Shown: positions 1 to 64,000 of the stretch, in pieces | How the letters are laid out: every line of letters begins with the position of its first letter | Numbering within the stretch: the first letter of the stretch is position 1 | Assembly (NCBI RefSeq): GCF_024701375.2 | Contig: NZ_CP113910.1 | Coordinates: 5,518,001 to 5,582,000, forward strand | Reading direction: 5' to 3' | DNA: 64,000 nucleotides | From: Streptomyces sp. KMM 9044 | GTDB lineage: Bacteria > Actinomycetota > Actinomycetes > Streptomycetales > Streptomycetaceae | The notes under the pieces: model-generated | What the model saw: the letters and a program-made list of their open reading frames with translations, nothing else | What the model was told of the DNA's origin: nothing | Database searches by the model: none | Translations under genes and position numbers: made by a program

Positions 1-327
1 CTCGCCCACGCGGCGCGGCTCGTCACGGTCGAGGGCCTCGGGCCTGCCGGTGTCGATCTGGCAGAAGTCGCAGCGCCGTGTGCACTGGTCGCCGCCGATG
101 AGGAAGGTCGCCTCGCGGTCCTCCCAGCACTCGTAGATGTTCGGGCAGCCGGCTTCCTGGCAGACCGTGTGCAGGCCCTCGCTCTTCACGAGGTTCTGCA
201 TCTTCGTGTACTCGGGCCCCATTTTCGCCCGCGTCTTGATCCACTCGGGCTTGCGCTCGATGGGGGTCTGGCTGTTGCGGACCTCCAGGCGCAGCATCTT
301 GCGTCCGTCGGGTGCGACTGCGGACAC
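1..327 (-). CDS. lipA: Lipoyl synthase LipA (N-terminal 109 residues; continues past the window edge)
   Basis: Radical-SAM enzyme that inserts two sulfurs into octanoyl groups on lipoyl domains, the last step of lipoate assembly. The visible part holds both cysteine sets of the family. C56-X4-C61-X5-C67 binds the auxiliary 4Fe-4S cluster that is the sulfur donor, and C82-X3-C86-X2-C89 is the radical-SAM cluster motif (CTRRCDFC). The GTG start at 327 has AGGGAG just upstream. An overlapping ATG one base further upstream is out of frame. lipA lies downstream of lipB on the same strand but is separated from it by a strong hairpin, so it probably also has its own promoter. The radical-SAM barrel itself is outside the window. 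Confidence 0.96.
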
Positions 328-422
328 ATCGGCTCCCTAGCTTCGATTCTTCGGCGTACACCAGCGTACGCCCGTGTTTGTCGGGCCTACCGGTCAGGCC
401 AACCTCCGAGAGGCGGGGCCCA

Positions 423-458
423 TTCCCGGGCGCGAGGCCAGGGCCTCGCGCCCGGGAA
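423..458 (-). terminator. Hairpin terminator between lipB and lipA
   Basis: Two perfect 17-nt arms (TTCCCGGGCGCGAGGCC and its complement) are separated by 2 nt. It sits just after the lipB stop in the direction of transcription. There is no T-tract, as is usual for Streptomyces intrinsic terminators. Confidence 0.75.
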
Positions 459-467
459 CGGGCCGGA

Positions 468-1265
468 TCAGGCGCTCGTGCGGACGATCTCCCGGGGCTT
501 CGGATCGGCGTGCTGCAGGATGTCCCGCAGGTGGCGCTCGACGACCGGGAGCACCTCGTCGATCGCGATGTCGCGGCCCAGCTCGGCCGCGAGGGAGGTG
601 ACGCCCGCGTCGCGGATGCCGCACGGGATGATCCGGTCGAACCACTTGTTGTCCGGCTGCACGTTGTACGAGAAGCCGTGCATGGTGACGCCCTTGGCCA
701 CTCGGATCCCGATGGCCGCGAGCTTGCGGTCCTCGCGGCGCTGGCCGGCGTTGGAGGGCGCGTACTCGGGGCCGTTCAGCCGCGGGTCGAACTCCTCGTC
801 GGTCAGGCGGGGGTCGAAGTCCAGGGAGAGGCCGCCGAGTACCGGGCGCTGTTCCACCGGGTCGCCCAGCACCCACACCCCGCTGCGGCCCTCGATACGG
901 GTGGTCGTCACGCCGAACTCCGCGGAGGTGCGGATCAGCGCCTCCTCCAGGCGCCGTACGTGCGCCACCACGTCCACCGGGCGGGGCAGCTTCTGGATCG
1001 GGTAGCCCACCAGCTGGCCGGGACCGTGCCAGGTGATCTTGCCGCCGCGGTCCACGTCGACGACCGGGGTCCCGTCCAGGGGACGCTCGCTGTCCTGGGT
1101 GCGCCGGCCGGCCGTGTAGACCGGGGGGTGCTCCAGCAGGATCACGGTGTCGGGCACCTCGTCGGTGAACCGCGCCGCGTGCACCCGGCGCTGTTCGTCC
1201 CAGGCCACCTGGTAGTCGACGGCCTCGGCCCCGAAACCCATTCGGACGAACCGCAACTCACTCAC
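468..1265 (-). CDS. lipB: Octanoyl-[ACP]:protein N-octanoyltransferase LipB
   Basis: Moves octanoate from acyl carrier protein to the lysine of lipoyl domains, ahead of LipA. The 265-aa product is family-sized. It contains the conserved [12 protein letters not shown] segment, the [10 protein letters not shown] loop, the lysine in [10 protein letters not shown] and the catalytic cysteine in [14 protein letters not shown], which form the Cys/Lys dyad of the family. The GTG at 1265 was chosen because homology starts with [11 protein letters not shown]; the frame is open about 70 codons further upstream, but that part looks like untranslated leader. Its products serve the E2 subunit encoded at 14157-15986. 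Confidence 0.96.
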
Positions 1266-1483
1266 GGGCGAGCGCCTCCCGGACGGTAGTAAGGAGTAGG
1301 ACAAAAGAGGTAAGGCGGCGAGGCGTGAGATGCCGTAAGGCACGAAACGCCCCCAAGCCACTGTACGACCGTACGACCGGTCGCTGTTCCGGCGCCCACG
1401 GGGCGCCGGTTCCTCCAGGCTCCGGTCTCCGGCCGCTGTCCGCCATCCGCTGTCGGACGTCAGCAGTGACGCCAATCCTCACA

Positions 1484-1504
1484 CGATCGGATGAATGCCG
1501 ATCG
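1484..1504. promoter_or_regulatory. Inverted repeat upstream of the TPR regulator
   Basis: Perfect 7-bp arms CGATCGG and CCGATCG are separated by 7 bp. It lies in the 370-bp divergent region between lipB and the regulator, about 130 bp before the regulator start. It could be an operator for either gene. The rest of the intergenic region shows nothing clear beyond a short direct repeat (ACGACCG twice, near 1364-1380). Confidence 0.4.
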
Positions 1505-1635
1505 AAGGCCGCAACCAGATGTTTACCCTCCGCTACATTCGCGCCGTCCAGCAGGCCATAAGAGCTGCTCATGGGCTGCTCATGGGCAATCCGGGCGCCA
1601 CCACGTCCGCCGGAAGGCAGGAGACCGCACCGCAG

Positions 1636-3102
1636 ATGTCGGAACGACCCGCGCAGCGCACCCCCAACCGCCAGCTCGCCGCGCTCATCGCAGAAGCGGG
1701 GTTCTCCAACGCGGGACTCGCCCGTCGCGTGGACCAGCTCGGTCTCGAACACGGGCTCGACCTGAGATACGACAAGACCTCCGTCACCCGCTGGCTGCGT
1801 GGGCAGCAGCCCAGAGGCACCACACCCGCGCTCATCGCCGAGGTCTTCACCCGGCGCCTCGGCCGTCGGCTCACCGCCCAGGACCTCGGCCTGGACGCCT
1901 GCGCCCCCGTCTACGCGGGGCTGGAGTTCGCCGCCTCCCCCGACGAGGCCGTCGACATCGTCAGCGGCCTGTGGCGCAAGGACTCCGGCAGCCACGCCGA
2001 GCTGCGCAAGATCGCCTTCACCTTGGCGGGGCTCGTCGTACCGAGCCGGGACTGGCTCATCGGCCGGGCCGACGAGAAGGTGGCCCGTGCCGAGCCGCCG
2101 GTCCGCGTCCCCGCCCAGATCCGCCCGGCGGGCGGACCGGCGGGGCGGCAGTCCGCGTTCGGCGTCCGCCGCCGGAACGCCGCCGAACGCGGCCCCGGCC
2201 AGCGGGTCACCGGCGGTGACATCGCCGCCCTGCGCTCGGTCGGCGAGCTGTTCCGTGCCCTCGACGACGCCTACGGCGGCGGCCACGCGCGCCAGGCGCT
2301 GGTGCGCTACCTGGAGCACGAGTGCGAGCCGATGCTGCGCGGCAGCTACGGCGAACAGACAGGCCGCCGCCTGTTCGCCGCCGTCGCCGACCTGACCCGG
2401 CTGGCCGGCTGGACGTCGTACGACATCGGTGCGCACGGGCTCGCCCAGCGCTACTTCGTCCAGGCGCTCCGCCTCTCCCAGGCGGCCGCCGACCGGACCT
2501 ACGGCGCATACGTCCTGGTCACCATGAGCCGGCAGGCCGTCTACCTCGGCCACGGCCGGGAGGCGGTCCAGCTGGCGCGAGTGGCCCAGCAGGGCGCGGG
2601 CGGCTCCACCCCGCCCCTGGTACAGGCCCTGCTGCACGCCGCCGAGGCACGCGGGCACGGGGTGCTCGGCGAGGTCCGGGCCTGCATCGCCGCCCTGGTA
2701 CGCGCCGAACGCGCCCTGGAGAGCGCCCGGCCCGACGACGAGATCCCGCACTGGGTGCGCTTCTTCGACGAGGCCCAGCTCGCCGACGATTTCGGCCACT
2801 GCCACCGGGACCTCCAGCAGTTCCGGGCCGCCGCCCAGCACGCGGAGCGCTCGCTGCAACTGCGCGCCCCCGGTTACGCCCGCAGCCGTCTGTTCTGCCG
2901 GGTCGTCCTCGCCACCGCCCGCCTCGGCCTCGGCGAACTCGACCAGGCCTGCCTCCTCGCCGCCGAGGCGGCCGGCCAGGCCGCCGAGATGCGCTCGGTA
3001 CGGGCGGTGGAGTACGTCCGTGACTTCGAACGCCGCCTGGAGCCCTACCGCGACGCGGCCCCGGTCCGTGTCTACCGGGACAGGATCGCGGCGTACGGCT
3101 GA
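1636..3102 (+). CDS. Streptomyces-type transcriptional regulator with TPR-like C-terminus
   Basis: A 488-aa cytoplasmic protein. The N-terminus (PNRQLAALIAEAGFSNAGLARRVDQLG followed by TSVTRWLRGQQPRG) resembles the XRE-like DNA-binding part of the NsdA/regulator family common in streptomycetes. The rest is a long helical, alanine- and leucine-rich region with TPR-like spacing (ARQALVRYLEHE, LAQRYFVQALRLSQAAADRTYG, AQHAERSLQL). Members of this type affect development or antibiotic production, but the target of this one cannot be read from sequence. ATG 1636 was chosen for the AGGAG at 1619-1623. The frame is open upstream, with an ATG at 1582 as the alternative. It is divergent from lipB. Confidence 0.85.
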   Translation: MSERPAQRTPNRQLAALIAEAGFSNAGLARRVDQLGLEHGLDLRYDKTSVTRWLRGQQPRGTTPALIAEVFTRRLGRRLTAQDLGLDACAPVYAGLEFAASPDEAVDIVSGLWRKDSGSHAELRKIAFTLAGLVVPSRDWLIGRADEKVARAEPPVRVPAQIRPAGGPAGRQSAFGVRRRNAAERGPGQRVTGGDIAALRSVGELFRALDDAYGGGHARQALVRYLEHECEPMLRGSYGEQTGRRLFAAVADLTRLAGWTSYDIGAHGLAQRYFVQALRLSQAAADRTYGAYVLVTMSRQAVYLGHGREAVQLARVAQQGAGGSTPPLVQALLHAAEARGHGVLGEVRACIAALVRAERALESARPDDEIPHWVRFFDEAQLADDFGHCHRDLQQFRAAAQHAERSLQLRAPGYARSRLFCRVVLATARLGLGELDQACLLAAEAAGQAAEMRSVRAVEYVRDFERRLEPYRDAAPVRVYRDRIAAYG

Positions 3103-3143
3103 GCCGGGGGTGCCGGCGGGCGGTGTGCCGGGCGCCGGGACGG

Positions 3144-4538
3144 TCAGGCCGCTCGCGCCGTGGGGAGGGCATCGGCCGTGTGCAGGGGGCGGTTCACGCC
3201 CAGGTCCGCCAGGATCGCGGCCGCGGCGCGGCGGCCCGAGTGCAGGGCGCCCTGCACGGTGCTGGTGTCGCGGTGGTCGCCGCACACGTACAGGCCCGCC
3301 AGCAGCCGTACCGGGCGGCGCAGATCGTGCGGTGGAGGCGTCGCCGGCACGGCGTCGGCGGTGTGGTGGACCGCCAGGGTCTGCCAGCGCGCCGTCGACA
3401 TGCCGTACAGCCTGGACAGGTGTACGCGCACGCCCGTGTCGACCTGCGCTCCGGGCGGGCCCAGGACCGTGGACGACACCAGCGCGCGGCCGGCCGGGGC
3501 CCGGGACGGGTCGACCAGGCTGACCACCGCCGTGTGCGCCACCGGGCCGCCCCGGTCGGCTTCCAGGAGCAGCGAGGCCCCGGTCTTTGGCGGCTCGTCG
3601 GCCGCGTGGTGCACCACCGTCACCGGGTGGAAGTCCGGCACCCGCAGGCCCGGCAGCAGCTGTGCGGCGGCGCGCGCGTCCGTCGCGATCAGCACCGCGC
3701 GGCAGCGGAACTCGCCGTGTTCGGCGGTGGTCACCGAGGTCGTCGAGACGGAGGTGACCCGGACACCGGTGTGCAGCGTGTCCGGTGGCAGGCCCCGGGC
3801 CAGCATTTCCGGGAGTGCCTGCGCACCGCCCTCCGGCAGGCACAGTCGTCCGGCCGCGAAGGCGCGCAGCGCGAGATCCGCGCACCGGCTGGACGTGGTG
3901 AGGTCCGGGTCGCACAACAGCGCGGTGAGCAGCGGACGGAGGAAGCCGTCGACGGTACGGGTCGGCAGGCCGCGTGCCACCAGGGCCTCGGCGGCGGTCG
4001 ACTCCGGCCGGGCCAGCAGCCGTTCCACCGGTGTGCCCGCGAGCCGGGTGAACGCGGCACCCAGCCGGGCCTGGTCGACGGCGGTGCCCAGCGGGGCGCC
4101 GGTCCGGCTCCGGGGAGCGGACACCTGCCGTCCGGGGACGGCCACCGGCCTCCTGGGCGCCGCCCCCGCCCGGGGGGCGCTTGCGAGGGCGCGTACCGCA
4201 TGGAGTGCTCCCCTTGCTCCCCTCGCGCCGTTGGGTACGCCCGCGTGGTGGTGCCGTCCGTCGCTGTGCAGCAGGACCCGGGGCGCGAACGGGCGCAGCA
4301 CGAGCCCGTCCAGGCCCGCGGCCGGCCGCGGTCCGGGATACGCCGTGGACAGCAACTGACCGGTTCTGTCGAGCCGGAAACCGTCGACCTTCTCCGTGGC
4401 CATCCGGCCACCCACCCTGTGGGCGGCCTCCAGGACCACGGTGGTGACTCCTGCGCTGGTCAGTCGTCGCGCCGCAGAGAGTCCGGCGGTCCCGGCCCCC
4501 ACAACGACGACGTCCGCCTGGTACGTGGGCTCAAACAC
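3144..4538 (-). CDS. FAD-dependent amine oxidase/phytoene-desaturase-like oxidoreductase
   Basis: A 464-aa flavoprotein. The N-terminal dinucleotide-binding motif VVVGAGTAGLSAARRL is followed by the second conserved block VLEAAHRVGGRM. The C-terminal block LAGLYVCGDHRDTSTVQGALHSG is the usual FAD-contacting end of NAD(P)/FAD amine oxidases. The middle substrate region is variable, so the substrate is unknown. The GTG start at 4538 has GAGGAGGGG in front. It converges with the regulator on its left. The large non-coding repeat block on its upstream side contains its promoter. Confidence 0.88.
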   Translation of the reverse strand: MFEPTYQADVVVVGAGTAGLSAARRLTSAGVTTVVLEAAHRVGGRMATEKVDGFRLDRTGQLLSTAYPGPRPAAGLDGLVLRPFAPRVLLHSDGRHHHAGVPNGARGARGALHAVRALASAPRAGAAPRRPVAVPGRQVSAPRSRTGAPLGTAVDQARLGAAFTRLAGTPVERLLARPESTAAEALVARGLPTRTVDGFLRPLLTALLCDPDLTTSSRCADLALRAFAAGRLCLPEGGAQALPEMLARGLPPDTLHTGVRVTSVSTTSVTTAEHGEFRCRAVLIATDARAAAQLLPGLRVPDFHPVTVVHHAADEPPKTGASLLLEADRGGPVAHTAVVSLVDPSRAPAGRALVSSTVLGPPGAQVDTGVRVHLSRLYGMSTARWQTLAVHHTADAVPATPPPHDLRRPVRLLAGLYVCGDHRDTSTVQGALHSGRRAAAAILADLGVNRPLHTADALPTARAA

Positions 4539-4704
4539 GTGCCCCTCCTCGAGGTTGCGCGGACGCTGGAGACGTCATGCCCCCAACAGGCTCCAGGGAT
4601 AACCGAGTTCTACTCGAGGTTAGGTCCGGGAAGGCGTGTGGGGAGTCGCGCATCGACAGGGGCACGGGCGCACGGCGGTCGCATGCGGCCTTCTGGACGT
4701 GCCC

Positions 4705-5087
4705 CTCACGGTCACCGAGGGCGCGCCGCGCGCCGGCCGCCCGCGCACTCGGCGCCAGCCCCCGCCCCAACCGTCGGGGTCCGCACCCTGCCTCAACCGT
4801 CCGGGCTTGCCCCCCGCCCAACCGTCCGGGCTCGACCCCCCTCACGGTCACCGAGGGCGCGCCGCGCGCCGGCCGCCCGCGCACTCGGCGCCAGCCCCCG
4901 CCCCAACCGTCGGGGTCCGCACCCTGCCTCAACCGTCCGGGCTCGACCCCCGCCCAACCGTCCGGGCTCGACCCCCCTCACGGTCACCGAGGGCGCGCCG
5001 CGCGCCGGCCGCCCGCGCACTCGGCGCCAGCCCCCGCCCCAACCGTCGGGGTCCGCACCCTGCCTCAACCGTCCGGGCTCGACCCCG
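4705..5087. repeat. 136-bp tandem repeat block, about 2.8 copies
   Basis: Copies start at 4705, 4841 and 4977, exactly 136 bp apart. The third copy breaks off near 5087. Each unit begins CTCACGGTCACCGAGGGCGC and contains three related submotifs of the form AACCGTCSGGG. Copies are nearly identical; copy 1 reads GGCTTGCCCC where copy 2 reads GGCTCGACCC. Since 136 is not a multiple of 3, each copy would shift any reading frame, which argues against coding. The remaining gap 4539-4704 and 5088-5276 has no supported gene. The latter part shows short imperfect repeats of the form CGGCATCCGG. Confidence 0.9.
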
Positions 5088-5276
5088 ACGTCTTCTGCTC
5101 GGCGTCCGGCATCCGGTGCCCTCCGCTCGGCATCCGGTTGCCGGCGTCCTGTGGATCGGCTGCCCGTCGCTGTCTCCCTCCGGAGGGCGTCGAAGCCGGA
5201 GCCCGTCGAGCCCGGAACCCGTCGCACCGGGCGCCCGCAGGGCTTTCGGGCCGGCGCCCGTCGCGCCCTCGCCCCG

Positions 5277-6179
5277 TCACAGTGCCGCGCGGATCGATCC
5301 CTCGATGTCCGGGAACGCGAACCGGAACCCCGACTCCAGCAGCCGCGTCGGCAGCACCCGGGCACTGCCCAGCACGTCCTGGGCCATCTCGCCGAGCACC
5401 GTCCGCAGCACCGGCGCCGGTACCGCGAACACCGCCGGCCGGCGCAGCACGCGCCCCATCGCCTCGGTGATCTCACGGTTGGTCGCCGGGTGCGGCGCGG
5501 TCAGGTTGAACGGTCCGGACAGCCCCTCGGTGTCGAGGAGATGGCGCAGGGCGGCCACCTCGTCGTGCAGGGCGATGTACGACCAGTACTGGCGCCCGTC
5601 GCCCAGCCGCCCGCCCAGCCCGGCCCGGAACAGCGGGAAGAGCCTGCCCCACGCCCCGCCCCCGCGGGCCACCACGAGCCCGGTCCGGGCGAACACCGTC
5701 CGCACCCCCGCCTCCCGGACCGGTGCCGCGGCGTCCTCCCACTCGACGCACAGCTCCGGCAGGAAACCCGAGCCCGCCGGCGCGCTCTCGTCGACCGTCC
5801 GGTCACCGGTCTCGCCGTAGTAGCCGATCGCGCTGCCGTTCACGAACACCCGCGGCCGTACGTCCCGCTCCAGCCCGGCGACCGCCTCGGCGAGTGCTGT
5901 GGTGCCCCGCACCCGGCCGGTGCGGATCCGCTCCTTGTACTCGGGTGTCCAGCGGCGGTCGCCCACCCCCGCGCCGGCGAGATTGACCACGGCGTCGCAC
6001 CCTGCGAGCCCGGCCGCGTCCACGGACCCCCGCTCCGGGTCCCACCGCACCTCGTCCTCCGTGCGGGGTGTCCTGCGCACCAGGCGCACCACCGTGTGCC
6101 CGTCGGCGGTCAGGGACCGTACGAGTGCGCCGCCGATGAGGCCGGACGCACCGGCCACCGCGATTCGGGAAGATTCCAT
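5277..6179 (-). CDS. TIGR01777 family epimerase-like protein (DUF1731 C-terminus)
   Basis: A 300-aa protein of the extended SDR/YfcH group. RIAVAGASGLIGGALVRSL is the Rossmann nucleotide-binding loop. VVNLAGAGVGDRRWTPEYKERI and VNGSAIGYYGETGDRTVDE are signature blocks of the family, with YYG at the SDR tyrosine position. The C-terminal part PVFAVPAPVLRTVLGEMAQDVLGSARVLP is the DUF1731 tail. The true substrate of the family is not known. It runs leftward after the MarP-like protease with a 47-bp gap, so the two may be co-transcribed. Confidence 0.92.
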   Translation of the reverse strand: MESSRIAVAGASGLIGGALVRSLTADGHTVVRLVRRTPRTEDEVRWDPERGSVDAAGLAGCDAVVNLAGAGVGDRRWTPEYKERIRTGRVRGTTALAEAVAGLERDVRPRVFVNGSAIGYYGETGDRTVDESAPAGSGFLPELCVEWEDAAAPVREAGVRTVFARTGLVVARGGGAWGRLFPLFRAGLGGRLGDGRQYWSYIALHDEVAALRHLLDTEGLSGPFNLTAPHPATNREITEAMGRVLRRPAVFAVPAPVLRTVLGEMAQDVLGSARVLPTRLLESGFRFAFPDIEGSIRAAL

Positions 6180-6226
6180 GGTTCCATCCTGCCCCGCAGC
6201 CCGGACATCGCGGCGGACCCGCCGCC

Positions 6227-7411
6227 CTATGACGTCACGAGTTCCCCGGTGCCGACCGGCGCCGTCGCGCCGGCCGCGCGCTCCGCGTCCTCGGCGACCT
6301 CGGCCGCGGTCAGGACGTAGCCGGTCTTCGCGTCCGAGGTGGACCGGGCGAACACCACGCCGAACACCCGCCCGTCGGTGGTCAGCAGTGGTCCGCCGGA
6401 GTTGCCGGGGCGCACGGTGGAGCGGACGGAGTAGATTTCGCGGGTGACGGCCCGGTCGCCGTAGATGTTCTGCCCCCTCGCCTGCACCCGGTTCGCGACC
6501 GTCGCCGCCTGGAGGTTCAGGTCGCCGTCCTGCGGGTAGCCCGCGACGACCGCCGAGTCGCCGCGGTCGGCGTCCTCGATGAACCGGAGGACGGGGGCCC
6601 GCAGTCCGGGCACGTACAGCACGGCCACGTCCTTCTGCGGGTCGAACAACACCACCCGGGCCTCGTACGCCCGCCCGACACCGCCGACCCGCACGGTCGG
6701 CTCGTCGATGCCGGCGACCACATGGGCGTTGGTCATCACGTGCTCCGTCGCGTACACGAAGCCGCTGCCCTCGCGGCCCTGGAGACCCGCGACGCCCTCG
6801 ACCTTCACGGTGCTCCGCTGGGCGGCCCGGGTGGCGGCCGCGGTGACGCTGTCACCGGAGGGCTCGGCGACCTCGGCCGTCGACTCGCTCTCGAACGGGT
6901 TGAAGACCTGCGGGAAGCCCGCCTCGGTCAGCGCCGAGGTGGCCCGCGAGAACCACGCGGGGGTGGTGTCCGGCATCACCTCGTGAACCGCGCCGAGCAG
7001 CCGCGAGTCCCGGATCGCGGAGGTGATCAGCGGGGACGAGGAGGCGCCCAGGACGGACGCGAGCACCCAGGCCACGACCAGCACGGCCACCGAGTTGGCC
7101 ACCGCCCCGCCCACCCCGTCCGCCACCCGCAGCGGCCCCCGGTCCAGCTCCCGACGCAGCCTGAGCGCCAGCCGCCCCGCCACTTCATGGGCCACGGCCG
7201 CCGGCAGCAGCACCGTGAGCAGGGCCGTCACCGTCGCCCCGGTCGTCCCCGGGGTCACCAGGCCCATCACCCAGGGCAGAATCCACACGCCGACGACCGC
7301 ACCGCCCACGAAACCGGCCAGCGACACGCAGCCGGCCAGCAGGCCGCGCCGGTAGCCGGACGCCGCGTAGGCCATGACGACCAGCAACAGCAGGATGTCG
7401 AGCAGGTCCAC
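6227..7411 (-). CDS. MarP-like membrane-anchored trypsin-like serine protease (CvpA N-terminus)
   Basis: A 394-aa protein, close to the length of mycobacterial MarP. The first ~165 residues form four hydrophobic CvpA-like membrane segments beginning DLLDILLLLVVMAYAASGYRRG. A periplasm-facing chymotrypsin-fold protease follows. The triad is visible as His in MTNAHVV, Asp in DPQKDVAVLYV and Ser in RPGNSGGPL. In mycobacteria the homologue processes a peptidoglycan hydrolase under acid stress; here the neighbour, divergent by 188 bp, is a secreted amidase, which suggests a possible functional link (inference). The GTG start at 7411 follows AAAGG. An in-frame ATG at 7441 is possible. Confidence 0.92.
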   Translation of the reverse strand: MDLLDILLLLVVMAYAASGYRRGLLAGCVSLAGFVGGAVVGVWILPWVMGLVTPGTTGATVTALLTVLLPAAVAHEVAGRLALRLRRELDRGPLRVADGVGGAVANSVAVLVVAWVLASVLGASSSPLITSAIRDSRLLGAVHEVMPDTTPAWFSRATSALTEAGFPQVFNPFESESTAEVAEPSGDSVTAAATRAAQRSTVKVEGVAGLQGREGSGFVYATEHVMTNAHVVAGIDEPTVRVGGVGRAYEARVVLFDPQKDVAVLYVPGLRAPVLRFIEDADRGDSAVVAGYPQDGDLNLQAATVANRVQARGQNIYGDRAVTREIYSVRSTVRPGNSGGPLLTTDGRVFGVVFARSTSDAKTGYVLTAAEVAEDAERAAGATAPVGTGELVTS

Positions 7412-7599
7412 GCACGCCGCCTTTCTCTCGGGCCCTCTCATACGTGGGGGAGGGGCCCGGTGATCAGCCACACGCGGGTGACCACCGGGGAGCGGCCGCA
7501 CACGTGTGTACCCGGAAGAACGCCGGGGACCCGGACGATGGTTCCACCGGTCGCCGCGGCCACGTCGCGCGGCGGCCCGATCCGACCCACAGTGAAGAC

Positions 7600-8529
7600 A
7601 TGCGTGCCCTCACGAGACCAAGGGGAGCGCGGCTGCGCCGTGCTTCCCGGATACCCGGAGGCCCCGGCCGCACAGGCCTGCCCAGAGCCGTCAGAGTGCT
7701 GTTCGGCTGTCTGCCGGGCGTCGCCGCGGCGGCCGCCCTGGCGCTGTGCGCGTACGGCGTCGAACGGGCCGCGGAGTCCTCGTCCGCCGCTTCCGTCACC
7801 GTCCGCGAGAGGGCCGCCCACACGGCGCCCAGGCCGCCCATCGTGTCGAGAACGGCCTGGGTGGGTGACGCCGGCCGCGAACAGCCGCCCCCGCGCTACG
7901 ACGACGAGGTCGTCGCCGTCTTCGTCCACCACACCGACTCGCCCAACGATTACGACTGCGCCGAGGCCCCCACCAACATCCGCAACCTCTACGAGGGCCA
8001 GACCAACGCCCGGGAGTGGGACGACATCGGCTACAACTTCGTCGTCGACCGGTGCGGCACCATCTACGAAGGCCGCGCCGGTGGCACCGACCGTCCCGTC
8101 ACCGGCGCCCACACCCAGGGCTTCAACCACCGCACCACGGGCATCGCCGCGCTCGGCACCTTCACCGCAGGGGTGCCCGTGCCGCCCGCCATGGAGCACG
8201 CGATCGCCGAGCTGGCCGCCTGGAAGCTCGGCCTGTCCGGCACCGACCCGCGATCCGACGTCCGGCTGGTCTCCAGCAATGGCGGCAGCAGGTACGCGGC
8301 CGGCACCACCGCCATGCTGCCCGCCCTCGCGGGCCACAGCGACGGTTTCATGACCAGCTGCCCGGGCGCCGCCCTGCACGCCCGCCTGCCGAAGATCAGG
8401 GAGGCGGCGGCGGAGCTCCAGGGCCGCTGGCCGGACGCCGGACACCGGCAGGAGAAGCAGCGGGAAGAGGCACAGGAGAAGACGCAGGACCGGGCTCAGG
8501 ACCTGAACCGGTCCCAGAGCCGGGGATAG
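7600..8529 (+). CDS. Secreted N-acetylmuramoyl-L-alanine amidase, PGRP/T7-lysozyme fold
   Basis: A 309-aa protein with a basic N-terminus and a hydrophobic segment (VLFGCLPGVAAAAALALCAYG), so exported. The core is a PGRP-type zinc amidase. VVAVFVHHTDSPNDYDC carries the first metal histidine, WDDIGYNFVVDRCGTIYEGR is the conserved centre, and GHSDGFMTSCPGAALH supplies the later His and Cys ligands. It cleaves the bond between MurNAc and the stem peptide. The C-terminal tail is rich in Gln, Glu, Lys and Arg. ATG 7600 was chosen because the signal-like segment starts soon after. The 3' end overlaps the convergent DUF4240 gene by 34 bp. Confidence 0.93.
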   Translation: MRALTRPRGARLRRASRIPGGPGRTGLPRAVRVLFGCLPGVAAAAALALCAYGVERAAESSSAASVTVRERAAHTAPRPPIVSRTAWVGDAGREQPPPRYDDEVVAVFVHHTDSPNDYDCAEAPTNIRNLYEGQTNAREWDDIGYNFVVDRCGTIYEGRAGGTDRPVTGAHTQGFNHRTTGIAALGTFTAGVPVPPAMEHAIAELAAWKLGLSGTDPRSDVRLVSSNGGSRYAAGTTAMLPALAGHSDGFMTSCPGAALHARLPKIREAAAELQGRWPDAGHRQEKQREEAQEKTQDRAQDLNRSQSRG

Positions 8530-9014
8530 CGTTCGGCGAGCCGGGAGTCGTCCTCGAAGTCGACGGGGGTGCCCTCGGGTTCGGCCGGGCCCGCGGGGAG
8601 ATCCAGGTCGGGGGCCACGGTACCGGTGAGCTGCTCGTACGCCTCGTCCGCCGCGTAGCCGAGCTCCGCGCCGTCGCCGTCGATCTCCTCGTCGAAGTCG
8701 CCCAGCAGGCCGGCCAGGGAGTCCGGGTCGTGCAGCGCGCCCTCGAAGACCTCGCGGCCCTGGCCGATCAGCCAGCACCGGAAGAAGTCGAAGGCGTCGT
8801 CGCTCGCCCCGTCGAGGAGCACCCAGGCGGCGCCCCACAGGTCCCAGCGGTAGGCGCGGTGGTAGCGGGACTCGAAGTGCCGGGCGAAGTCGAGGACCGC
8901 CTCCGGGTCCATCCGAGCGAGCCGCTCCTCGAGCAGATCGGCCTGCTCCTCCGGGTCGCCCTCGGCGTCCTCGCGGGCGGCGTCGACCAGCTCCCAGAAC
9001 TCCGTCTCGTCCAT
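8496..9014 (-). CDS. DUF4240 domain protein
   Basis: A 172-aa acidic cytoplasmic protein matching the DUF4240 pattern: MDETEFWELVDAARE, LLEERLARMDPEAVLDFARHFESRYHRAYRWDLWGAAWVL and DDAFDFFRCWLIGQGREVFEGAL. Family function is unknown. Homologues often occur in isolation or near SMI1/WGR-type proteins. Start: ATG 9014, with an in-frame GTG immediately upstream at 9017 as the alternative. Its last 34 bp overlap the end of the convergent amidase gene. It lies 53 bp downstream of the WYL regulator on the same strand. Confidence 0.9.
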   Translation of the reverse strand: MDETEFWELVDAAREDAEGDPEEQADLLEERLARMDPEAVLDFARHFESRYHRAYRWDLWGAAWVLLDGASDDAFDFFRCWLIGQGREVFEGALHDPDSLAGLLGDFDEEIDGDGAELGYAADEAYEQLTGTVAPDLDLPAGPAEPEGTPVDFEDDSRLAERYPRLWDRFRS

Positions 9015-9067
9015 CACGCGTCAAGCATCGGCCCTGGAACCGTCGGACGCACCCCGGATCACGCGGA

Positions 9068-10138
9068 TCACTCCGGTCCGTACAGCAGGGCCAGCCGTAC
9101 GGTCTGGGCGGCGAACCGCTCCCGCAGCGACGCCGGTGCCAGGACCTCCACCTCGGGGCCCAGCGCCGTCAGCTGAGTGCGCGCGACCTCCTCGGACTCC
9201 ACCGGCAGGGTCACCGTCACCCATCCGTCGCCGTCGGCTCCTGTCCCGGCCGCCTCGGCCAGCGCCTTTCGCGCGGCCGCAGGGTCCACGGCGTGCGGCA
9301 GCGCGCGCATCCCCTCGGGAGACAGCCGTACCACCACCTCCGCCCGCAGGATCGAGCGTGCGAACTGCTCCGCCCGCTCCTCCCAGAAGGCGGGCAGGTC
9401 GAACTCCGGGTCGCGCTCGAAGCGTTCCGCCCCCGCTTTGCGCACCGCCCCCGCCTCGTCCGCCTCCCGCACCGGTTCCACCACGGTGAACCGGTCGATC
9501 CGGTACACCCGGTACCCCTGGGGGGACCCGGGCCCCGCCGCCCCCTGTCCCGGTCCCTCCTGCGACGGCACCCGCGCGCACAGGTACCAGACACCCGCCT
9601 TGAGTACGAGCCCGTACGGCTCCAGCTCCCGCTCCACCTCGGCGTCCCCGCGCCGGTAGCGCGCGACGACCCGGCGGTCGTCCCACACCGCGTCCGCCAC
9701 GGCAGGCAGCAGCTCGGGCGCAGGCACCTCGCAGAACCAGTTCGGGGCGTCCAGGTGGAAGCGTTGGGCCGCCGTCCGCGGCGCGTCCCGCAGGGACGGC
9801 AGCAGTGCGGCCGACACCTTCAGCCGGGCCGCGGAGGCCGTGTCCTCCAGCCCCATCTCGCGCAGCGCGCCCGGCACCCCGGACAGGAACAGTGCCTCCG
9901 CCTCACCGCGGGCCAGACCCGTCAACCTGGTCCGATAGCCGCCGACCAGCCTGTACCCGCCGGTTCGCCCGCGGTCCGCGTACACCGGCACCCCGGCCTC
10001 GGACAGGGCCTGCGCGTCCCGGGTGACGGTCCGCTCCGACACCTCCAGCTCGCGCGCCAGTTCGGCGGCGGTCATGGAGGGCCGGGACTGGAGCAACAGC
10101 ACCATCTTGATCAGCCGGGCAGCACGCATGGCGTCCAT
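9068..10138 (-). CDS. HTH/WYL-domain transcriptional regulator (PafC/YafY type)
   Basis: A 356-aa regulator. Residues ~5-60 form a DeoR-like winged helix (MTAAELARELEVSERTVTRDAQALSEAGVPVYADRGRTGGYRL). The middle and C-terminal parts form the WYL ligand-sensing region (VVARYRRGDAEVERELEPYGLVLKAGVWYLCARV) and the WCX extension. WYL proteins sense nucleic-acid or nucleotide-like ligands. An internal ATG at 10129 (MRAARLIKM) is an alternative start. No ribosome-binding site is visible, because the aceE terminator hairpin ends only 4 nt upstream of the ATG at 10138. The gene is therefore either read through from aceE or has an unusual start arrangement. Confidence 0.92.
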   Translation of the reverse strand: MDAMRAARLIKMVLLLQSRPSMTAAELARELEVSERTVTRDAQALSEAGVPVYADRGRTGGYRLVGGYRTRLTGLARGEAEALFLSGVPGALREMGLEDTASAARLKVSAALLPSLRDAPRTAAQRFHLDAPNWFCEVPAPELLPAVADAVWDDRRVVARYRRGDAEVERELEPYGLVLKAGVWYLCARVPSQEGPGQGAAGPGSPQGYRVYRIDRFTVVEPVREADEAGAVRKAGAERFERDPEFDLPAFWEERAEQFARSILRAEVVVRLSPEGMRALPHAVDPAAARKALAEAAGTGADGDGWVTVTLPVESEEVARTQLTALGPEVEVLAPASLRERFAAQTVRLALLYGPE

Positions 10139-10142
10139 GATG

Positions 10143-10180
10143 CGGCAGGAGGTCCCCGCCGCGGCGGGGACCTCCTGCCG
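10143..10180 (-). terminator. Perfect 18-bp hairpin after aceE
   Basis: The arms CGGCAGGAGGTCCCCGCC and GGCGGGGACCTCCTGCCG have a 2-nt gap. It lies 22 bp past the aceE stop and directly in front of the WYL regulator start. It contains the only purine-rich stretch that could act as a Shine-Dalgarno site for the next gene. Confidence 0.8.
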
Positions 10181-10202
10181 TCGAACCCGAAGACCCCAGG
10201 TC

Positions 10203-12905
10203 CTACAGGCCGTACTTCTCGCGCGCTTCCTTCACGGCCGTCGCCCGTACCTCGCCGCGCCGGGCGAGCTGCGCCAGCGCCGTGACGACGACGGACTCGG
10301 CGTCGACCCCGAAGTGGCGGCGGGCCGCCTCACGGGTCTCGGAGAGGCCGAAGCCGTCGGCGCCCAGCGAGATGTAGTCCTGCTCGACCCACTGCGCGAT
10401 CTGGTCGGGGACCTGGCGCATGTAGTCGGACACCGCCAGCACCGGACCCTCGGCACCCCGGAGCGCCTGCCGGACGTACGGCACCCGCTCCTCGCCGCGC
10501 AGCAGCGCCTCGTCCGCCTCCATGGCGTCCCGGCGCAGCTCGGTCCACGACGTCGCCGACCACACGTCGGCCGCCACCCCCCACTCCTCGGCGAGCATCC
10601 GCTGCGCCTTCAGCACCCAGTGGATCGCCGTACCGGAACCGAGCAGCTGGATCCGCGCCGCGTTGGCCGCGGGGGTGAGCCCGGCCGACCCCGCCGTGTT
10701 GAAGCGGTACAGGCCCTTGAGGATGCCCTCGTCGATCCCGGCGGCCGACGGCTTGGCCGGCTGCGGGAGCGGCTCGTTGTAGACCGTCAGGTAGTAGAAG
10801 ACGTTCTGGTCCTCGCCCGGGGCCGCCTCGCCGTACATCCGGCGCAGACCGTCCTTGACGATGGTGGCGATCTCGTACGCGAAGGCCGGGTCGTAGCTCA
10901 GCGCGGCCGGGTTGGTCGCCGCGATGACCGGCGAGTGGCCGTCGGCGTGCTGGAGGCCCTCACCGGTGAGCGTGGTGCGGCCGGCGGTGGCACCGACGAG
11001 GAAACCGCGGCCGAGCTGGTCGCCGAGCTGCCACATCTGGTCGGCCGTGCGCTGCCAGCCGAACATCGAGTAGAAGATGTAGAACGGGATCATCGCCTCG
11101 CCGTGCGTCGCGTACGACGTGGAGGCGGCGATGAAGTCGGCCATGGAACCGGCCTCGGTGATCCCCTCGTTGAGGATCTGGCCGTTCTCGGCCTCCTTGT
11201 AGTACATCAGCTGGTCGCGGTCGACCGGCTCGTACGTCTGGCCCTTGGGCGAGTAGATGCCGAGTGAGGGGAAGAGCGACTCCATGCCGAAGGTGCGCGC
11301 CTCGTCGGGGACGATCGGCACCCAGCGCCTGCCGGTCTCCTTGTCGCGGACCAGATCCTTGACCAGGCGGACGAACGCCATGGTGGTGGCCACGTTCTGC
11401 GAGCCGGAGCCCTTGTCGAAGGCGGCGAACGCCTTGTCCGCCGGGGCCGGCAGCGGGGCGGCGGGGTGCACACGGCGGGCCGGGGCCGGACCGCCGAGGG
11501 CCGCGCGCCGCTCCTGGAGGTAACGGACCTCGGGGGAGCCCGCGCCCGGGTGGCCGTAGGGGACCACGCCGTCGACGAAGTCGCTGTCCTTGACCGGAAG
11601 CTCGAGGCGGTCGCGCATCGCCTTGAACTCGTCCACCGACAGTTTCTTCATCTGGTGGTTGGCGTTCTTCGAGGCGAAGCCCTCGCCGAGCGTGTGGCCC
11701 TTGACCGTCTGGGCCAGGATCACGGTCGGCGCGCCCGTGTGGGAGAGTGCAGCGCGGTAGGCGGCGTAGACCTTGCGGGCCTCGTGGCCGCCGCGCGAGA
11801 GGTGGAAGCACTCGACGATCTTGTCGTCGCTCAGCAGCTTCGCCATCTCGACGAGCGCCGGGTCCTTGCCGAAGAAGTCCTCGCGGATGTAGGCGGCGTC
11901 GCGGGTCTGGTACGTCTGGACCTGCGCGTCGGGTACCTCGCGCAGGCGGCGGACCAGCGCGCCGGTGGTGTCCAGCTGGAACAGCTCGTCCCAGGCGGTA
12001 CCCCACAGGCTCTTGACCACGTTCCAGCCGGCGCCGCGGAACTGGGCCTCCAGCTCCTGCACGATCTTGAAGTTGGCGCGGACCGGGCCGTCGAGCCGCT
12101 GCAGGTTGCAGTTGATGACGAAGGTCAGGTTGTCCAGGCCCTCGCGGGAGGCGAGGGTGAGCGCGGTGGTGGACTCCGGCTCGTCCATCTCGCCGTCGCC
12201 GAGGAACGCCCACACGTGGGAGTTCGACAGGTTCTTGATGCCGCGGCTGGTCAGATAGCGGTTGAACCGCGCCTGGTAGATCGCGGAGATCGGGCCGAGG
12301 CCCATCGACACCGTGGGGAACTCCCACAGCCACGGCAGGCGCCGAGGGTGCGGGTAGGACGGCAGTCCCTCGCCGCCGGCCTCGCGGCGGAAGTTGTCGA
12401 GGTGCGCCTCGGTCAGCCTGCCGTCGAGGAAGGCGCGGGCGTAGATGCCGGGGGAGGCATGGCCCTGGATGTAGAGCTGGTCGCCGGAGCCGTCACCCTC
12501 CTTGCCGCGGAAGAAGTGGTTGAAGCCGGTCTCGTAGAGCCAGGCCGCGGAGGCGAAGGTGGCGATGTGGCCGCCGACGCCGTGCTTGCTGCCGCGGGTC
12601 ACCATCGCCGCCGCGTTCCAGCGGTTCCACGCGGTGATGCGGGACTCCATCGCCTCGTCGCCGTCCACGGCGGGCTCGGCGGCGGTGGGGATGGTGTTGA
12701 CGTAGTCGGTCTCGAGAAGCTGCGGCAGCGCCACGCCGGCGCCCTCGGCGCGCTCCAGCGTACGGCGCATCAGGTACGCGGCCCGGTGCGGTCCGGCGGC
12801 CTTGGCGACGGCGTCGAGGGAGGCCTGCCATTCGGCGGTCTCCTCGGGGTCGCGGTCCGGGAGCTGGTCCAGCTCGCTCGGCTGGATGGCCTTGGGGTCG
12901 GTCAT
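10203..12905 (-). CDS. aceE: Pyruvate dehydrogenase E1 component, homodimeric type
   Basis: A 900-aa thiamine-diphosphate enzyme that decarboxylates pyruvate and acetylates the lipoyl groups of E2. The ThDP-binding stretch runs from [10 protein letters not shown] to [11 protein letters not shown], the GDG-(X)n-NCN form of single-chain E1. [14 protein letters not shown] and [19 protein letters not shown] are strongly conserved blocks. Full-length. The ATG at 12905 was chosen for GAGGAAGG upstream and for [22 protein letters not shown] as the start of homology. E2 (14157-15986) and Lpd (16047-17435) are upstream on the same strand, with the GntR gene between them and aceE. Confidence 0.97.
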
Positions 12906-13013
12906 GTCGCCGCCTTCCTCAGTCGAAGGGGGTTCCCTCATCGGTAAGGGTTCGGGGGTGCCCTTGGTCTTTGGCAGGACAGGGCTGGGGCTCTGGTGGA
13001 GACCCCGCAGGTG

Positions 13014-13043
13014 ACCATAACCCGCTGATCGATGATCGATCAA
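13014..13043 (-). promoter_or_regulatory. aceE promoter with an operator-like palindrome between -35 and -10
   Basis: On the minus strand a TTGATC hexamer (13038-13043) and a TATGGT hexamer (13014-13019) are 18 bp apart. They match the Streptomyces vegetative consensus reasonably well and lie about 110 bp before the aceE start. The palindrome at 13026-13042 fills most of the spacer. Confidence 0.6.
13026..13042. promoter_or_regulatory. 17-bp palindrome, candidate GntR operator
   Basis: TGATCGATGATCGATCA has perfect 8-bp arms around one central base. A second inverted repeat, TCTTGA-TT-TCAAGA, lies at 13062-13075, just upstream of the -35. GntR/FadR-type proteins bind such short palindromes, and the GntR gene stops about 130 bp upstream, so autogenous or local control of aceE is the natural reading (inference). 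Confidence 0.6.
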
Positions 13044-13173
13044 AGGGTTCAGGTGAAAATCTCTTGATTTCAAGAAAGTCGGCACGCGGTGCCCGGTCGA
13101 ATGGCACCGAGTGACGCGAGAAAGGGGGTGTCTTCGCAGGTGAGCAAGGGTCTTCGCGGACTCCGTGCCGGGC

Positions 13174-13797
13174 TCACGCCCGGGGTGCGCACCCCAGCAC
13201 ATGAGCCTTCACGATCTCCGCGATCCGGGGGTCACGGCGGCGGAACGCGGCCACCAGGTCCTGGTGCTCCTCCGCGTACGACTGCTGGACCGTGCCCAGC
13301 CAGCGGATGGACAGGGCGGTGAAGACCTCGATGCCCAGGCCCTCCCAGGTGTGCAGCAGTACCGAGTTGCCGGCCGCGCGGACCAGTTCGCGGTGGAAGG
13401 CGACCGTGTGCCGCACCTGGCCCGTGCCGTCGGCGACGCGGTCGGCCTCGTACAGCGCGGCGACGTGCGGCTCCAGCGCCGAGCAGTCCTCCGCCAGCCG
13501 CCCCGCCGCCAGTTCCGCGGCGATCGCCTCGAGACCGGCCCGCACCGGGTAGCTCTCCTCCAGGTCGGTGGCCGAGAGGTTCCGCACCCGGACGCCCTTG
13601 TTGGGCGCCGACTCGATCAGCCGCAGCGACTCCAGCTCGCGCAGCGCTTCCCTCACCGGCGTCTGGCTGACCTCGAGCTCCGTCGCGATCCGGCGCTCCA
13701 CGATCCGCTCGCCCGGCTGCCAGCGTCCGCTGATGATCCCTTCCAGGATGTGCTCGCGGATCTGCTCGCGCAGCGAGTGGACGACGGGCGCGGTCAT
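13174..13797 (-). CDS. GntR-family (FadR/FCD subfamily) transcriptional regulator
   Basis: A 207-aa regulator. The winged helix covers residues ~5-70 ([53 protein letters not shown]). An FCD all-helical ligand domain follows. Its usual metal-binding His and Asp/Glu positions fit [18 protein letters not shown]. Such proteins sense small organic acids. Its place between the E2 gene and aceE points to control of pyruvate dehydrogenase, in the way PdhR acts in enterobacteria (inference). It is separated from aceE by 268 bp that contain the aceE promoter and two palindromes. Confidence 0.93.
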
Positions 13798-14082
13798 GAG
13801 GGCTCCTTGAACAGGACTCGTGAATCCGAGACAGCCGCCCGACGGGCCCCGTCGAGGGGCGGCGGACGGGCGACGGACAGGACCCTTGAGGACGATTGAC
13901 CCTTAGACAATACGGCTGTGACGCAGCCCGGGAGGGGCGCACAGGGCGCTTTCGACCAGGTGAGACGAGGCTTACACGGCGCATACGGCCCAGCCCGCGA
14001 CGGATGCGCCCAGACCCGCCCGGCCCCGTGCCCCGCCCCGCCCGCCTGGCCCGCGCCCCGTAGGCCGAGCCCCGCACACGAC

Positions 14083-14118
14083 GGTGCCCCCGCCCGGAGA
14101 CTTCCGGACGGGGGCACC
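14083..14118 (-). terminator. Hairpin terminator after the E2 gene
   Basis: Sixteen-nt arms GGTGCCCCCGCCCGGA and TCCGGACGGGGGCACC with a single mismatch and a 4-nt loop. Located about 40 bp past the E2 stop. The rest of 13798-14156 shows no gene. Confidence 0.75.
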
Positions 14119-14156
14119 GGTGACCGGGGTCGGCGACCCGGTTCAGCGGCCGTGGA

Positions 14157-15986
14157 TCACAGGCCGAGCTCGACCTCGAACTCGCCCGCCTCCAGGATCG
14201 CCTTGACCGAGTTCAGGTACCGGGCCGCGTCGGCACCGTCCACCAGACGGTGGTCGTAGGAGAGGGTCAGGTACGTCATGTCGCGGACGCCGATGACCGT
14301 GCCCTCCTCCGTCTCGATGACGGCCGGACGCTTTACCGTGGCACCGATGCCGAGGATCGCGACCTGGCCCGGAGGCACGATGATCGTGTCGAACAGCGCG
14401 CCGCGCGAACCGGTGTTGCTGATGGTGAAGGTCCCGCCGGACAACTCGTCCGGGGTGATCCTGCCCGCCCGGACCTTGCCCGCCAGGTCGGCCGTGGCCT
14501 TGGAGATACCGGCGATGTTGAGGTTACCGGCGTTCTTGATGACCGGGGTCATCAGGCCCTTCTCGGAGTCCACCGCGATACCGATGTGCTCGGTGTCGAA
14601 GTAGGTGATGGTCCCCTCGGCCTCGTTGATCCGGGCGTTGACGGCCGGGTGGGCCTTCAGCGCCTGGGCCGCGGCCTTGACGAAGAACGGCATCGGGGAG
14701 AGCTTGACGCCCTCACGGGCCGCGAACGCGTCCTTGGCCCGCGTACGCAGCTTCATCAGCCGTGTGACGTCGACCTCGACGACCGAGGACAGCTGCGCCT
14801 GCTCCCGCAGGGCCTTGACCATGTTGTCGCCGATGACCTTGCGGATCCGCGGCATCTTCACGGTCTGACCGCGCAGCGGCGACGCCTCGAGGGCCGGGGC
14901 CCGCTTGGCGGCCGGGGCGGCCTGCTGCGCGGGAGCCTCCGCCGGGGCGGCCTTCGCGGCCTCGGCCGAGGCGACCACGTCCTGCTTGCGGATCCGGCCG
15001 CCGACGCCGGTGCCCTTGACGGTGGACAGGTCGACGCCGTGCTCGGCGGCGAGCTTGCGCACCAGCGGGGTCACATAGGCGCCCTCGTCGGTCGGCTGGG
15101 CCGCGGCCGGGGCGGCCTGCTGCGGAGCCGGGGCGGCCTGCGGGGCGGGAGCCGGGGCCGGAGCGGGCGCCGGGGCGGCCTGTGGGGCGGGAGCCGGGGC
15201 CGGAGCGGGCGCCGGAGCGGGCGCCGGAGCGGCCTGCTGCGGAGCCGGGGCGGGCGCCGGAGCCGGGGCGGGCTCCGGGGCGGGCTCGGGCTGCGCCGGG
15301 GCGGCCGGAGCCTGCTCGGCAGCCGCCGGAGCGGCCCCCGGAGCGCCGATGACGGCGAGCTTGGCGCCCACCTCGGCGGTCTCGTCCTCGCCGACCGTGA
15401 TCTCCAGCAGCACACCCGAGGTGGGCGCCGGGATCTCGGTGTCGACCTTGTCGGTGGAGACCTCGAGCAGCGGCTCGTCGGCCTCGACGCTGTCACCGAC
15501 CGACTTCAGCCAGCGGGTGACGGTGCCCTCGGTGACGGACTCGCCGAGTGCGGGCAGGACCACGTCGGTGCCCTCGGCGGTGCCGCCGCCGGAGGCCTCG
15601 GCGGTGGGAGCGGGCGCCGGGGCGGCCTGCTCGGTGGACGGTGCGGCCTGGGCCGGCTCGGGAGCCGGTGCGGCGGGCTGTTCGGCCTGCGGGGCGGGCT
15701 CGGCGGGCTGTTCGGCCTGCGGAGCCCGCTCGGCCGCCGGGGCGCCGGTGCCGTCGTCGATCAGGGCCAGTTCGGCGCCGACCTCGACGGTCTCGTCCTC
15801 GGCGACCTTGATGGAGGACAGCACGCCGGCGGCCGGAGAGGGGATCTCGGTGTCGACCTTGTCGGTGGAGACCTCGAGCAGCGGCTCGTCGGCCTCGACA
15901 CGCTCGCCCTCGGCCTTCAGCCAGCGGGTGACAGTGCCCTCGGTGACGCTCTCGCCGAGCGCCGGAAGGGTTACGGAAACCGCCAT
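14157..15986 (-). CDS. sucB: Dihydrolipoamide acyltransferase (E2) with two lipoyl domains
   Basis: A 609-aa E2 core of 2-oxoacid dehydrogenase. In order: lipoyl domain 1 ([19 protein letters not shown], with the lipoylated lysine in [12 protein letters not shown]), an Ala/Pro/Glu linker, lipoyl domain 2 (same motif, IPAP version), a long Ala-Pro-rich linker, the peripheral subunit-binding domain ([24 protein letters not shown]) and the acyltransferase domain ending with the active-site motif [15 protein letters not shown]. In actinobacteria this protein serves pyruvate dehydrogenase, and the sucB name is traditional. AAGGAG precedes the ATG. The lpd gene is 60 bp upstream and very likely co-transcribed. 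LipA/LipB products modify both lipoyl lysines. Confidence 0.95.
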
Positions 15987-16046
15987 GGTTTCGGTTGCTC
16001 CTTAGAAGTGCGGAAGTCTGTGTCGTCGCGCCCGTGACCGAAGAGG

Positions 16047-17435
16047 TCAGTCGTGGGAGTGGAGGGGCTTGCCCGCGAGGGCAAGGTGAGCCTCGCCGAG
16101 CGCCTCGTTCTGCGTCGGGTGGGCGTGGACCAGCTGGGCGACCTCGGCAGGCAGCGCCTCCCAGTTGTAGATCAGCTGTGCTTCGCCGACCTGCTCGCCC
16201 ATACGGTCGCCGACCATGTGGACGCCGACCACCGCACCCTCCTTGACCTGGACGAGCTTGATCTCGCCCGTGGTCTTGAGGATCTTGCTCTTGCCGTTGC
16301 CCGCCAGGTTGTACTTCAGGGCGACGACCTTGTCCGCACCGTAGATCTCCTTGGCCTTGGCCTCGGTGATGCCCACGGAGGCGACCTCGGGGTGGCAGTA
16401 CGTCACCCGGGGCACGCCGTCGTAGTCGACGGGGACGGTCTTCAGACCGGCCAGCCGCTCCGCCACGAGCATGCCCTCGGCGAAGCCGACGTGCGCGAGC
16501 TGGAGCGTCGGGACGAGGTCGCCGACCGCGGAAACGGTCGGGATGTTGGTCCGCATGTACTCGTCGACCAGGACGTAGCCGCGGTCCATGGCGACCCCGG
16601 CCTCCTCGTAGCCGAGGCCCTGCGAGACCGGGCCGCGGCCGATGGCGACGAGCAGGACCTCGGCCTCGAACTCCTTGCCGTCGGCGAGGGTGACCTTCAC
16701 GCCGTCCTGGGTGTACTCGGCCTTCTGGAAGAAGGTGCCCAGGTTGAACTTGATGCCCCGCTTGCGGAACGCCCGCTCCAGCAGCTTCGAGCTGTTCTCG
16801 TCCTCGACCGGGACGAGGTGCTTGAGGCCCTCGACGATGGTCACGTCGGTGCCGAAGGACTTCCAGGCGGAGGCGAACTCGACGCCGATGACGCCGCCGC
16901 CCAGCACGATCGCGGACTTCGGCACACGGTCCAGGACGAGGGCGTGGTCGGAGGAGATGATCCGGTTGCCGTCGATCTCCAGGCCCGGCAGCGACTTCGG
17001 CACGGAGCCGGTCGCCAGCAGGATGTGGCGGCCCTGGACCCGCTGACCGTTCACGTCGACGGAGGTCGGCGACGACAGCCGGCCCTCACCCTCGATGTAG
17101 GTCACCTTGCGTGAGGCGATGAGACCCTGCAGGCCCTTGTACAGGCCCGAGATCACATCGTCCTTGTACTTGTTGACGGCCGCCATGTCGATGCCCTCGA
17201 AGGTGGCCTTCACGCCGAACTGCTCGCTCTCGCGGGCCTGGTCGGCGATCTCGCCCGCGTGCAGCAGGGCCTTGGTGGGAATGCACCCGTTGTGCAGGCA
17301 GGTACCGCCGACCTTGTCCTTCTCGATCAGGGCGACGTCCAGGCCCAGCTGCGCCCCGCGCAGGGCCGCGGCATAACCACCGCTGCCACCGCCGAGGATC
17401 ACTAGGTCGAAAACGGTGCTGGCGTCGTTCGCCAC
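16047..17435 (-). CDS. lpdA: Dihydrolipoyl dehydrogenase (E3)
   Basis: A 462-aa flavoprotein disulfide reductase that reoxidises dihydrolipoyl groups on E2 with NAD+. FAD site: DLVILGGGSGGYAAAL. Redox disulfide: GGTCLHNGCIPTK. NAD site: AIVLGGGVIGVEFA. The catalytic His-Glu pair is at the C-terminus in HAHPTQNEALGEA. GGAGGACGTGAC directly precedes the GTG at 17435, which fixes the start although the frame stays open upstream. First gene of the lpd-E2 unit. The 280-bp leader between the pepA terminator and lpd holds its promoter; a weak candidate is TTCCGC - 17 bp - TAGGGC on the minus strand near 17550-17590. Confidence 0.96.
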   Translation of the reverse strand: MANDASTVFDLVILGGGSGGYAAALRGAQLGLDVALIEKDKVGGTCLHNGCIPTKALLHAGEIADQARESEQFGVKATFEGIDMAAVNKYKDDVISGLYKGLQGLIASRKVTYIEGEGRLSSPTSVDVNGQRVQGRHILLATGSVPKSLPGLEIDGNRIISSDHALVLDRVPKSAIVLGGGVIGVEFASAWKSFGTDVTIVEGLKHLVPVEDENSSKLLERAFRKRGIKFNLGTFFQKAEYTQDGVKVTLADGKEFEAEVLLVAIGRGPVSQGLGYEEAGVAMDRGYVLVDEYMRTNIPTVSAVGDLVPTLQLAHVGFAEGMLVAERLAGLKTVPVDYDGVPRVTYCHPEVASVGITEAKAKEIYGADKVVALKYNLAGNGKSKILKTTGEIKLVQVKEGAVVGVHMVGDRMGEQVGEAQLIYNWEALPAEVAQLVHAHPTQNEALGEAHLALAGKPLHSHD

Positions 17436-17717
17436 GTCACGTCCTCCATGCATGTGCGCCACGCCGGTCTCCAGTGACCGGTCGGCGGCTGGTGTCCGGC
17501 CGCTCTTTTGCCTTCGGCCCTTCGGTGGGGCCCTGTCCTGCCGAGCCCTATCCTCGCACTTGTCGGCGCGGAACGAGACGCGGGGCAGCGGTGTGAGACG
17601 TCCCACGTTCGAACGCCCGCCCGTCGCGGACGAGGTGAGCACGCGCGACGCCCGGCACGACACGCGTCAAAGGCGCCGGGCCGGCCGGACGCGCGCCGGG
17701 CGGACCCGCGCGCGCGG

Positions 17718-17756
17718 CGGCGGGGCCCCGTCCCGCTCGTGCACGGGGCCCCGCCG
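17718..17756 (-). terminator. Hairpin terminator after pepA
   Basis: Perfect 14-nt arms CGGCGGGGCCCCGT (17718-17731) and ACGGGGCCCCGCCG (17743-17756) with an 11-nt loop, 30 bp past the pepA stop and upstream of lpd. Confidence 0.75.
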
Positions 17757-17785
17757 GCGAACGGACCGGCGACGGACCGGCCGGC

Positions 17786-19333
17786 TCAGCCCAGTTCGCC
17801 GGCCGCCGTCTGCTCCGCGAGGCGGACCAGCGTCCGTACCGCCGAGCCCGTACCGCCCTTGGGCGTGTATCCGAAGGGGCCGCCCTCGTTGAAGGCCGGT
17901 CCCGCGATGTCGAGGTGGGCCCAGGTGATGCCCTCGCCGACGAACTCGCGCAGGAAGAGACCGGCGACGAGTCCGCCGCCCATCCGCTCGCCCATGTTCG
18001 CGATGTCGGCGACGGCCGAGTCCATCCCCTTGCGCAGGTGCTCCGGCAGCGGCATCGGCCAGGCGGGCTCGCCGGCCTCCTCGGCGGCCTCCAGCACCGC
18101 GGCGCGGAAGGCGTCGTCGTTCGCCATGACGCCGAAGGTGCGGTTGCCCAGCGCCAGGACCATCGCGCCGGTCAGCGTCGCGACGTCCACGATCGCGTCG
18201 GGCTTGTCCTCCGAGGCGGCCCACAGCGCGTCCGCGAGAACCAGACGGCCCTCGGCGTCGGTGTTGAGCACCTCGACGGTCTTGCCGCTGTACATGCGCA
18301 GCACGTCGCCCGGGCGGGTGGCGGAACCCGACGGCATGTTCTCGGCCAGCGCCAGCCAGCCGGTGACGTTGACCGCGAGGCCGAGGCGGGCGGCGGCGAC
18401 GACCGCCGCGAACACGGCGGCGGCACCGCTCATGTCGCACTTCATCGTCTCGTTGTGCCCGGCCGGCTTCAGCGAGATGCCGCCCGAGTCGTACGTGATG
18501 CCCTTGCCGACGAAGGCGAGGTGCTTCTTCGCCTTCGCGGAGGTGTACGACAGCTTCACCAGCCGCGGACCCGACGCCGAGCCGGCGCCCACGCCGAGGA
18601 TGCCGCCGTGGCCGCCCTTGGCCAGCGCCTTCTCGTCGAGCACCTGCACCTTGACGCCGTGCTCCTTGGCCGCGGCCTGGGCGACGGCGGCGAAGGCCTC
18701 GGGGTCGAGGTCGTTGGGCGGGGTGTTGACCAGGTCGCGGGCCCGGTTGAGTTCCTCGGCCACCGCGGTGGCACGCGCGACGGCGGTCTTGAACGCCTTG
18801 TCGCGGGACGGCACGCCGGCCAGCACGGCCTCGGCGAGCGGCGCCTTGCGGGTCTTCTTCCTGTCCTTGCCGCCGCTGTCGGCGGCGTTCTTGTAGACGT
18901 CGAAGGAGTACGCGCCGAGCAGCGCGCCCTCGGCGACCGCGCCGGCGTCGGCGGCGTCCGTCATCGGGAGGGCGAAGACGGCCTTCTTGGAACCGGACAG
19001 GGCGCGGGCGGCCACGCCGGCCGCCCGGCGCAGCGCCTCGGTGTCGGGGGCGGCGTCCTTCTCGGGCTGGGTGCCCAGGCCCACCGCGACCACGAGCGGC
19101 GTCTTGAAGCCGGTCGGCGCGGGGAGCTTCGTCACCTCACCCTCGGCGCCGGACGCGCCGAGGGTCTCCAGGACGCCGGCGAGCCTGCCGTCGTAGGCCT
19201 TGTCCACGGCTTCGGCGCCCGGTACGACGACCGGGCCCCCGGCCGCGGACGCAGTGCCCTTGGCGACACCGATCACGATCGCGTCGGCCCGCAGGCCGGG
19301 CAACGCGGCGGTGCTGAGAGTGAGAGCAGTCAC
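17786..19333 (-). CDS. pepA: Leucyl aminopeptidase (M17, PepA)
   Basis: A 515-aa M17 metallo-aminopeptidase that trims N-terminal residues in the cytoplasm. The metal/active-site blocks are intact: VGKGITYDSGGISLKPAG (metal Lys and Asp), MKCDMSGAAAV, and the family signature NTDAEGRLVLADAL, with VATLTGAMVLALG behind it. The N-terminal ~170 residues are the variable macro-like domain. The GTG at 19333 was chosen because homology begins TALTLSTAALPGLRADAIVIGVAKG. It is followed by its own terminator, then lpd. A divergent GH114 gene lies upstream. Confidence 0.96.
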   Translation of the reverse strand: MTALTLSTAALPGLRADAIVIGVAKGTASAAGGPVVVPGAEAVDKAYDGRLAGVLETLGASGAEGEVTKLPAPTGFKTPLVVAVGLGTQPEKDAAPDTEALRRAAGVAARALSGSKKAVFALPMTDAADAGAVAEGALLGAYSFDVYKNAADSGGKDRKKTRKAPLAEAVLAGVPSRDKAFKTAVARATAVAEELNRARDLVNTPPNDLDPEAFAAVAQAAAKEHGVKVQVLDEKALAKGGHGGILGVGAGSASGPRLVKLSYTSAKAKKHLAFVGKGITYDSGGISLKPAGHNETMKCDMSGAAAVFAAVVAAARLGLAVNVTGWLALAENMPSGSATRPGDVLRMYSGKTVEVLNTDAEGRLVLADALWAASEDKPDAIVDVATLTGAMVLALGNRTFGVMANDDAFRAAVLEAAEEAGEPAWPMPLPEHLRKGMDSAVADIANMGERMGGGLVAGLFLREFVGEGITWAHLDIAGPAFNEGGPFGYTPKGGTGSAVRTLVRLAEQTAAGELG

Positions 19334-19582
19334 GGTGGTGAATTCTCGCTTCCGATGTGAAGTTGCTGTGGCCGAAAGGTGTGGGTCGACCGGGCCCGGC
19401 GCCGACCTCAACGGCACCTGACGGTACGGTCTCGGCGGGGCCTTCCCCGGTACGGCGACACTTCGGACGAGACTACGCGCGTCTGTGTGGCCACCCCCTC
19501 ACGCGGGTCTTCACCAATCGGTGATGTGGCGGCGGGGCCCAGGAGACGCCCCCCCCGGGACACGACCTCCGAGACGAGACCC

Positions 19583-20431
19583 ATGAGACGACACGCAGGA
19601 CTGCCTGGCGCGCCCTTCGCTCTCCCCCTCACTCTCGCTCTGGGCGCGCTGCTGCTCGCGGGCTGCACCGTATCCGGATCCCCCTCCGGCTCCGGTGCGG
19701 ACGAGGGCTCCGGGGGGACCGGGGGCCCCGGTCCCCGCTGGCAGCCGGGTCCCGGTACCGACTGGCAGTGGCAGCTCAGCGGGCGCCTCGACACCTCGGT
19801 CGACGTACCGGTCTACGACATCGACGGGTTCGACCATTCCGGGGACACGGTCGCGCGGCTGCACCGCGACGGCCGGAAGGTCATCTGCTACCTGTCCACG
19901 GGCGCCCGGGAGGACTTCCGCCCCGACGCCGGGGACTTCCCCGACGAGGTGATCGGCCGCGGCAACGGCTGGGAGGGAGAGCGCTGGCTCGACATCCGGC
20001 GTACGGACATCCTGGAACCGATCATGGCCGAGCGGTTCGACATGTGCCGTGACAAGGGCTTCGACGCGGTGGAGCCGGACAACATGGACGGCTACCGCAA
20101 CCGCACCGGGTTCCCGCTCACCGCCGCCGACCAGCTCCGCTACAACCGCCTGATCGCCCGGCTCGCCCACGAACGCGGCCTGGCCGTCGGCCTGAAGAAC
20201 GACCTGGACCAGATCCCGCAGCTGGTCGGCGACTACGATTTCGCGGTCAACGAGCAGTGCGCCCAGTACGGCGAGTGCGCGCGGCTCACCCCGTTCGTCG
20301 AGGCGGGCAAGGCCGTCTTCCACGCCGAGTACGAACTGCCCACCGACCGCTTCTGCGCCGACTCCCGGCGGCTGAAGCTGAGTTCCCTGCTGAAGAAGTA
20401 CGAACTGGGGGTCTGGAGACAGGCCTGCTGA
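19583..20431 (+). CDS. GH114-like (TM1410/endo-alpha-1,4-polygalactosaminidase) lipoprotein
   Basis: A 282-aa lipoprotein. The lipobox LLLAGC ends a typical signal peptide (residues ~12-30), followed by a Ser/Gly/Pro-rich linker. The domain WQWQLSGRLDTSVDVPVYDIDGFD, VICYLSTGAREDFRPDAGDFPDEVIG, WEGERWLDIRR, GFDAVEPDNMDGYRNRTGFPLTAADQLRYNR fits the GH114 beta/alpha barrel. The family includes enzymes that cut galactosamine-containing polysaccharide, so a role on extracellular polysaccharide is likely but unproved. It is divergent from pepA across about 250 bp with no other gene. Confidence 0.9.
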   Translation: MRRHAGLPGAPFALPLTLALGALLLAGCTVSGSPSGSGADEGSGGTGGPGPRWQPGPGTDWQWQLSGRLDTSVDVPVYDIDGFDHSGDTVARLHRDGRKVICYLSTGAREDFRPDAGDFPDEVIGRGNGWEGERWLDIRRTDILEPIMAERFDMCRDKGFDAVEPDNMDGYRNRTGFPLTAADQLRYNRLIARLAHERGLAVGLKNDLDQIPQLVGDYDFAVNEQCAQYGECARLTPFVEAGKAVFHAEYELPTDRFCADSRRLKLSSLLKKYELGVWRQAC

Positions 20432-20470
20432 GGCCGGCACCGGGCACGCCGGGTGTCCGGCGAGGACCGC

Positions 20471-21262
20471 TCAGCCCAGCGCCGCGACGACGAGGACGGT
20501 CGTCGCCGCGCTCTCCGTCAGCGCGCCGAACACGTCGCCGGTGACCCCGCCGAAGCGGCGGACGCAGTGCCGCAGGAGGAGTTCAGCGGCTGCGGCCGAC
20601 AGCAGCACCGCGAGGACGGTACGGACGACGCCGTCCGTGCCGAGGAGAGCGCCCCCGGCCGCCGTCGTGCCGGTCACGGCGAGCGCGACGGCCGCCGCCC
20701 CCGGCCGCGGCACGACCCCGGCGACCGCGGCGCCCAGCCCTTCCGGACGGGCGGGCGGCACCCCGGCCCGGGCGGCGAGGGTGAGAGCGAGGCGGGCCGC
20801 GACCGCCGCGACCGCGGCGGCGAGCGCACCCCGGGTCCAGGAGTCGCCGTACGCCCGGGCCAGCGCGGCCACCTGGGCCAGCAGCACGAGAACGAGGGTG
20901 AGCACGCCGAACGGGCCGATGTCCGACTGCTTCATGATTCGCAGCGCGTCCTCGGCCGGCTTGCCGCTGCCGAGCCCGTCCGCGACATCGGCCAGCCCGT
21001 CGAGGTGCAGCCCCCGCGTGAGCACGGCGGGTACGGCGACGGTGGCGACGGCGGCGAGGAGCGCGCCCGCGCCGAGAAGCAGCAGCAGGAGTCCGACGGC
21101 GGCGGCCGCGGCGCCCACCACCAGCCCGGCGAGCGGGGCGCACAGCATGCCGCCGCGCGCGGCCGGGCGGTCCCAGCGGATCACCCGGACCGGGAGCACG
21201 GTCAGGGTGCCGAAGGCGAAGCGGAGGCCGTCGGACAGCGAGGCCGGGAAGGGGGCGGGCAC
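20471..21262 (-). CDS. cobS: Adenosylcobinamide-GDP ribazoletransferase (cobalamin synthase)
   Basis: A 263-aa integral membrane enzyme joining adenosylcobinamide-GDP to alpha-ribazole. Conserved parts are LRFAFGTLTVLPV near the N-terminus, LTRGLHLDGLADVADGLGSGKPAEDALRIMKQSDIGPFGVL (the HLDGLADxxDG motif) and HCVRRFGGVTGDVFGA near the end. Several long Ala/Leu membrane helices are seen. Start is the GTG at 21262, only 60 bp from the divergent membrane-protein gene. Its partners cobT and cobU are in the next 6 kb. Confidence 0.95.
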   Translation of the reverse strand: MPAPFPASLSDGLRFAFGTLTVLPVRVIRWDRPAARGGMLCAPLAGLVVGAAAAAVGLLLLLLGAGALLAAVATVAVPAVLTRGLHLDGLADVADGLGSGKPAEDALRIMKQSDIGPFGVLTLVLVLLAQVAALARAYGDSWTRGALAAAVAAVAARLALTLAARAGVPPARPEGLGAAVAGVVPRPGAAAVALAVTGTTAAGGALLGTDGVVRTVLAVLLSAAAAELLLRHCVRRFGGVTGDVFGALTESAATTVLVVAALG

Positions 21263-21310
21263 CGGCGCAGGTTACCCGGTGGTCAGCAGGGCACCCCGGG
21301 CAGCCGTGGA

Positions 21311-21316
21311 TAAAGT
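21311..21316 (+). promoter_or_regulatory. -10 element of a probable leaderless promoter
   Basis: TAAAGT lies 6 bp before the ATG at 21323. A start of transcription 6-7 nt downstream would fall on the start codon, and no Shine-Dalgarno sequence is present. The -35 is not obvious. Confidence 0.45.
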
Positions 21317-21322
21317 GCGCCC

Positions 21323-22087
21323 ATGGGGCATTGGTTGCAGCGGAACTTCGTCGAGCCGGGTAAGCTGCCGCTGCTCCTCGCCCTCACCGCCTTCGTCCTC
21401 ACCTTCGTGATCACCCGGGTCGTCACCCGGCTGATCCGGGCCGGCAAGGGTCCCTTCGGCAACGTGAAGGCGGGCGGTCTGCACATCCACCACGTCGTGC
21501 CCGGCGTGATCCTCACCGTCGGCGGCGGCTTCGGCGCGGTGGCGGGCGGTCGGCACGGCTTCGGGCCGGCGCTCAGCGCGGTCGTCTTCGGTATCGGCGC
21601 CGGTCTCGTCCTGGACGAGTTCGCGCTGATCCTGCACCTCGACGACGTCTACTGGACCGAGGCGGGCCGGCAGAGCGTCGAGGTGGTCGTCCTCACCGCC
21701 GCGATGGTCGGGCTGGTGCTGTTCGGGTTCTCGCCGTTCGGCGTCGACGACCTGAGCGAGGACGAACTCCAGAACCGCGCGGGCGTCGCCCTGAACGTCG
21801 CGGTCAACTTCCTCTTCTCGCTCATCGCCCTGAGCAAGGGCAAGACGAGGATCGCCGTGCTCGGCGTGATCGTGCCCCTCGTCGCCGTGATCGGCGCGCT
21901 GCGCCTGGCCCGCCCCGGCTCGCCCTGGGCGAGACGCTTCTACCGGCACAGGCATCGCGCCCGCGCCCGCGCCGTCCTCCGCGCCTACCACCACGACCTC
22001 CGCTGGTCGGGACCCCGCCGCACCCTCCAGGACTGGATCGGCGGCACACCCGACCCGGACCCGCCCCGACCGCTCGAACGCGGCTGA
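21323..22087 (+). CDS. Conserved integral membrane protein
   Basis: A 254-aa membrane protein that I do not assign to a known function. It has about six hydrophobic segments (LPLLLALTAFVLTFVITRVVTRLI; VVPGVILTVGGGFGAVAGG; ALSAVVFGIGAGLVLDEFALIL; SVEVVVLTAAMVGLVLFGFSPFG; VALNVAVNFLFSLIAL; IAVLGVIVPLVAVIGAL) and a strongly basic, Arg/His-rich cytoplasmic tail. The cluster KAGGLHIHHVVPG and the DEFALILHLDDVYW block look conserved and could bind a metal (inference). It is divergent from cobS and appears leaderless. Confidence 0.85.
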   Translation: MGHWLQRNFVEPGKLPLLLALTAFVLTFVITRVVTRLIRAGKGPFGNVKAGGLHIHHVVPGVILTVGGGFGAVAGGRHGFGPALSAVVFGIGAGLVLDEFALILHLDDVYWTEAGRQSVEVVVLTAAMVGLVLFGFSPFGVDDLSEDELQNRAGVALNVAVNFLFSLIALSKGKTRIAVLGVIVPLVAVIGALRLARPGSPWARRFYRHRHRARARAVLRAYHHDLRWSGPRRTLQDWIGGTPDPDPPRPLERG

Positions 22088-22490
22088 CGGGACGGAGACT
22101 CGCTCCGGAGTGCGGCGCCCCGGCCGGCAGAGGGGGCGGGCTGTCCGGGACGTGGCCCCGGTGGAAGGTCTTCCGGTCGCCCCGCGGTCGCGGCCGGCCG
22201 TGCCCCTTCCGGGCTCGCGCCCCGCTGCGTCGGACGCGGGGAGGCAGCGGGACGTTGCTCCGGGGCGGTCGCTCGGGGGCTTGGGGACGGCTACTCGGGC
22301 TTCGAAGCCGGGGCCGGCTCCGGCTGCCCGTCGGCCACCGGCTGCTGTGAGGCCGCCGGCGTTCCCGGGGTCTTTGGCGCCTCGGGCGACTCTGCTGCTC
22401 AATTCGGGGGATGGTCACGCACCGCATCCGAGAGGGGCCGGACCGCCTCCTCGCGAGGCCCGTTCCACGCGCCCCGTCGACAGGTCGGCG
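22088..22490. other. 403-bp non-coding interval between the membrane protein and cobT
   Basis: No supported gene. It holds an imperfect inverted pair, CTCTGCTGCTCAATT (22390-22404) and the complement of CTCTGTTGCTCAATT (22501-22515). The second copy is the end of the cobT coding region. No cobalamin riboswitch box was recognised here. Confidence 0.5.
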
Positions 22491-23627
22491 TCACTCTCCG
22501 CAATTGAGCAACAGAGTCTCGGGCCGGTCCGCTTCGGTCGGGCGGTCCGAGGGCGCCGGCGCCTTCGGGATCTCCGACTCCTCGGGGCGTTCCGGAAGCT
22601 CCGCGGCCAGGGCGGCCGCGGCCTGGACCAGAGGGAGGGCCAGGAGGCCGCCCGTGGCCTCGCCCACGGTGACGCCGTGGGCGAGGAGCGGTTCCATCGC
22701 CATCCGGTCCAGCGCCTTCGCCTGGCCCGGCTCGCCGCTGTCGTGCGAGGCCAGCCACCAGTCCGGCGCCCGGAACGCGATCCGCTGTGCCACCAGCGCG
22801 CACGACGCCGTCACGACCCCGTCGAGTACGACCGGCATCTTCCGCACCGCGGCCTGCAGCAGGAAGCCCGTCATCGCGGTGAGGTCGGCTCCGCCCACCG
22901 TCGCCAGCAGCCGCAGCTGGTCACCGAGCACCGGCCGGGCCCGCCGCAGCGCGTCACGGATCGTCGCGCACTTGCGCATCCAGGCCAGGTCGTCGATCGC
23001 CACGCCGCCGCGCCCGGTGACCACGGACGCGTCCGTCCCGCACAGCGCGCCCACCAGCACGCCCGCCGCCGTGGTCCCGCCCACGCTCACATCACCGAGC
23101 ACCACCAGATCCGTACCGGAGTCGGCCTCCTCGTCGGCCACGGCGACCCCGGCCCGGAACGCCGCCTCGGCCTCCTCCGGCGTCAGCGCGTCCTCGACGT
23201 CGATCCGTCCGCTGCCGCGCCGCACCCGGTGCCGTACGACGTCCTCGGGCAGGGCGTCCGGATCGCAGTCCAGGGCCATGTCGACCACCCGCACCGGCAC
23301 CCCGAGCCGCCGGGCCAGCACGGACACCGGTCGGCCGCCCTCCAGCACCTCGCGCACCAACTCCCCGGCGCTGCCCGCGGGCCGCGCCGAGACACCCAGC
23401 CGGGCGACCCCGTGATCTCCGGCGAAAAGGACGACCCGCGGCCGTTCGACCGGCCGCACCGGCACCGCGGACTGCGCGGCCGCCAGCCACTCACCCAGCG
23501 CGTCGAGGCGGCCCAGCGACCCGGGCGGCACGACCTGGCGCTCGCGGCGAGCCTCCGCGTCACGGCGTACCCCGCCGTCCGGACGCTCGATCAGATCCGT
23601 GAAGTCGTCGAGATTCAGCGCGCTCAT
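22491..23627 (-). CDS. cobT: Nicotinate-nucleotide--dimethylbenzimidazole phosphoribosyltransferase
   Basis: A 378-aa enzyme that activates the lower-ligand base to alpha-ribazole phosphate for CobS. Family blocks: PPGSLGRLDALGEWLA, VVLFAGDHGVARLGVSA, LVVLGDVSVGGTTAAGVLVGALCG, PVVLDGVVTASCALVAQRIAF and the region ending GEATGGLLALPLVQAAAALAAE, which carries the expected catalytic glutamate. The last ~35 residues (PERPEESEIPKAPAPSD and on) are an acidic/proline tail beyond the enzyme core. Start: ATG 23627. The terminal codons overlap one arm of an inverted repeat described elsewhere. Confidence 0.95.
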   Translation of the reverse strand: MSALNLDDFTDLIERPDGGVRRDAEARRERQVVPPGSLGRLDALGEWLAAAQSAVPVRPVERPRVVLFAGDHGVARLGVSARPAGSAGELVREVLEGGRPVSVLARRLGVPVRVVDMALDCDPDALPEDVVRHRVRRGSGRIDVEDALTPEEAEAAFRAGVAVADEEADSGTDLVVLGDVSVGGTTAAGVLVGALCGTDASVVTGRGGVAIDDLAWMRKCATIRDALRRARPVLGDQLRLLATVGGADLTAMTGFLLQAAVRKMPVVLDGVVTASCALVAQRIAFRAPDWWLASHDSGEPGQAKALDRMAMEPLLAHGVTVGEATGGLLALPLVQAAAALAAELPERPEESEIPKAPAPSDRPTEADRPETLLLNCGE

Positions 23628-23819
23628 TCGCCGAACAGTACCGGCCCGGATCGAACACGCCGGAGCCCCGGGGCCCGTCGTCGGCATCATCCGGGCCGCG
23701 CCGTCGGCATTCCGTCCGCCGGACGGCGCCACCCCGGCGTCATTGCACCCGGGAGAGCCATCCGATCCGTAACGTTTTACGAGGGAATGTCGTCACCGAA
23801 CTCCACACCTGCCCGCCCG

Positions 23820-23879
23820 CACCCCTCCCCGCACCCCTCCCCGCACCCCTCCCCGCACCCCTCCCCGCACCCCTCCCCG
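23820..23879. repeat. 12-bp tandem repeat, five copies
   Basis: The unit CGCACCCCTCCC repeats in direct tandem just ahead of the methyltransferase start and its ribosome-binding site (GGAG near 23891). It is very pyrimidine-rich on the plus strand. The copies appear exact. It would be transcribed as leader if the promoter is upstream of it. Confidence 0.85.
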
Positions 23880-23901
23880 CCCCACTCACCCGGAGCCGCC
23901 C

Positions 23902-25038
23902 ATGTCCGTGCCCGACGCCCCCGACGCCCCCGACGCGCCCGCCGCCCCGTCGCCGGCCGCCCCCGGCGCCCCGGTCGTCCCCGCACAGCAGGCCGCCTCC
24001 GTACGGGTGCACGAGCCGCGCCGCGCGGACTGTCCCTGGTGCGGCTCGGCCCGGCTGCGCAACCGGCTGCGCACCGGCGACCTGCGGCGGCACCGGCCGG
24101 GCCGGTTCACCGTCGACGCGTGCCGGGACTGCGGACACACCTTCCAGAACCCCCGCCTCACCGCCGAGGGCCTGGCCTTCCACCGGCGGGCGCTGCGCGG
24201 GGCCCCCCGGGACGCCGTCACCGACGCGGTTCTCGCGCTGCGCGACGCCCCGCGCCGCCGCCGGGCCACGGCCCGCGCGATGCTGCGCTTCGGTGAACCG
24301 GAGAGCTGGCTGGACGTCGGCACCGGACACGCCCGCTTCCCGGACACCGCACGGGAGTTCTTCCCGTACACCGCCTTCGACGGCACCGACCTCACCGCGC
24401 GCGTCGAACGTGCCCGCGTCCTCGGCCGCGTGGAGGAGGCCCACATCGGCGCGCTGACGGACCCGAAGGTGCGGGCCCGGGTGGCGGCCCGCTACGACGT
24501 CGTCAGCCTGCTGCACCACCTCGAACACACCACCGACCCGCGGGCCGAACTCCACGCCGCCCTGGAAGCCCTGCGCCCCGGCGGCCATCTGCTCGTCGAG
24601 ACCCTGGACCCCGGCAGCGCGTTCGCCGCCCTGTTCGGCAGCCGGTGGCTGTCCTACGACCAGCCCCGGCGGCTGCATCTGCTGCCGCCGCACAACCTCC
24701 GGGCCGAACTGGAGTCGCTCGGCTGCACGATCGTCACCACCCGGTCCCGGCCCACCGGAGCCGGAGCCAGGCACCGCCCCGTGTACGTTCCGTACGACCT
24801 GGCCGGTGCCACCGCGCTGGCCCTCTCCCACGCCCTGCCCGCCCCGGACGCCCCCTGGCGTGCGATCCCGCCGACCCCGTTCCAGCAGCGCGTGCGCGCC
24901 GTACTGCTGCGTGCGGGCGCCCCGTTGGTCGCCGTCGTGGCACTGACGGACCTGACGCTGGCTCCCGTCCTGCGGCGCACCCCGTTCGCCAACGCGTACC
25001 GGATCATCGCGCGCAAGCCGGCGAACCGGCCGGACTGA
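23902..25038 (+). CDS. Class I SAM-dependent methyltransferase with N-terminal zinc ribbon
   Basis: A 378-aa protein. After a Pro/Ala-rich start (residues 1-35) comes a CPWCGS ... CRDCGHTFQNPR zinc-binding pair, then a Rossmann methyltransferase (WLDVGTGHARFPDTAREFFP motif I, FDGTDLT, YDVVSLLHHLEHTTDPRAELHAALEALRPGGHLLVET). The HHLEHTTDP block is typical of Methyltransf_23-type enzymes seen in surface-sugar or small-molecule pathways. The substrate cannot be inferred. It is enclosed by the leftward cobT and cobU but faces the other way, so membership of the cobalamin pathway is doubtful. Confidence 0.88.
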   Translation: MSVPDAPDAPDAPAAPSPAAPGAPVVPAQQAASVRVHEPRRADCPWCGSARLRNRLRTGDLRRHRPGRFTVDACRDCGHTFQNPRLTAEGLAFHRRALRGAPRDAVTDAVLALRDAPRRRRATARAMLRFGEPESWLDVGTGHARFPDTAREFFPYTAFDGTDLTARVERARVLGRVEEAHIGALTDPKVRARVAARYDVVSLLHHLEHTTDPRAELHAALEALRPGGHLLVETLDPGSAFAALFGSRWLSYDQPRRLHLLPPHNLRAELESLGCTIVTTRSRPTGAGARHRPVYVPYDLAGATALALSHALPAPDAPWRAIPPTPFQQRVRAVLLRAGAPLVAVVALTDLTLAPVLRRTPFANAYRIIARKPANRPD

Positions 25039-25077
25039 CCCCGCCCCCGGCCCCGTTCGGGCCCCGGCCCTCGTGGC

Positions 25078-26277
25078 TCACCCACGGAGCACCAGTGCCT
25101 GGCCCGCCACCACCAGCAGCACCTGTTCGCATTCCTGCGCGAACATCGCGTTCAGCCGCCCGAGCTCGTCCCGGTACCGGCGGCCGGACGCGGTGGCGGG
25201 GACGATGCCCGAGCCCACCTCGTTGGACACGGCGACCACGGTCCGCCGGGTCGCGCGCACCGTGTCCGTCAGCTCACGCACCCGTTCCCTGAGCGCCCGT
25301 TCCCCGCCGTCGGCCCACTCCGCGTCGTCCCACGCCCCGACGGAGTCCATGGCGTCCGTCAGCCACAGCGACAGACAGTCCACCAGCAGCGGCGGCCCGT
25401 CGCCCCCCAACAGGGGCACCAGGTCGCAGGTCTCCACGGTCCGCCACGACCCCGGCCGCCGCTCCCGATGAGCCGACACCCGGGCCGCCCACTCGGTGTC
25501 CCCGTTGCGGGACCCGCCGGTCGCCACGTACAGCACCTGGGGAAGGGACTCCAGCCGGCGCTCGGCCTCCACCGACTTGCCGGACCGCGCCCCGCCCAGG
25601 ACCAGCGTCCGGCGCGGCAGGTCGGGCACGTCCTCGTAGGCGCCCACCTCCAGCGTGGTCCCGTCCGGCACGGCGCGCGCCCCGGCCGCCGCGAGCCGGC
25701 GCCGCTCCTCCGCACCCGGCGGCACGTCGTGGTCGAGGTGCACGGCGATCACGTCCGTCGTCGGCCCGACCGCGCCCACCGCCCGCAGCCGCGCCAGCGC
25801 GTCCGGACGCCCCACGACGTCCAGCAGCACCATGGCGTACGTCCCGGCCGGCTCCTCCAGCCCGGCCGGCGCGGTCCCCGGCGGCAGATAGAGCAGCCGC
25901 CGCCCGTCCGGACCCGTCACGGCGTAGCCGGTGCCCGGCGCGTCCAGCGCCACCGCCCGCACCCGGTGACCCGTCAGCAGTGCCAGCTCCCGCCCGTCCG
26001 GCACCCGGCCCGGCTGCGGCAGCCCGGCGGGAACCTCGACCGCGGGGCCGTCGTGCGGATGGGAGAGCAGTACCTGGCGCACACCGCCCAGTGAACGCCC
26101 CGCGCGGGCGGCCGCGAACGCCACGCCCGGCGTCAGGTCGAGCAGCAACGAGCCGTCCACGAGCAGCGAGGTCGCCGCGCGCGCGTACGGACCGGCGGCC
26201 GACGCGCAGGCGGCGCAGGGACAGGCGGGGCGGGGCAGGCCCGCGGGGGCACCGGTGCCGAGCAGAGTGAGTTCCAC
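25078..26277 (-). CDS. cobU: Adenosylcobinamide kinase/guanylyltransferase fused to a metallo-beta-lactamase-like domain
   Basis: A 399-aa fusion. Residues ~1-205 look like a metallo-beta-lactamase-fold domain: ELTLLGTGAPAGLPRPACPCAAC at the front, VLLSHPHDGP where an HxHxDH site would be, and VIAVHLDHD later. From ~210 comes the CobU enzyme with P-loop LVLGGARSGKS, the RR-E region, YVATGG, and VDCLSLWLTDAM with VVAVSNEVGSGIVP. CobU phosphorylates adenosylcobinamide and adds GMP, feeding CobS. The HxHxDH site is incomplete (SHPHDG), so the N-terminal half may be non-catalytic. Start: GTG 26277; the open frame continues upstream. Confidence 0.93.
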   Translation of the reverse strand: MELTLLGTGAPAGLPRPACPCAACASAAGPYARAATSLLVDGSLLLDLTPGVAFAAARAGRSLGGVRQVLLSHPHDGPAVEVPAGLPQPGRVPDGRELALLTGHRVRAVALDAPGTGYAVTGPDGRRLLYLPPGTAPAGLEEPAGTYAMVLLDVVGRPDALARLRAVGAVGPTTDVIAVHLDHDVPPGAEERRRLAAAGARAVPDGTTLEVGAYEDVPDLPRRTLVLGGARSGKSVEAERRLESLPQVLYVATGGSRNGDTEWAARVSAHRERRPGSWRTVETCDLVPLLGGDGPPLLVDCLSLWLTDAMDSVGAWDDAEWADGGERALRERVRELTDTVRATRRTVVAVSNEVGSGIVPATASGRRYRDELGRLNAMFAQECEQVLLVVAGQALVLRG

Positions 26278-26420
26278 GGATCCGATTTTCTCCCCTCCCC
26301 CCGCCTCCTGCGCGCCCGGCCGGGCCTCGGGGCCTCCCGTTCGGGCCGGGCCCGCGGACCCCGGCACCGCACCTCGCCGTGTTGCCGTCGGTCCCCGGGG
26401 CTCCTTCCCCGAGCTCTCGG

Positions 26421-26460
26421 CTTCCCCCCACCTCCGACTTCGCTCGAGCGGGGCCCCCAT
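26421..26460. repeat. REP-like imperfect palindrome of streptomycete type
   Basis: A C-run, then ACTTCGCTCGAGCG, then a G-run reads like the short dispersed palindromes common in Streptomyces intergenic DNA. It lies in the cobU upstream region. The rest of 26278-26562 shows no gene and no recognisable cobalamin riboswitch. Confidence 0.4.
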
Positions 26461-26562
26461 GAGCAGGGGAGACCCCGGCCGGCTCACTCCTCCGCCCTGC
26501 GACGCACGGCACCGGGCCCCACTCCCTGATCCGGCCTGATCCGAACGAAAGGCCCTGTTCCC

Positions 26563-26601
26563 GATGATCCACCGGATCATCCGCCGGACAGGCTCTAGTC
26601 T
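26563..26601 (+). promoter_or_regulatory. Promoter candidate with an overlapping inverted repeat, upstream of the 70-aa gene
   Basis: The inverted repeat GATGATCC-ACC-GGATCATC (26563-26581) has perfect 8-bp arms. A TAGTCT hexamer at 26596-26601 is a good -10, and the -35 position would fall inside the repeat. This placement suits a repressor or activator site for the gene at 26667. Confidence 0.5.
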
Positions 26602-26666
26602 CTGGTCAGGGCCGGACCGTGATCCGGCTCCTGTTGTGCAGGTGCTCATACCCACGGGAGGCGTAC

Positions 26667-26879
26667 ATGGCGGCATGGACGTGGCGGTTCGAGAAGGCGG
26701 ACGGGACGCAGGTCGGGCCCGTGGTGACGCCGGAGGACTTCACCACGCAGGGGGACGCCGAGTCCTGGATCGGAGAGAACTGGAAGGCGCTGGTGGAGGG
26801 CGGCGCCGACCAGGTACGGCTGCTTGAGGACGACACGGAGATCTACGGGCCGATGAGCCTCCACGCGGACGAGACGTGA
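26667..26879 (+). CDS. Small conserved actinobacterial protein, 70 aa
   Basis: A 70-aa acidic protein, MAAWTWRFEKADGTQVGP then DFTTQGDAESWIGENWKALVEGGADQVRLLEDDTEIYGPMSL. I recall similar short proteins across streptomycetes but no known function. A strong GGGAGG precedes the ATG at 26667. An in-frame ATG at 26619 would add 16 residues that do not look conserved. It stands alone, with its own promoter candidate and inverted repeat, and faces the methyltransferase on its right. Confidence 0.85.
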   Translation: MAAWTWRFEKADGTQVGPVVTPEDFTTQGDAESWIGENWKALVEGGADQVRLLEDDTEIYGPMSLHADET

Positions 26880-26922
26880 GCGTTCGGGCGGGGGCTCACG
26901 CCCTCGCCCGTCCCGCGTCCGC

Positions 26923-27732
26923 TCAGTCCCGCACGCCGCACAGGTGGAACAGCGACGCCACCCCGCGGTAGGGGTCCGTCCGGCCGGCCCGCTCCTCGAC
27001 CGCGAGGAGCGCCGCCAGGTCGTCGGGACAGCCGGGAGTGTGCGCGACCCGCGCTCCGTCCACCGCCGTGTCCGTGAAGACCCGTACGCCGTACCAGGTG
27101 TGCAGTGGCGCACCGAGCCCCGCGAGGGTTGCCGTCAGGTCCGTCAGCCGGTCGGCCCGCACCTCGAGCCCTGAGCCGTCCCTGTGGCGCGCCGAGTCGA
27201 ACGCGGCCAGCGCCCCGGCCCAGTCGCCGCGCAGGCCGGACCGCATCGCCGGTGCGTCGCCGTTGCGCACCAAGAGCGACAGCAGGCCGCCGGGAGCGAG
27301 CATCCGGGCCAGCCCCGCCACCAGCGGGTCCGGCTCCGCCACGTACATCAGCACGCCGTGGCAGAGCACCACGTCGAAGCTGCCCGGCAGGAAGTGTACC
27401 CCGGTGTCGCGGCCGTCACTCTCGATGACCCGCACCCGCTCGCGGATGCCCTCGGGTTCCCCGGCGAGCACCGCGCGTGCGGCGGCGATCATCTCCGTGT
27501 CCCGCTCCAGACCGGTCACCTGGTGGCCGACCCGTGCCAGGCGCAGCGCCTGCGTGCCCCGGCCCATGCCGACATCCAGCACGCGCAGCCGTCGCCCGAC
27601 CGGGAACCGCCCCGCTATCTGTTCGTCGAGCTGCCGGGCCACCAGCTCCTGCTGCACGACCTCCCGCAGGTTCCCGGGCGGCCCGGCCGTCCCACCCGCC
27701 TTCGGCGCGGAGTGCGGGGCCTGCGCGGGCAC
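26923..27732 (-). CDS. Class I SAM-dependent methyltransferase
   Basis: A protein of at least 269 aa. Motif I is RLRVLDVGMGRGTQALRLARVGHQVTGLERD, the acidic loop is VIESDGRDTGVHFLPGSFDVVLCHGVLMYV, and ARMLAPGGLLSLLVRNGD follows. This is the UbiE/CmoA-like Methyltransf_11/25 pattern. The C-terminal LHTWYGVRVFTD and CPDDLAALLAVEERAGRTDPYRGVASLFHLCG resemble tRNA-uridine carboxymethyl-type enzymes, but the substrate is not certain. Start is uncertain. The GTG at 27732 lacks a good ribosome-binding site, while a CTG at 27774 overlaps the DUF3043 stop (CTGA) and would add 14 residues. Translational coupling with DUF3043 is likely. Confidence 0.88.
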   Translation of the reverse strand: MPAQAPHSAPKAGGTAGPPGNLREVVQQELVARQLDEQIAGRFPVGRRLRVLDVGMGRGTQALRLARVGHQVTGLERDTEMIAAARAVLAGEPEGIRERVRVIESDGRDTGVHFLPGSFDVVLCHGVLMYVAEPDPLVAGLARMLAPGGLLSLLVRNGDAPAMRSGLRGDWAGALAAFDSARHRDGSGLEVRADRLTDLTATLAGLGAPLHTWYGVRVFTDTAVDGARVAHTPGCPDDLAALLAVEERAGRTDPYRGVASLFHLCGVRD

Positions 27733-27770
27733 GGCTACAGGTGCCGTGCCGTCGGCGAACGGCGTGGTGC

Positions 27771-28367
27771 TCAGGGCCGTTCCCCGCGCTTGACCTGGGG
27801 CTTGGGCAGGCGCAGCCGGCGCATCTGCAGCGAGCGCATCAGCGCGTAGGCGACGGCGCCGCGGCGATTGTCGCCGGGGAAGCGCTCGGCCAGCCGCTTC
27901 TTCAGCCGGAAACCGGTCACGACGGAGTCGAGCACGATCATCACGATCACGACGAGCCACAGCAGCAGCGCCACGTTCTGCAGCTGGGGCACCTGGATCA
28001 TGCTCAGCACCAGGATGATCACCGCCATCGGCAGGAAGTACTCCGCGATGTTGAACCGTGAGTCGACGTAGTCGCGCGCGAACCGGCGCACCGGCCCCTT
28101 GTCGCGGGCAGGCAGGTAGCGCTCGTCGCCGCTGGCCAGCGCCTGGCGCTGGCGCTCCATCGCGGCCCGGCGCTCGTCACGCTGCCGCTTGGCGGCCTCC
28201 TTGCGCGTCATCGACGTATTGGCCACGCTGCGCCGCTGGGTCTGGGCCTGGCTGCGCTTGGGCGTGGGGCGGCCCTTCGGGGCCTCCGGGTGGCGGGTCT
28301 GAGTGGAGTCGGTCACCGTCGCCTTGTCGGCGTGGGCCTTCTCTTCCTTGGCACGGCTACGGAACAC
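27771..28367 (-). CDS. DUF3043 membrane protein
   Basis: A 198-aa protein of the actinobacterial DUF3043 family. A charged, Lys/Arg/Gln-rich N-terminal half (TPKRSQAQTQRRSVANTSM, then RKEAAKRQRDERRAAMERQRQ) precedes DYVDSRFNIAEYFLPMAVIILVLSMI and LLLWLVVIVMIVLDSVVTGFRL, two membrane helices, and then a basic tail. Function unknown. GTG 28367 is the best start because homology begins FRSRAKEEK. It is divergent from pspA over 296 bp that should hold both promoters. Confidence 0.92.
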   Translation of the reverse strand: MFRSRAKEEKAHADKATVTDSTQTRHPEAPKGRPTPKRSQAQTQRRSVANTSMTRKEAAKRQRDERRAAMERQRQALASGDERYLPARDKGPVRRFARDYVDSRFNIAEYFLPMAVIILVLSMIQVPQLQNVALLLWLVVIVMIVLDSVVTGFRLKKRLAERFPGDNRRGAVAYALMRSLQMRRLRLPKPQVKRGERP

Positions 28368-28663
28368 AAAACCCAAGGGTACGGGGTGTACGGGGTTGGA
28401 CCCCACTCCCGGGGGGGAACGATCCGGCAACACCACGCGTCTGTAGAAGCACAAGAGGGGCGTTGTGTGCGACTTGGGGTGCGTTGTCCGCAGGCACCCC
28501 GGGGAACACCTACTCCCTGCGCTGGACCGGAAGGAGACGCAGTCGTCCTTGGGGAGGAGCGCATCCGCTCCCGGACAGTGCGGTAATGGATGCAGGGCCC
28601 GTACTGTGGGTTCTGTCGCAGAGATGTGAGCCGGAGTCCGTCAGAAGGGGGCGCGCGAAGCCC

Positions 28664-29461
28664 ATGAGCGGTGTCATGAAGCGTATGGGGATGATCTTCC
28701 GCGCGAAGGCGAACAAGGCCCTGGACCGGGCCGAAGATCCGCGCGAGACCCTCGATTACTCGTACCAGAAACAGCTGGAGCTGCTCCAGAAGGTCCGCCG
28801 GGGTGTCGCCGACGTGGCGACCAGCCGCAAGCGCCTGGAGCTCCAGCTCAATCAGCTGCAGTCCCAGTCCTCCAAGCTGGAGGACCAGGGCCGTAAGGCG
28901 CTGGCGCTGGGCCGTGAGGACCTCGCCCGCGAGGCCCTCTCCCGCCGCGCCGCCCTCCAACAGCAGGTGACGGACCTGGAGACACAGCACGCGACCCTCC
29001 AGGGCGAGGAGGAGAAGCTCACCCTCGCTTCCCAGCGGCTCCAGGCCAAGGTCGACGCCTTCCGTACGAGGAAGGAGACCATCAAGGCCACGTACACGGC
29101 GGCGCAGGCGCAGACCCGGATCGGCGAGGCCTTCTCCGGCATCTCCGAGGAGATGGGCGACGTCGGGCTGGCGATCCAGCGGGCCGAGGACAAGACCGCC
29201 CAGCTCCAGGCGCGGGCCGGCGCCCTCGACGAGCTGCTCGCCTCCGGCGCCCTCGACGACCAGTCCGGCATGCGCAAGGACGACATCCAGGCCGAGCTGG
29301 ACCGGCTCTCCGGTGGTACGGATGTGGAGCTGGAACTGCAGCGCATGAAGGCCGAGCTGGCGGGCGGCTCCTCCACCGAGAAGCAGGCCATCGAGGGCGG
29401 CAGCGAGCAGCCCCGGTCGCAGCAGCAGCCGCAGGACACCCCGAGGTTCGACAAGCAGTGA
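28664..29461 (+). CDS. pspA: PspA/IM30 (ESCRT-III-like) membrane-stress protein
   Basis: A 265-aa, almost wholly helical protein that binds and mends stressed membranes. The start MKRMGMIFRAKANKALDRAEDPRETLDYSYQKQLELL is the amphipathic helix and first hairpin of the family. Long coiled coils follow (VADVATSRKRLELQLNQLQSQS, LARRAL-type heptads) up to EMGDVGLAIQRAEDKTAQLQARAGALDEL. An acidic/Gln tail ends the protein. AGAAGGGGG precedes ATG 28664. It leads a rightward run pspA-pspAA-kinase-regulator-RND. Confidence 0.95.
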   Translation: MSGVMKRMGMIFRAKANKALDRAEDPRETLDYSYQKQLELLQKVRRGVADVATSRKRLELQLNQLQSQSSKLEDQGRKALALGREDLAREALSRRAALQQQVTDLETQHATLQGEEEKLTLASQRLQAKVDAFRTRKETIKATYTAAQAQTRIGEAFSGISEEMGDVGLAIQRAEDKTAQLQARAGALDELLASGALDDQSGMRKDDIQAELDRLSGGTDVELELQRMKAELAGGSSTEKQAIEGGSEQPRSQQQPQDTPRFDKQ

Positions 29462-29530
29462 CCGCCGCACGGGACACCGACCCGTGCCGATGACGAGCGA
29501 GGCCCCCGCGCGGGTGCCCAGGAGGCCGAC

Positions 29531-29818
29531 ATGATCGTACGGATCATGGGGGAGGGGCAGGTGGCTCTGGCCGAGAGCCACCTCGCCGAGCTGGACACAC
29601 TGGACGAGGAACTCCTCGCCGAGATGGAGGGCGGCGACGGCCTCGGCTTCCGCCGCACCCTCACCGCCCTGCTGAACAGGGTCCACGAGCTCGGCGAGCC
29701 GCTGCCGGACGACGCGCTGGAACCATCCGACCTCATCCTCCCCTCCCCGGACGCGACCATCGAGGAGGTCCGGGAGCTGCTCGGCGACGACGGCGACGGC
29801 CTGATCCCGGGCACATGA
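29531..29818 (+). CDS. pspAA: PspA-associated protein PspAA
   Basis: A 95-aa acidic protein, MIVRIMGEGQVALAESHLAELDTLDEELLAEMEGGD, matching the PspAA family that accompanies PspA in actinobacteria and archaea. It is thought to act with PspA in membrane-stress signalling. It starts 69 bp after pspA and is followed by the histidine kinase 73 bp later, so it links the structural protein to the two-component pair. Confidence 0.93.
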   Translation: MIVRIMGEGQVALAESHLAELDTLDEELLAEMEGGDGLGFRRTLTALLNRVHELGEPLPDDALEPSDLILPSPDATIEEVRELLGDDGDGLIPGT

Positions 29819-29891
29819 GCCCCCGGCCCGCAGGGCCGCCCGCCTCCGTACGTTCCCCGCACGCCCCCGCGAGGCCGTACGGTGAACGGCT

Positions 29892-31139
29892 GTGAGCACC
29901 TTCCAGCGGGCCCGGCGGCGGCTGCGCGCGCACCCCTTCGCCCTGGACACGGCCCTGGCCGCGGGCGTCCTGACGTGCATGCTGGCCGGCTCCCTCGTGG
30001 ACCCGCACGGCCCTGACGGCGTCACCTGGACGCTGCATGCCCCGGATCTGCTCAGTCTGGTCCTCATGGTGCTCGCCGCCGCCGCGCTCCCCTTCCGGCG
30101 CCGCGCGCCCCGCGCGGTCCTCGGCTTCACCGGCGGTGCCTCCCTGGTGGAGTCCGTCACCGGGGACCCCCGTGCCCCGGTCGCGATGTGCGTGGTCGTC
30201 GCGCTCTACACCGTCGCCTCCACCACCGACCGCCCCACCACCTGGCGGGCCGGCCTGCTCACCATGACCGTCCTCACCGGCGCCGCCATGATCGCAGGCC
30301 CGCTGCCCTGGTACGCCCAGGAGAACCTGGGGATCTTCGCCTGGACCGGCATCGGCGCCACCGCAGGGGACGCCGTCCGCAGCCGCCGCGCCTTCGTCCA
30401 GGCCATCAGGGAACGTGCCGAGCGGGCCGAACGCACCCGCGAGGAGGAGGCCCGCCGCCGCGTCGCCGAGGAACGCCTGCGCATCGCCCGCGACCTGCAC
30501 GACGTCGTCGCCCACCACATCGCGCTGGTCAACGTCCAGGCCGGGGTCGCCGCCCACGTCATGGACAAGCGGCCCGACCAGGCCAAGGAGGCCCTCGCCC
30601 ACGTACGCGAGGCCAGCCGCTCGGCGCTCGGCGAACTGCGCGCCACCGTCGGCCTGCTGCGCCAGTCCGGCGACCCCGAGGCGCCCACCGAGCCCGCCCC
30701 CGGCCTGGACCGCCTCGACGAACTCACCGGCACCTTCCGCAGCGCCGGCCTGCGCGTCCTGGTCGCCCGTGAGGACCGGCGCCCGGACCACGCCCCCGCG
30801 CTGCCCGCCGCCGTCGACCTGGCCGCCTACCGGGTCGTCCAGGAGGCTCTCACCAACGTCCAGAAACACGCCGGCACCGAGGCGAAGGCGGAGGTCAGCG
30901 TCGTCCGGGTGGGCCCGCACCTCGAGGTCACCGTCCTGGACGACGGCACAGGCGCGGTCCGGCACGAGGCTCCCGCCGCCAACGGCGACGGAGGCGGCCA
31001 CGGCCTGCTCGGGATGCGGGAACGCGTCACCGCCCTGCGCGGCACCCTCACCACCGGCCCCCGCTACGGCGGCGGCTTCCGCGTCCATGCGATCCTGCCC
31101 GTCGAGCCCCGCACGTCCGCGGTCCAGGACGGTTCGTGA
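29892..31139 (+). CDS. NarL-type (HisKA_3) sensor histidine kinase
   Basis: A 415-aa membrane sensor. Four to five hydrophobic segments occupy residues ~15-160 with little extracellular domain, as in intramembrane-sensing kinases. The dimerisation/phospho-acceptor helix is RLRIARDLHDVVAHHIALVNVQAGVAAHVM. The ATPase half has YRVVQEALTNVQKHAGTEAK (N box), VLDDGTG and GHGLLGMRERVTALRG (G boxes). Start GTG 29892. It is 52 bp upstream of the response regulator. The gene order implies that it senses envelope stress linked to PspA (inference from context). Confidence 0.95.
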   Translation: MSTFQRARRRLRAHPFALDTALAAGVLTCMLAGSLVDPHGPDGVTWTLHAPDLLSLVLMVLAAAALPFRRRAPRAVLGFTGGASLVESVTGDPRAPVAMCVVVALYTVASTTDRPTTWRAGLLTMTVLTGAAMIAGPLPWYAQENLGIFAWTGIGATAGDAVRSRRAFVQAIRERAERAERTREEEARRRVAEERLRIARDLHDVVAHHIALVNVQAGVAAHVMDKRPDQAKEALAHVREASRSALGELRATVGLLRQSGDPEAPTEPAPGLDRLDELTGTFRSAGLRVLVAREDRRPDHAPALPAAVDLAAYRVVQEALTNVQKHAGTEAKAEVSVVRVGPHLEVTVLDDGTGAVRHEAPAANGDGGGHGLLGMRERVTALRGTLTTGPRYGGGFRVHAILPVEPRTSAVQDGS

Positions 31140-31191
31140 CCCGCCCACAGCCCGGGACGGCGGCCCGTGACCAGCACTCCTGGGGGAACCC

Positions 31192-31878
31192 GTGACCATC
31201 CGCGTCCTGCTCGCCGACGACCAGGCCCTGCTGCGCAGCGCCTTCCGCGTGCTCGTCGACTCCGAGCCGGACATGGAGGTGGTGGGCGAGGCGTCCGACG
31301 GTGCCGAGGCGGTCCGCCTGGCCCGCGCACAGCGCGCGGACATCGTCCTGATGGACATCCGGATGCCCGGCACCGACGGTCTCGCGGCCACCCGCCTGAT
31401 CAGCGCGGACCCCGAACTCGACGGGGTCCGCGTGGTGATCCTGACGACCTTCGAGGTCGACGACTACGTGGTGCAGTCGCTGCGGGCCGGTGCCTCCGGC
31501 TTCCTCGGCAAGGGCTCCGAACCCGGCGAACTGCTGAGCGCCATCCGGATCGCCGCCGAGGGCGACGCGCTGCTGTCCCCGGCCGCCACCAAGGGCCTGA
31601 TCGCCCGTTTCCTCGCCCAGGAGGGCACGGCCGACGGCGCCGGCCGCGACCCGGCCCGCGCGCAGCGGCTCGACTCGCTGACCATGCGGGAGCGCGAAGT
31701 GCTGGTCCAGGTGGCCGGCGGCCACTCCAACGACGAGATCGCCCGGCGCCTGGAGGTCAGCCCGCTGACCGTCAAGACACACGTCAACCGGGCCATGGCC
31801 AAGCTCGGCGCCCGCGACCGGGCCCAGTTGGTCGTGACCGCCTACGAGTCCGGCCTGGTCCGCCCGAGGACGGACTGA
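31192..31878 (+). CDS. NarL/FixJ-family response regulator
   Basis: A 228-aa regulator. Receiver domain residues 1-120 carry the acidic pair in LLADDQ, the phospho-acceptor Asp in IVLMDIRMPG, and the switch Thr in VVILTTFEVDDYV. The conserved Lys is in SGFLGKGSEP. The LuxR-type HTH is LTMREREVLVQVAGGHSNDEIARRLEVSPLTVKTHVNRAMAKL. The GTG at 31192 follows GGGGGA. It is the partner of the kinase just upstream and could control pspA, itself or the RND gene 207 bp downstream. Confidence 0.95.
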   Translation: MTIRVLLADDQALLRSAFRVLVDSEPDMEVVGEASDGAEAVRLARAQRADIVLMDIRMPGTDGLAATRLISADPELDGVRVVILTTFEVDDYVVQSLRAGASGFLGKGSEPGELLSAIRIAAEGDALLSPAATKGLIARFLAQEGTADGAGRDPARAQRLDSLTMREREVLVQVAGGHSNDEIARRLEVSPLTVKTHVNRAMAKLGARDRAQLVVTAYESGLVRPRTD

Positions 31879-32085
31879 ACGCGACCGCGTGTACTGCGGG
31901 GGGAGTAGCCGGCGCCCGAAGGAACGGGACCTCGGGCCTACGGATCGACCCTCCCGATGCACCACTGTGTAGAGCGCGCACCCGGCTCGGCCCGGCCGTG
32001 CCCCCGCCCGTGACCGTGCGTCAGACGGTGCCGGTGACCGCTTCCGACCGCTCACAGACGCTCACAGAAGAGAGATCCGTAACCC

Positions 32086-35000
32086 ATGTCCTGGCTGGCC
32101 AGATTCAGCCTCGCGCAACGCGCGCTGATCGGTCTCATGTCGATCGTCGCGCTCGTGTTCGGGGCGATCGCGATACCTCAGCTCAAGCAACAGCTGCTGC
32201 CCACCATCGAACTGCCCATGGTCTCCGTGATCGCCCCCTACCAGGGCGCGTCCCCGGACGTGGTGGAGAAGCAGGTCGTCGAGCCCATCGAGAACAACCT
32301 GGAGGCCGTCGACGGCATCTCCGGTGTCACCTCGACGGCCAGCGAGGGCAACGCCGTGATCATGGCGTCCTTCGACTTCGGCAACGAGACCGAACAGCTC
32401 GTCGCCGACGTCCAGCAGGCCGTCAACCGGGCCCGCGTCCTGCTTCCCGACGCCGTGGACCCGCAGGTCGTCGCCGGCAGCACCGACGACATCCCGACCC
32501 TGGTCCTCGCCGTCACCTCCGACGAGGACCAGCAGGCCCTCGCCGACCGGCTCGACCGGACCGTGGTCACCGAACTCGAGGGCATCGACGGCGTCGGCCA
32601 GGTCACCGTGGACGGCGTCCGGGACCTCCAGGTCACCGTCACCCCCGACGACGCCGAGCTCGCCGACGCCGGTCTCACGGCGCAGGCGCTCACCCAGGCC
32701 CTCCAGGCGGGCGGCGCGACCGTCCCGGCCGGCTCCTTCGACGAGGACGGCGCCAACCGCACCGTCCAGGTCGGCGGCGGCTACACCTCGCTCGAGCAGA
32801 TCGAGGACCTGATGGTCACCGGACAGCCCGGTGAGGGCAAGCCGGTCCGCCTCGGCTCCGTGGCCGAGGTCGAGCAGCAGGAGGCCAGGGCCGACTCCCT
32901 CACCCGCACCAACGGCGAGCCCAGCCTCGCCGTGGTCGTCACCATGGACCACGACGGCAGCGCCGTCGCGATCTCGGACGCCGTCGCGGAGAAGCTGCCC
33001 GACCTGAGCGAATCCCTCGGCTCGGGCGCCGAACTCACGGTCGTCAGCGACCAGGGCCCGGCCGTCGCCAAGGCCATCGAGGGCCTGACCACCGAGGGCA
33101 CCCTCGGTCTGGTCTTCGCGGTCCTGGTGATCCTGGTCTTCCTCGCCTCGATCCGCTCGACCCTCGTCACCGCGGTGTCCATCCCGCTGTCCGTCGTGCT
33201 CGCGCTGATCGTGCTGTGGACGCGCGACCTGTCGCTGAACATGCTGACCCTCGGCGCGCTGACCATCGCGGTCGGCCGGGTCGTGGACGACTCCATCGTC
33301 GTCCTGGAGAACATCAAGCGGCACCTCGGCTACGGCGAGGAGCGCCGTGAGGCGATCCTGGGCGCCGTCCGCGAGGTGGCCGGCGCGGTGACGTCCGCGA
33401 CGTTCACCACCGTCGCCGTCTTCCTGCCGATCGGCCTGGTCGGCGGCATGGTGGGCGAGCTGTTCGGCTCCTTCAGCATCACCGTCACGGCGGCGTTGCT
33501 CGCCTCCCTGCTGGTGTCGCTGACGGTCGTCCCCGTCCTGTCGTACTGGTTCCTGCGTCCCCCGAAGGGCACCCCCGAGGACGCCGAGGAAGCCCGCAGG
33601 CTGGCCGAGGAGAAGGAGGCGAAGAGCCGCCTCCAGAAGTTCTACGTCTCCGTCCTGCGCTTCGCCACCCGGCGCAGGCCGGCCAGCATCGCCATCGCGG
33701 TCGTCGTCCTGATCGGCACGTTCGGCATGACCCCGCTGCTCAAGACCAACTTCTTCGACCAGGGCGAGCAGCAGGTCCTCACGGTCCGTCAGGAGCTGGA
33801 GCCCGGCACCAGCCTCGAGGCGACCGACGCGCAGGCCAGGAAGGTCGAGAAGCTGCTCGGCGACACCGAGGGCGTCAGGGACCACCAGGTCACCATCGGC
33901 TCGTCCGGCTTCATGGCGGCCTTCGGCGGCGGCACGGACACCAACCAGGCCAGTTACCAGGTGATGCTGGAGGACTCCGCGTCCTCCGAGGACGTGCAGG
34001 AGCGCCTCGAGAAGGGCCTCGCCGGACTCGACGGCATCGGCACCACCACCATCGCGGGCGGCGACGGATTCGCCAGCCAGGACCTGAGCGTCGTCGTCAA
34101 GGCGGCCGACGCGCAGGTGCTGCGCAAGGCGGCCGACCAGGTACGGGAGGCCGTGGCCTCGCTGGACGACGTCGCGGACGTCACCAGCGATCTGTCGCAG
34201 AGCGTCCCGCGGATCTCCGTGGAGGCCGACTCCCGTGCCGCCGCGGCCGGATTCAACAGCCAGACGCTCGGCGCGGCCGTCGCCCAGGCGATCCGGGGCA
34301 CCCCCGCCGCCAAGGTGGTCCTCGACGACACCGAGCGCGACGTCGTCATCCGCTCGGCCGAACCGGCCACCACCCTGGCCGAACTGAAGAAGCTGCGCCT
34401 GGGCCCGGTGGAGCTGGGCGACATCGCCACCGTCGAGCTGAAGGACGGCCCGGTGTCCATGACCCGGATCGACGGCCAGCGCTCCGCCACCGTCACCGCC
34501 CGCCCGACCGGTGACAACACCGGCGCGGTCAGCGCCGAGCTCCAGACGAAGATCGACGCGCTCACCCTCCCGGCGGGCGCGACGGCCGAGATCGGCGGCG
34601 TGTCCGAGGACCAGGACGAGGCGTTCGCCAACCTGGGCCTGGCGATGCTCGCGGCGATCGCGATCATCTTCATGCTGCTCGTCGGCACCTTCCGGTCGCT
34701 CGCCCAGCCGCTGATCCTGCTGGTGTCCATCCCTTTCGCGGCGACGGGCGCGATCGGCCTGCTGATCGTCACGGGCACCCCGATGGGCGTCCCGGCGATG
34801 ATCGGCATGCTGATGCTGACCGGCATCGTGGTCACCAACGCGATCGTGCTGATCGACCTGATCAACCAGTACCGCGCCCAGGGGCACGGCGTCGTCGAGG
34901 CCGTGATCGAGGGCGGCCGGCACCGGCTGCGCCCGATCCTCATGACGGCCCTGGCGACGATCTTCGCCCTGCTCCCGATGGCGCTCGGCGTCACCGGTGA

Positions 35001-35202
35001 GGGCGGCTTCATCGCCCAGCCGCTGGCCGTGGTGGTGATCGGCGGTCTGATCACGTCGACGCTGCTGACCCTGCTCCTGGTGCCGACGCTCTACGCGATG
35101 CTGGAGCTCCGCAAGGAGCGGCGCGCGAAGAAGCGGGCGGAGAAGAAGGGCGCGACTGCGCAGCCGGAGGCTTCGGAGGAACCGGAGCCGGCCCAGGTCT
35201 GA
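32086..35202 (+). CDS. RND-family (HAE1-like) efflux permease
   Basis: A 1038-aa, 12-helix proton-driven exporter of the AcrB/MdtC type. It starts MSWLARFSLAQRALIGLMSIVALVFGAIAIPQLKQQLLPTIELP. The proton-relay Asp pair is in GRVVDDSIVVLENIKRHL in helix 4. The two halves have matching soluble porter loops. The second half ends in TGIVVTNAIVLIDLINQYRAQGHGVVEAVIEGGRHRLRPILMTAL. The C-terminus is a cytoplasmic Lys/Glu tail. No membrane-fusion or outer-membrane partner is nearby, as expected for a monoderm. It lies 207 bp downstream of the response regulator and may have its own promoter. Confidence 0.95.
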   Translation: MSWLARFSLAQRALIGLMSIVALVFGAIAIPQLKQQLLPTIELPMVSVIAPYQGASPDVVEKQVVEPIENNLEAVDGISGVTSTASEGNAVIMASFDFGNETEQLVADVQQAVNRARVLLPDAVDPQVVAGSTDDIPTLVLAVTSDEDQQALADRLDRTVVTELEGIDGVGQVTVDGVRDLQVTVTPDDAELADAGLTAQALTQALQAGGATVPAGSFDEDGANRTVQVGGGYTSLEQIEDLMVTGQPGEGKPVRLGSVAEVEQQEARADSLTRTNGEPSLAVVVTMDHDGSAVAISDAVAEKLPDLSESLGSGAELTVVSDQGPAVAKAIEGLTTEGTLGLVFAVLVILVFLASIRSTLVTAVSIPLSVVLALIVLWTRDLSLNMLTLGALTIAVGRVVDDSIVVLENIKRHLGYGEERREAILGAVREVAGAVTSATFTTVAVFLPIGLVGGMVGELFGSFSITVTAALLASLLVSLTVVPVLSYWFLRPPKGTPEDAEEARRLAEEKEAKSRLQKFYVSVLRFATRRRPASIAIAVVVLIGTFGMTPLLKTNFFDQGEQQVLTVRQELEPGTSLEATDAQARKVEKLLGDTEGVRDHQVTIGSSGFMAAFGGGTDTNQASYQVMLEDSASSEDVQERLEKGLAGLDGIGTTTIAGGDGFASQDLSVVVKAADAQVLRKAADQVREAVASLDDVADVTSDLSQSVPRISVEADSRAAAAGFNSQTLGAAVAQAIRGTPAAKVVLDDTERDVVIRSAEPATTLAELKKLRLGPVELGDIATVELKDGPVSMTRIDGQRSATVTARPTGDNTGAVSAELQTKIDALTLPAGATAEIGGVSEDQDEAFANLGLAMLAAIAIIFMLLVGTFRSLAQPLILLVSIPFAATGAIGLLIVTGTPMGVPAMIGMLMLTGIVVTNAIVLIDLINQYRAQGHGVVEAVIEGGRHRLRPILMTALATIFALLPMALGVTGEGGFIAQPLAVVVIGGLITSTLLTLLLVPTLYAMLELRKERRAKKRAEKKGATAQPEASEEPEPAQV

Positions 35203-35218
35203 CGTCCGCCCGTAGGAC

Positions 35219-35257
35219 GAAGGGGCGCCCCGTGGAGTCATCACGGGGCGCCCCTTC
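35219..35257. terminator. Perfect 16-bp hairpin after the RND gene
   Basis: The arms GAAGGGGCGCCCCGTG (35219-35234) and CACGGGGCGCCCCTTC (35242-35257) have a 7-nt loop, 17 bp past the RND stop. The symmetry suits both directions, which would also block transcription coming from the intron side. Confidence 0.85.
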
Positions 35258-35420
35258 GCGCCGTCCCGGCGTTGTCAGGGCTGCTTCCCGTCTTCACCGG
35301 CGTTCCCCGGCTCGGACTGCCCTCAGCTCCACCGTCCCGCTGCGACGGCCCGGCGGTGGGGTAGGGGTCGGACCGGGGCGCGGTACTGGCCTTGTGACCA
35401 GCCCGTTTCCCCGGCCCGCC

Positions 35421-35460
35421 CTCCGCACCGGACATGCGACTCTCACCGCATCCGGCGCTC
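35421..35460 (-). ncRNA. Group II intron domain V
   Basis: On the minus strand the catalytic hairpin has the AGC triad at its base, the paired arms GCCGGATGCGG and GTCGCATGTCCGG with the two-base bulge, and a GAGA loop in place of the usual GAAA. It lies 27 nt past the maturase stop, as expected for the end of domain IV to domain V. Confidence 0.7.
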
Positions 35461-35486
35461 CACGGACTCCCGCTGGGCCGCACGGC

Positions 35487-36873
35487 TCACGCCGTCGCGG
35501 TCTTCGCCCACGGTGTCGGGATGCTGTATCCGCGCCGGCGATAGCGGGTCACCTTCACCCGCTGCGGGACGAACAGCGTGATCCCGTCCTCCTCGGGCCG
35601 CCAACCGGGTTCACCGGCCAGACAGCGGCGCCGCAGAGTCCTCCAGTCGATCCCGGGATGTTGTTTCCTCAGCCACAGGGTCACTCGACGCCAAGTGAAG
35701 TCGTCGAGAGAGTGGAATGTGGCCGCGGAGGACCCGAACCGGAAGTAGTAACACCATCCCCTCACCGCCGAGTTGAGCTGGCGGAGCAGGTCGGCGAGGG
35801 TGCGTTGACCTCTCTTGTCAGTCACCGCCCGAACCTTGCCCGTGATGGAGGCCAGCGCCTTCTTCGACGGGTAGGTGCAGACGTAGTGCTCGCTGGTGCC
35901 CTTCTTGCGCCTCCGCTGGATGCGGAAGCCGAGAAAGTCCAGGCCCTCGTCAATGTGACAGACACGGGTCTTGGTCTCGGACAGACGAAGCCCCAGCGGG
36001 GCAAGTACGGCCGTGACCTCCTCCCACAGCGCGTCCGCGTGAGCTCGGGCGCCGCACACCATGATCGGAAAATCGTCCGCGTAGCGGACGATCCGGTATG
36101 TGGCGCCTCCGCGTCGACGGTGTGCTGTCCGCCTGCCGCCACTGCCGCGAGCGTCCCACTTGGCGCAGAAGTGTTCATCCAGTGCCGAGAGAGCGATGTT
36201 CGCCAACAGCGGCGAGGCGATGCCGCCTTGGGGTGTGCCGGTGTTCGTGTCCCTGGTCTCGCCGTCGGCGGACATGATGCCCGCCTTCAGGAACGCCTTG
36301 ACCAGGGCCAGAACCCGCTTGTCTCCGACTTGTCCGCACATTCCGCTCAAGAAGAGCGGAATGTGCGATGTTGTCGAAGCACGCTTCGATGTCCGCGTCC
36401 AGCACCCAGTGGTAGCCCTTGGTGCCGAGGTGATGGACCTCAGCGATCGCGTCGTGGGCCCGTCGTTCGGGGCGAAAGCCGTAGCTGACCGGCTTGAAGG
36501 ACGCCTCGAAGATCGGTTCCAGGACCAGCACGAGTGAGGCTTGCACGAGCCTGTCCATCGCGGTGGGGATCCCCGGTCTCCTGAGCTTTCCCCCGCTGCC
36601 CCGCTTGGGGATCATGCGCTCCCGCACCGGCAGAGGAGTGAACGTGCGGGCCTTCAACTGCTCCCGCGCGTTCTTCAGGAAGGCCACAGTGTCGGCGTCG
36701 TCGGCGATGAAGGCCGGGATGGCCCGGTCCACGCCGGCGGTGCGCGCCCCCTTGTTGCCCCTCACCCTCTCCCACGCAACCGTGAGGAAGTCGGGGTGAT
36801 GGACGAGGTTGTAGAGATCATCGAACCTGCGGCCGGGATCATCGACCGCCCATTGGTGCAGCTTGGTCTGCAT
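35487..36873 (-). pseudogene. ltrA: Group II intron maturase/reverse transcriptase, single-base frameshift
   Basis: Two frames together encode a ~461-aa RT-maturase. Frame one, from MQTKLHQWAVDDPGRRFDDLYNLVHH, covers RT blocks 0-3 (GVDRAIPAFI; RPGIPTAMDRLVQASLVLVLEP; YGFRPERRAHDAI; VLDADIEACFDNI). It runs into nonsense after LLER. Frame two resumes at MCGQVGDKRVLALVKAFLKAG, with GTPQGGIASPLLANIAL, the catalytic YADD in IVRYADDF, and maturase domain X to the end. No HNH nuclease domain. The break is one extra A at about 36357-36358 (CGGAATG against expected CGGATG), inside a hairpin it makes perfect. Programmed frameshifting cannot be excluded, but a dead copy is more likely. Confidence 0.85.
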
Positions 36874-37123
36874 CCGTCGTACCCGCAGCCGGGCCCCATC
36901 GGGGTCGGGCCACAGCTCACCGGTGTTCACCAGCGTCTCCGTCCCTTGCAGCTCCTCAACTACGTGAATCCGCTGGGCTGCTTCGCCATGCGGACGGCTT
37001 TCCCGTCCCCGGACCACTACCAGCCCTCCGCCCCACCCCGGGCCGTCGGCGGACGTCGCGCCTTCCCGCCCACCGCGCTTGGAGAGCGCACTGAGACGAG
37101 AGCTTCGGGGTGGTTCCCACAGA

Positions 37124-37187
37124 AAGGCCCCGAAGGTTCCGGGCAGGGGCCCGGTATGGGGGTCCTGCGGGAAACCTTCGGGGCCTT
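37124..37187 (-). terminator. nadA terminator
   Basis: Perfect 15-nt arms AAGGCCCCGAAGGTT (37124-37138) and AACCTTCGGGGCCTT (37173-37187) with a 34-nt loop that has its own GC pairing. It starts about 40 bp after the nadA stop, and the intron remnant begins shortly beyond it. Confidence 0.75.
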
Positions 37188-37224
37188 CGCGTGGGGGAGT
37201 CCTCCGCGACGAGGAACGGCCCGG

Positions 37225-38409
37225 CTACGGCAGCGCGAGCATCCGCTCCAGGGCCAGCCTGGCGAACTGCTCGGTCTCCCGGTCCACCTCGATGCGGTTG
37301 ACCAGGTTGCCCTCCGCCAGCGACTCCAGGGCCCACACCAGGTGGGGGAGGTCGATGCGGTTCATCGTGGAGCAGAAGCAGACCGTCCTGTCCAGGAAGA
37401 CGATCTCCTTGCCCTCGGGAGCGAAACGGTTCGCCAGCCGGCGCACCAGGTTCAGCTCCGTGCCGATCGCCCACTTGGAACCGGCCGGGGCGGCCTCCAG
37501 CTTCTTGATGATGTACTCGGTCGACCCGACGTGGTCCGCCGCGGCCACGACCTCGTGCCGGCACTCGGGGTGCACCAGGACGTTGACACCCAAAACGCGC
37601 TCGCGCACGTCGTTGACCGAGTCCAGGCTGAAGCGGCCGTGCACCGAGCAGTGGCCCCGCCACAGGATCATCTTCGCGGTGCGCAGCTCGTCCGCCGTCA
37701 GCCCGCCGTTCGGCTTGTGCGGGTTGTAGACGACGCAGTCCTCCAGGGACATCCCCAGGTCCCGTACGGCGGTGTTGCGGCCGAGGTGCTGGTCGGGGAG
37801 GAAGAGGACCTGCTCGCCCTGCTCGAAAGCCCAGTCGAGGGCGCGCTTCGCGTTGGAGGAGGTGCAGATGGTGCCGCCGTGCCTGCCGGTGAAGGCCTTG
37901 ATGTCGGCGGAGGAGTTCATGTACGAGACGGGCACGACCCGGTCGGATATCCCGGCCTCGGTCAGCACGTCCCAGCACTCCGCGACCTGCTCGGCGGTGG
38001 CCATGTCCGCCATGGAGCAGCCGGCCGCAAGGTCCGGCAGGACCACCTTCTGGTCGTCGCCGGTGAGGATGTCGGCGGACTCGGCCATGAAGTGCACACC
38101 GCAGAACACGATGTACTCGGCCTGCGGGCGCGCGGCGGCGTCCCTGGCCAGCTTGAACGAGTCGCCCGTGACGTCGGCGAACTGGATGACCTCGTCGCGC
38201 TGGTAGTGGTGGCCGAGCACGAAGACCTTGTCCCCGAGCTTCTCCTTGGCGGCGCGGGCGCGTGCCACCAGGTCCGGGTCGGACGGCGAGGGGAGGTCAC
38301 CCGGACACTCCACGCCGCGCTCGCTCCTCGGGTCGGCCTCCCGGCCGAGGAGCAACAGGGCGAGGGGCGTCGGCTGTACGTCGAGCTCCTGGGTCTGGGC
38401 GGTGGTCAC
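37225..38409 (-). CDS. nadA: Quinolinate synthase
   Basis: A 394-aa 4Fe-4S enzyme that condenses iminoaspartate with dihydroxyacetone phosphate in de novo NAD synthesis. The three cluster cysteines appear in YIVFCGVHFM, WRGHCSVHGRF and RTVCFCSTMNR. VFVLGHHYQRDEVIQFADVTGDSFKLA and PDLAAGCSMADMA are further family blocks. The GTG at 38409 was chosen because AGAAAGG sits 9 nt upstream. A GTG at 38418 would leave no spacing. nadB and nadC are not in the window. The gene is divergent from erpA, an iron-sulfur carrier that could supply such enzymes. Confidence 0.96.
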   Translation of the reverse strand: MTTAQTQELDVQPTPLALLLLGREADPRSERGVECPGDLPSPSDPDLVARARAAKEKLGDKVFVLGHHYQRDEVIQFADVTGDSFKLARDAAARPQAEYIVFCGVHFMAESADILTGDDQKVVLPDLAAGCSMADMATAEQVAECWDVLTEAGISDRVVPVSYMNSSADIKAFTGRHGGTICTSSNAKRALDWAFEQGEQVLFLPDQHLGRNTAVRDLGMSLEDCVVYNPHKPNGGLTADELRTAKMILWRGHCSVHGRFSLDSVNDVRERVLGVNVLVHPECRHEVVAAADHVGSTEYIIKKLEAAPAGSKWAIGTELNLVRRLANRFAPEGKEIVFLDRTVCFCSTMNRIDLPHLVWALESLAEGNLVNRIEVDRETEQFARLALERMLALP

Positions 38410-38482
38410 GACACGCACCCTTTCTGTTCTGCGGTCGGCCGGGCCGGTGAGGGCCGGACCGGCGGGACAAGCGGGACACCGG

Positions 38483-38517
38483 TTCGACTTTTCGTCGAAT
38501 TGACACTATCTATCATA
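38483..38517 (-). promoter_or_regulatory. nadA promoter -10 and downstream palindrome
   Basis: Minus-strand TATGAT (38512-38517) is a strong -10. The inverted repeat TTCGAC-TTTTC-GTCGAA (38483-38499) falls just downstream of the expected start of transcription, a classic repressor position. The rest of the 327-bp nadA-erpA gap has no gene. Confidence 0.5.
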
Positions 38518-38736
38518 ACCGGCTCGCGTCGGTTTGACGACGGCCATAGCGTCCATGTGACATGAATCCCGGCAGTGGCCCGTCCATTCCCCGCCCGGAG
38601 CGTTTTCCGCTTGCCGGGCCGTGTGCGAGCATGAAGACGGAGCCGAGAGAACGCGTTCCCGGCCCGGAATGAATCCGCGGCCCCGTCGGTTGCAACCGTC
38701 GGCAAGCAGTCTCCGTACAACCCGGGAGAGATGTAG

Positions 38737-39093
38737 ATGTCCGTATCGGACGAGACCACCACCGCCACCGACGGCATCATCGTGACCGAAGCCGCCGCGG
38801 CCAAGGTCAAGGCGCTGCTCGACCAGGAAGGCCGTGACGACCTCGCCCTGCGCGTCGCCGTCCAGCCCGGCGGCTGCTCCGGCCTGCGCTACCAGCTCTT
38901 CTTCGACGAGCGTTCCCTCGACGGCGACGTGGAGAAGGACTTCGACGGTGTCAAGGTCGTCACCGACCGGATGAGCGCCCCGTACCTGGGCGGTGCCACC
39001 ATCGACTTCGTCGACACCATCGAGAAGCAGGGCTTCACCATCGACAACCCGAACGCCACGGGCTCCTGCGCCTGCGGCGACTCCTTCAGCTGA
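38737..39093 (+). CDS. erpA: A-type iron-sulfur cluster insertion protein (ErpA/HesB/IscA)
   Basis: A 118-aa Fe-S carrier. The body ITVxEAAxxKVK-type start (IIVTEAAAAKVKALLDQEG) leads to the conserved GGCSGLRYQLFFDE, then DFVDTIEKQGFTIDNPNATGSCACGDSFS, giving the three cysteines (C-X~64-CxC) that hold the cluster. It passes clusters to target enzymes; nadA, divergent across the gap, encodes one possible client. It ends against the large membrane protein with a perfect palindromic terminator between. Confidence 0.96.
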   Translation: MSVSDETTTATDGIIVTEAAAAKVKALLDQEGRDDLALRVAVQPGGCSGLRYQLFFDERSLDGDVEKDFDGVKVVTDRMSAPYLGGATIDFVDTIEKQGFTIDNPNATGSCACGDSFS

Positions 39094-39150
39094 GCGGTCC
39101 CCGACTCCGCTTCGGGACCCGCACCCGGGCGGCACAGCGCGTCGGCACCA

Positions 39151-39190
39151 CGAAGGCGGCGGTCCCGTCCGGACGGGACCGCCGCCTTCG
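39151..39190. terminator. Perfect 40-nt palindrome between convergent genes
   Basis: The arm CGAAGGCGGCGGTCCCGTCC (39151-39170) is followed immediately by its exact complement to 39190. It serves erpA from the left and the 866-aa gene from the right. Confidence 0.85.
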
Positions 39191-39206
39191 GGCCTTCAGC
39201 CCTTCG

Positions 39207-41807
39207 TCACCCCTCCGAAGGAGGCGCGGGCAGCCGCGCGCCGTCCTTGCGCAGCGGCACCGGCTCACCGTCGGCGTCCACCACCTCACGGGCCCCCAGC
39301 GGCGCGTCGAGCCGCACCGTCTGCTGGTACTGCTTGGCGATCAGGATGCAGACCTTGTCCGGCCAGGGCGTCTCGGTCACGGTGACCGTGACCCGGCCGC
39401 CGCTCTCGCCCGCCGCCGCCTCGTAGTCGGCGCACACTCCGCCGGTGAAGGTCACCGTCAGCTCGTCGCCCTCGGCGGTGTAGCCCTTGACGGCCACCTC
39501 GCGCGCCGTCGGCGACGAGGTCGGCCGGTCGCCGTCCCCCAGCTTTTCCGGTTCCGTGCTCGGCTCCCCGGACCGCGCCCGCGGGGCGAGGTACTCCGGC
39601 TCGACCGCCGGATACGTCACCGTGCCGCCGTCCTGCGTGTCCGTGGGCCGCACCTCGAACAGCCAGGACGGCACGAGCGCCTGCTGCCCGTCCACCGCGT
39701 GTGCGGCCAGCCCGAACACCGCCCTCTCGACGACGACCGTGTCCTTGGCGGGCAGGGTCGGTGCCGTGACGCACGGCTCCTGCCGGTCACCGTCCTCCAG
39801 CGGTACGGGAGTGGCACAGCCGCCGATCTCCGCGCGCCCGCCGGCGCCGGGTGCCGTGTTCAGCAGTTCCAGCGCCTCCTCGGCGTCCACCACGGGGTAC
39901 GAGTCCGCCTTCACCGGTGTCGACAGCCGGCCGCTGCCGCCGACCACCTCACCGCCGGCGCCGACGACCACTCCGGTCGTCCAGCCGTACGTCGGCATCC
40001 CGCCGACCTCCGGCTCCGCGTTCACCACCCGCTTGACGCCCATGACCTGGCCGGCGTCGAGTTTCGCGTCGTCCTGGCCCAGCGCCTTCAGCACGGGCGC
40101 GGCGGCCTTCTTCGCGGCCTCCTCGCTCACCGCGGGCATGTCGCCGGCCGACGGGGCCCGGCAGGCCTCGTCCTTGCCCGTACAGGCGTCGGGGCCCGGC
40201 GTGTACCGGCTGAACGTCCAGGTGCCGGGGGCGCCGCGTTCCACCCGCAGCGTGGGCCCGCTGCCGTCCTTGCCGCCGATCCGCCAGGCCTCGCCCTCCG
40301 TCACCGGTTTCCCGCCGACCCCGAGCGCCTTCGCGAGACCGGTCACCTGTGCCTCGGTGATCTCCCCCCGGGCGCGGTACACCGGCGCCGCGTCGGGGCC
40401 CTCGGGGAGGGGGCCGTCGGCGCGGTAGGCGGCGCCGTACGGGTTGGGCTCACCCGGTGCGATGCCGTGCGTGCCGCCCTCGGTGTAGGCGTCGAGGGTG
40501 AGCGGCGGGGGAGTGCCGTCCCCGTTCACCCCCGGACTCGTACCGCCGCCCGGCCCGCCGGAGGCGCTGGCGGCGAGATACGCCCCGCCGCCCCCGACCA
40601 GCAGCACCGCCGCGGCCACCGCCGCCACCAGCCCCGGAGACCGCCACCGCCCGGCTCCGTGCCCGTCACCGCCGCCGTGTACGTCGGCGTGGGCCGCGTC
40701 GCCGCCGTGGCCCACGGCGGTACGTCCCTCGTCGGCGTCCGGCACCGGACCGTCGCCGGCGGCCCCCCGCGCGGGTGAGGCCCCGGCCATGCCGGTCTCC
40801 CGCCCCCCGGCCGCCGCCCCTCCGGCCGCGGACGCATCGGGCCCGGGGCCCCCGGTGGCCGCGGATCCGGTCTCCGGTTCTTCGGCCGCCGTAGCCCTGC
40901 CACTCTCCCGAGGGGCATCCTGCACGGACTTGCTCCCGGCGGCCCGGTCCGCGTCGCCGTCCGCCTCCGCGGCGTCGGCCCGTGCGCCTTTGGCGGCCGG
41001 AGTCCCGGCCTCCGGGCTCTCGGCTTCGCCGTGGTGCGCCCCCTCGGGCCTGCTCTTCGGTGCCCGGTTCCCGGCTTCGTCGGTCTGTGCGGTATCGCTC
41101 GCGGCGGCTGCGGGATCCGGCGTCGGGGCCTCGGGGCCGTCGGCCCACGGTGCCTCGGGCGCGGTCGCGTCCGTGCCTTCCGAGGCCGGCGGCTCGTGGG
41201 CGTCGGCACGTACGGAACCGGACTCTCCGGCCCGGGTTCCGGGAACGTCCGCCCGCGGTGCCCCGGATTCCACACCGGATGCGCCCGCGCCCACAGGTTC
41301 CGGCGCGGACGCCGCGCCCGCGCCGGCGGACGAGGAGTCGGCCTGCGCGCCCCCGGCGGGCGGGCCTCCGGGCATGGAGTCCTCGGGCGCCGGCTGCTCG
41401 TCTCGGGCTCGGAGGACCGGCACGGATCCGCTCCCCGGGCCCCCGCCTTCGGTGTCCCCCGTCACCGTGCCGGCTGTCATGCCGGTCGTCGTGTCCTCGG
41501 CCTGCCCGGGGGTGGTGCGGGGTTCCGCCTCATCCGGGGTTCTCTCGTGCTCGCCCCTCGGCGCCCCGACGCTCTCCGCCCCGGTGTCCCCGGTGTCCCC
41601 GGTGTCCCCGGTGTCCCCGGTGCCCGTCCCCGGCTCCCCGGCCCCGGGGGCGGGAGCTTCGGGGACGGAGCGGGGCGCGGCGGCGTCGTCCCGGGGCCGC
41701 GCGCCCCGCGGGGTGTCCGCGCCGTCGGCCGAAGCGCCCCCGGTGTCGCGCGCGCTGCCGGAGGCCCGCGCCTCGGCGTCGTCGTTGTCGGGTCGCTCGG
41801 TGTTCAC
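39207..41807 (-). CDS. Large single-pass membrane protein with a ~390-residue low-complexity N-terminus
   Basis: An 866-aa protein. Residues 1-~390 are Gly/Ala/Glu/Asp/Pro-rich, with almost no hydrophobic runs and a 9-bp tandem repeat (GGTGTCCCC x4 at 41583-41618 on the plus strand) giving GDTGDTGDTGDTG. One membrane helix follows (SPGLVAAVAAAVLLVGGGGAYLAASAS). The remaining ~440 residues lie outside the cell and have a two-part structure, including SRYTPGPDACTGKDEACRAPSAG, YGWTTGVVVGAGGEVVGGSGRLS and DSYPVVDAEEAL. I do not recognise the fold. Streptomyces genomes carry similar proteins with disordered cytoplasmic tails. The GTG at 41807 has AAGGAG at good distance. Confidence 0.88.
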   Translation of the reverse strand: MNTERPDNDDAEARASGSARDTGGASADGADTPRGARPRDDAAAPRSVPEAPAPGAGEPGTGTGDTGDTGDTGDTGAESVGAPRGEHERTPDEAEPRTTPGQAEDTTTGMTAGTVTGDTEGGGPGSGSVPVLRARDEQPAPEDSMPGGPPAGGAQADSSSAGAGAASAPEPVGAGASGVESGAPRADVPGTRAGESGSVRADAHEPPASEGTDATAPEAPWADGPEAPTPDPAAAASDTAQTDEAGNRAPKSRPEGAHHGEAESPEAGTPAAKGARADAAEADGDADRAAGSKSVQDAPRESGRATAAEEPETGSAATGGPGPDASAAGGAAAGGRETGMAGASPARGAAGDGPVPDADEGRTAVGHGGDAAHADVHGGGDGHGAGRWRSPGLVAAVAAAVLLVGGGGAYLAASASGGPGGGTSPGVNGDGTPPPLTLDAYTEGGTHGIAPGEPNPYGAAYRADGPLPEGPDAAPVYRARGEITEAQVTGLAKALGVGGKPVTEGEAWRIGGKDGSGPTLRVERGAPGTWTFSRYTPGPDACTGKDEACRAPSAGDMPAVSEEAAKKAAAPVLKALGQDDAKLDAGQVMGVKRVVNAEPEVGGMPTYGWTTGVVVGAGGEVVGGSGRLSTPVKADSYPVVDAEEALELLNTAPGAGGRAEIGGCATPVPLEDGDRQEPCVTAPTLPAKDTVVVERAVFGLAAHAVDGQQALVPSWLFEVRPTDTQDGGTVTYPAVEPEYLAPRARSGEPSTEPEKLGDGDRPTSSPTAREVAVKGYTAEGDELTVTFTGGVCADYEAAAGESGGRVTVTVTETPWPDKVCILIAKQYQQTVRLDAPLGAREVVDADGEPVPLRKDGARLPAPPSEG

Positions 41808-41972
41808 CGCATCGCTCCTTCGGCTGCACAGCTGTCCCTGAAGACCCTGCCCGGTCGCACCCGGACCGTTGAGGGGTCGTATCCCGTATCCCCTTTACGG
41901 GGGACAGCGATGGGACGCAACGGAGGAGCGTACGGTTCCCCGGGCACGGATCCGGCCGCGGCAGACCCCGGC

Positions 41973-42182
41973 TCAGTCGCCGTACTCGGACATCGCGTCC
42001 AGCAGCCGGGCCGAGGACGAGGGCACGGACACGCCGTGGATCAGGGACGGGGAGACCGGACGGGCGGTGTTTCGGTCCGGTGCCGTCCAGCGGGGAGACA
42101 TCCGGGCGCCGTCGCCGCGCAGCGATGCCAGGTCGCCGTCGAGGTCGGCCTGTGTGGGGACGTGGAACTCGAGGTTCGTCAT
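41973..42182 (-). CDS. Small conserved hypothetical protein, 69 aa
   Basis: A short protein, MTNLEFHVPTQADLDGDL then RMSPRWTAPDRN, ending in SSARLLDAMSEYGD. Codon third positions are strongly G/C and the composition is protein-like, so it is likely real. No function is recognised. There is no ribosome-binding site ahead of the ATG, and TACATACGG lies close upstream, so it could be leaderless. It lies between the large membrane protein and the divergent PfkB kinase. Confidence 0.7.
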   Translation of the reverse strand: MTNLEFHVPTQADLDGDLASLRGDGARMSPRWTAPDRNTARPVSPSLIHGVSVPSSSARLLDAMSEYGD

Positions 42183-42224
42183 ACGAGCACCGTATGTATG
42201 GCACGGGTCACGACGAAAGATCTA

Positions 42225-42275
42225 CTATCGGGTAGTTTTGCCGGTCTTCAACGGGCGGCGTCCACCCGATAGCGT
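42225..42275 (+). promoter_or_regulatory. PfkB-kinase promoter with paired inverted sites
   Basis: CTATCGGGT (42225-42233) and its exact complement ACCCGATAG (42264-42272) are 30 bp apart. The second site overlaps a -10 hexamer TAGCGT (42270-42275). The pair could be two half-operators or a long-range dyad serving this gene and the divergent 69-aa gene. Confidence 0.5.
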
Positions 42276-42312
42276 GGACCGTCAATCCCCCTCCCCCAGG
42301 AGAGTCCACGCC

Positions 42313-43302
42313 GTGCGCATCGCAGTCACCGGCTCCATCGCCACCGATCACCTCATGACCTTCCCCGGCCGCTTCGCCGACCAGCTCGTCGCGGACCGGC
42401 TGCACACGGTCTCGCTGTCCTTCCTGGTCGACAACCTCGACGTACGCCGGGGCGGCGTGGGCGCGAACATCGCCTTCGGCATGGGGCAGCTCGGCACCCG
42501 GCCGATCCTGGCCGGCGCCGCGGGCTTCGACTTCGACGAGTACCGGGCCTGGCTGGAGCGGCACGGCGTCGACACCGGCTCCGTCCGTATCTCCGAGACG
42601 CTGCACACCGCCCGCTTCGTGGTCACCACGGACGCCGACCACAACCAGATCGGCTCCTTCTACACGGGTGCGATGAGCGAGGCCCGGCTGATCGAGCTGA
42701 AGACCGTCGCCGACCGTGTGGGCGGCCTCGACCTGGTCCTCATCGGTGCCGACGACCCGGAGGGCATGCTCCGGCACACCGAGGAGTGCCGAGCCCGGAG
42801 TATTCCGTTCGCCGCCGACTTCTCCCAGCAGATCGCCCGGATGGACGGGGAGGAGATCCGGATACTGCTGGACGGGGCGACCTACCTCTTCTCCAACGAG
42901 TACGAGAAGGGGCTCATCGAGAGCAAGACCGGCTGGTCCGACGCCGAGATCCTCGGCAAGGTGGGCCACCGCGTCACCACCCTCGGCTCCCGCGGGGTGC
43001 GCATCGAGCGTGCGGGCGAGGACCCCATCGAGGTCGGCTGCGCCCGGGAGGAGCGCAAGGCGGACCCGACCGGGGTGGGCGACGCCTTCCGCGCCGGGTT
43101 CCTGTCCGGACTGGCCTGGGGCGTTTCGCTGGAGCGCGCCGCACAGGTCGGCTGCATGCTCGCCACCCTGGTCATCGAGACCGTCGGCACACAGGAGTAC
43201 CAGCTGAGCCGCGCCCACTTCATGGAGCGCTTCGCCCGGGCCTACGGCGACGAGCCCGCGACCGAGGTGAAGAAGCACCTGATGTCAACGACCCGGGACT
43301 GA
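42313..43302 (+). CDS. PfkB-family carbohydrate/nucleoside kinase
   Basis: A 329-aa ribokinase-fold kinase. It starts VRIAVTGSIATDHLMTFPGRF. Substrate-side glycines are in NLDVRRGGVGANIAFGMGQLG, and the second PfkB signature with catalytic Asp is DPTGVGDAFRAGFLSGLAWG. The pattern resembles actinobacterial adenosine kinases as much as sugar kinases, so the substrate is open. The GTG at 42313 follows AGGAGAG. The last residues, about LMSTTRD, are encoded by DNA that matches the end of an IS200/IS605-like element, and the stop lies inside its hairpin. Confidence 0.93.
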   Translation: MRIAVTGSIATDHLMTFPGRFADQLVADRLHTVSLSFLVDNLDVRRGGVGANIAFGMGQLGTRPILAGAAGFDFDEYRAWLERHGVDTGSVRISETLHTARFVVTTDADHNQIGSFYTGAMSEARLIELKTVADRVGGLDLVLIGADDPEGMLRHTEECRARSIPFAADFSQQIARMDGEEIRILLDGATYLFSNEYEKGLIESKTGWSDAEILGKVGHRVTTLGSRGVRIERAGEDPIEVGCAREERKADPTGVGDAFRAGFLSGLAWGVSLERAAQVGCMLATLVIETVGTQEYQLSRAHFMERFARAYGDEPATEVKKHLMSTTRD

Positions 43303-43315
43303 AAGTCCCGGGCTC
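43286..43315. mobile_element. IS200/IS605-type right-end hairpin
   Basis: The hairpin CCCGGGACT-GAA-AGTCCCGGG (43292-43312), preceded by TCAACGA, resembles the right end next to tnpB in streptomycete IS605-like elements. It overlaps the kinase stop codon. In active elements this end also forms the 3' part of the guide RNA. Confidence 0.6.
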
Positions 43316-43327
43316 GCACAACGGGCG

Positions 43328-43588
43328 TCACCGGCTGGGGTGCTGCGTTCGCGTCCAGCCCCGTCCCGCCGGCGCGGGGGGCGGGGCAGGGGCCGTCGGC
43401 CGGGCCCCGCGTCGCCACAACTCCCACGCTCCGGCCCGGATGTTGCGGGAGCCGTGCCGGTCCGCGTGATCAACGAATCCGCAGGACCGGCACGCGAACC
43501 GGGCCTGGGAAACCCGGTTCGCCCTGTCGATGTGCCCGCACCCGGCGCAGGTACGGGAGGTGTACGCCGGATCGACGTAGCCGGACTC
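43328..43588 (-). pseudogene. C-terminal remnant of a TnpB (IS605 OrfB-type) nuclease
   Basis: About 87 codons of a TnpB end: GYVDPAYTSRTCAGCGHIDRANRVSQ, then RFACRSCGFVDHADRHGSRNIRAG. This is the CxxC...CxxC zinc ribbon and the third RuvC block, where the catalytic Asp would be in DHADRHGSRN. A Pro/Arg/Thr-rich tail follows to the stop. The upstream frame stays open to 44005 but is not TnpB-like, so the first ~80% of the gene is missing. No TnpA is present. Confidence 0.8.
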
Positions 43589-44035
43589 GCCCTTCCCCGT
43601 GAGCGAGACTCGGGCGCCCCGCGGTCGGACGCAGCGGTACCGAGGATGTGAGTCCCCCCGGGGCCGAAGGACTCCGTTGGGAACAGCCCCGGGGGTTCCT
43701 CGCAAGAACAAGCTGAAGTACCGGCGGTTCACGAGCCCCGGTGGCCATCGGGTCCCGGGGCCGGTGACCGGTTCGTGGCGACGCCGTGGGCCGATCCGGT
43801 AGGGCGGCCCGAGCCCCGCGAACCCGTACCGGCGGCACCGGGCGCTCAGGCTACGAGCAGGGGGACTGCTCCGGCTGCGAACCGTGGCACGGTCCGGAAA
43901 GCGAAAAGGCCCGCCGACTCCGTCGGCCTGCCCCCACGCAAGACCGAGGCCAGTACCCCGGGCCCCCGGACCTGCCGACGGCGGCGTCGTGGACCCCGAG
44001 GTCACCGGACGCTCGCGGTCCCGGATCCCCGTCGT
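43589..44035. other. 447-bp interval without a supported gene
   Basis: Probably decayed IS and flanking DNA. It contains a GCCGAC-TCC-GTCGGC hairpin near 43915-43930, after AAAAGG, which could be a terminator for the cysteine desulfurase gene. Nothing else is recognised. Confidence 0.4.
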
Positions 44036-45481
44036 TCACGAGATCCGGCGGACTACGTAGGCCGAGCCCCGGTCCGCCGGTTCCTCACCCACGTACCCCT
44101 GCCCGCGCATCTCGCACCACGCCGGGATGTCCAGGCGGGCGGCCTCGTCGTCCGCGAGGACGCGTACCGTGCCGCCCACAGGCACGTCGCCGATCACCCG
44201 GGCCAGCTCGATCACCGGGACCGGGCACCGCCGGCCCAGCGCGTCCACGACCAGGGCGTCGACGGCCGCGGCACCGTCGGCCGGCGCGTCCACGAGCGGG
44301 GCGCCGGCCGCCTCGCCGGTCTGCTCCGCGCCCCGTACGCCCCCGGCGGTCACCGGCGCCCCCAGCTTCTCCCGCACCCCCGCCACCACCCCCGGCAGGA
44401 CCGCCAGGAACCGCTCGACGTCCCCGGCCGGTGTCCCCGGCGGCAGCGAGACGCGGACGTTGCCCTCACTCAGCACCCCCATCGCCCTCAGCACATGGCT
44501 CGGGGTGAGCGTACTGCTCGTGCACGACGAACCCGACGACACGGAGAAGCCGGCGACGTCCAGCTCGTGCAGCACCGTCTCCCCGTCGACATAGAGGCAG
44601 GAGAAGGTGACGATCCCCGGCAGCCGCCGCTGCGGATCACCGGTCACCTCCACCTCCGGCACCAGTGCCGGCACCCGTACCCGGATCCGCTCCGTCAGTT
44701 CCCGCAGGCGGGCCGCCTCCTCGGCCGCCTCGGCGCGCACCGCCCGCAGCGAGGCCGCCGCGGCCACCACCGCCGGGATGTTCTCGAACCCGGCCGCCCG
44801 CCCCGACTCCCGTTCGTCCAGCGGCCCCTGGGGAGCGAACCGTGTCCCCTTGCGCACCACGAGCAGCCCGACACCCGACGGGCCGCCCCACTTGTGGGCG
44901 CTCGCCGTGAGCAGCGACCAGTCGCCCGCCACCGGCCCCCAGCCCAGCGACTGGGCCGCGTCCACCAGCAGCGGCACACCCGCCGCCCGGCACGCCCCGG
45001 CCACCTCGGCCACCGGCTGCACCGTCCCCACCTCGTGGTTGGCCGACTGGAGACAGGCCAGCGCGGTGTCCGGCCGCAGCGCCCCGGCAAACGCGTCCGG
45101 GGGCACGGCACCCGTGCGGTCCACCCCGGCCTCGGTGACCGAACCGCCCCGCGCCTCGTGGACTTCAGCTGCATGGAGCACAGAGGAATGTTCGACCGCT
45201 GACACGATCAGGTGGCGCCCCACGCGCCGGCGCCCGGCCAGCGCCCCCTCGATCCCGGCGTGCACCGCCCGCGTGCCGGACGGCGTGAACACCAGCTCGT
45301 CCGGGCGGCATTCCACCGCCTCTGCCGCCGCCTCGCGCGCCGCGTCCAGCAGCAGCCGGGCCCGCCTGCCCTCCCGGTACAGCCGGGCCGGATCGGCCCA
45401 CCCCTCGTCCAGCGCGGCCAACAGAGCCTGACGGGCGACGGGATGGAGCGGAGCGGCGGACGCGGCGTCGAAGTAGGACAT
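44036..45481 (-). CDS. Cysteine desulfurase fused to a TusA sulfur-carrier domain
   Basis: A 481-aa fusion. Residues 1-~375 are a class V PLP desulfurase: it starts SYFDAASAAPLHP, has the PLP Lys in TASAHKWGGPSGVGLLV, and the persulfide Cys in SVSSGSSCTSSTLTPSHVLRAMG. From ~400 comes a TusA-like domain, VDALGRRCPVPVIELARVIGDVPVGGTVRVLADDEAARLDIPAWCEMRGQGY, with the CPxP sulfur-acceptor Cys. Joining donor and carrier in one chain would pass sulfur directly. The target (tRNA thiolation, cofactor or Fe-S) is unknown. Start: ATG 45481. Confidence 0.93.
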   Translation of the reverse strand: MSYFDAASAAPLHPVARQALLAALDEGWADPARLYREGRRARLLLDAAREAAAEAVECRPDELVFTPSGTRAVHAGIEGALAGRRRVGRHLIVSAVEHSSVLHAAEVHEARGGSVTEAGVDRTGAVPPDAFAGALRPDTALACLQSANHEVGTVQPVAEVAGACRAAGVPLLVDAAQSLGWGPVAGDWSLLTASAHKWGGPSGVGLLVVRKGTRFAPQGPLDERESGRAAGFENIPAVVAAAASLRAVRAEAAEEAARLRELTERIRVRVPALVPEVEVTGDPQRRLPGIVTFSCLYVDGETVLHELDVAGFSVSSGSSCTSSTLTPSHVLRAMGVLSEGNVRVSLPPGTPAGDVERFLAVLPGVVAGVREKLGAPVTAGGVRGAEQTGEAAGAPLVDAPADGAAAVDALVVDALGRRCPVPVIELARVIGDVPVGGTVRVLADDEAARLDIPAWCEMRGQGYVGEEPADRGSAYVVRRIS

Positions 45482-45825
45482 ACGGCAACGGTAAGCCGCG
45501 GACCCGGCAGGGAAGGGGGAGAGGACGGCGAGGGCAGGGAGCGCGGAGGAGAGGGGGGCGTGCGCACCCCGGGCCCTCCGTGCCCGCCGGGCTCGGCCGT
45601 TGCCACCGCACAAGCCGCACTCCCGGCCATTGGGCGCGCCTCCCCACCCCTTCGGGGTGACGGGCGGCGCGTATGCCCCCCTCCTCGCGACCCCCCGAAA
45701 GGCGTCGGCTAGGGTTTGGTCCGCATAAACATCCAAACCCCTGCCCGACGCAGGGCGGCGACCGACCAGCGAGAAGGCCAGGCCGCAGCCGTACAGCGCG
45801 GGCGAGACTCTCGGGAAGGCGCTAC

Positions 45826-46818
45826 GTGAGTCCCAACGGCTCCGACCTCCCCCACTGCCTGAAGGGCGTGGGAGGTACCCCCAAGCTGCGGCGCCCGATG
45901 CGGCGGAAGCTGCTGCAGGCACTGACCGCGGGCCTGGTCCTGGCAACCGCCACCGGTTGCACATGGGAGGACTTCCCTCGCCTTGGTATGCCCACCCCCA
46001 CCACGGAGGAGGCTCCCCGGATCCTCTCCCTCTGGCAGGGGTCCTGGGCCGCCGCGCTCGCCATCGGCGTGCTGGTGTGGGGTCTGATCCTGTGGAGTGC
46101 TTTCTTCCACCGGCGCAGCCGCACCAAGGTCGAGGTACCTCCGCAGACCCGGTACAACATGCCCATCGAGGCGCTGTACACCGTGGTTCCGCTCATCATC
46201 GTCTCGGTCTTCTTCTTCTTCACGGCCCGTGACGAGTCCGAGCTCCTGAAGCTCGAGGCGAAGCCGGACGTCACCGTGAACGTCGTCGGTTTCCAGTGGA
46301 GCTGGTGCTTCAACTACATCGAGAACGTCGAGGGTTCCACCGGCGACGCCAGGACCGCCAAGGAGCTCGACGGGGTCCCGGACCGCTACAAGGAGGCCTT
46401 CCCGGCCGACGCCGGCGGTGTCAACGACTGCGGCACCCCCTCCACGCGGAACCCGCAGACCAACAACCCGGGCCCCACCCTGTGGCTGCCCGAGGGCAAG
46501 CGGGTCCGCTTCGTCCTGACCTCGCGGGACGTCATCCACTCCTTCTGGGTGGTGCCGTTCCTGATGAAGCAGGACGTCATCCCGGGTCACCCCAACGCCT
46601 TCGAGGTGACCCCCAACCGTGAGGGCACCTTCCTCGGCAAGTGCGCCGAGCTCTGCGGCGTGGACCACGCCCGGATGCTGTTCAACGTGAAGGTCGTCTC
46701 CCCCGAGCGTTACGAGCAGCACCTCCAGGAACTCGCGGAGAAGGGGCAGACCGGTTACGTGCCCTCCGGCATCGAGCAGACGAGCCACGAGAAGAACCGG
46801 GAGGCGAACATCCTGTGA
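45826..46818 (+). CDS. ctaC: Cytochrome c oxidase subunit II
   Basis: A 330-aa aa3-oxidase subunit that takes electrons from cytochrome c. Signal/lipobox-like [17 protein letters not shown], then two membrane helices ([42 protein letters not shown]). The CuA domain has the His in [11 protein letters not shown] and [12 protein letters not shown] (Cys, Cys, His, Met ligands). The aromatic electron-entry patch is in [12 protein letters not shown]. Start: GTG 45826, giving a leader with 13-14 extra residues ([14 protein letters not shown]) encoded by a REP-like palindrome. A -10 TAGGGT near 45710 suits the promoter. The stop overlaps the ctaD start by 4 nt. The preceding 345 bp hold no other gene. 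Confidence 0.95.
45846..45883 (+). repeat. REP-like palindrome inserted in the ctaC leader
   Basis: CCTCCCCCACTGCC-TGAA-GGGCGTGGGAGG, followed by TACCCCCA, forms an imperfect stem of the short dispersed streptomycete type. It is read in frame within the first 20 codons of ctaC. Confidence 0.6.
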
Positions 46819-48551
46819 GCATCCTCGATGAACCCCAGGGTGCCGCAGCGTCTGTGGGCTCCTACGAGAGCGAGCAGCCGGTCCGGCGCAAGCAGCCCGG
46901 CAACGTGGTCGTCAAGTGGCTCACCACCACCGACCACAAGACGATCGGCACGCTGTATCTGGTGACGTCGTTCGTGTTCTTCTGCATCGGTGGCGTGATG
47001 GCGCTCGTCATGCGCGCCGAGCTGGCCCGGCCGGGCCTGCAGGTCATGTCGAACGAGCAGTTCAACCAGGCGTTCACGATGCACGGCACGATCATGCTGC
47101 TGATGTTCGCGACGCCGCTGTTCGCCGGCTTCGCGAACTGGATCATGCCGCTCCAGATCGGCGCGCCCGACGTCGCCTTCCCGCGGCTGAACATGTTCGC
47201 CTACTGGCTCTACCTGTTCGGCTCGCTCATCGCGGTCGGCGGCTTCCTCACCCCGGACGGGGCCGCCAGCTTCGGCTGGTTCGCCTACTCCCCGCTGTCG
47301 GACGCCATCCGCTCGCCGGGTGTCGGCGCCGACATGTGGATCATGGGTCTGGCGTTCTCCGGCTTCGGCACGATCCTCGGTGCGGTCAACTTCATCACCA
47401 CGATCATCTGCATGCGCGCCCCCGGCATGACGATGTTCCGCATGCCGATCTTCACCTGGAACGTGCTGCTGACCGGTGTGCTGGTCCTGCTCGCCTTCCC
47501 GGTGCTCGCGGCGGCGCTGTTCGCGCTGGAGGTGGACCGCAAGTTCGGGGCGCACATCTTCGACGCGGCCAACGGCGGGCCGCTGCTCTGGCAGCACCTG
47601 TTCTGGTTCTTCGGCCACCCGGAGGTGTACATCATCGCGCTGCCGTTCTTCGGCATCGTCTCCGAGATCATCCCGGTCTTCTCCCGCAAGCCGATCTTCG
47701 GCTACATGGGTCTGATCGGCGCGACCATCGCGATCGCCGGTCTGTCGGTGACGGTGTGGGCGCACCACATGTACGTCACGGGCGGTGTGCTGCTGCCGTT
47801 CTTCTCCTTCATGACCTTCCTGATCGCGGTCCCCACAGGTGTGAAGTTCTTCAACTGGCTGGGCACCATGTGGAAGGGGTCACTGAGCTTCGAGACACCG
47901 ATGCTCTGGTCGGCGGGCTTCCTGGTGACTTTCCTCTTCGGCGGTCTGACGGGTGTCGTCCTGGCCTCGCCGCCGCTGGACTTCCACGTCTCGGACTCGT
48001 ACTTCGTGGTGGCGCACTTCCACTACGTGGTGTTCGGCACGGTCGTCTTCGCGATGTTCGCCGGCTTCCACTTCTGGTGGCCGAAGTTCACCGGCAAGAT
48101 GCTCGACGAACGCCTCGGAAAGATCACCTTCTGGACGCTGTTCGCCGGCTTCCACGGCACGTTCCTGGTCCAGCACTGGCTGGGTGCCGAGGGCATGCCG
48201 CGCCGTTACTCGGACTACCTGGCCGCCGACGGCTTCACCGCGCTGAACACGGTCTCGACCATCGCGTCGTTCCTGCTCGGCCTGTCGATGCTGCCGTTCC
48301 TCTACAACATCTGGAAGACGGCCAAGTACGGCAGGAAGGTCGAGGTCGACGACCCGTGGGGCTACGGCCGTTCGCTCGAATGGGCGACGTCGTGCCCGCC
48401 GCCGCGGCACAACTTCACCTCCCTGCCGCGGATCCGCAGCGAATCCCCGGCGTTCGACCTGCACCACCCGGAGATCGCCGCGCTCGACCAGCTCGAGAAC
48501 ACCGGTCACGGTGAGAAGGTCCTCTCCGGTGGCAAGGAGGCCGGCAAGTGA
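46815..48551 (+). CDS. ctaD: Cytochrome c oxidase subunit I
   Basis: A 578-aa, 12-helix haem-copper oxidase core that reduces oxygen and pumps protons. The haem a ligand His is in [11 protein letters not shown]. The CuB/haem a3 site has [11 protein letters not shown] (His-Tyr cross-link pair) and [11 protein letters not shown], with [12 protein letters not shown] carrying the last haem ligands. The proton channels are of A1 type (GHPEVY). GTG 46815 overlaps the ctaC stop (GTGA), so the two are coupled. The gene is followed directly by ctaF with another 4-nt overlap. Confidence 0.97.
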
Positions 48552-48946
48552 AGATCCAGGGCAAGATGTTCATGTGGCTGAGCGCCTTCCTGCTCGCCGT
48601 GGCAGTCGTCTACGGCGTGTGGTCGAAGGAGCCGGTCGGCACCACGGCCCTCTTCCTGGCCTTCGGCCTGAGCATCATGATCGGCTTCTACCTGGGCTTC
48701 ACCGCCCGGCGGGTCGACGTGGGTCCCCAGGACGACAAGGAGGCGGATGTCGCCGACGACGCCGGCGAGGTCGGGTTCTTCAGCCCGCACAGCTGGCAGC
48801 CGCTCGGTCTCGCTCTCGGCGGTGCGATCGCCTTCCTGTCCGTCGCCGTCGGCTGGTGGCTGATGTACTTCGCGGCACCGCTGATCCTGCTCGGCCTCTG
48901 GGGCTGGGTCTTCGAGTACTACCGCGGTGAGAACCGCACCCAGTAG
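48548..48946 (+). CDS. ctaF: Cytochrome c oxidase subunit IV (actinobacterial CtaF)
   Basis: A 132-aa small subunit of the actinobacterial aa3 oxidase. It begins [51 protein letters not shown], with two helices. The short acidic loop [29 protein letters not shown] is the hallmark of the family, and a C-terminal pair of helices follows. It starts at a GTGA overlap with the ctaD stop. The strong terminator after it closes the ctaCDF unit. Confidence 0.95.
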
Positions 48947-48985
48947 TACGGCGCCGGCGGTAAGCACCCGTAGGACAGGCAACAC

Positions 48986-49029
48986 GCGCAGGGCCCGGAC
49001 GCTCCCTCGGGAGTGTCCGGGCCCTGCGC
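48986..49029 (+). terminator. Terminator of the ctaCDF unit
   Basis: Perfect 15-nt arms GCGCAGGGCCCGGAC (48986-49000) and GTCCGGGCCCTGCGC (49015-49029), with a further CTCC/GGAG pairing in the loop. Confidence 0.85.
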
Positions 49030-49106
49030 CGCGTCTGCCGCAATGTGTGTCACTCGTTCGAGTTCTCCAGCGCGCCACGGTTGACGAGTCTTTCTAGCGT
49101 GAGGTC

Positions 49107-50366
49107 ATGAGACGTGATCCGCGAAACCGCACTGCCGTCGGCTGCGCGCTGCTGGTGACCGCCCTCGGCGCGGGCGTCACCGGCTGTTCCTCCGGCGGCG
49201 ACCCGCTGTCCGCCGAGCCCTACGACGCGGCGGACCGGATCAGCTTCAGAGGCCTCTCCGAGGGGAAGAAGGCAGACCCCGACAAGCCCTTGGAGATCGT
49301 CGCCGAGGACGCCGGCGGGCGCATCACCGACGTCACGGCCGTGGACGACGCCGGCCGCCACGTGGCAGGCGAACTCGCCGCCGACGGCAGCCGCTGGCAC
49401 AGCACCTCCCCGCTCGCCGCCGACGCCGACTACACGGTCCGGGTCAGCACCGAGGACAAGGACGGGGCGCGGGGCCGCAAGGCCCTCACCTTCACCACCG
49501 GCAAGCCCACCGCCGCCAAGAGCCTCGGTGTCACCTTCGGCCCCGGGACGGGCACCTACGGCGTCGGCCAGCCGCTCACCGCCGAACTGACCGCGCCGGT
49601 CCGGGACCCCGTCCAGCGCGCCGTCGTGGAACGCGGCCTGAAGGTGTCCTCCACGCCCGCGGCGGACGGCGCCTGGCACTGGGTGGACGACAAGCTGCTC
49701 CACTTCCGGCCGAAGGACTACTGGCCCGAGAACGCCACCGTCAGGATGCGCAGCAACCTGGAGGGCATCCGGATCGGCGACCGGCTGAGGGGCACCAAGG
49801 CCGCGTCACTGACCCTCAGCACCGGCGACCGGCTCATAGCCGTCGCCGACGCCGCCGCACACCGGCTGAAGGTCTACAAGAGCGGCGAGGAGATCAGGAC
49901 GATACCCGTCACCGCCGGCAAGCCCGGCTTCGAGACCCGCAACGGCGTCAAGGTCGTCCTCGCCAAGGAGCGCCTCGTACGCATGCGCAGCACCAGCATC
50001 GGCATCGCCGAGGGCTCCTCCGAGTCGTACGACATGCCGGTCCACTTCGCCACCAGGGTGACCTGGAGCGGCGAGTACGTGCACGCCGCCCCCTGGTCCG
50101 TCGGCTCCCAGGGTTACGCCAACGTCAGCCACGGCTGCGTCGGCATGAGCACCGGTGACGCCGAGTGGTTCTTCGGCATGTTCGGCCAGGGCGACCTCGT
50201 CGAGGTCGTCAACTCGGGCGGCGACACCATGGAGCCGTTCGGCAACGGCTTCGGCGACTGGAACCTCAGCTGGGACCAGTGGCGCGCGGGCAGCGCCCTG
50301 ACGGGCGGCACCGAGGCCGGTCCCACCGCCGAGAAGAAGGCACGCCTGCGCCCCCAGCCGGCGTGA
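49107..50366 (+). CDS. Lipoprotein L,D-transpeptidase (YkuD) with Ig-like domains
   Basis: A 419-aa lipoprotein that makes 3-3 peptidoglycan cross-links. The lipobox VTGC follows a signal peptide at residues ~10-26. Two Ig-like domains cover ~40-225 (LEIVAEDAGGRITDVTAVDDAGRHVAG; YGVGQPLTAELTAPVRD). The catalytic YkuD domain runs ~240-375, with HAAPWSVGSQGYANVSHGCVGMS giving the His and the SHGC motif with catalytic Cys. This is the mycobacterial LdtMt2-like layout. It separates the two blocks of the cytochrome branch without an evident link. Confidence 0.95.
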   Translation: MRRDPRNRTAVGCALLVTALGAGVTGCSSGGDPLSAEPYDAADRISFRGLSEGKKADPDKPLEIVAEDAGGRITDVTAVDDAGRHVAGELAADGSRWHSTSPLAADADYTVRVSTEDKDGARGRKALTFTTGKPTAAKSLGVTFGPGTGTYGVGQPLTAELTAPVRDPVQRAVVERGLKVSSTPAADGAWHWVDDKLLHFRPKDYWPENATVRMRSNLEGIRIGDRLRGTKAASLTLSTGDRLIAVADAAAHRLKVYKSGEEIRTIPVTAGKPGFETRNGVKVVLAKERLVRMRSTSIGIAEGSSESYDMPVHFATRVTWSGEYVHAAPWSVGSQGYANVSHGCVGMSTGDAEWFFGMFGQGDLVEVVNSGGDTMEPFGNGFGDWNLSWDQWRAGSALTGGTEAGPTAEKKARLRPQPA

Positions 50367-50395
50367 GCGCCGGCCGACGGGCTCCAGAACAGGAC

Positions 50396-50797
50396 CTAAG
50401 CGTTCAGGGCGTGCTTCTCGCGCAGCAGGGAGGCGAGGGCCGAGGCGAACTCCACCGGCTCCACCGGTAGCGTCACAGCGGCCTCCGCGCGGCTCCAGGT
50501 GGCCAGCCAGGCGTCCTGGGGCCGGCCGATGAGCAGCAGCACCGGCGGGCACTGGAAGATCTCGTCCTTGATCTGCCGGCACACGCCCATGCCGCCCACG
50601 GGAGTCGCCTCACCGTCCAGGACACAGACGTCGATACCACCCCGTTCCAGTTCCGTGAGGACGGCGGGGAGGGTCGCGCACTCCAGGAACTCCACGACGG
50701 GCACGTCCGGGGCCGGCCGTCGGCCGGTGGCGAGCCGCACCTGCTCCCGGGTGCCGGAATTGTCACTGTAGACCAGCACCGTGGCGGTCGCCTGCAT
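50396..50797 (-). CDS. Degenerate response-regulator receiver protein
   Basis: A 133-aa stand-alone CheY-like fold: [114 protein letters not shown]. The phospho-acceptor Asp (VLDGE) and one acidic residue (YSDN) remain. The switch Thr/Ser and the conserved Lys are missing (LPVEP instead of a K-P). It may work without phosphorylation. GGAGGAACA precedes the ATG. It is divergent from ctaE over 200 bp and convergent with the transpeptidase. Confidence 0.9.
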
Positions 50798-50986
50798 TGT
50801 TCCTCCACGCTTGTGAGGGGGCACGGCATCGTCGGGCACCAGTGGTGCCGATGGCGCGGATGCTACCCCTTCCGGCAGCTCGTCAACACTGGTTCGCACC
50901 CCGCTTCGATGGGCCATCCGGGCAGTACAGGAGGGGCGGACACTCCGAACAGCACCCCCCGGGGTGAGGGCGGGATAAGCGACCGA

Positions 50987-50992
50987 CATAAT
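50987..50992 (+). promoter_or_regulatory. -10 of a probable leaderless ctaE promoter
   Basis: CATAAT ends 6 bp before the GTG start of ctaE at 50999, so transcription would begin at or beside the start codon. There is no Shine-Dalgarno sequence. The -35 region (near 50964-50969) is weak. Confidence 0.55.
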
Positions 50993-50998
50993 GTCGGC

Positions 50999-51610
50999 GT
51001 GGCGACAGCAACGACAGTAGACACCGGGCACGCGCACCCGTCGGTCAATCGACCGAACCTCACCAGCGTCGGAACCATCATCTGGCTGAGTTCCGAGCTG
51101 ATGTTCTTCGCGGCCCTCTTCGCGATGTACTTCACCCTGCGATCGGTGACCGGCCCCGACTTCTGGTCGGAGAAGGCCGACACGCTGAACTTCCCGTTCG
51201 CGTTGACGAACACCACGATCCTGGTGCTCTCCTCCCTCACCTGCCAGCTCGGCGTCTTCGCCGCCGAGCGCGGTGACGTGAAGAAGCTCCGGACGTGGTT
51301 CATCGTCACGTTCATCATGGGCGCGGTCTTCATCGGCGGTCAGGTCATCGAGTACACCGAGCTGGTCAAGCACGAGGGCCTGTCCCTCTCCTCCGACCCC
51401 TACGGCTCGGTCTTCTACCTGACCACCGGCTTCCACGGCCTGCACGTGCTGGGCGGTCTCTTCGCCTTCCTGCTCGTCCTGGGCCGGACCTACGCGGCTC
51501 GGAGGTTCACCCATGACCAGGCGACGGCGGCCATCGTCGTGTCCTACTACTGGCATTTCGTCGATGTCGTCTGGATCGGTCTCTTCGCCACGATCTACAT
51601 GATCAAGTAG
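50999..51610 (+). CDS. ctaE: Cytochrome c oxidase subunit III
   Basis: A 203-aa, five-helix subunit. Characteristic stretches are [23 protein letters not shown], with the conserved Glu, and [24 protein letters not shown], then [17 protein letters not shown]. The GTG at 50999 is chosen because the overlapping ATG (50991) is out of frame. It heads the ctaE-qcrCAB unit; qcrC follows after 79 bp. It is physically part of the aa3 oxidase encoded by ctaCDF 2 kb away. Confidence 0.95.
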
Positions 51611-51689
51611 GCGGACCCGAATCCGCGCGCTCGAAGAAGCGCACCCACCAGAAGCATCGACGCAGAAGATCCTGACACCGGGGTAATCC

Positions 51690-52502
51690 GTGAAAAAGCT
51701 CTCCGCACGACGACGCCACCCGTTGGCTGCGCTCGTCGTCCTGCTCCTCGCGCTGGCATGCACCGGGGGGTTGTACACCGTGTTCGCGCCCGCGAGCAAG
51801 GCGCAGGCCGACGAAACCGCCCAATCCCTCACCATCGAGGAGGGCAAGAAGCTCTACGCGGTCGGCTGTGCCAGCTGCCACGGCACCGGTGGGCAGGGCA
51901 CCAGCGACGGTCCCAGCCTGGTGGGCGTGGGCGCGGCGGCCGTCGACTTCCAGGTGGGCACCGGCCGTATGCCGGCCGCCACCTCGCAGGCCGCGCAGCT
52001 TCCGCAGAAGAAGGTCGTCTACACCCAGGCCGAGATCGACCAGCTGGCGGCGTACATCGCCTCCCTGGGCGCCGGCCCGGCCGTCCCCACCGAGGAACAG
52101 TACGGCCCCGAGGGCGCCGACATCGCCAAGGGCGGTGAACTGTTCCGCAACAACTGCGCGCAGTGCCACAACTTCACAGGCAAGGGCGGTGCGCTCACGC
52201 ACGGAAAGTACGCCCCGAACCTCGAGGACGTGGACCCCAAGCACATCTACCAGGCGATGCTGACCGGCCCGCAGAACATGCCTTCCTTCCCCGACGGTTC
52301 GCTGTCGGAGCAGAACAAGAAGGACATCATCGCCTACCTCGAGACGGTCAACAGCGATGACAGCGTGAGCCCCGGCGGTCTGTCGCTGGGCGGGCTCGGT
52401 CCCGTCTCCGAGGGTCTGTTCGCGTGGGTCTTCGGCCTCGGCGCGCTGATCGCGGTCGCCGTCTGGGTCGCAGCTCGGACCGCAAAGGCCAGGAAGTCAT
52501 GA
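51690..52502 (+). CDS. qcrC: Di-haem cytochrome c subunit of the bcc complex (QcrC)
   Basis: A 270-aa membrane-anchored di-haem cytochrome. N-terminal signal anchor PLAALVVLLLALACTGGLYTVF. Two CxxCH haem sites: AVGCASCHGTGGQG, with Met ligand probably in GTGRMPAA, and NNCAQCHNFTGKGG, with Met in GPQNMPSF. The C-terminal helix GLFAWVFGLGALIAVAVWVA fixes it in the membrane. Two c-type haems per chain replace a soluble cytochrome c, so electrons go straight to CtaC in a supercomplex. Its stop overlaps the qcrA start. Confidence 0.96.
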   Translation: MKKLSARRRHPLAALVVLLLALACTGGLYTVFAPASKAQADETAQSLTIEEGKKLYAVGCASCHGTGGQGTSDGPSLVGVGAAAVDFQVGTGRMPAATSQAAQLPQKKVVYTQAEIDQLAAYIASLGAGPAVPTEEQYGPEGADIAKGGELFRNNCAQCHNFTGKGGALTHGKYAPNLEDVDPKHIYQAMLTGPQNMPSFPDGSLSEQNKKDIIAYLETVNSDDSVSPGGLSLGGLGPVSEGLFAWVFGLGALIAVAVWVAARTAKARKS

Positions 52503-53560
52503 GTAGCCAAGAGACTCCCGAAGAGAAGCAGCTGCCCGCAGGGCAGGACACCGTGCACGGCACGGTGCGCGTCGCGGACGAGAAGAACCCGTTCGCCGAC
52601 CCGGGGCTGCCGCCCCACGAGCCGCGCGTCCAGGACATCGACGATCGGGCAGCCAAGCGGTCCGAGCGTACGGTCGCCCTCCTGTTCACGCTGTCGATGC
52701 TGGCCACCGTCGGCTTCATCGTCTCGTTCGTGACGATCCCGGTCGACGAGTCCGTCTACATCTTCCCGCTCGGTCACATCAGCGCGCTGAACTTCGCGCT
52801 CGGCATGACCCTCGGCGTCGCCCTGTTCGCCATCGGTGCCGGCGCGGTCCACTGGGCCCGCACGCTGATGTCGGACCACGAGCTCACCGACGAGCGGCAC
52901 CCGATCTCCGCGCCGCCGGAGCTCCGCGAGCAGGTCATGGACGACTTCCGCCAGGGCGCGAAGGAGTCCGCGCTCGGACGGCGCAAGCTGATCCGCAACA
53001 CGATGTTCGGCGCTCTGGCCCTGGTCCCGCTCTCCGGGGTGGTCCTGCTGCGCGACCTCGGACCGCTGCCCGGCACCTCGCTCCGCCACACCCTGTGGGC
53101 CAAGGGCAAGCTGCTCATCAACATGAACACGAACGAGCCCATGCGGCCGTCCGACATCATCGTGGGCTCGCTGACCTTCGCCCAGCCCGAGGGCCTGGAC
53201 CCGCACGAGCACGGGTACCTGAACGAGATCGCCAAGGCCGCCCTGATGATCGTCCGTATCCAGCCGGAGGACATCAAGGACAAGCGCGAGCTCGAGTGGT
53301 CGCACGAGGGCATCGTCGCGTACTCGAAGATCTGCACCCACGTCGGCTGCCCGATCTCCCTGTACGAGCAGCAGACGCACCACGCGCTGTGCCCCTGTCA
53401 CCAGTCCACCTTCGACCTCTCCGACGGGGCCCGGGTCATCTTCGGTCCCGCCGGTCACGCCCTGCCGCAGCTGCGCATCGGTGTGAACGACGAGGGCTAT
53501 CTCGAGGCGCTCGGCGACTTCGAGGAGCCCGTCGGTCCTGCATTCTGGGAGCGCGGATGA
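52499..53560 (+). CDS. qcrA: Rieske iron-sulfur subunit of the bcc complex (QcrA)
   Basis: A 353-aa subunit with the actinobacterial three-helix anchor (ERTVALLFTLSMLATVGFIVSF; LGHISALNFALGMTLGVALFAIGAGAVHW; MFGALALVPLSGVVLL) and a C-terminal Rieske domain. Cluster ligands are in KICTHVGCPI and LCPCHQSTFDL. It carries electrons from menaquinol to QcrC. ATG 52499 overlaps the qcrC stop (ATGA), and its own stop overlaps qcrB in the same way, so the three are translationally coupled. Confidence 0.96.
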   Translation: MSSQETPEEKQLPAGQDTVHGTVRVADEKNPFADPGLPPHEPRVQDIDDRAAKRSERTVALLFTLSMLATVGFIVSFVTIPVDESVYIFPLGHISALNFALGMTLGVALFAIGAGAVHWARTLMSDHELTDERHPISAPPELREQVMDDFRQGAKESALGRRKLIRNTMFGALALVPLSGVVLLRDLGPLPGTSLRHTLWAKGKLLINMNTNEPMRPSDIIVGSLTFAQPEGLDPHEHGYLNEIAKAALMIVRIQPEDIKDKRELEWSHEGIVAYSKICTHVGCPISLYEQQTHHALCPCHQSTFDLSDGARVIFGPAGHALPQLRIGVNDEGYLEALGDFEEPVGPAFWERG

Positions 53561-55218
53561 GTACTACGACCAGCACCACGAATCCGTCCGGCGCCGACGG
53601 GCCGGGCCGCTCCCGCGGTAAGGCCCCGGCCGGCGAACGGGTCGCCGACTGGGCCGACGGCCGGCTGGGGATCTACTCCCTTGCCAAGGCCAACATGCGC
53701 AAAATCTTCCCCGACCACTGGTCGTTCATGCTGGGGGAGATCTGCCTCTACAGCTTCCTCATCATCATCCTCACGGGTGTGTACCTGACGCTGTTCTTCC
53801 ACCCGTCGATGAACGAGGTGGAGTACCACGGCAGCTACATCCCGATGCAGGGCCAGCTGATGAGCGAGGCGTACAAGTCGACGCTGGACATCAGCTTCGA
53901 CGTCCGCGGTGGTCTGCTGATCCGCCAGCTCCACCACTGGGCCGCGCTGGTGTTCCTGGCCGGCATGTTCGTGCACATGATGCGCGTGTTCTTCACCGGC
54001 GCGTTCCGCAAGCCGCGTGAGGTCAACTGGCTGTTCGGCTTCCTGCTCTTCGTCCTCGGCATGTTCACCGGTTTCACCGGCTACTCGCTCCCGGACGACC
54101 TGCTCTCCGGCACCGGTATCCGCTTCATGGAGGGCGCGATCCTGTCCGTGCCGATCGTCGGCACGTACCTCGCGTTCTTCCTGTTCGGCGGGGAGTTCCC
54201 GGGGGACGACTTCATCGCCCGGTTCTACTCGGTCCACATCCTGCTGTTGCCGGGCATCATGCTCGGCCTCGTGGTGGCGCACCTGATCCTGGTCTTCTAC
54301 CACAAGCACACGCAGTTCGCGGGCCCCGGCAAGACCAACAAGAACGTCGTGGGCATGCCGCTGCTGCCGGTGTACACGGCGAAGGCCGGAGGCTTCTTCT
54401 TCCTGGTCTTCGGCGTGCTGGCCGTCGTCTCGGCGATCGCGACGATCAACCCGATCTGGAACATCGGCCCCTACCGGCCGGACATGGTCTCCACCGGGGC
54501 CCAGCCCGACTGGTACATGGGCTTCTCCGAGGGGCTGATCCGGGTGATGCCGGGCTGGGAGATCAACTTCTGGGGTCACACGCTCGTCCTGGGTGTGTTC
54601 GTCCCGCTGATGATCTTCCCGCTGGTCCTGGTGGCCATCGCGGTCTACCCGTTCATCGAGTCCTGGGTCACCGGCGACCAGCGCGAGCACCACATCCTGG
54701 ACCGCCCGCGCAACGCCCCGACGCGCACCGCCTTCGGCGTCGCGTGGATCACCTGGTACTTCGTGCTCCTCGTCGGTGGTGGCAACGACCTGTGGGCCAC
54801 GCACTTCAACCTGTCGATCAACGCGATCACCTGGTTCGTGCGCGTCGCCTTCTTCGTCGGGCCGGTCGTCGCGTTCATCGTCACCAAACGGATCTGTCTC
54901 GGTCTCCAGCGCCGAGACCGGGACAAGGTGCTGCACGGTCGCGAGTCGGGCATCATCAAGCGCCTGCCGCACGGTGAGTTCATCGAGGTCCACGAGCCGC
55001 TCAGCCAGGAGCAACTGCACACCCTCACGGCGCACGAGCAGTACAGGCCGTCCGAGATCGGCCCGCTCGTCGACGAAAACGGCGTCGAGCGCAAGGTGAA
55101 GCCGCTGGAGAAGCTGCGCGCCAAGCTCAACAAGGGCTACTACGGCGAGGAGTCCCAGATTCCGAAGCCGACCGTCGAGGAGTACAAGGAGATCACGAGC
55201 GGCCACGGCCACCACTGA
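53557..55218 (+). CDS. qcrB: Cytochrome b subunit of the bcc complex (QcrB)
   Basis: A 553-aa di-haem b protein that oxidises menaquinol. Haem His pairs are visible in RQLHHWAALVFLAGMFVHMMRVFF and FYSVHILLLPGIMLGLVVAHL. The quinol-site loop is PDWY (GAQPDWYMGF), the actinobacterial form of PEWY. An extended C-terminal soluble part (RDKVLHGRESGIIKRLPHGEFIEVHEPL to GHGHH) is typical of the phylum. The ATGA overlap with qcrA fixes the start. A perfect hairpin ends the unit. Confidence 0.97.
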   Translation: MSTTTSTTNPSGADGPGRSRGKAPAGERVADWADGRLGIYSLAKANMRKIFPDHWSFMLGEICLYSFLIIILTGVYLTLFFHPSMNEVEYHGSYIPMQGQLMSEAYKSTLDISFDVRGGLLIRQLHHWAALVFLAGMFVHMMRVFFTGAFRKPREVNWLFGFLLFVLGMFTGFTGYSLPDDLLSGTGIRFMEGAILSVPIVGTYLAFFLFGGEFPGDDFIARFYSVHILLLPGIMLGLVVAHLILVFYHKHTQFAGPGKTNKNVVGMPLLPVYTAKAGGFFFLVFGVLAVVSAIATINPIWNIGPYRPDMVSTGAQPDWYMGFSEGLIRVMPGWEINFWGHTLVLGVFVPLMIFPLVLVAIAVYPFIESWVTGDQREHHILDRPRNAPTRTAFGVAWITWYFVLLVGGGNDLWATHFNLSINAITWFVRVAFFVGPVVAFIVTKRICLGLQRRDRDKVLHGRESGIIKRLPHGEFIEVHEPLSQEQLHTLTAHEQYRPSEIGPLVDENGVERKVKPLEKLRAKLNKGYYGEESQIPKPTVEEYKEITSGHGHH

Positions 55219-55266
55219 CCGCCGCACCGCCTCAACCGCCTTCCCAGGCAGCCAAGTCGCCACACG

Positions 55267-55313
55267 ACGGCGAAGGGCCCCCGTCCGAGGACCGGACGGG
55301 GGCCCTTCGCCGT
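55267..55313 (+). terminator. Perfect 21-bp terminator after qcrB
   Basis: Arms 55267-55287 and 55293-55313 are exact complements with a 5-nt loop (AGGAC). The core is GAAGGGCCCCCGTCC. Confidence 0.9.
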
Positions 55314-55349
55314 GCCCCGGGGTCGATAGGGTGGTGACGAAACCCCCAG

Positions 55350-55387
55350 CCATCCGTCTGTCGAAGACCCATCTGTCTGTCGAAGAC
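55350..55387 (+). repeat. 19-bp tandem duplication in the trpD leader
   Basis: CCATCCGTCTGTCGAAGAC is followed at once by CCATCTGTCTGTCGAAGAC, with one mismatch. It lies between a TAGGGT -10 candidate (55327-55332) and the trpD start at 55410, so it would be in the 5' untranslated region. Confidence 0.75.
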
Positions 55388-55409
55388 GTCGAGGACCCAG
55401 GAGCGGCCG

Positions 55410-56474
55410 ATGAGCGCTGTGACCCCCGCAGGAGGCAACACCGCGGCGGGCCGCTCCTGGCCCGCCCTGCTGAACGGCCTGCTCGACGGCCGAGACCTGT
55501 CCGCCGACGACACCGCCTGGGCGATGGACCTGATCATGCGGGGTGAGGCCACCGACGCGCAGATCGCCGGGTTCGCCGTGTCCCTGCGGGCCAAGGGCGA
55601 GACCGTCGAGGAGATCACCGGCTGCGTCCGGGCGATGTACGACCACGCCATCGGCATCGAGGTGCCCGGCGAGACCGTCGACATCGTCGGCACCGGCGGT
55701 GACGGCGCCAAGACGGTGAACATCTCCACGATGTCCTCCATCGTCATCGCCGGCACCGGGGCGAAGGTCGTCAAGCACGGCAACCGGGCCGCCTCCTCCT
55801 CGTCCGGCGCCTCCGACGTCCTCGAGAAGCTCGGCGTCAACCTGGAACTGACCCCGCAGCGGGTCGCCGAGGTCGCCGAGGAGGCCGGGATCACCTTCTG
55901 CTTCGCGGTGAAGTTCCACCCGGCGCTGCGCCACGCGGCGGCCGCGCGAGGGCAGCTGGGCATTCGGACGGTGTTCAACTTCCTCGGCCCGCTGGCCAAC
56001 CCGGCCCGGGTCCGGGCCCAGGCCGTCGGGGTCGCCGACCCGAGGATGGCTCCGATCATGGCCGGCGTGTTCGCCGGACGCGGCCACTCCTCGCTGGTGT
56101 TCCGCGGCGACGACGGTCTCGACGAGCTGACCACCACCGGCCCCTCGACCGTGTGGGTGGTCCGGGACGGCAAGGTGACCGAGGAGCGCTTCGACCCGCG
56201 CGACGCCGGCATCGAGCCCGTGCCGCTGGAGGCCCTGCGCGGCGCCGACGCCTCGTACAACGCGGAGGTCGCCCGGCGGGTGCTGGACGGCGAGCGCGGC
56301 CCGGTGCGGGACGCGGTGCTGCTGAACTCGGCGGCGGCGCTGGTGGCGCTCGAGCCGGGCACGGGGACGCTGGCGGAGCAGATCCGGGCCGGGATGGCCA
56401 GGGCCGCCGAGTCGATCGACTCGGGCACCGCCCGGAGGGTTCTGGAGCGCTGGGTGCTGGTCAGCAACGCGTGA
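55410..56474 (+). CDS. trpD: Anthranilate phosphoribosyltransferase
   Basis: A 354-aa enzyme joining anthranilate and PRPP in tryptophan synthesis. Signature blocks: [56 protein letters not shown] (PRPP/Mg and anthranilate sites), [39 protein letters not shown], and [20 protein letters not shown]. Complete. It stands apart from other trp genes, as is common in streptomycetes. A TAGGGT -10 lies at 55327, and the 5' leader has a tandem repeat. A hairpin follows the stop. Confidence 0.96.
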
Positions 56475-56504
56475 GCCGCGTACGAGCGGTACGGCAGGTG
56501 TGAG

Positions 56505-56540
56505 GGCGCGGTCCGGTCCGTCCAGGATCCGGACCGCGCC
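56505..56540 (+). terminator. trpD terminator
   Basis: Perfect 12-nt arms GGCGCGGTCCGG and CCGGACCGCGCC with a 12-nt loop, 30 bp past the stop. Confidence 0.8.
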
Positions 56541-56580
56541 TTGCGCGTGGTGCGGGCCCGTGTGGCAGGATGCGGGACCA

Positions 56581-56698
56581 GGTCATGAGCGACAGCCATC
56601 AGGCCCCGGCCGGCTGTCCGGCAACCCTCCGTCCGTGGCGGGGTGCCCCGGGTGAGGACCAGGCCGTGAGCAGCAGGGCTCGCGGCAAGCGCGGACCC
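56581..56698 (+). ncRNA. SAM-IV-type S-adenosylmethionine riboswitch
   Basis: The conserved core of the actinobacterial SAM-IV class is present: GGTCATGAGCGACAGCC at the front, then GGCCGGCTGTCCGGCAACCC (the CCGGCAACC block), GGCGGGGTGCCCCGGGTGA, GACCAGG, and the end GGCTCGCGGCAAGCGCGGAC. It is read as RNA ahead of the class V PLP enzyme at 56901. Downstream, CACTCGATCGAGTG (56703-56716) and the GGACCCCT/AGGGGTCC pair (56693-56700 with 56724-56731) form a switchable hairpin. CCTGGTC (56730-56736) can pair with GACCAGG inside the aptamer (56657-56663). Confidence 0.85.
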
Positions 56699-56900
56699 CT
56701 CGCACTCGATCGAGTGAGACACCAGGGGTCCTGGTCGTTCGAGGGAGCCTTCCGTTGAGCAAGCGAATGCGTTAGGGCGCTTCTGACGGGCCTTTCCAGG
56801 CCACAGAGCCCCGCCTCCGCAGATTCCTCTCCCCCATCTCCCACGCTCGAGCCGTGTGCGCTCGCGTGGTGATTCCGCCTGCTGTCACGGGAGTCCGGCC

Positions 56901-58388
56901 ATGTCTCTTTCCACCCTTTCCGCCCTTTCCGTGGTTCCCGCGGTTCCCGTGGTTCCCGCGGTTCCCGTGGTTCCCGTGGTTCCCGCGGTTCCCGTGGTTC
57001 CCGCGGTTCCCGCGGTTCCCGCGGTTCCCGCCGCCGATGCCGTCGCCCCGTCCGGCTGTGCCCCGCTGCCCGTGCTCGGCCGGGACGTCACCGTTCCGCT
57101 CGTCACCGGCGGGGAGGTCACCTACGCCGCGCTCGACTACGCCGCCAGCGCCCCGGCGCTCCAGCGGGTGTGGGACGACGTGGCCGCGTACGTGCCGTAC
57201 TACGGCAGCGTCCACCGCGGCGCCGGTTACCTCTCCCAGCTCTCCACCGAGTTGTTCGAGAACGCCCGCAGGACCGTCGCCGGGTTCCTCGACTGCCGCG
57301 AGCGGGACCAGGTGGTCTTCACCCGGTCCACCACCGACTCGCTCAACCTGCTCGCCGCCGCGCTCCCGGACGACTGCCAGGTCTTCGTCTTCGAGACCGA
57401 GCACCACGCCGCCCTGCTGCCCTGGCGCGGCGCCCGCGTCACCTTCCTCGACGCCCCGGGCAGCCCGGAGCAGGCCGTGCGGGCCCTGGAGCAGGCCCTC
57501 GCCGCCCGTGACCCCCACGGCCCCGCCCTGGTCTGCGTCACCGGCGCCTCCAATGTCACCGGCGAGCTGTGGCCCGTACGGGAGCTGGCCGCCGCCGCCC
57601 ACGCGCACGGCGCCCGGATCGTCCTGGACGCCGCCCAGCTCGCCCCGCACCGCGCGGTGAGCCTGCGCGAGCTGGACGTCGACTGGGTCGCCTTCTCCGG
57701 GCACAAGCTGTACGCCCCGTTCGGCACCGGCGTCCTGGCCGGCCGCGTCGACTGGCTGCGCCGGGCCGAGCCCTACCTCGCGGGCGGCGGCGCCAGCCGC
57801 AGGGTCGCCCGGCGCGCGGACGGGGGAGTGGACGTCCAGTGGCACGAGGGCGCCGCCCGCCACGAGGCCGGCTCGCCCAACGTCATCGGCGCCCACGCCG
57901 TCGCCTCGGCCTGCAAGGCGCTCGGCGCGGCCGGGTTCGGCGCGCTGGCCGCCCACGAGGAGCGGCTGATCCGCACCGTACGGGACGGGCTCGCGGACGT
58001 GCCCGAGGTGCGGTTCCTGTCCCTGTTCGGGGACGGCGCGCCGCGCGTCGGCGTGCTCTCCTTCGTCGTCGACGGCTGGAACAGCTCCCACCTCGCCGCG
58101 GCCCTCTCCGCCGAGTACGGCATCGGCGTACGGGACGGACTCTTCTGCGCCCACCCGCTGCTGCGCGCCCTGCGCGGCGGCGGGCCACAGGACCGGGGCG
58201 AGTGCGGCGCCCCCGGGACGGCGCCCGGGGAGACGTCCCTCGACGCGATCCGCGTCAGCTTCGGCGCGGGCACACCGGACGAACACGTGCAGCGCTTCGT
58301 CCGCGCCGCCCGCGAGCTCGTGCGCGACGGCGCCCGCCGGAGCTACCGCACGGTCGACGGCCGCTGCGTGCCGGACACCTCCGCCTGA
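56901..58388 (+). CDS. Class V PLP-dependent aminotransferase/desulfurase-like enzyme under a SAM riboswitch
   Basis: A 495-aa protein. Residues 11-43 are eleven VVP/AVP tripeptides from a 9-bp minisatellite. The fold-type I enzyme follows: VTYAALDYAASAPALQRVWD, STTDSLNLLAAAL, TGASNVTGELWPVRELA, RIVLDAAQLAPHRAVSLRELDVDWVAFSGHKLYAPFGTGVLAG, with the PLP Lys in FSGHKLYAPFG. The insertion GASRRVARRADGGVDVQWHEGAARHEAGSPNVIG is typical of class V desulfurase relatives. An obvious persulfide cysteine like that of SufS is not seen; C in LFCAHPLL is the nearest. The riboswitch suggests a sulfur/methionine role (inference). Start: ATG 56901 with GGGAG ahead. Confidence 0.92.
   Translation: MSLSTLSALSVVPAVPVVPAVPVVPVVPAVPVVPAVPAVPAVPAADAVAPSGCAPLPVLGRDVTVPLVTGGEVTYAALDYAASAPALQRVWDDVAAYVPYYGSVHRGAGYLSQLSTELFENARRTVAGFLDCRERDQVVFTRSTTDSLNLLAAALPDDCQVFVFETEHHAALLPWRGARVTFLDAPGSPEQAVRALEQALAARDPHGPALVCVTGASNVTGELWPVRELAAAAHAHGARIVLDAAQLAPHRAVSLRELDVDWVAFSGHKLYAPFGTGVLAGRVDWLRRAEPYLAGGGASRRVARRADGGVDVQWHEGAARHEAGSPNVIGAHAVASACKALGAAGFGALAAHEERLIRTVRDGLADVPEVRFLSLFGDGAPRVGVLSFVVDGWNSSHLAAALSAEYGIGVRDGLFCAHPLLRALRGGGPQDRGECGAPGTAPGETSLDAIRVSFGAGTPDEHVQRFVRAARELVRDGARRSYRTVDGRCVPDTSA
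56931..57029 (+). repeat. 9-bp coding minisatellite, eleven copies
   Basis: The unit GYGGTTCCC (Y = C or T) repeats eleven times, keeping the frame and encoding alternating VVP and AVP. It lies right after the first ten codons of the PLP enzyme. Confidence 0.9.
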
Positions 58389-58467
58389 GCCCGGTCACCC
58401 GCCCCGGTACGCGCGTCCCCGGCCCCCTCCGCTGTACCGGGCACCCGGGCGTCTCGGGCCGGCCCGC

Positions 58468-58749
58468 TCAGCTGTCCAGGCCGATCGCGAACGCGGCCTC
58501 CAGGTCGTGCTGCGAGTACGTACGGAACGCCACGTGCGTGTCCGTGCCCTCCACGCCCGGGATCTTGTTGATCCGGCCCGGGATGACCTCCGCCAGGTCC
58601 TCGTGCTCCCTGACCCGGACCATGGCGATCAGGTCGTAGGTGCCGGTGACGGAGAAGACCTCGCTGACGCTGTCCAGCGCGGCGATCCGTTCCGCGATCT
58701 CGGGGATCCGGTCCACGCTGGTCTTGATGAGGACGATCGCGGTGATCAC
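58468..58749 (-). CDS. HTH-less Lrp/AsnC (RAM-domain) protein
   Basis: A 93-aa stand-alone ligand-binding domain: VITAIVLIKTSVDRIPEIAERIAALDSVSEVFSVTGTYDLIAMVRVREHEDLAEVIPGRINKIPGVEGTDTHVAFRTYSQHDLEAAF. It has the RAM beta-alpha-beta fold, which binds amino acids and oligomerises, but no DNA-binding helix. It may act by mixed assembly with full Lrp proteins or as a sensor. GTG 58749 overlaps the rhomboid stop (GTGA), so the two are coupled. Confidence 0.93.
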   Translation of the reverse strand: MITAIVLIKTSVDRIPEIAERIAALDSVSEVFSVTGTYDLIAMVRVREHEDLAEVIPGRINKIPGVEGTDTHVAFRTYSQHDLEAAFAIGLDS

Positions 58750-59480
58750 TGCTGGTTCTCTCCCTCGGGGGCCGGAGCTGGGGCTGTTCTCACTGTAGTC
58801 CTCGCTGTGAACCGCACCCACGCCCAGCAGAAGCCCAGCACGAAACCCACCAGGTGGGCCAGGTACGCCACCCCCGGCCCCTCGGAGGCCCGTCCTGCCG
58901 CCAGCCACTGCAGTGCCGCCCAGAACGGCAGCACCACCCAGGCCGGGAAGCGCACCGGCAGGAAGAACAGGAACGGCAGCAGACTGGTCACCCGCGCCCG
59001 GGGGAACAGGAAGAGGAACGCGCCGAGGACCCCCGAGATCGCCCCCGAGGCACCGACCAGGGACTGCGTCGCGTCCGCGTTGGCGGCGGCGTACCCGAGC
59101 AGGGCGAGGTAGCCGCAGCCGACGTAGAACAGGAAGAACCGCAGACGGCCCACCCGTGCCTCGGTCATCGTCCCGAAGACATGGAGGAAGAGCATGTTGC
59201 CGAGCAGATGCACCCAGCTGCCGTGGACGAACAGGGCCGTGGCGGGGGTGAGGACGCTCCAGAGAGATCCTTCGAACACGTCTGCGGGGATCACACCCCA
59301 GTGGCGGAAATAGCTGCGTTGTGCGGCGAACAGCTCGTCCCCGTTCCCGTATCCCGGATCGAGTCCCGAGGCCGGCCCGGTGAGGAAGACCAGGCAGCAT
59401 GCGGCGATGAGGGTGTGGGTCACCGGCGCCGACGGGCGTTTCAGCGCCCCGGCGGCCGTCACGCCCCAGTTGCGGATCAT
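58746..59480 (-). CDS. Rhomboid-family intramembrane serine protease
   Basis: A 244-aa, six- to seven-helix protein. The rhomboid landmarks are in place: WVHLLGNMLFLHVFGTMTEARVG (helix 2 and loop), the catalytic Ser in SLVGASGAISGVLGAFLFLFP (GxSG), and the catalytic His in VAYLAHLVGFVLGFCWAW. It cleaves helices of membrane proteins; targets are unknown. ATG 59480 was chosen as the start of homology (IRNWGVTAAGALKRP). No clear ribosome-binding site is seen, and the frame is open upstream to 59582. Its stop overlaps the Lrp-like gene. Confidence 0.93.
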   Translation of the reverse strand: MIRNWGVTAAGALKRPSAPVTHTLIAACCLVFLTGPASGLDPGYGNGDELFAAQRSYFRHWGVIPADVFEGSLWSVLTPATALFVHGSWVHLLGNMLFLHVFGTMTEARVGRLRFFLFYVGCGYLALLGYAAANADATQSLVGASGAISGVLGAFLFLFPRARVTSLLPFLFFLPVRFPAWVVLPFWAALQWLAAGRASEGPGVAYLAHLVGFVLGFCWAWVRFTARTTVRTAPAPAPEGENQQ

Positions 59481-59636
59481 GAACACAGAGCATGACGTAA
59501 CCGGACGCAAGCGCACAGACCGCCTCGCCGCCGTGGACGGGCAGGCGGCGAAGACCTGCCAGGCCGTAGGGTTACGTGCCACACGCGCCGGGTGCCCGGC
59601 GCGTCACGGACACTGGAAGGAAGGCGAACAGCCACG

Positions 59637-59876
59637 ATGACGGTTCCCCTGCCGACTGCCTCGACGCGGTGGCGCTGCACCCTCTGCGGCAACCTCACCC
59701 GTTTCGACGTGACCCGCTCGTCCAAGGTCGTGGAGTACGTCCACCTCGACCTGGCCGGGGAGCCGGAGGTCGAGGAGCGCGAGGTCCTCGGTGAGACGAT
59801 CGAGTCGGTGCGCTGCCGCTGGTGCAACGCCGTGGACCAGGTGGAACTCGTCGACAGGCCGGGCGCCGGCTCCTGA
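59637..59876 (+). CDS. Small zinc-ribbon protein, 79 aa
   Basis: A 79-aa acidic protein with two CxxC pairs: RWRCTLCGNLTRFDVTRS and VRCRWCNAVDQVEL, the metal-binding ends of a zinc ribbon. The centre VVEYVHLDLAGEPEVEEREVLGETIES looks conserved. It appears to be widely kept in streptomycetes, but I know no function. GGAAGGAAGG precedes ATG 59637. The NYN gene follows 65 bp later and may be co-transcribed. Confidence 0.88.
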   Translation: MTVPLPTASTRWRCTLCGNLTRFDVTRSSKVVEYVHLDLAGEPEVEEREVLGETIESVRCRWCNAVDQVELVDRPGAGS

Positions 59877-59941
59877 GTGGAGCGGGCCCCGCCCAGCGGA
59901 CCCCGTACACGGGGTCGGACACAGGCATGGGGGTGTGACGG

Positions 59942-61291
59942 ATGGTGGAGACCGCGGGCGGGGGGCCGAAGGACGGCACCGTCGAGATGTTCGACCGTCC
60001 GCTGCCCGACGGTGTGCGCCGCCGGGTCGTCCAGATCGTCTCCGACGGCTTCGGCGGGCTGACCGTCTCCGAGCTGCCCGCCCAGCTCAGGCAGTACGCC
60101 CGGTTCACCCCGAGCCGCCGCGCCAAGTTCGCGGGCAACGCGATGGCCGCCGCCCTGGAGACCGATCCGCTGTTCCGCCAGCGCATCGCGGAGCGGCTGA
60201 GAGAGGCCCAGCCGGAACTGGCCGGCGTCCTCGCATCAGGCTCCCCGCCCCCGGCCGCGGACCCGCTGGATGTGGCGGCCGTGGCCTACGTCATGCGGCC
60301 GCCCGGCTGGGTGAAACTGGTGACCGCCGCCGGCGAGGAGGCCCAGCGGGCCGACGCCGAGCGCGCCGACGCCGAGACCCGGGCCGAGCTGGAGCGGCTG
60401 CGCGGCGAACTCGCCCGCGCCCGCGAGCAGACCAAGGCCGAGACCGAGCGGCTGCGCGCCGACCTGGAAGCGGCCAGGAGGGAAGCGGACTCCCTGCACC
60501 GCAAGCTGCGGTCCGCGCTCAGCGACGTCAAGCGCGGTGCGGCGGCGCTGCGCAAACTGCAGGGCGAGATGGACGCCGTCCGTGCCGACGGGCAGGTCCA
60601 GGTGTCCGCCGCCGAGAGCGAGTCCCGGCGGCTCAGGGCACGCCTCGGCGAGTCCGAGGCCGCCCTCGAGGCCGCCCGCCGGGCCGCCCGTGAGGGCCGC
60701 AGCGTCGAGGACATGCGGGTGCGCCTGCTCCTGGACACCGTGCTGGACGCAGCCCAGGGGCTCCGTCGCGAGCTCGCACTGCCTCCCGTGTCCGTCCGGC
60801 CCGCCGAGACCGTGGACGCCGTCGAGCCCGGCAGCATGACTCCCAAGGACATCGCCGCCCGAGCGCTGTCCGAGGACGACCCGGCCATTCTCGACCAGCT
60901 GCTGGCGCTGCCGCAGGCGCATCTCGTCGTCGACGGCTACAACGTCACCAAGACCGGCTATCCCCAGATGCCCCTGGAGAAGCAGCGCCTGCGGCTCCTG
61001 GGCCAGCTCGCCCAGCTCGCCGCGCAGACCGGCGCCGAGGTCACCTGCGTCTTCGACGGGGCCGAGCTGGCCGCCCCCGTCCTGCTCGCACCGCCGCGCG
61101 GGGTGCGCGTGCTGTTCTCCAAGCCGGGTGTCACCGCCGACGAGCTGATCCGCCGGCTGGCCCGCGCCGAGCCGCCGGGACGGCCCGTCATCGTCGTCTC
61201 CACCGACCGTGAGGTCGCCGACGGAGTCGCCCGCGCGGGCGCCCGCCCGGTCGCGTCCGCGGTCCTGCTGAGGCGCTTCTCCCGGGCGTAG
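59942..61291 (+). CDS. NYN (PIN-like) domain protein with long coiled coil
   Basis: A 449-aa protein. N-terminal helical domain (LPDGVRRRVVQIVSDGFGGLTVSELPAQLRQYARFTPSRRAKFAG), a long charged coiled coil (~125-265, ERADAETRAELERLRGELARAREQ and on), then a YacP/NYN nuclease-type domain from ~315: AHLVVDGYNVTKTGYPQMPLEKQR, GAEVTCVFDGAEL and RPVIVVSTDREVADGVARAGARPV give the acidic residues expected of PIN-like ribonucleases. It probably acts on structured RNA such as rRNA or tRNA, as Rae1/YacP does (inference). Confidence 0.92.
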   Translation: MVETAGGGPKDGTVEMFDRPLPDGVRRRVVQIVSDGFGGLTVSELPAQLRQYARFTPSRRAKFAGNAMAAALETDPLFRQRIAERLREAQPELAGVLASGSPPPAADPLDVAAVAYVMRPPGWVKLVTAAGEEAQRADAERADAETRAELERLRGELARAREQTKAETERLRADLEAARREADSLHRKLRSALSDVKRGAAALRKLQGEMDAVRADGQVQVSAAESESRRLRARLGESEAALEAARRAAREGRSVEDMRVRLLLDTVLDAAQGLRRELALPPVSVRPAETVDAVEPGSMTPKDIAARALSEDDPAILDQLLALPQAHLVVDGYNVTKTGYPQMPLEKQRLRLLGQLAQLAAQTGAEVTCVFDGAELAAPVLLAPPRGVRVLFSKPGVTADELIRRLARAEPPGRPVIVVSTDREVADGVARAGARPVASAVLLRRFSRA

Positions 61292-61360
61292 GGCACAAAG
61301 CGCGGTACGCCCCATCGGAAACGTATACCCCAACCGCAACGTACCTGTCGATTGCCCGAA

Positions 61361-61388
61361 TTGGCGTGATAGTGACGCGGCGTAGTGT
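61361..61388 (+). promoter_or_regulatory. Upstream promoter P1 of the first NlpC/P60 gene
   Basis: TTGGCG (61361-61366) - 16 bp - TAGTGT (61383-61388). A short open frame with a possible ribosome-binding site (ATG 61416 to stop 61463) lies just downstream. Confidence 0.5.
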
Positions 61389-61459
61389 CAGCGCGACGTC
61401 ACTGCAGGTGAGTTGATGGCAAAGAAACCCGATGTGGCCGAGAATTCACGTCCGGGGAT

Positions 61460-61489
61460 TTGAACTGATCACAAGGGAATCACTAGGGT
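61460..61489 (+). promoter_or_regulatory. Downstream promoter P2 of the first NlpC/P60 gene
   Basis: TTGAAC (61460-61465) - 18 bp - TAGGGT (61484-61489), a strong vegetative-type match about 110 bp before the GTG start. No cyclic-di-AMP riboswitch core could be recognised in the leader. Confidence 0.65.
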
Positions 61490-61597
61490 CAGGCCTCGAA
61501 CCTCCGCTCGGGTGATCGTTCACATGGGGTGGCGACGGCGGAGGCCCCGCCCACCGGCGTGTCGGTAGGCGGCTGGAGGAAGAAGGAGCTCGCCCCC

Positions 61598-62665
61598 GTG
61601 GCGTCCCACCGTCGTCCCAAGCAGCCGAACCGGGCACGTGTCACTGTGCTCACCACCGCTGCCGCAGCTGCCGTAGTCCTGAGCTCGCAGGCCGCCAACG
61701 CGGCCCCCGGCGAGAAGCCGAGCAAGGACGAGGTGAAGGCCAAGGTCGACAAACTCTACGAGCAGGCGGAGCAGGCCACCGAGAAGTACAACGGGGCCAA
61801 GGAGAAGCAGGAGAAGCTCCAGAAGGAGATCTCCACGATCCAGGACAACGTCGCCAAGGGCCAGCAGGAGCTCAACGAGCTGCGTGACGGCCTCGGTTCG
61901 ATGGCCAGCGCCCAGTACCGCAGCGGCGGCATGGACCCCTCGATCCAGCTCTTCCTCTCCGCCGACCCGGACGACTACCTCGACAAGGCGTCCGCCCTCG
62001 ACCAGTTGAGCACCCAGCAGGTCGACGCGCTGAAGGAGATCCAGGACAAGCAGCGCGAGCTCGCCCAGCAGCGCTCCGAGGCCTCCGGAAAGCTCGAGGA
62101 CCTCGCCTCCACCCGCACCGAACTGGGCAAGAAGAAGACGGAAGTCCAGGGCAAGCTCGGCGCCGCGCAGAAGCTGCTCAACACCCTCACCACCGAGGAG
62201 AAGGCGCAGCTCGCCGAGGAGGAGGAGCGCGCCACCCGCGCCAGCGAGCGGGAGGTCCTCAAGGCCACCAGCACCGACACCGGCAGCTCCACTCCGGTCG
62301 GCAGCGGCTCCGGCCGTGCCGGCGCCGCCTTCGCCGCCGCACAGAGCAAGCTCGGCTCCCCCTACGTCTACGGCGCCACCGGCCCGTCCTCCTATGACTG
62401 CTCGGGCCTCACCTCCTGGGCCTACGCCCAGGCCGGCGTCGCCATCCCGCGTACCTCCGAGGCGCAGACCGGCGCGGGCACCAAGATCTACTCGGCGAGC
62501 CAGCTCCAGGTCGGCGACCTGGTCTTCTTCTTCAACGACCTGCACCATGTGGGGCTCTATGCGGGCAACGGCCAGATCATCCACGCTCCGCGCAGCGGCA
62601 CCGTCGTCCGTTACGAGTCGATGAACACCATCGGCGGCCCGTTCATGTTCGGCGTCCGCGTCTGA
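61598..62665 (+). CDS. Secreted NlpC/P60 peptidoglycan endopeptidase with coiled coil (paralogue 1)
   Basis: A 355-aa RipA-like cell-wall hydrolase. The signal peptide ARVTVLTTAAAAAVVLSSQAANA ends at an AxA site. Residues ~40-230 are a long coiled coil (VDKLYEQAEQATEKYNGAKEKQEKLQKEISTIQ), with SAQYRSGGMDPSIQLFLSADPDDYLDKASALDQL. The NlpC/P60 domain starts ~245: catalytic Cys in SSYDCSGLTSWAYAQ, His in DLHHVGLYAG, and the third polar residue in QIIHAPRSG. It cleaves D-Glu-mDAP type bonds. AAGGAG precedes the GTG at 61598. Two promoters are visible upstream. Confidence 0.95.
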   Translation: MASHRRPKQPNRARVTVLTTAAAAAVVLSSQAANAAPGEKPSKDEVKAKVDKLYEQAEQATEKYNGAKEKQEKLQKEISTIQDNVAKGQQELNELRDGLGSMASAQYRSGGMDPSIQLFLSADPDDYLDKASALDQLSTQQVDALKEIQDKQRELAQQRSEASGKLEDLASTRTELGKKKTEVQGKLGAAQKLLNTLTTEEKAQLAEEEERATRASEREVLKATSTDTGSSTPVGSGSGRAGAAFAAAQSKLGSPYVYGATGPSSYDCSGLTSWAYAQAGVAIPRTSEAQTGAGTKIYSASQLQVGDLVFFFNDLHHVGLYAGNGQIIHAPRSGTVVRYESMNTIGGPFMFGVRV

Positions 62666-62718
62666 CGCTGTGCCGCGTGCCCCCGTTCGGGGGAATCGTG
62701 GCACCGCCGGCCGACCCC

Positions 62719-62754
62719 ACGCCCCGCCTGTGACCTGCGTCAGGGGCGGGGCGT
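62719..62754 (+). terminator. Hairpin between the two NlpC/P60 genes
   Basis: The arms ACGCCCCGCC (62719-62728) and GGCGGGGCGT (62745-62754) are perfect complements with a 16-nt loop, 53 bp past the first stop. Confidence 0.6.
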
Positions 62755-62778
62755 CACCGTGCGTGGCCGCCGCGGCCG

Positions 62779-62808
62779 TTGGTCGCCCGCCCGTCCTACG
62801 GCTACTGT
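62779..62808 (+). promoter_or_regulatory. Promoter of the second NlpC/P60 gene
   Basis: TTGGTC (62779-62784) - 18 bp - TACTGT (62803-62808), about 45 bp before the GTG start, with GGAAGGAG as ribosome-binding site. Confidence 0.6.
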
Positions 62809-62851
62809 CTCCCGCGTTTCTTGTCCGCCAGCGGAAGGAGCGCGGTTCCCC

Positions 62852-63868
62852 GTGGGGTCCCATCGCCGCCTTGAACCGTCCCCCGGCCCCGGCCGGGGCA
62901 CCACCGTCACCGTCGGCCTCCTGTCCGCGGCGGCAGCCGCCCTCGGAGCCGTACCGGCCACGGCCACCCCGCACGAGGATCTCAGGGCCACGGTGGACCG
63001 CCTCTACGAGGAGGCCGAGCGGGCGACCGAGGCGTACAACAAGGCCGACGAGCGCGCGGACACCCTGCGGGGTCAGGTCAACACGGCCCAGGACGAGATC
63101 GCCCGGCAGCAGGAGCGTGTCAACACCGTGCGGGAGTCGCTGGGCTCGCTGGCCGGCGCCCAGTACCGCTCCGGCGGGCTCGACCCGTCCCTCGCGCTGC
63201 TGTTCTCCGACGACCCCGGGGACTACCTCGAGCGGGCCTCGGTGCTCGACCGACTCACCGCCCGCCAGGACGGTGAGCTGAGGGAACTCCAGGAGGCGGC
63301 ACGCTCCCTGGACCAGGACCGCGCGGAGGCCTCCCGCAAGCTGGGCGAGCTGGACCGCAGCCGCAAGGCGGTCGCCGCCCACAAGAAGACCGTCGAGCGC
63401 AAACTCGCCCAGGCCCGGCGGCTGCTCAACACCCTCCCCGACGACGAGCGCGCCGCGCACGAGCGGAGCGCCCGTTCCGGCCGAGGCGGTCCGCCCGTGC
63501 CGGACGGCGCCGCCGCCGTCTCCGGCCGGGCGGCAGCCGCCGTCGCCGCCGCCCGCTCCGCCCTCGGCAAGCCCTACGTCTGGGGTGCCAACGGGCCCTC
63601 CGGCTTCGACTGCTCCGGCCTGATGCAGTGGTCGTACGCGCAGGCGGGGATCGCCCTCCCGCGCACCTCGCAGGCCCAGCGCCACGCGGGCACACAGGTC
63701 CCGCTCGCCCAGGCCCGGCCCGGCGACCTGGTCGTCTACCGCCCCGACGGCAGCCACGTGGGCATGTACATGGGCAACGGCCAAGTGATCCACGCCCCCT
63801 ACCCCGGCGCCCCCGTGCGCTACGACCCGGTGGGCATGATGCCCGTCTCGTCGGTCACGAGGGTCTGA
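62852..63868 (+). CDS. Secreted NlpC/P60 peptidoglycan endopeptidase with coiled coil (paralogue 2)
   Basis: A 338-aa paralogue of the preceding gene in the same order. Signal peptide VTVGLLSAAAAALGAVPATA, coiled coil with the matching GAQYRSGGLDPSLALLFSDDPGDYLERASVLDRL, and an NlpC/P60 domain with Cys in SGFDCSGLMQWSYAQ, His in GSHVGMYMG and QVIHAPYPG. The coiled coil is less charged, and the Gly/Pro linker before the catalytic domain differs. The tandem arrangement and separate promoters suggest a duplication followed by divided use. GTG 62852 follows GGAAGGAG. Confidence 0.95.
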   Translation: MGSHRRLEPSPGPGRGTTVTVGLLSAAAAALGAVPATATPHEDLRATVDRLYEEAERATEAYNKADERADTLRGQVNTAQDEIARQQERVNTVRESLGSLAGAQYRSGGLDPSLALLFSDDPGDYLERASVLDRLTARQDGELRELQEAARSLDQDRAEASRKLGELDRSRKAVAAHKKTVERKLAQARRLLNTLPDDERAAHERSARSGRGGPPVPDGAAAVSGRAAAAVAAARSALGKPYVWGANGPSGFDCSGLMQWSYAQAGIALPRTSQAQRHAGTQVPLAQARPGDLVVYRPDGSHVGMYMGNGQVIHAPYPGAPVRYDPVGMMPVSSVTRV

Positions 63869-63918
63869 AGCGGGGCGGGCAGGGGCCGGGCGGGCTGACC
63901 TGAGCGGTCCGGCGGCCG

Positions 63919-63924
63919 TACCCT
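63919..63924 (+). promoter_or_regulatory. -10 of a probable leaderless promoter at the right edge
   Basis: CTGACC (63895-63900) - 18 bp - TACCCT (63919-63924). The predicted start of transcription falls on the GTG at 63932, and no ribosome-binding site is present at useful distance. Confidence 0.5.
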
Positions 63925-63931
63925 CACAAGG

Positions 63932-64000
63932 GTGGCTGGTCGAAGGCGGGTGCCCGGGGTGCCGGTGGCGGCGCGATGTTTGCTGCTCGTCTCCCTGCTC
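63932..64000 (+). CDS. Start of an exported or membrane protein (23 codons, runs off the window)
   Basis: GTG at 63932 opens a frame reading AGRRRVPGVPVAARCLLLVSLL: basic residues, then the beginning of a hydrophobic segment, like a signal peptide or first membrane helix. The promoter just upstream makes a leaderless message likely. Another open frame from ATG 63973 cannot be excluded. Function cannot be judged. Confidence 0.5.
   Translation, partial: MAGRRRVPGVPVAARCLLLVSLL

Follow-up and report, generated by a model that had tools for sequence, protein, structure and literature searches.

A conserved micro-ORF between a SAM-IV riboswitch and the gene of a putative cysteine-desulfurase-type enzyme in Streptomyces

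The SAM-IV riboswitch and its target gene

The locus described here lies in a stretch of 64,000 nucleotides from Streptomyces sp. KMM 9044, referred to throughout in its full length as the window. It contains a SAM-IV riboswitch aptamer (RF00634; 56581..56697, + strand) followed by the gene of a SufS-like class V PLP enzyme of 495 aa (56901..58388, + strand), whose ATG start comes after GGGAG at 56889-56893. The aptamer was recognized by cmscan with 107.6 bits, the gathering score being 38, and the match spans the full RF00634 model (positions 1-116 of 116), confirming the class proposed in a preliminary description of this DNA; a genome search found a single SAM-IV copy, that of the window. 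SAM binding is a property of the SAM-IV class and is predicted for the RNA encoded in the window.

The preliminary description presented the leader as a SAM-IV riboswitch that has an expression platform and precedes one class V PLP gene, a picture that is supported by the present analysis, and considered the gene an odd target for this riboswitch, which was not borne out by the comparison of genomes. In the order sample SAM-IV was detected in 133 of 147 genomes, and the 14 genomes without it displayed weaker matches to the enzyme, the best of them with 181 bits vs 350 to 809 bits in four SAM-IV genomes compared. An ortholog of the enzyme was located within the 1.5-kb flank in 29 of the 30 SAM-IV loci returned from this sample, the exception being L029. 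At a larger scale, 183 of the 394 genomes of the class sample contain an enzyme match at E 1e-45 or better, and among 40 non-Streptomyces loci of our own choice from these matches, SAM-IV was found upstream of the homolog and on the same strand in 33, the seven without it being L152-L158.

The association of SAM-IV with this gene is also not new, contrary to what had been supposed. Streptomyces lividans SLIV_26975 has been listed with SAM-IV, as a cysteine desulfurase (thiamine metabolism) (PMC8079986), and in Streptomyces clavuligerus SAM-IV lies before CRV15_21540, a gene for an aminotransferase class V-fold PLP enzyme with a premature transcription unit in its leader (PMC8269248). Both cases are like the window in aptamer class and kind of target gene, and CRV15_21540 is taken here as the ortholog of the window enzyme, its leader being described in the same terms. 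They differ from the analysis of the window in that the accounts of these genes in the two papers, in the passages that concern them, name no micro-ORF, platform or enzyme test (PMC8079986, PMC8269248). In Corynebacterium glutamicum, SAM-IV precedes cg1478 (PMC3890552). As a separate observation, 35361-35460 on the - strand of the window matches group II introns with 53.4 bits (gathering score 40).

A putative desulfurase beside the SufS clade

The enzyme matches Pfam Aminotran_5 (E 2.2e-71) and its closest named protein, from Streptomyces sp. QTS137, is 97% identical. The class V PLP assignment of the preliminary description therefore stands; its statement that the enzyme has no obvious persulfide cysteine was rejected, because Cys416, which is part of RDGLFCAHP, is aligned to the cysteine in the RTGHHCAMP motif of the cysteine desulfurase 6mri and is invariant in 74 of 74 aligned rows (window protein included). 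The cysteine of the 6mri motif corresponds to SufS Cys364. Also invariant in the 74 rows are His168, His169, Ser266, Gly267, His268, Lys269, Arg411 and Gly413, so that the PLP lysine (Lys269) and the persulfide cysteine (Cys416) occupy the SufS positions in every row, as expected from a type II desulfurase, and the positions of PLP lysine, histidine and persulfide cysteine are common to the enzyme and the SufS type. These residues point to a putative enzyme of the cysteine-desulfurase type, provided with a persulfide cysteine.

In other respects the protein is different from SufS. It scored 236.3 bits with TIGR01979, below the SufS cut-off of 475.1, whereas the SufS of this genome is encoded by a separate gene that scored 578 bits against the same cut-off of 475. 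In a tree from which 20 further Streptomyces family rows were left out, 53 family rows formed a clade beside SufS and apart from it (support 97/91, 98% of bootstrap trees), and the enzyme did not group with the SufS of its own genome; one of the 74 aligned rows, L048, groups with SufS. No suf gene was found among the six neighbouring ORFs scanned and, unlike SufS, the enzyme is under a SAM riboswitch. Conserved operon partners were also sought in 40 loci, some of which end at contig ends, and were rejected, since no ORF cluster occurred in more than four of the 40 (enzyme-overlapping frames aside).

The protein could instead serve sulfur metabolism as a class V PLP enzyme of a different activity, for instance a lyase of cystine or selenocysteine, or a beta-lyase for some other thiol, a possibility that we regard as unlikely. 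It matched 18 NCBIfam models and stayed below the cut-off in every case, it belongs to a clade apart from SufS in a genome that has its own SufS, and GLFCAHP replaces GHHCAMP, the F and the H each being kept in 73 of the 74 rows. Against this stand the Cys, His, Lys and Arg residues, invariant in 74 of 74 rows, and the best solved-structure matches by sequence, which are cysteine desulfurases and a selenocysteine lyase. We continue with the desulfurase-type assignment.

Two further observations concern the coding sequences. The N-terminal extension of the enzyme contains a 9-base tandem repeat (56929..57031, + strand; 11.4 copies with 92% matches by TRF) and is rich in Val, Pro and Ala. The window also includes a second class V gene (L008; 44408-45475, - strand), whose best NCBIfam match, under the cut-off, is NifS.

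Pairing elements of the leader

The leader was compared in 109 same-genus sequences, comprising the window, 28 of the 30 order-sample loci (L029 and L034 were dropped) and 80 fetched leaders. In SAM-IV RNAs the P3 loop forms a pseudoknot with the 3' tail. In the window, the predicted arms are GTCCGTG in the P3 loop (56631..56637, + strand) and CGCGGAC (56690..56696, + strand), complementary with one G-U pair; in the 98 leaders scored, pair 1 was T-T in 17 and the remaining pairs were standard. The 3' arm shares 56693-56696 with stem A, a helix between GGACCCCT (56693..56700, + strand) and its exact complement AGGGGTCC (56724..56731, + strand), and as a consequence of these four shared bases the pseudoknot and stem A cannot fully coexist. 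Stem A is kept in 99 of the 109 leaders, more than expected by chance. Among these 99, pair 4 is C-G in 68, T-A in 18 and T-G in 13, which represents a compensatory change, and pair 8 fails in 20.

A 14-base palindrome, CACTCGATCGAGTG (56703..56716, + strand), which is its own reverse complement, lies in the loop of stem A. This loop is variable and often absent in relatives, and the palindrome was for this reason rejected as a conserved functional part. Another pairing can be drawn between GACCAGG (56657..56663, + strand), formed by the P1 3' strand and linker, and its exact complement CCTGGTC (56730..56736, + strand); it is mostly kept in the 99 leaders with stem A and varies so little that covariation speaks neither for nor against it. 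Direct string checks found all three elements, stem, 14-mer and alternative pairing, exactly as given in the preliminary description. Its platform, consisting of one stem opposed to one alternative pairing, is correct as far as the pairings exist but incomplete, since all 10 of the 109 leaders that lack stem A retain the Shine-Dalgarno motif and the micro-ORF described below.

A micro-ORF conserved in Streptomyces leaders

Downstream of stem A, the window contains a Shine-Dalgarno motif, GAGGGAG (56741..56747, + strand), followed by a micro-ORF that the preliminary description overlooked, TTG AGC AAG CGA ATG CGT TAG (MSKRMR and stop; 56755..56775, + strand). The pattern NTG-nnn-nnn-nnn-ATG-nnn-TAG, seven codons specifying six amino acids, occurs after the aptamer with the same length and frame in 108 of the 109 Streptomyces leaders; the ATG at codon 5 and the TAG were fixed in the search pattern and are invariant among the matches by construction, the result being the fit of 108 of 109. 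In the 99 distinct leaders the start codon is GTG in 94, ATG in three and TTG in two, and GAGGGAG, GAGGAG or AGGGAG is present 6-9 nt 5' of it in all 99. Mean column conservation reached 0.943 in the micro-ORF and 0.936 in the aptamer vs 0.630 in the stem A loop and 0.626 in 56800-56880. The columns aligned with the Shine-Dalgarno are moderately conserved (0.687), which weighs against a role for the micro-ORF, yet the motif is always there. A strict core pattern of the micro-ORF was detected in 256 of 295 same-genus genomes, with one match apiece among the matches listed, and a reversed-pattern control gave zero matches in same-genus genomes among the matches listed. A shorter micro-ORF pattern was found neither in the non-Streptomyces enzyme loci (L121-L160) nor in the other SAM-IV loci (L195-L214).

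Conserved Shine-Dalgarno, start codon, fixed frame and stop are thus located between the aptamer and the gene, as required at sequence level from a uORF system. The Shine-Dalgarno and fixed seven-codon micro-ORF after SAM-IV in Streptomyces leaders are new here; in the open-licence literature, no title listed on SAM-IV with Streptomyces, cysteine desulfurase or class V aminotransferase concerns this micro-ORF, and none of the best-ranked papers on riboswitches and uORFs mentions SAM-IV.

The manner in which the 21-base block varies could also be understood if it were an RNA or DNA element (a processing site, a protein site or a structural partner) in which the open frame is incidental, a reading that we consider unlikely. 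Changes are distributed over the codon positions as 31, 27 and 46 in the 99 distinct leaders, with no concentration at third positions, and CGA occupies codon 4 in 98 of the 99 even though it is little used for Arg (9 of 175 Arg codons counted over four genes of the window); moreover, 56767-56771, as read by eye, can pair downstream in some leaders. This distribution of changes and the near-fixed CGA mean that the conservation of the micro-ORF may be partly that of an RNA and not of a peptide. Against this reading, the first codon is only GTG, ATG or TTG with a Shine-Dalgarno 6-9 nt before it, the length is fixed in 108 leaders, and codon 6 is CGN in 95 of 99, varying mainly at its third base.

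The relatives outside the genus are informative on the origin of this arrangement. In 24 of the 33 non-Streptomyces SAM-IV loci an in-frame, predicted start of the enzyme with a Shine-Dalgarno is placed 31-48 nt 3' of the aptamer; the best enzyme start of the nine remaining loci is nearer or farther, and L145 and L146 are without a Shine-Dalgarno by the rule used. In L282 (G087), a Streptomyces locus that lacks the micro-ORF, the Shine-Dalgarno leads directly to the ATG of the enzyme. Based on the position of the enzyme start in most relatives and in L282, the micro-ORF seems to stand where the enzyme ancestrally had its start. From what is expected of the class, SAM-IV acting on direct targets would block the start when bound to SAM, and by analogy translation of the micro-ORF most likely favours expression of the enzyme.

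Systems combining a riboswitch and a uORF are already known in Mycobacterium tuberculosis. The pe20 Mbox controls a conserved uORF through a platform of the translational type, and premature, Rho-dependent termination takes place in the leader (PMC12810186); the window differs from it in ligand, aptamer, genus and uORF, its micro-ORF having six sense codons and a stop that opens a hairpin-forming repeat. In the metE and ppe2 B12 riboswitches, short translated leader ORFs modulate the downstream gene: the metE uORF (cobalamin) is inside the aptamer and suppresses MetE, while the ppe2 uORF is needed for PPE2 (PMC11260477). The text of both reports (PMC12810186, PMC11260477) makes no mention of SAM-IV or Streptomyces.

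A model for SAM control through the micro-ORF

Taken together, we favour, with a confidence somewhat better than even, a model in which SAM switches off a member of the sulfur/methionine regulon, an enzyme of the cysteine-desulfurase type, by way of the conserved micro-ORF. When SAM is bound, the pseudoknot and the closed aptamer would prevent the formation of stem A and the ribosome site of the micro-ORF would be blocked, leaving an untranslated leader exposed to premature termination, by Rho or at a short hairpin. When SAM is low, stem A would form, a ribosome would translate the micro-ORF and stand on the UAG/hairpin, and transcription would proceed into the gene of the enzyme, which may mobilise cysteine sulfur for the synthesis of homocysteine.

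The short hairpin, GGGC (56775-56778) / GCCC (56808-56811) (56775..56811, + strand), begins at the G of the micro-ORF stop and has an enlarged loop in the window. That G opens GGGC in 102 of 108 leaders and GCCC follows 9-11 nt after it in 98 of 108, the gap in the window being 33 nt. The shortness of the hairpin weighs against the model, as does its tail, which in many cases is not rich in U; in some lineages the tail is CTTCTTC or similar. It is followed by a C-rich segment (56812..56886, + strand), by its composition a candidate for Rho loading, with a median length of 78 nt and mean C and G contents of 0.467 and 0.205 in the 108 leaders. Either the hairpin or the C-rich segment could end transcription, and the composition of the leader together with the precedent of the M. 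tuberculosis Mbox (PMC12810186) suggests the participation of Rho. Two observations weigh against the model at this point: 56776-56886 in the window is less skewed than the mean (C 0.42, G 0.26), and an ORF of six codons is too short to shield about 100 nt of leader against Rho.

Masking of the Shine-Dalgarno was assessed by folding 106 leaders in bound and free models, of which 68 were sorted as bearing stem A and 38 as other, a sorting that was faulty as leaders with GGATCC fell into the second set. With this limitation, the Shine-Dalgarno was harder to open when bound in 40 leaders and easier in 21 of the 68-leader set, with a mean difference of +0.92 kcal/mol vs -0.33 (sd 1.72) when the spacer was shuffled, and in the equally affected 38-leader set it was harder to open in eight and easier in 29. 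The values for the window were 9.5 free and 7.8 bound, opposite to the direction of masking by SAM, and across the 106 leaders, thus sorted, no consistent direction of masking was obtained.

A plain transcriptional switch, in which stem A or the hairpin that follows the micro-ORF serves as intrinsic terminator, CCTGGTC:GACCAGG serves as antiterminator and the 21-base block remains untranslated, seems rather improbable to us. The complementarity of the two heptamers is exact and mostly kept in the 99 leaders, a premature transcript is documented in S. clavuligerus (PMC8269248), and the CTTCTTC-like tails of some lineages would suit a terminator. In the window, however, AGGGGTCC is followed by TGGTCGTTCG (56732-56741) and no T run exists 3' of stem A, at variance with an intrinsic terminator, and a terminator scan of 56400-57000 found none, its loop limit of 3-8 being too small for stem A. 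Stem A is moreover missing in 10 of 109 leaders, and the constant Shine-Dalgarno and exclusive use of GTG, ATG or TTG as start in the 99 distinct leaders also speak against such a switch, as do the predicted Shine-Dalgarno and start of the enzyme within 31-48 nt in 24 of 33 non-Streptomyces loci. Control through the micro-ORF is thus retained as the preferred model.

The SAM regulon and the homocysteine setting

The assignment of the enzyme to a sulfur/methionine regulon is based on the company it keeps. Other SAM-IV targets were collected from 20 loci of 13 genomes, and 19 of these (L213 was excluded) were scanned with NCBIfam through one or two downstream genes each, not always the first, adding up to 20 proteins. 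Above the curated cut-off were MetY (L195, L196, L200), MetX (L197, L203), the O-succinylhomoserine sulfhydrylase MetZ (L202, L204), SsuE (L201) and a luciferase-like monooxygenase (L207). Proteins similar to MetQ/NlpA (L199), taurine dioxygenase (L198), NtaA/DmoA-type monooxygenases (L209), CysQ (L205) and parts of ABC transporters (L210, L211, L212, L214) were matched under the cut-off, and at 1e-25 NCBIfam had no match for L206, L208 or the second gene of L201. The identities of these targets imply that the class of regulator above the enzyme is common to homocysteine synthesis and sulfur scavenging, and the tie to sulfur-amino-acid genes advanced in the preliminary description gains support from the regulator that the enzyme shares with MetY, MetX, MetZ and SsuE genes. 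The same riboswitch class and regulon logic are found where SAM-IV precedes metX, metY and metZ in other actinomycetes, with the difference that those targets are known methionine enzymes; an example among methionine-type targets is Mycobacterium avium MAV_4315 (PMC3774663).

The enzyme might alternatively feed sulfur to iron-sulfur clusters or cofactors and not to methionine, with SAM as a general sulfur signal. Its SufS-like sequence and residues are in agreement with this, as is the listing of the S. lividans gene as a cysteine desulfurase (thiamine metabolism) (PMC8079986). We nevertheless find it doubtful, considering that the genome has a separate SufS above the cut-off, that SAM-IV is upstream of 33 of 40 homologs outside the genus and that its other targets include genes of homocysteine synthesis and sulfur scavenging. 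A role of the enzyme in the methionine branch is hence kept as the working assignment.

Particular arrangements of these riboswitches were observed in two loci. In L131:1956-2291 two divergent SAM-IV elements are found in the same intergenic region and precede, respectively, the desulfurase and a luciferase-like monooxygenase gene. In L130:510-3624 a SAM-I element, divergent to SAM-IV, lies before a gene matching 2OG-Fe(II) oxygenase and WelO5, behind which a weak cyclodipeptide-synthase match and an MFS gene are located.

Concerning the synthesis of homocysteine in this genome, no convincing MetX was found (best E 1.3e-5), and a strong MetX is present in only seven of 40 same-genus genomes sampled; among 61 same-genus genomes, MetA is lacking in 60, the present one included. 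Three Cys/Met PLP genes of good score are present in the genome. Its only S-box, outside the window, is before a threonine-synthase-like gene that overlaps a gene of the ThiS family (L162:1319-3137; G000:C1:4118818-4120636). The best solved-structure match by sequence of the ThiS-family gene is 3dwg_C, which we take to be M. tuberculosis CysO. Over the 394 genomes, in sets copied by hand and ignoring relatedness, the threonine-synthase-like protein occurs in 142 of 152 genomes without MetX vs 109 of 242 with MetX. This evidence suggests that the threonine-synthase-like/CysO-like pair may constitute an alternative route to homocysteine.

A tight tie between the enzyme and this threonine-synthase-like/sulfur-carrier route was rejected. 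In these hand-copied sets, in which a match of E 1e-60 or better was required for the enzyme (148 of 394 genomes) and one of about 1e-60 or better for MetX, with intermediates counted as MetX-absent (G032, G164, G197, G234, G258, G273, G306, G331, G340 and G481), 25 of the 148 enzyme-bearing genomes are without the threonine-synthase-like protein, which means that the link between the two is not a strict one, and outside the genus the presence of the enzyme does not track the absence of MetX (Fisher p 0.46, ignoring relatedness). A broader proposal, which must be seen as speculative and improbable as a whole, is that SAM-IV in Streptomyces no longer acts on the enzyme start, as it would in other actinomycetes, but gates the micro-ORF, that the ribosome halted at the hairpin stop decides the release of the polymerase, and that the desulfurase, with the S-box threonine-synthase-like enzyme and the CysO-like carrier, makes up an undescribed homocysteine route replacing MetX and MetA.

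Biological significance

The enzyme family is a conserved member of the SAM regulon of actinomycetes, and the set of SAM-controlled genes makes homocysteine synthesis in this genome testable. The relatives outside the genus suggest that control was ancestrally exerted directly on the enzyme start, so that the gain of an extra step can be placed and tested. If the model is true, a riboswitch operating through an ORF of six codons, easily missed by gene finders, would alter how SAM control is measured in Streptomyces, and control through the micro-ORF would add a step to the rationing of sulfur in this genus.
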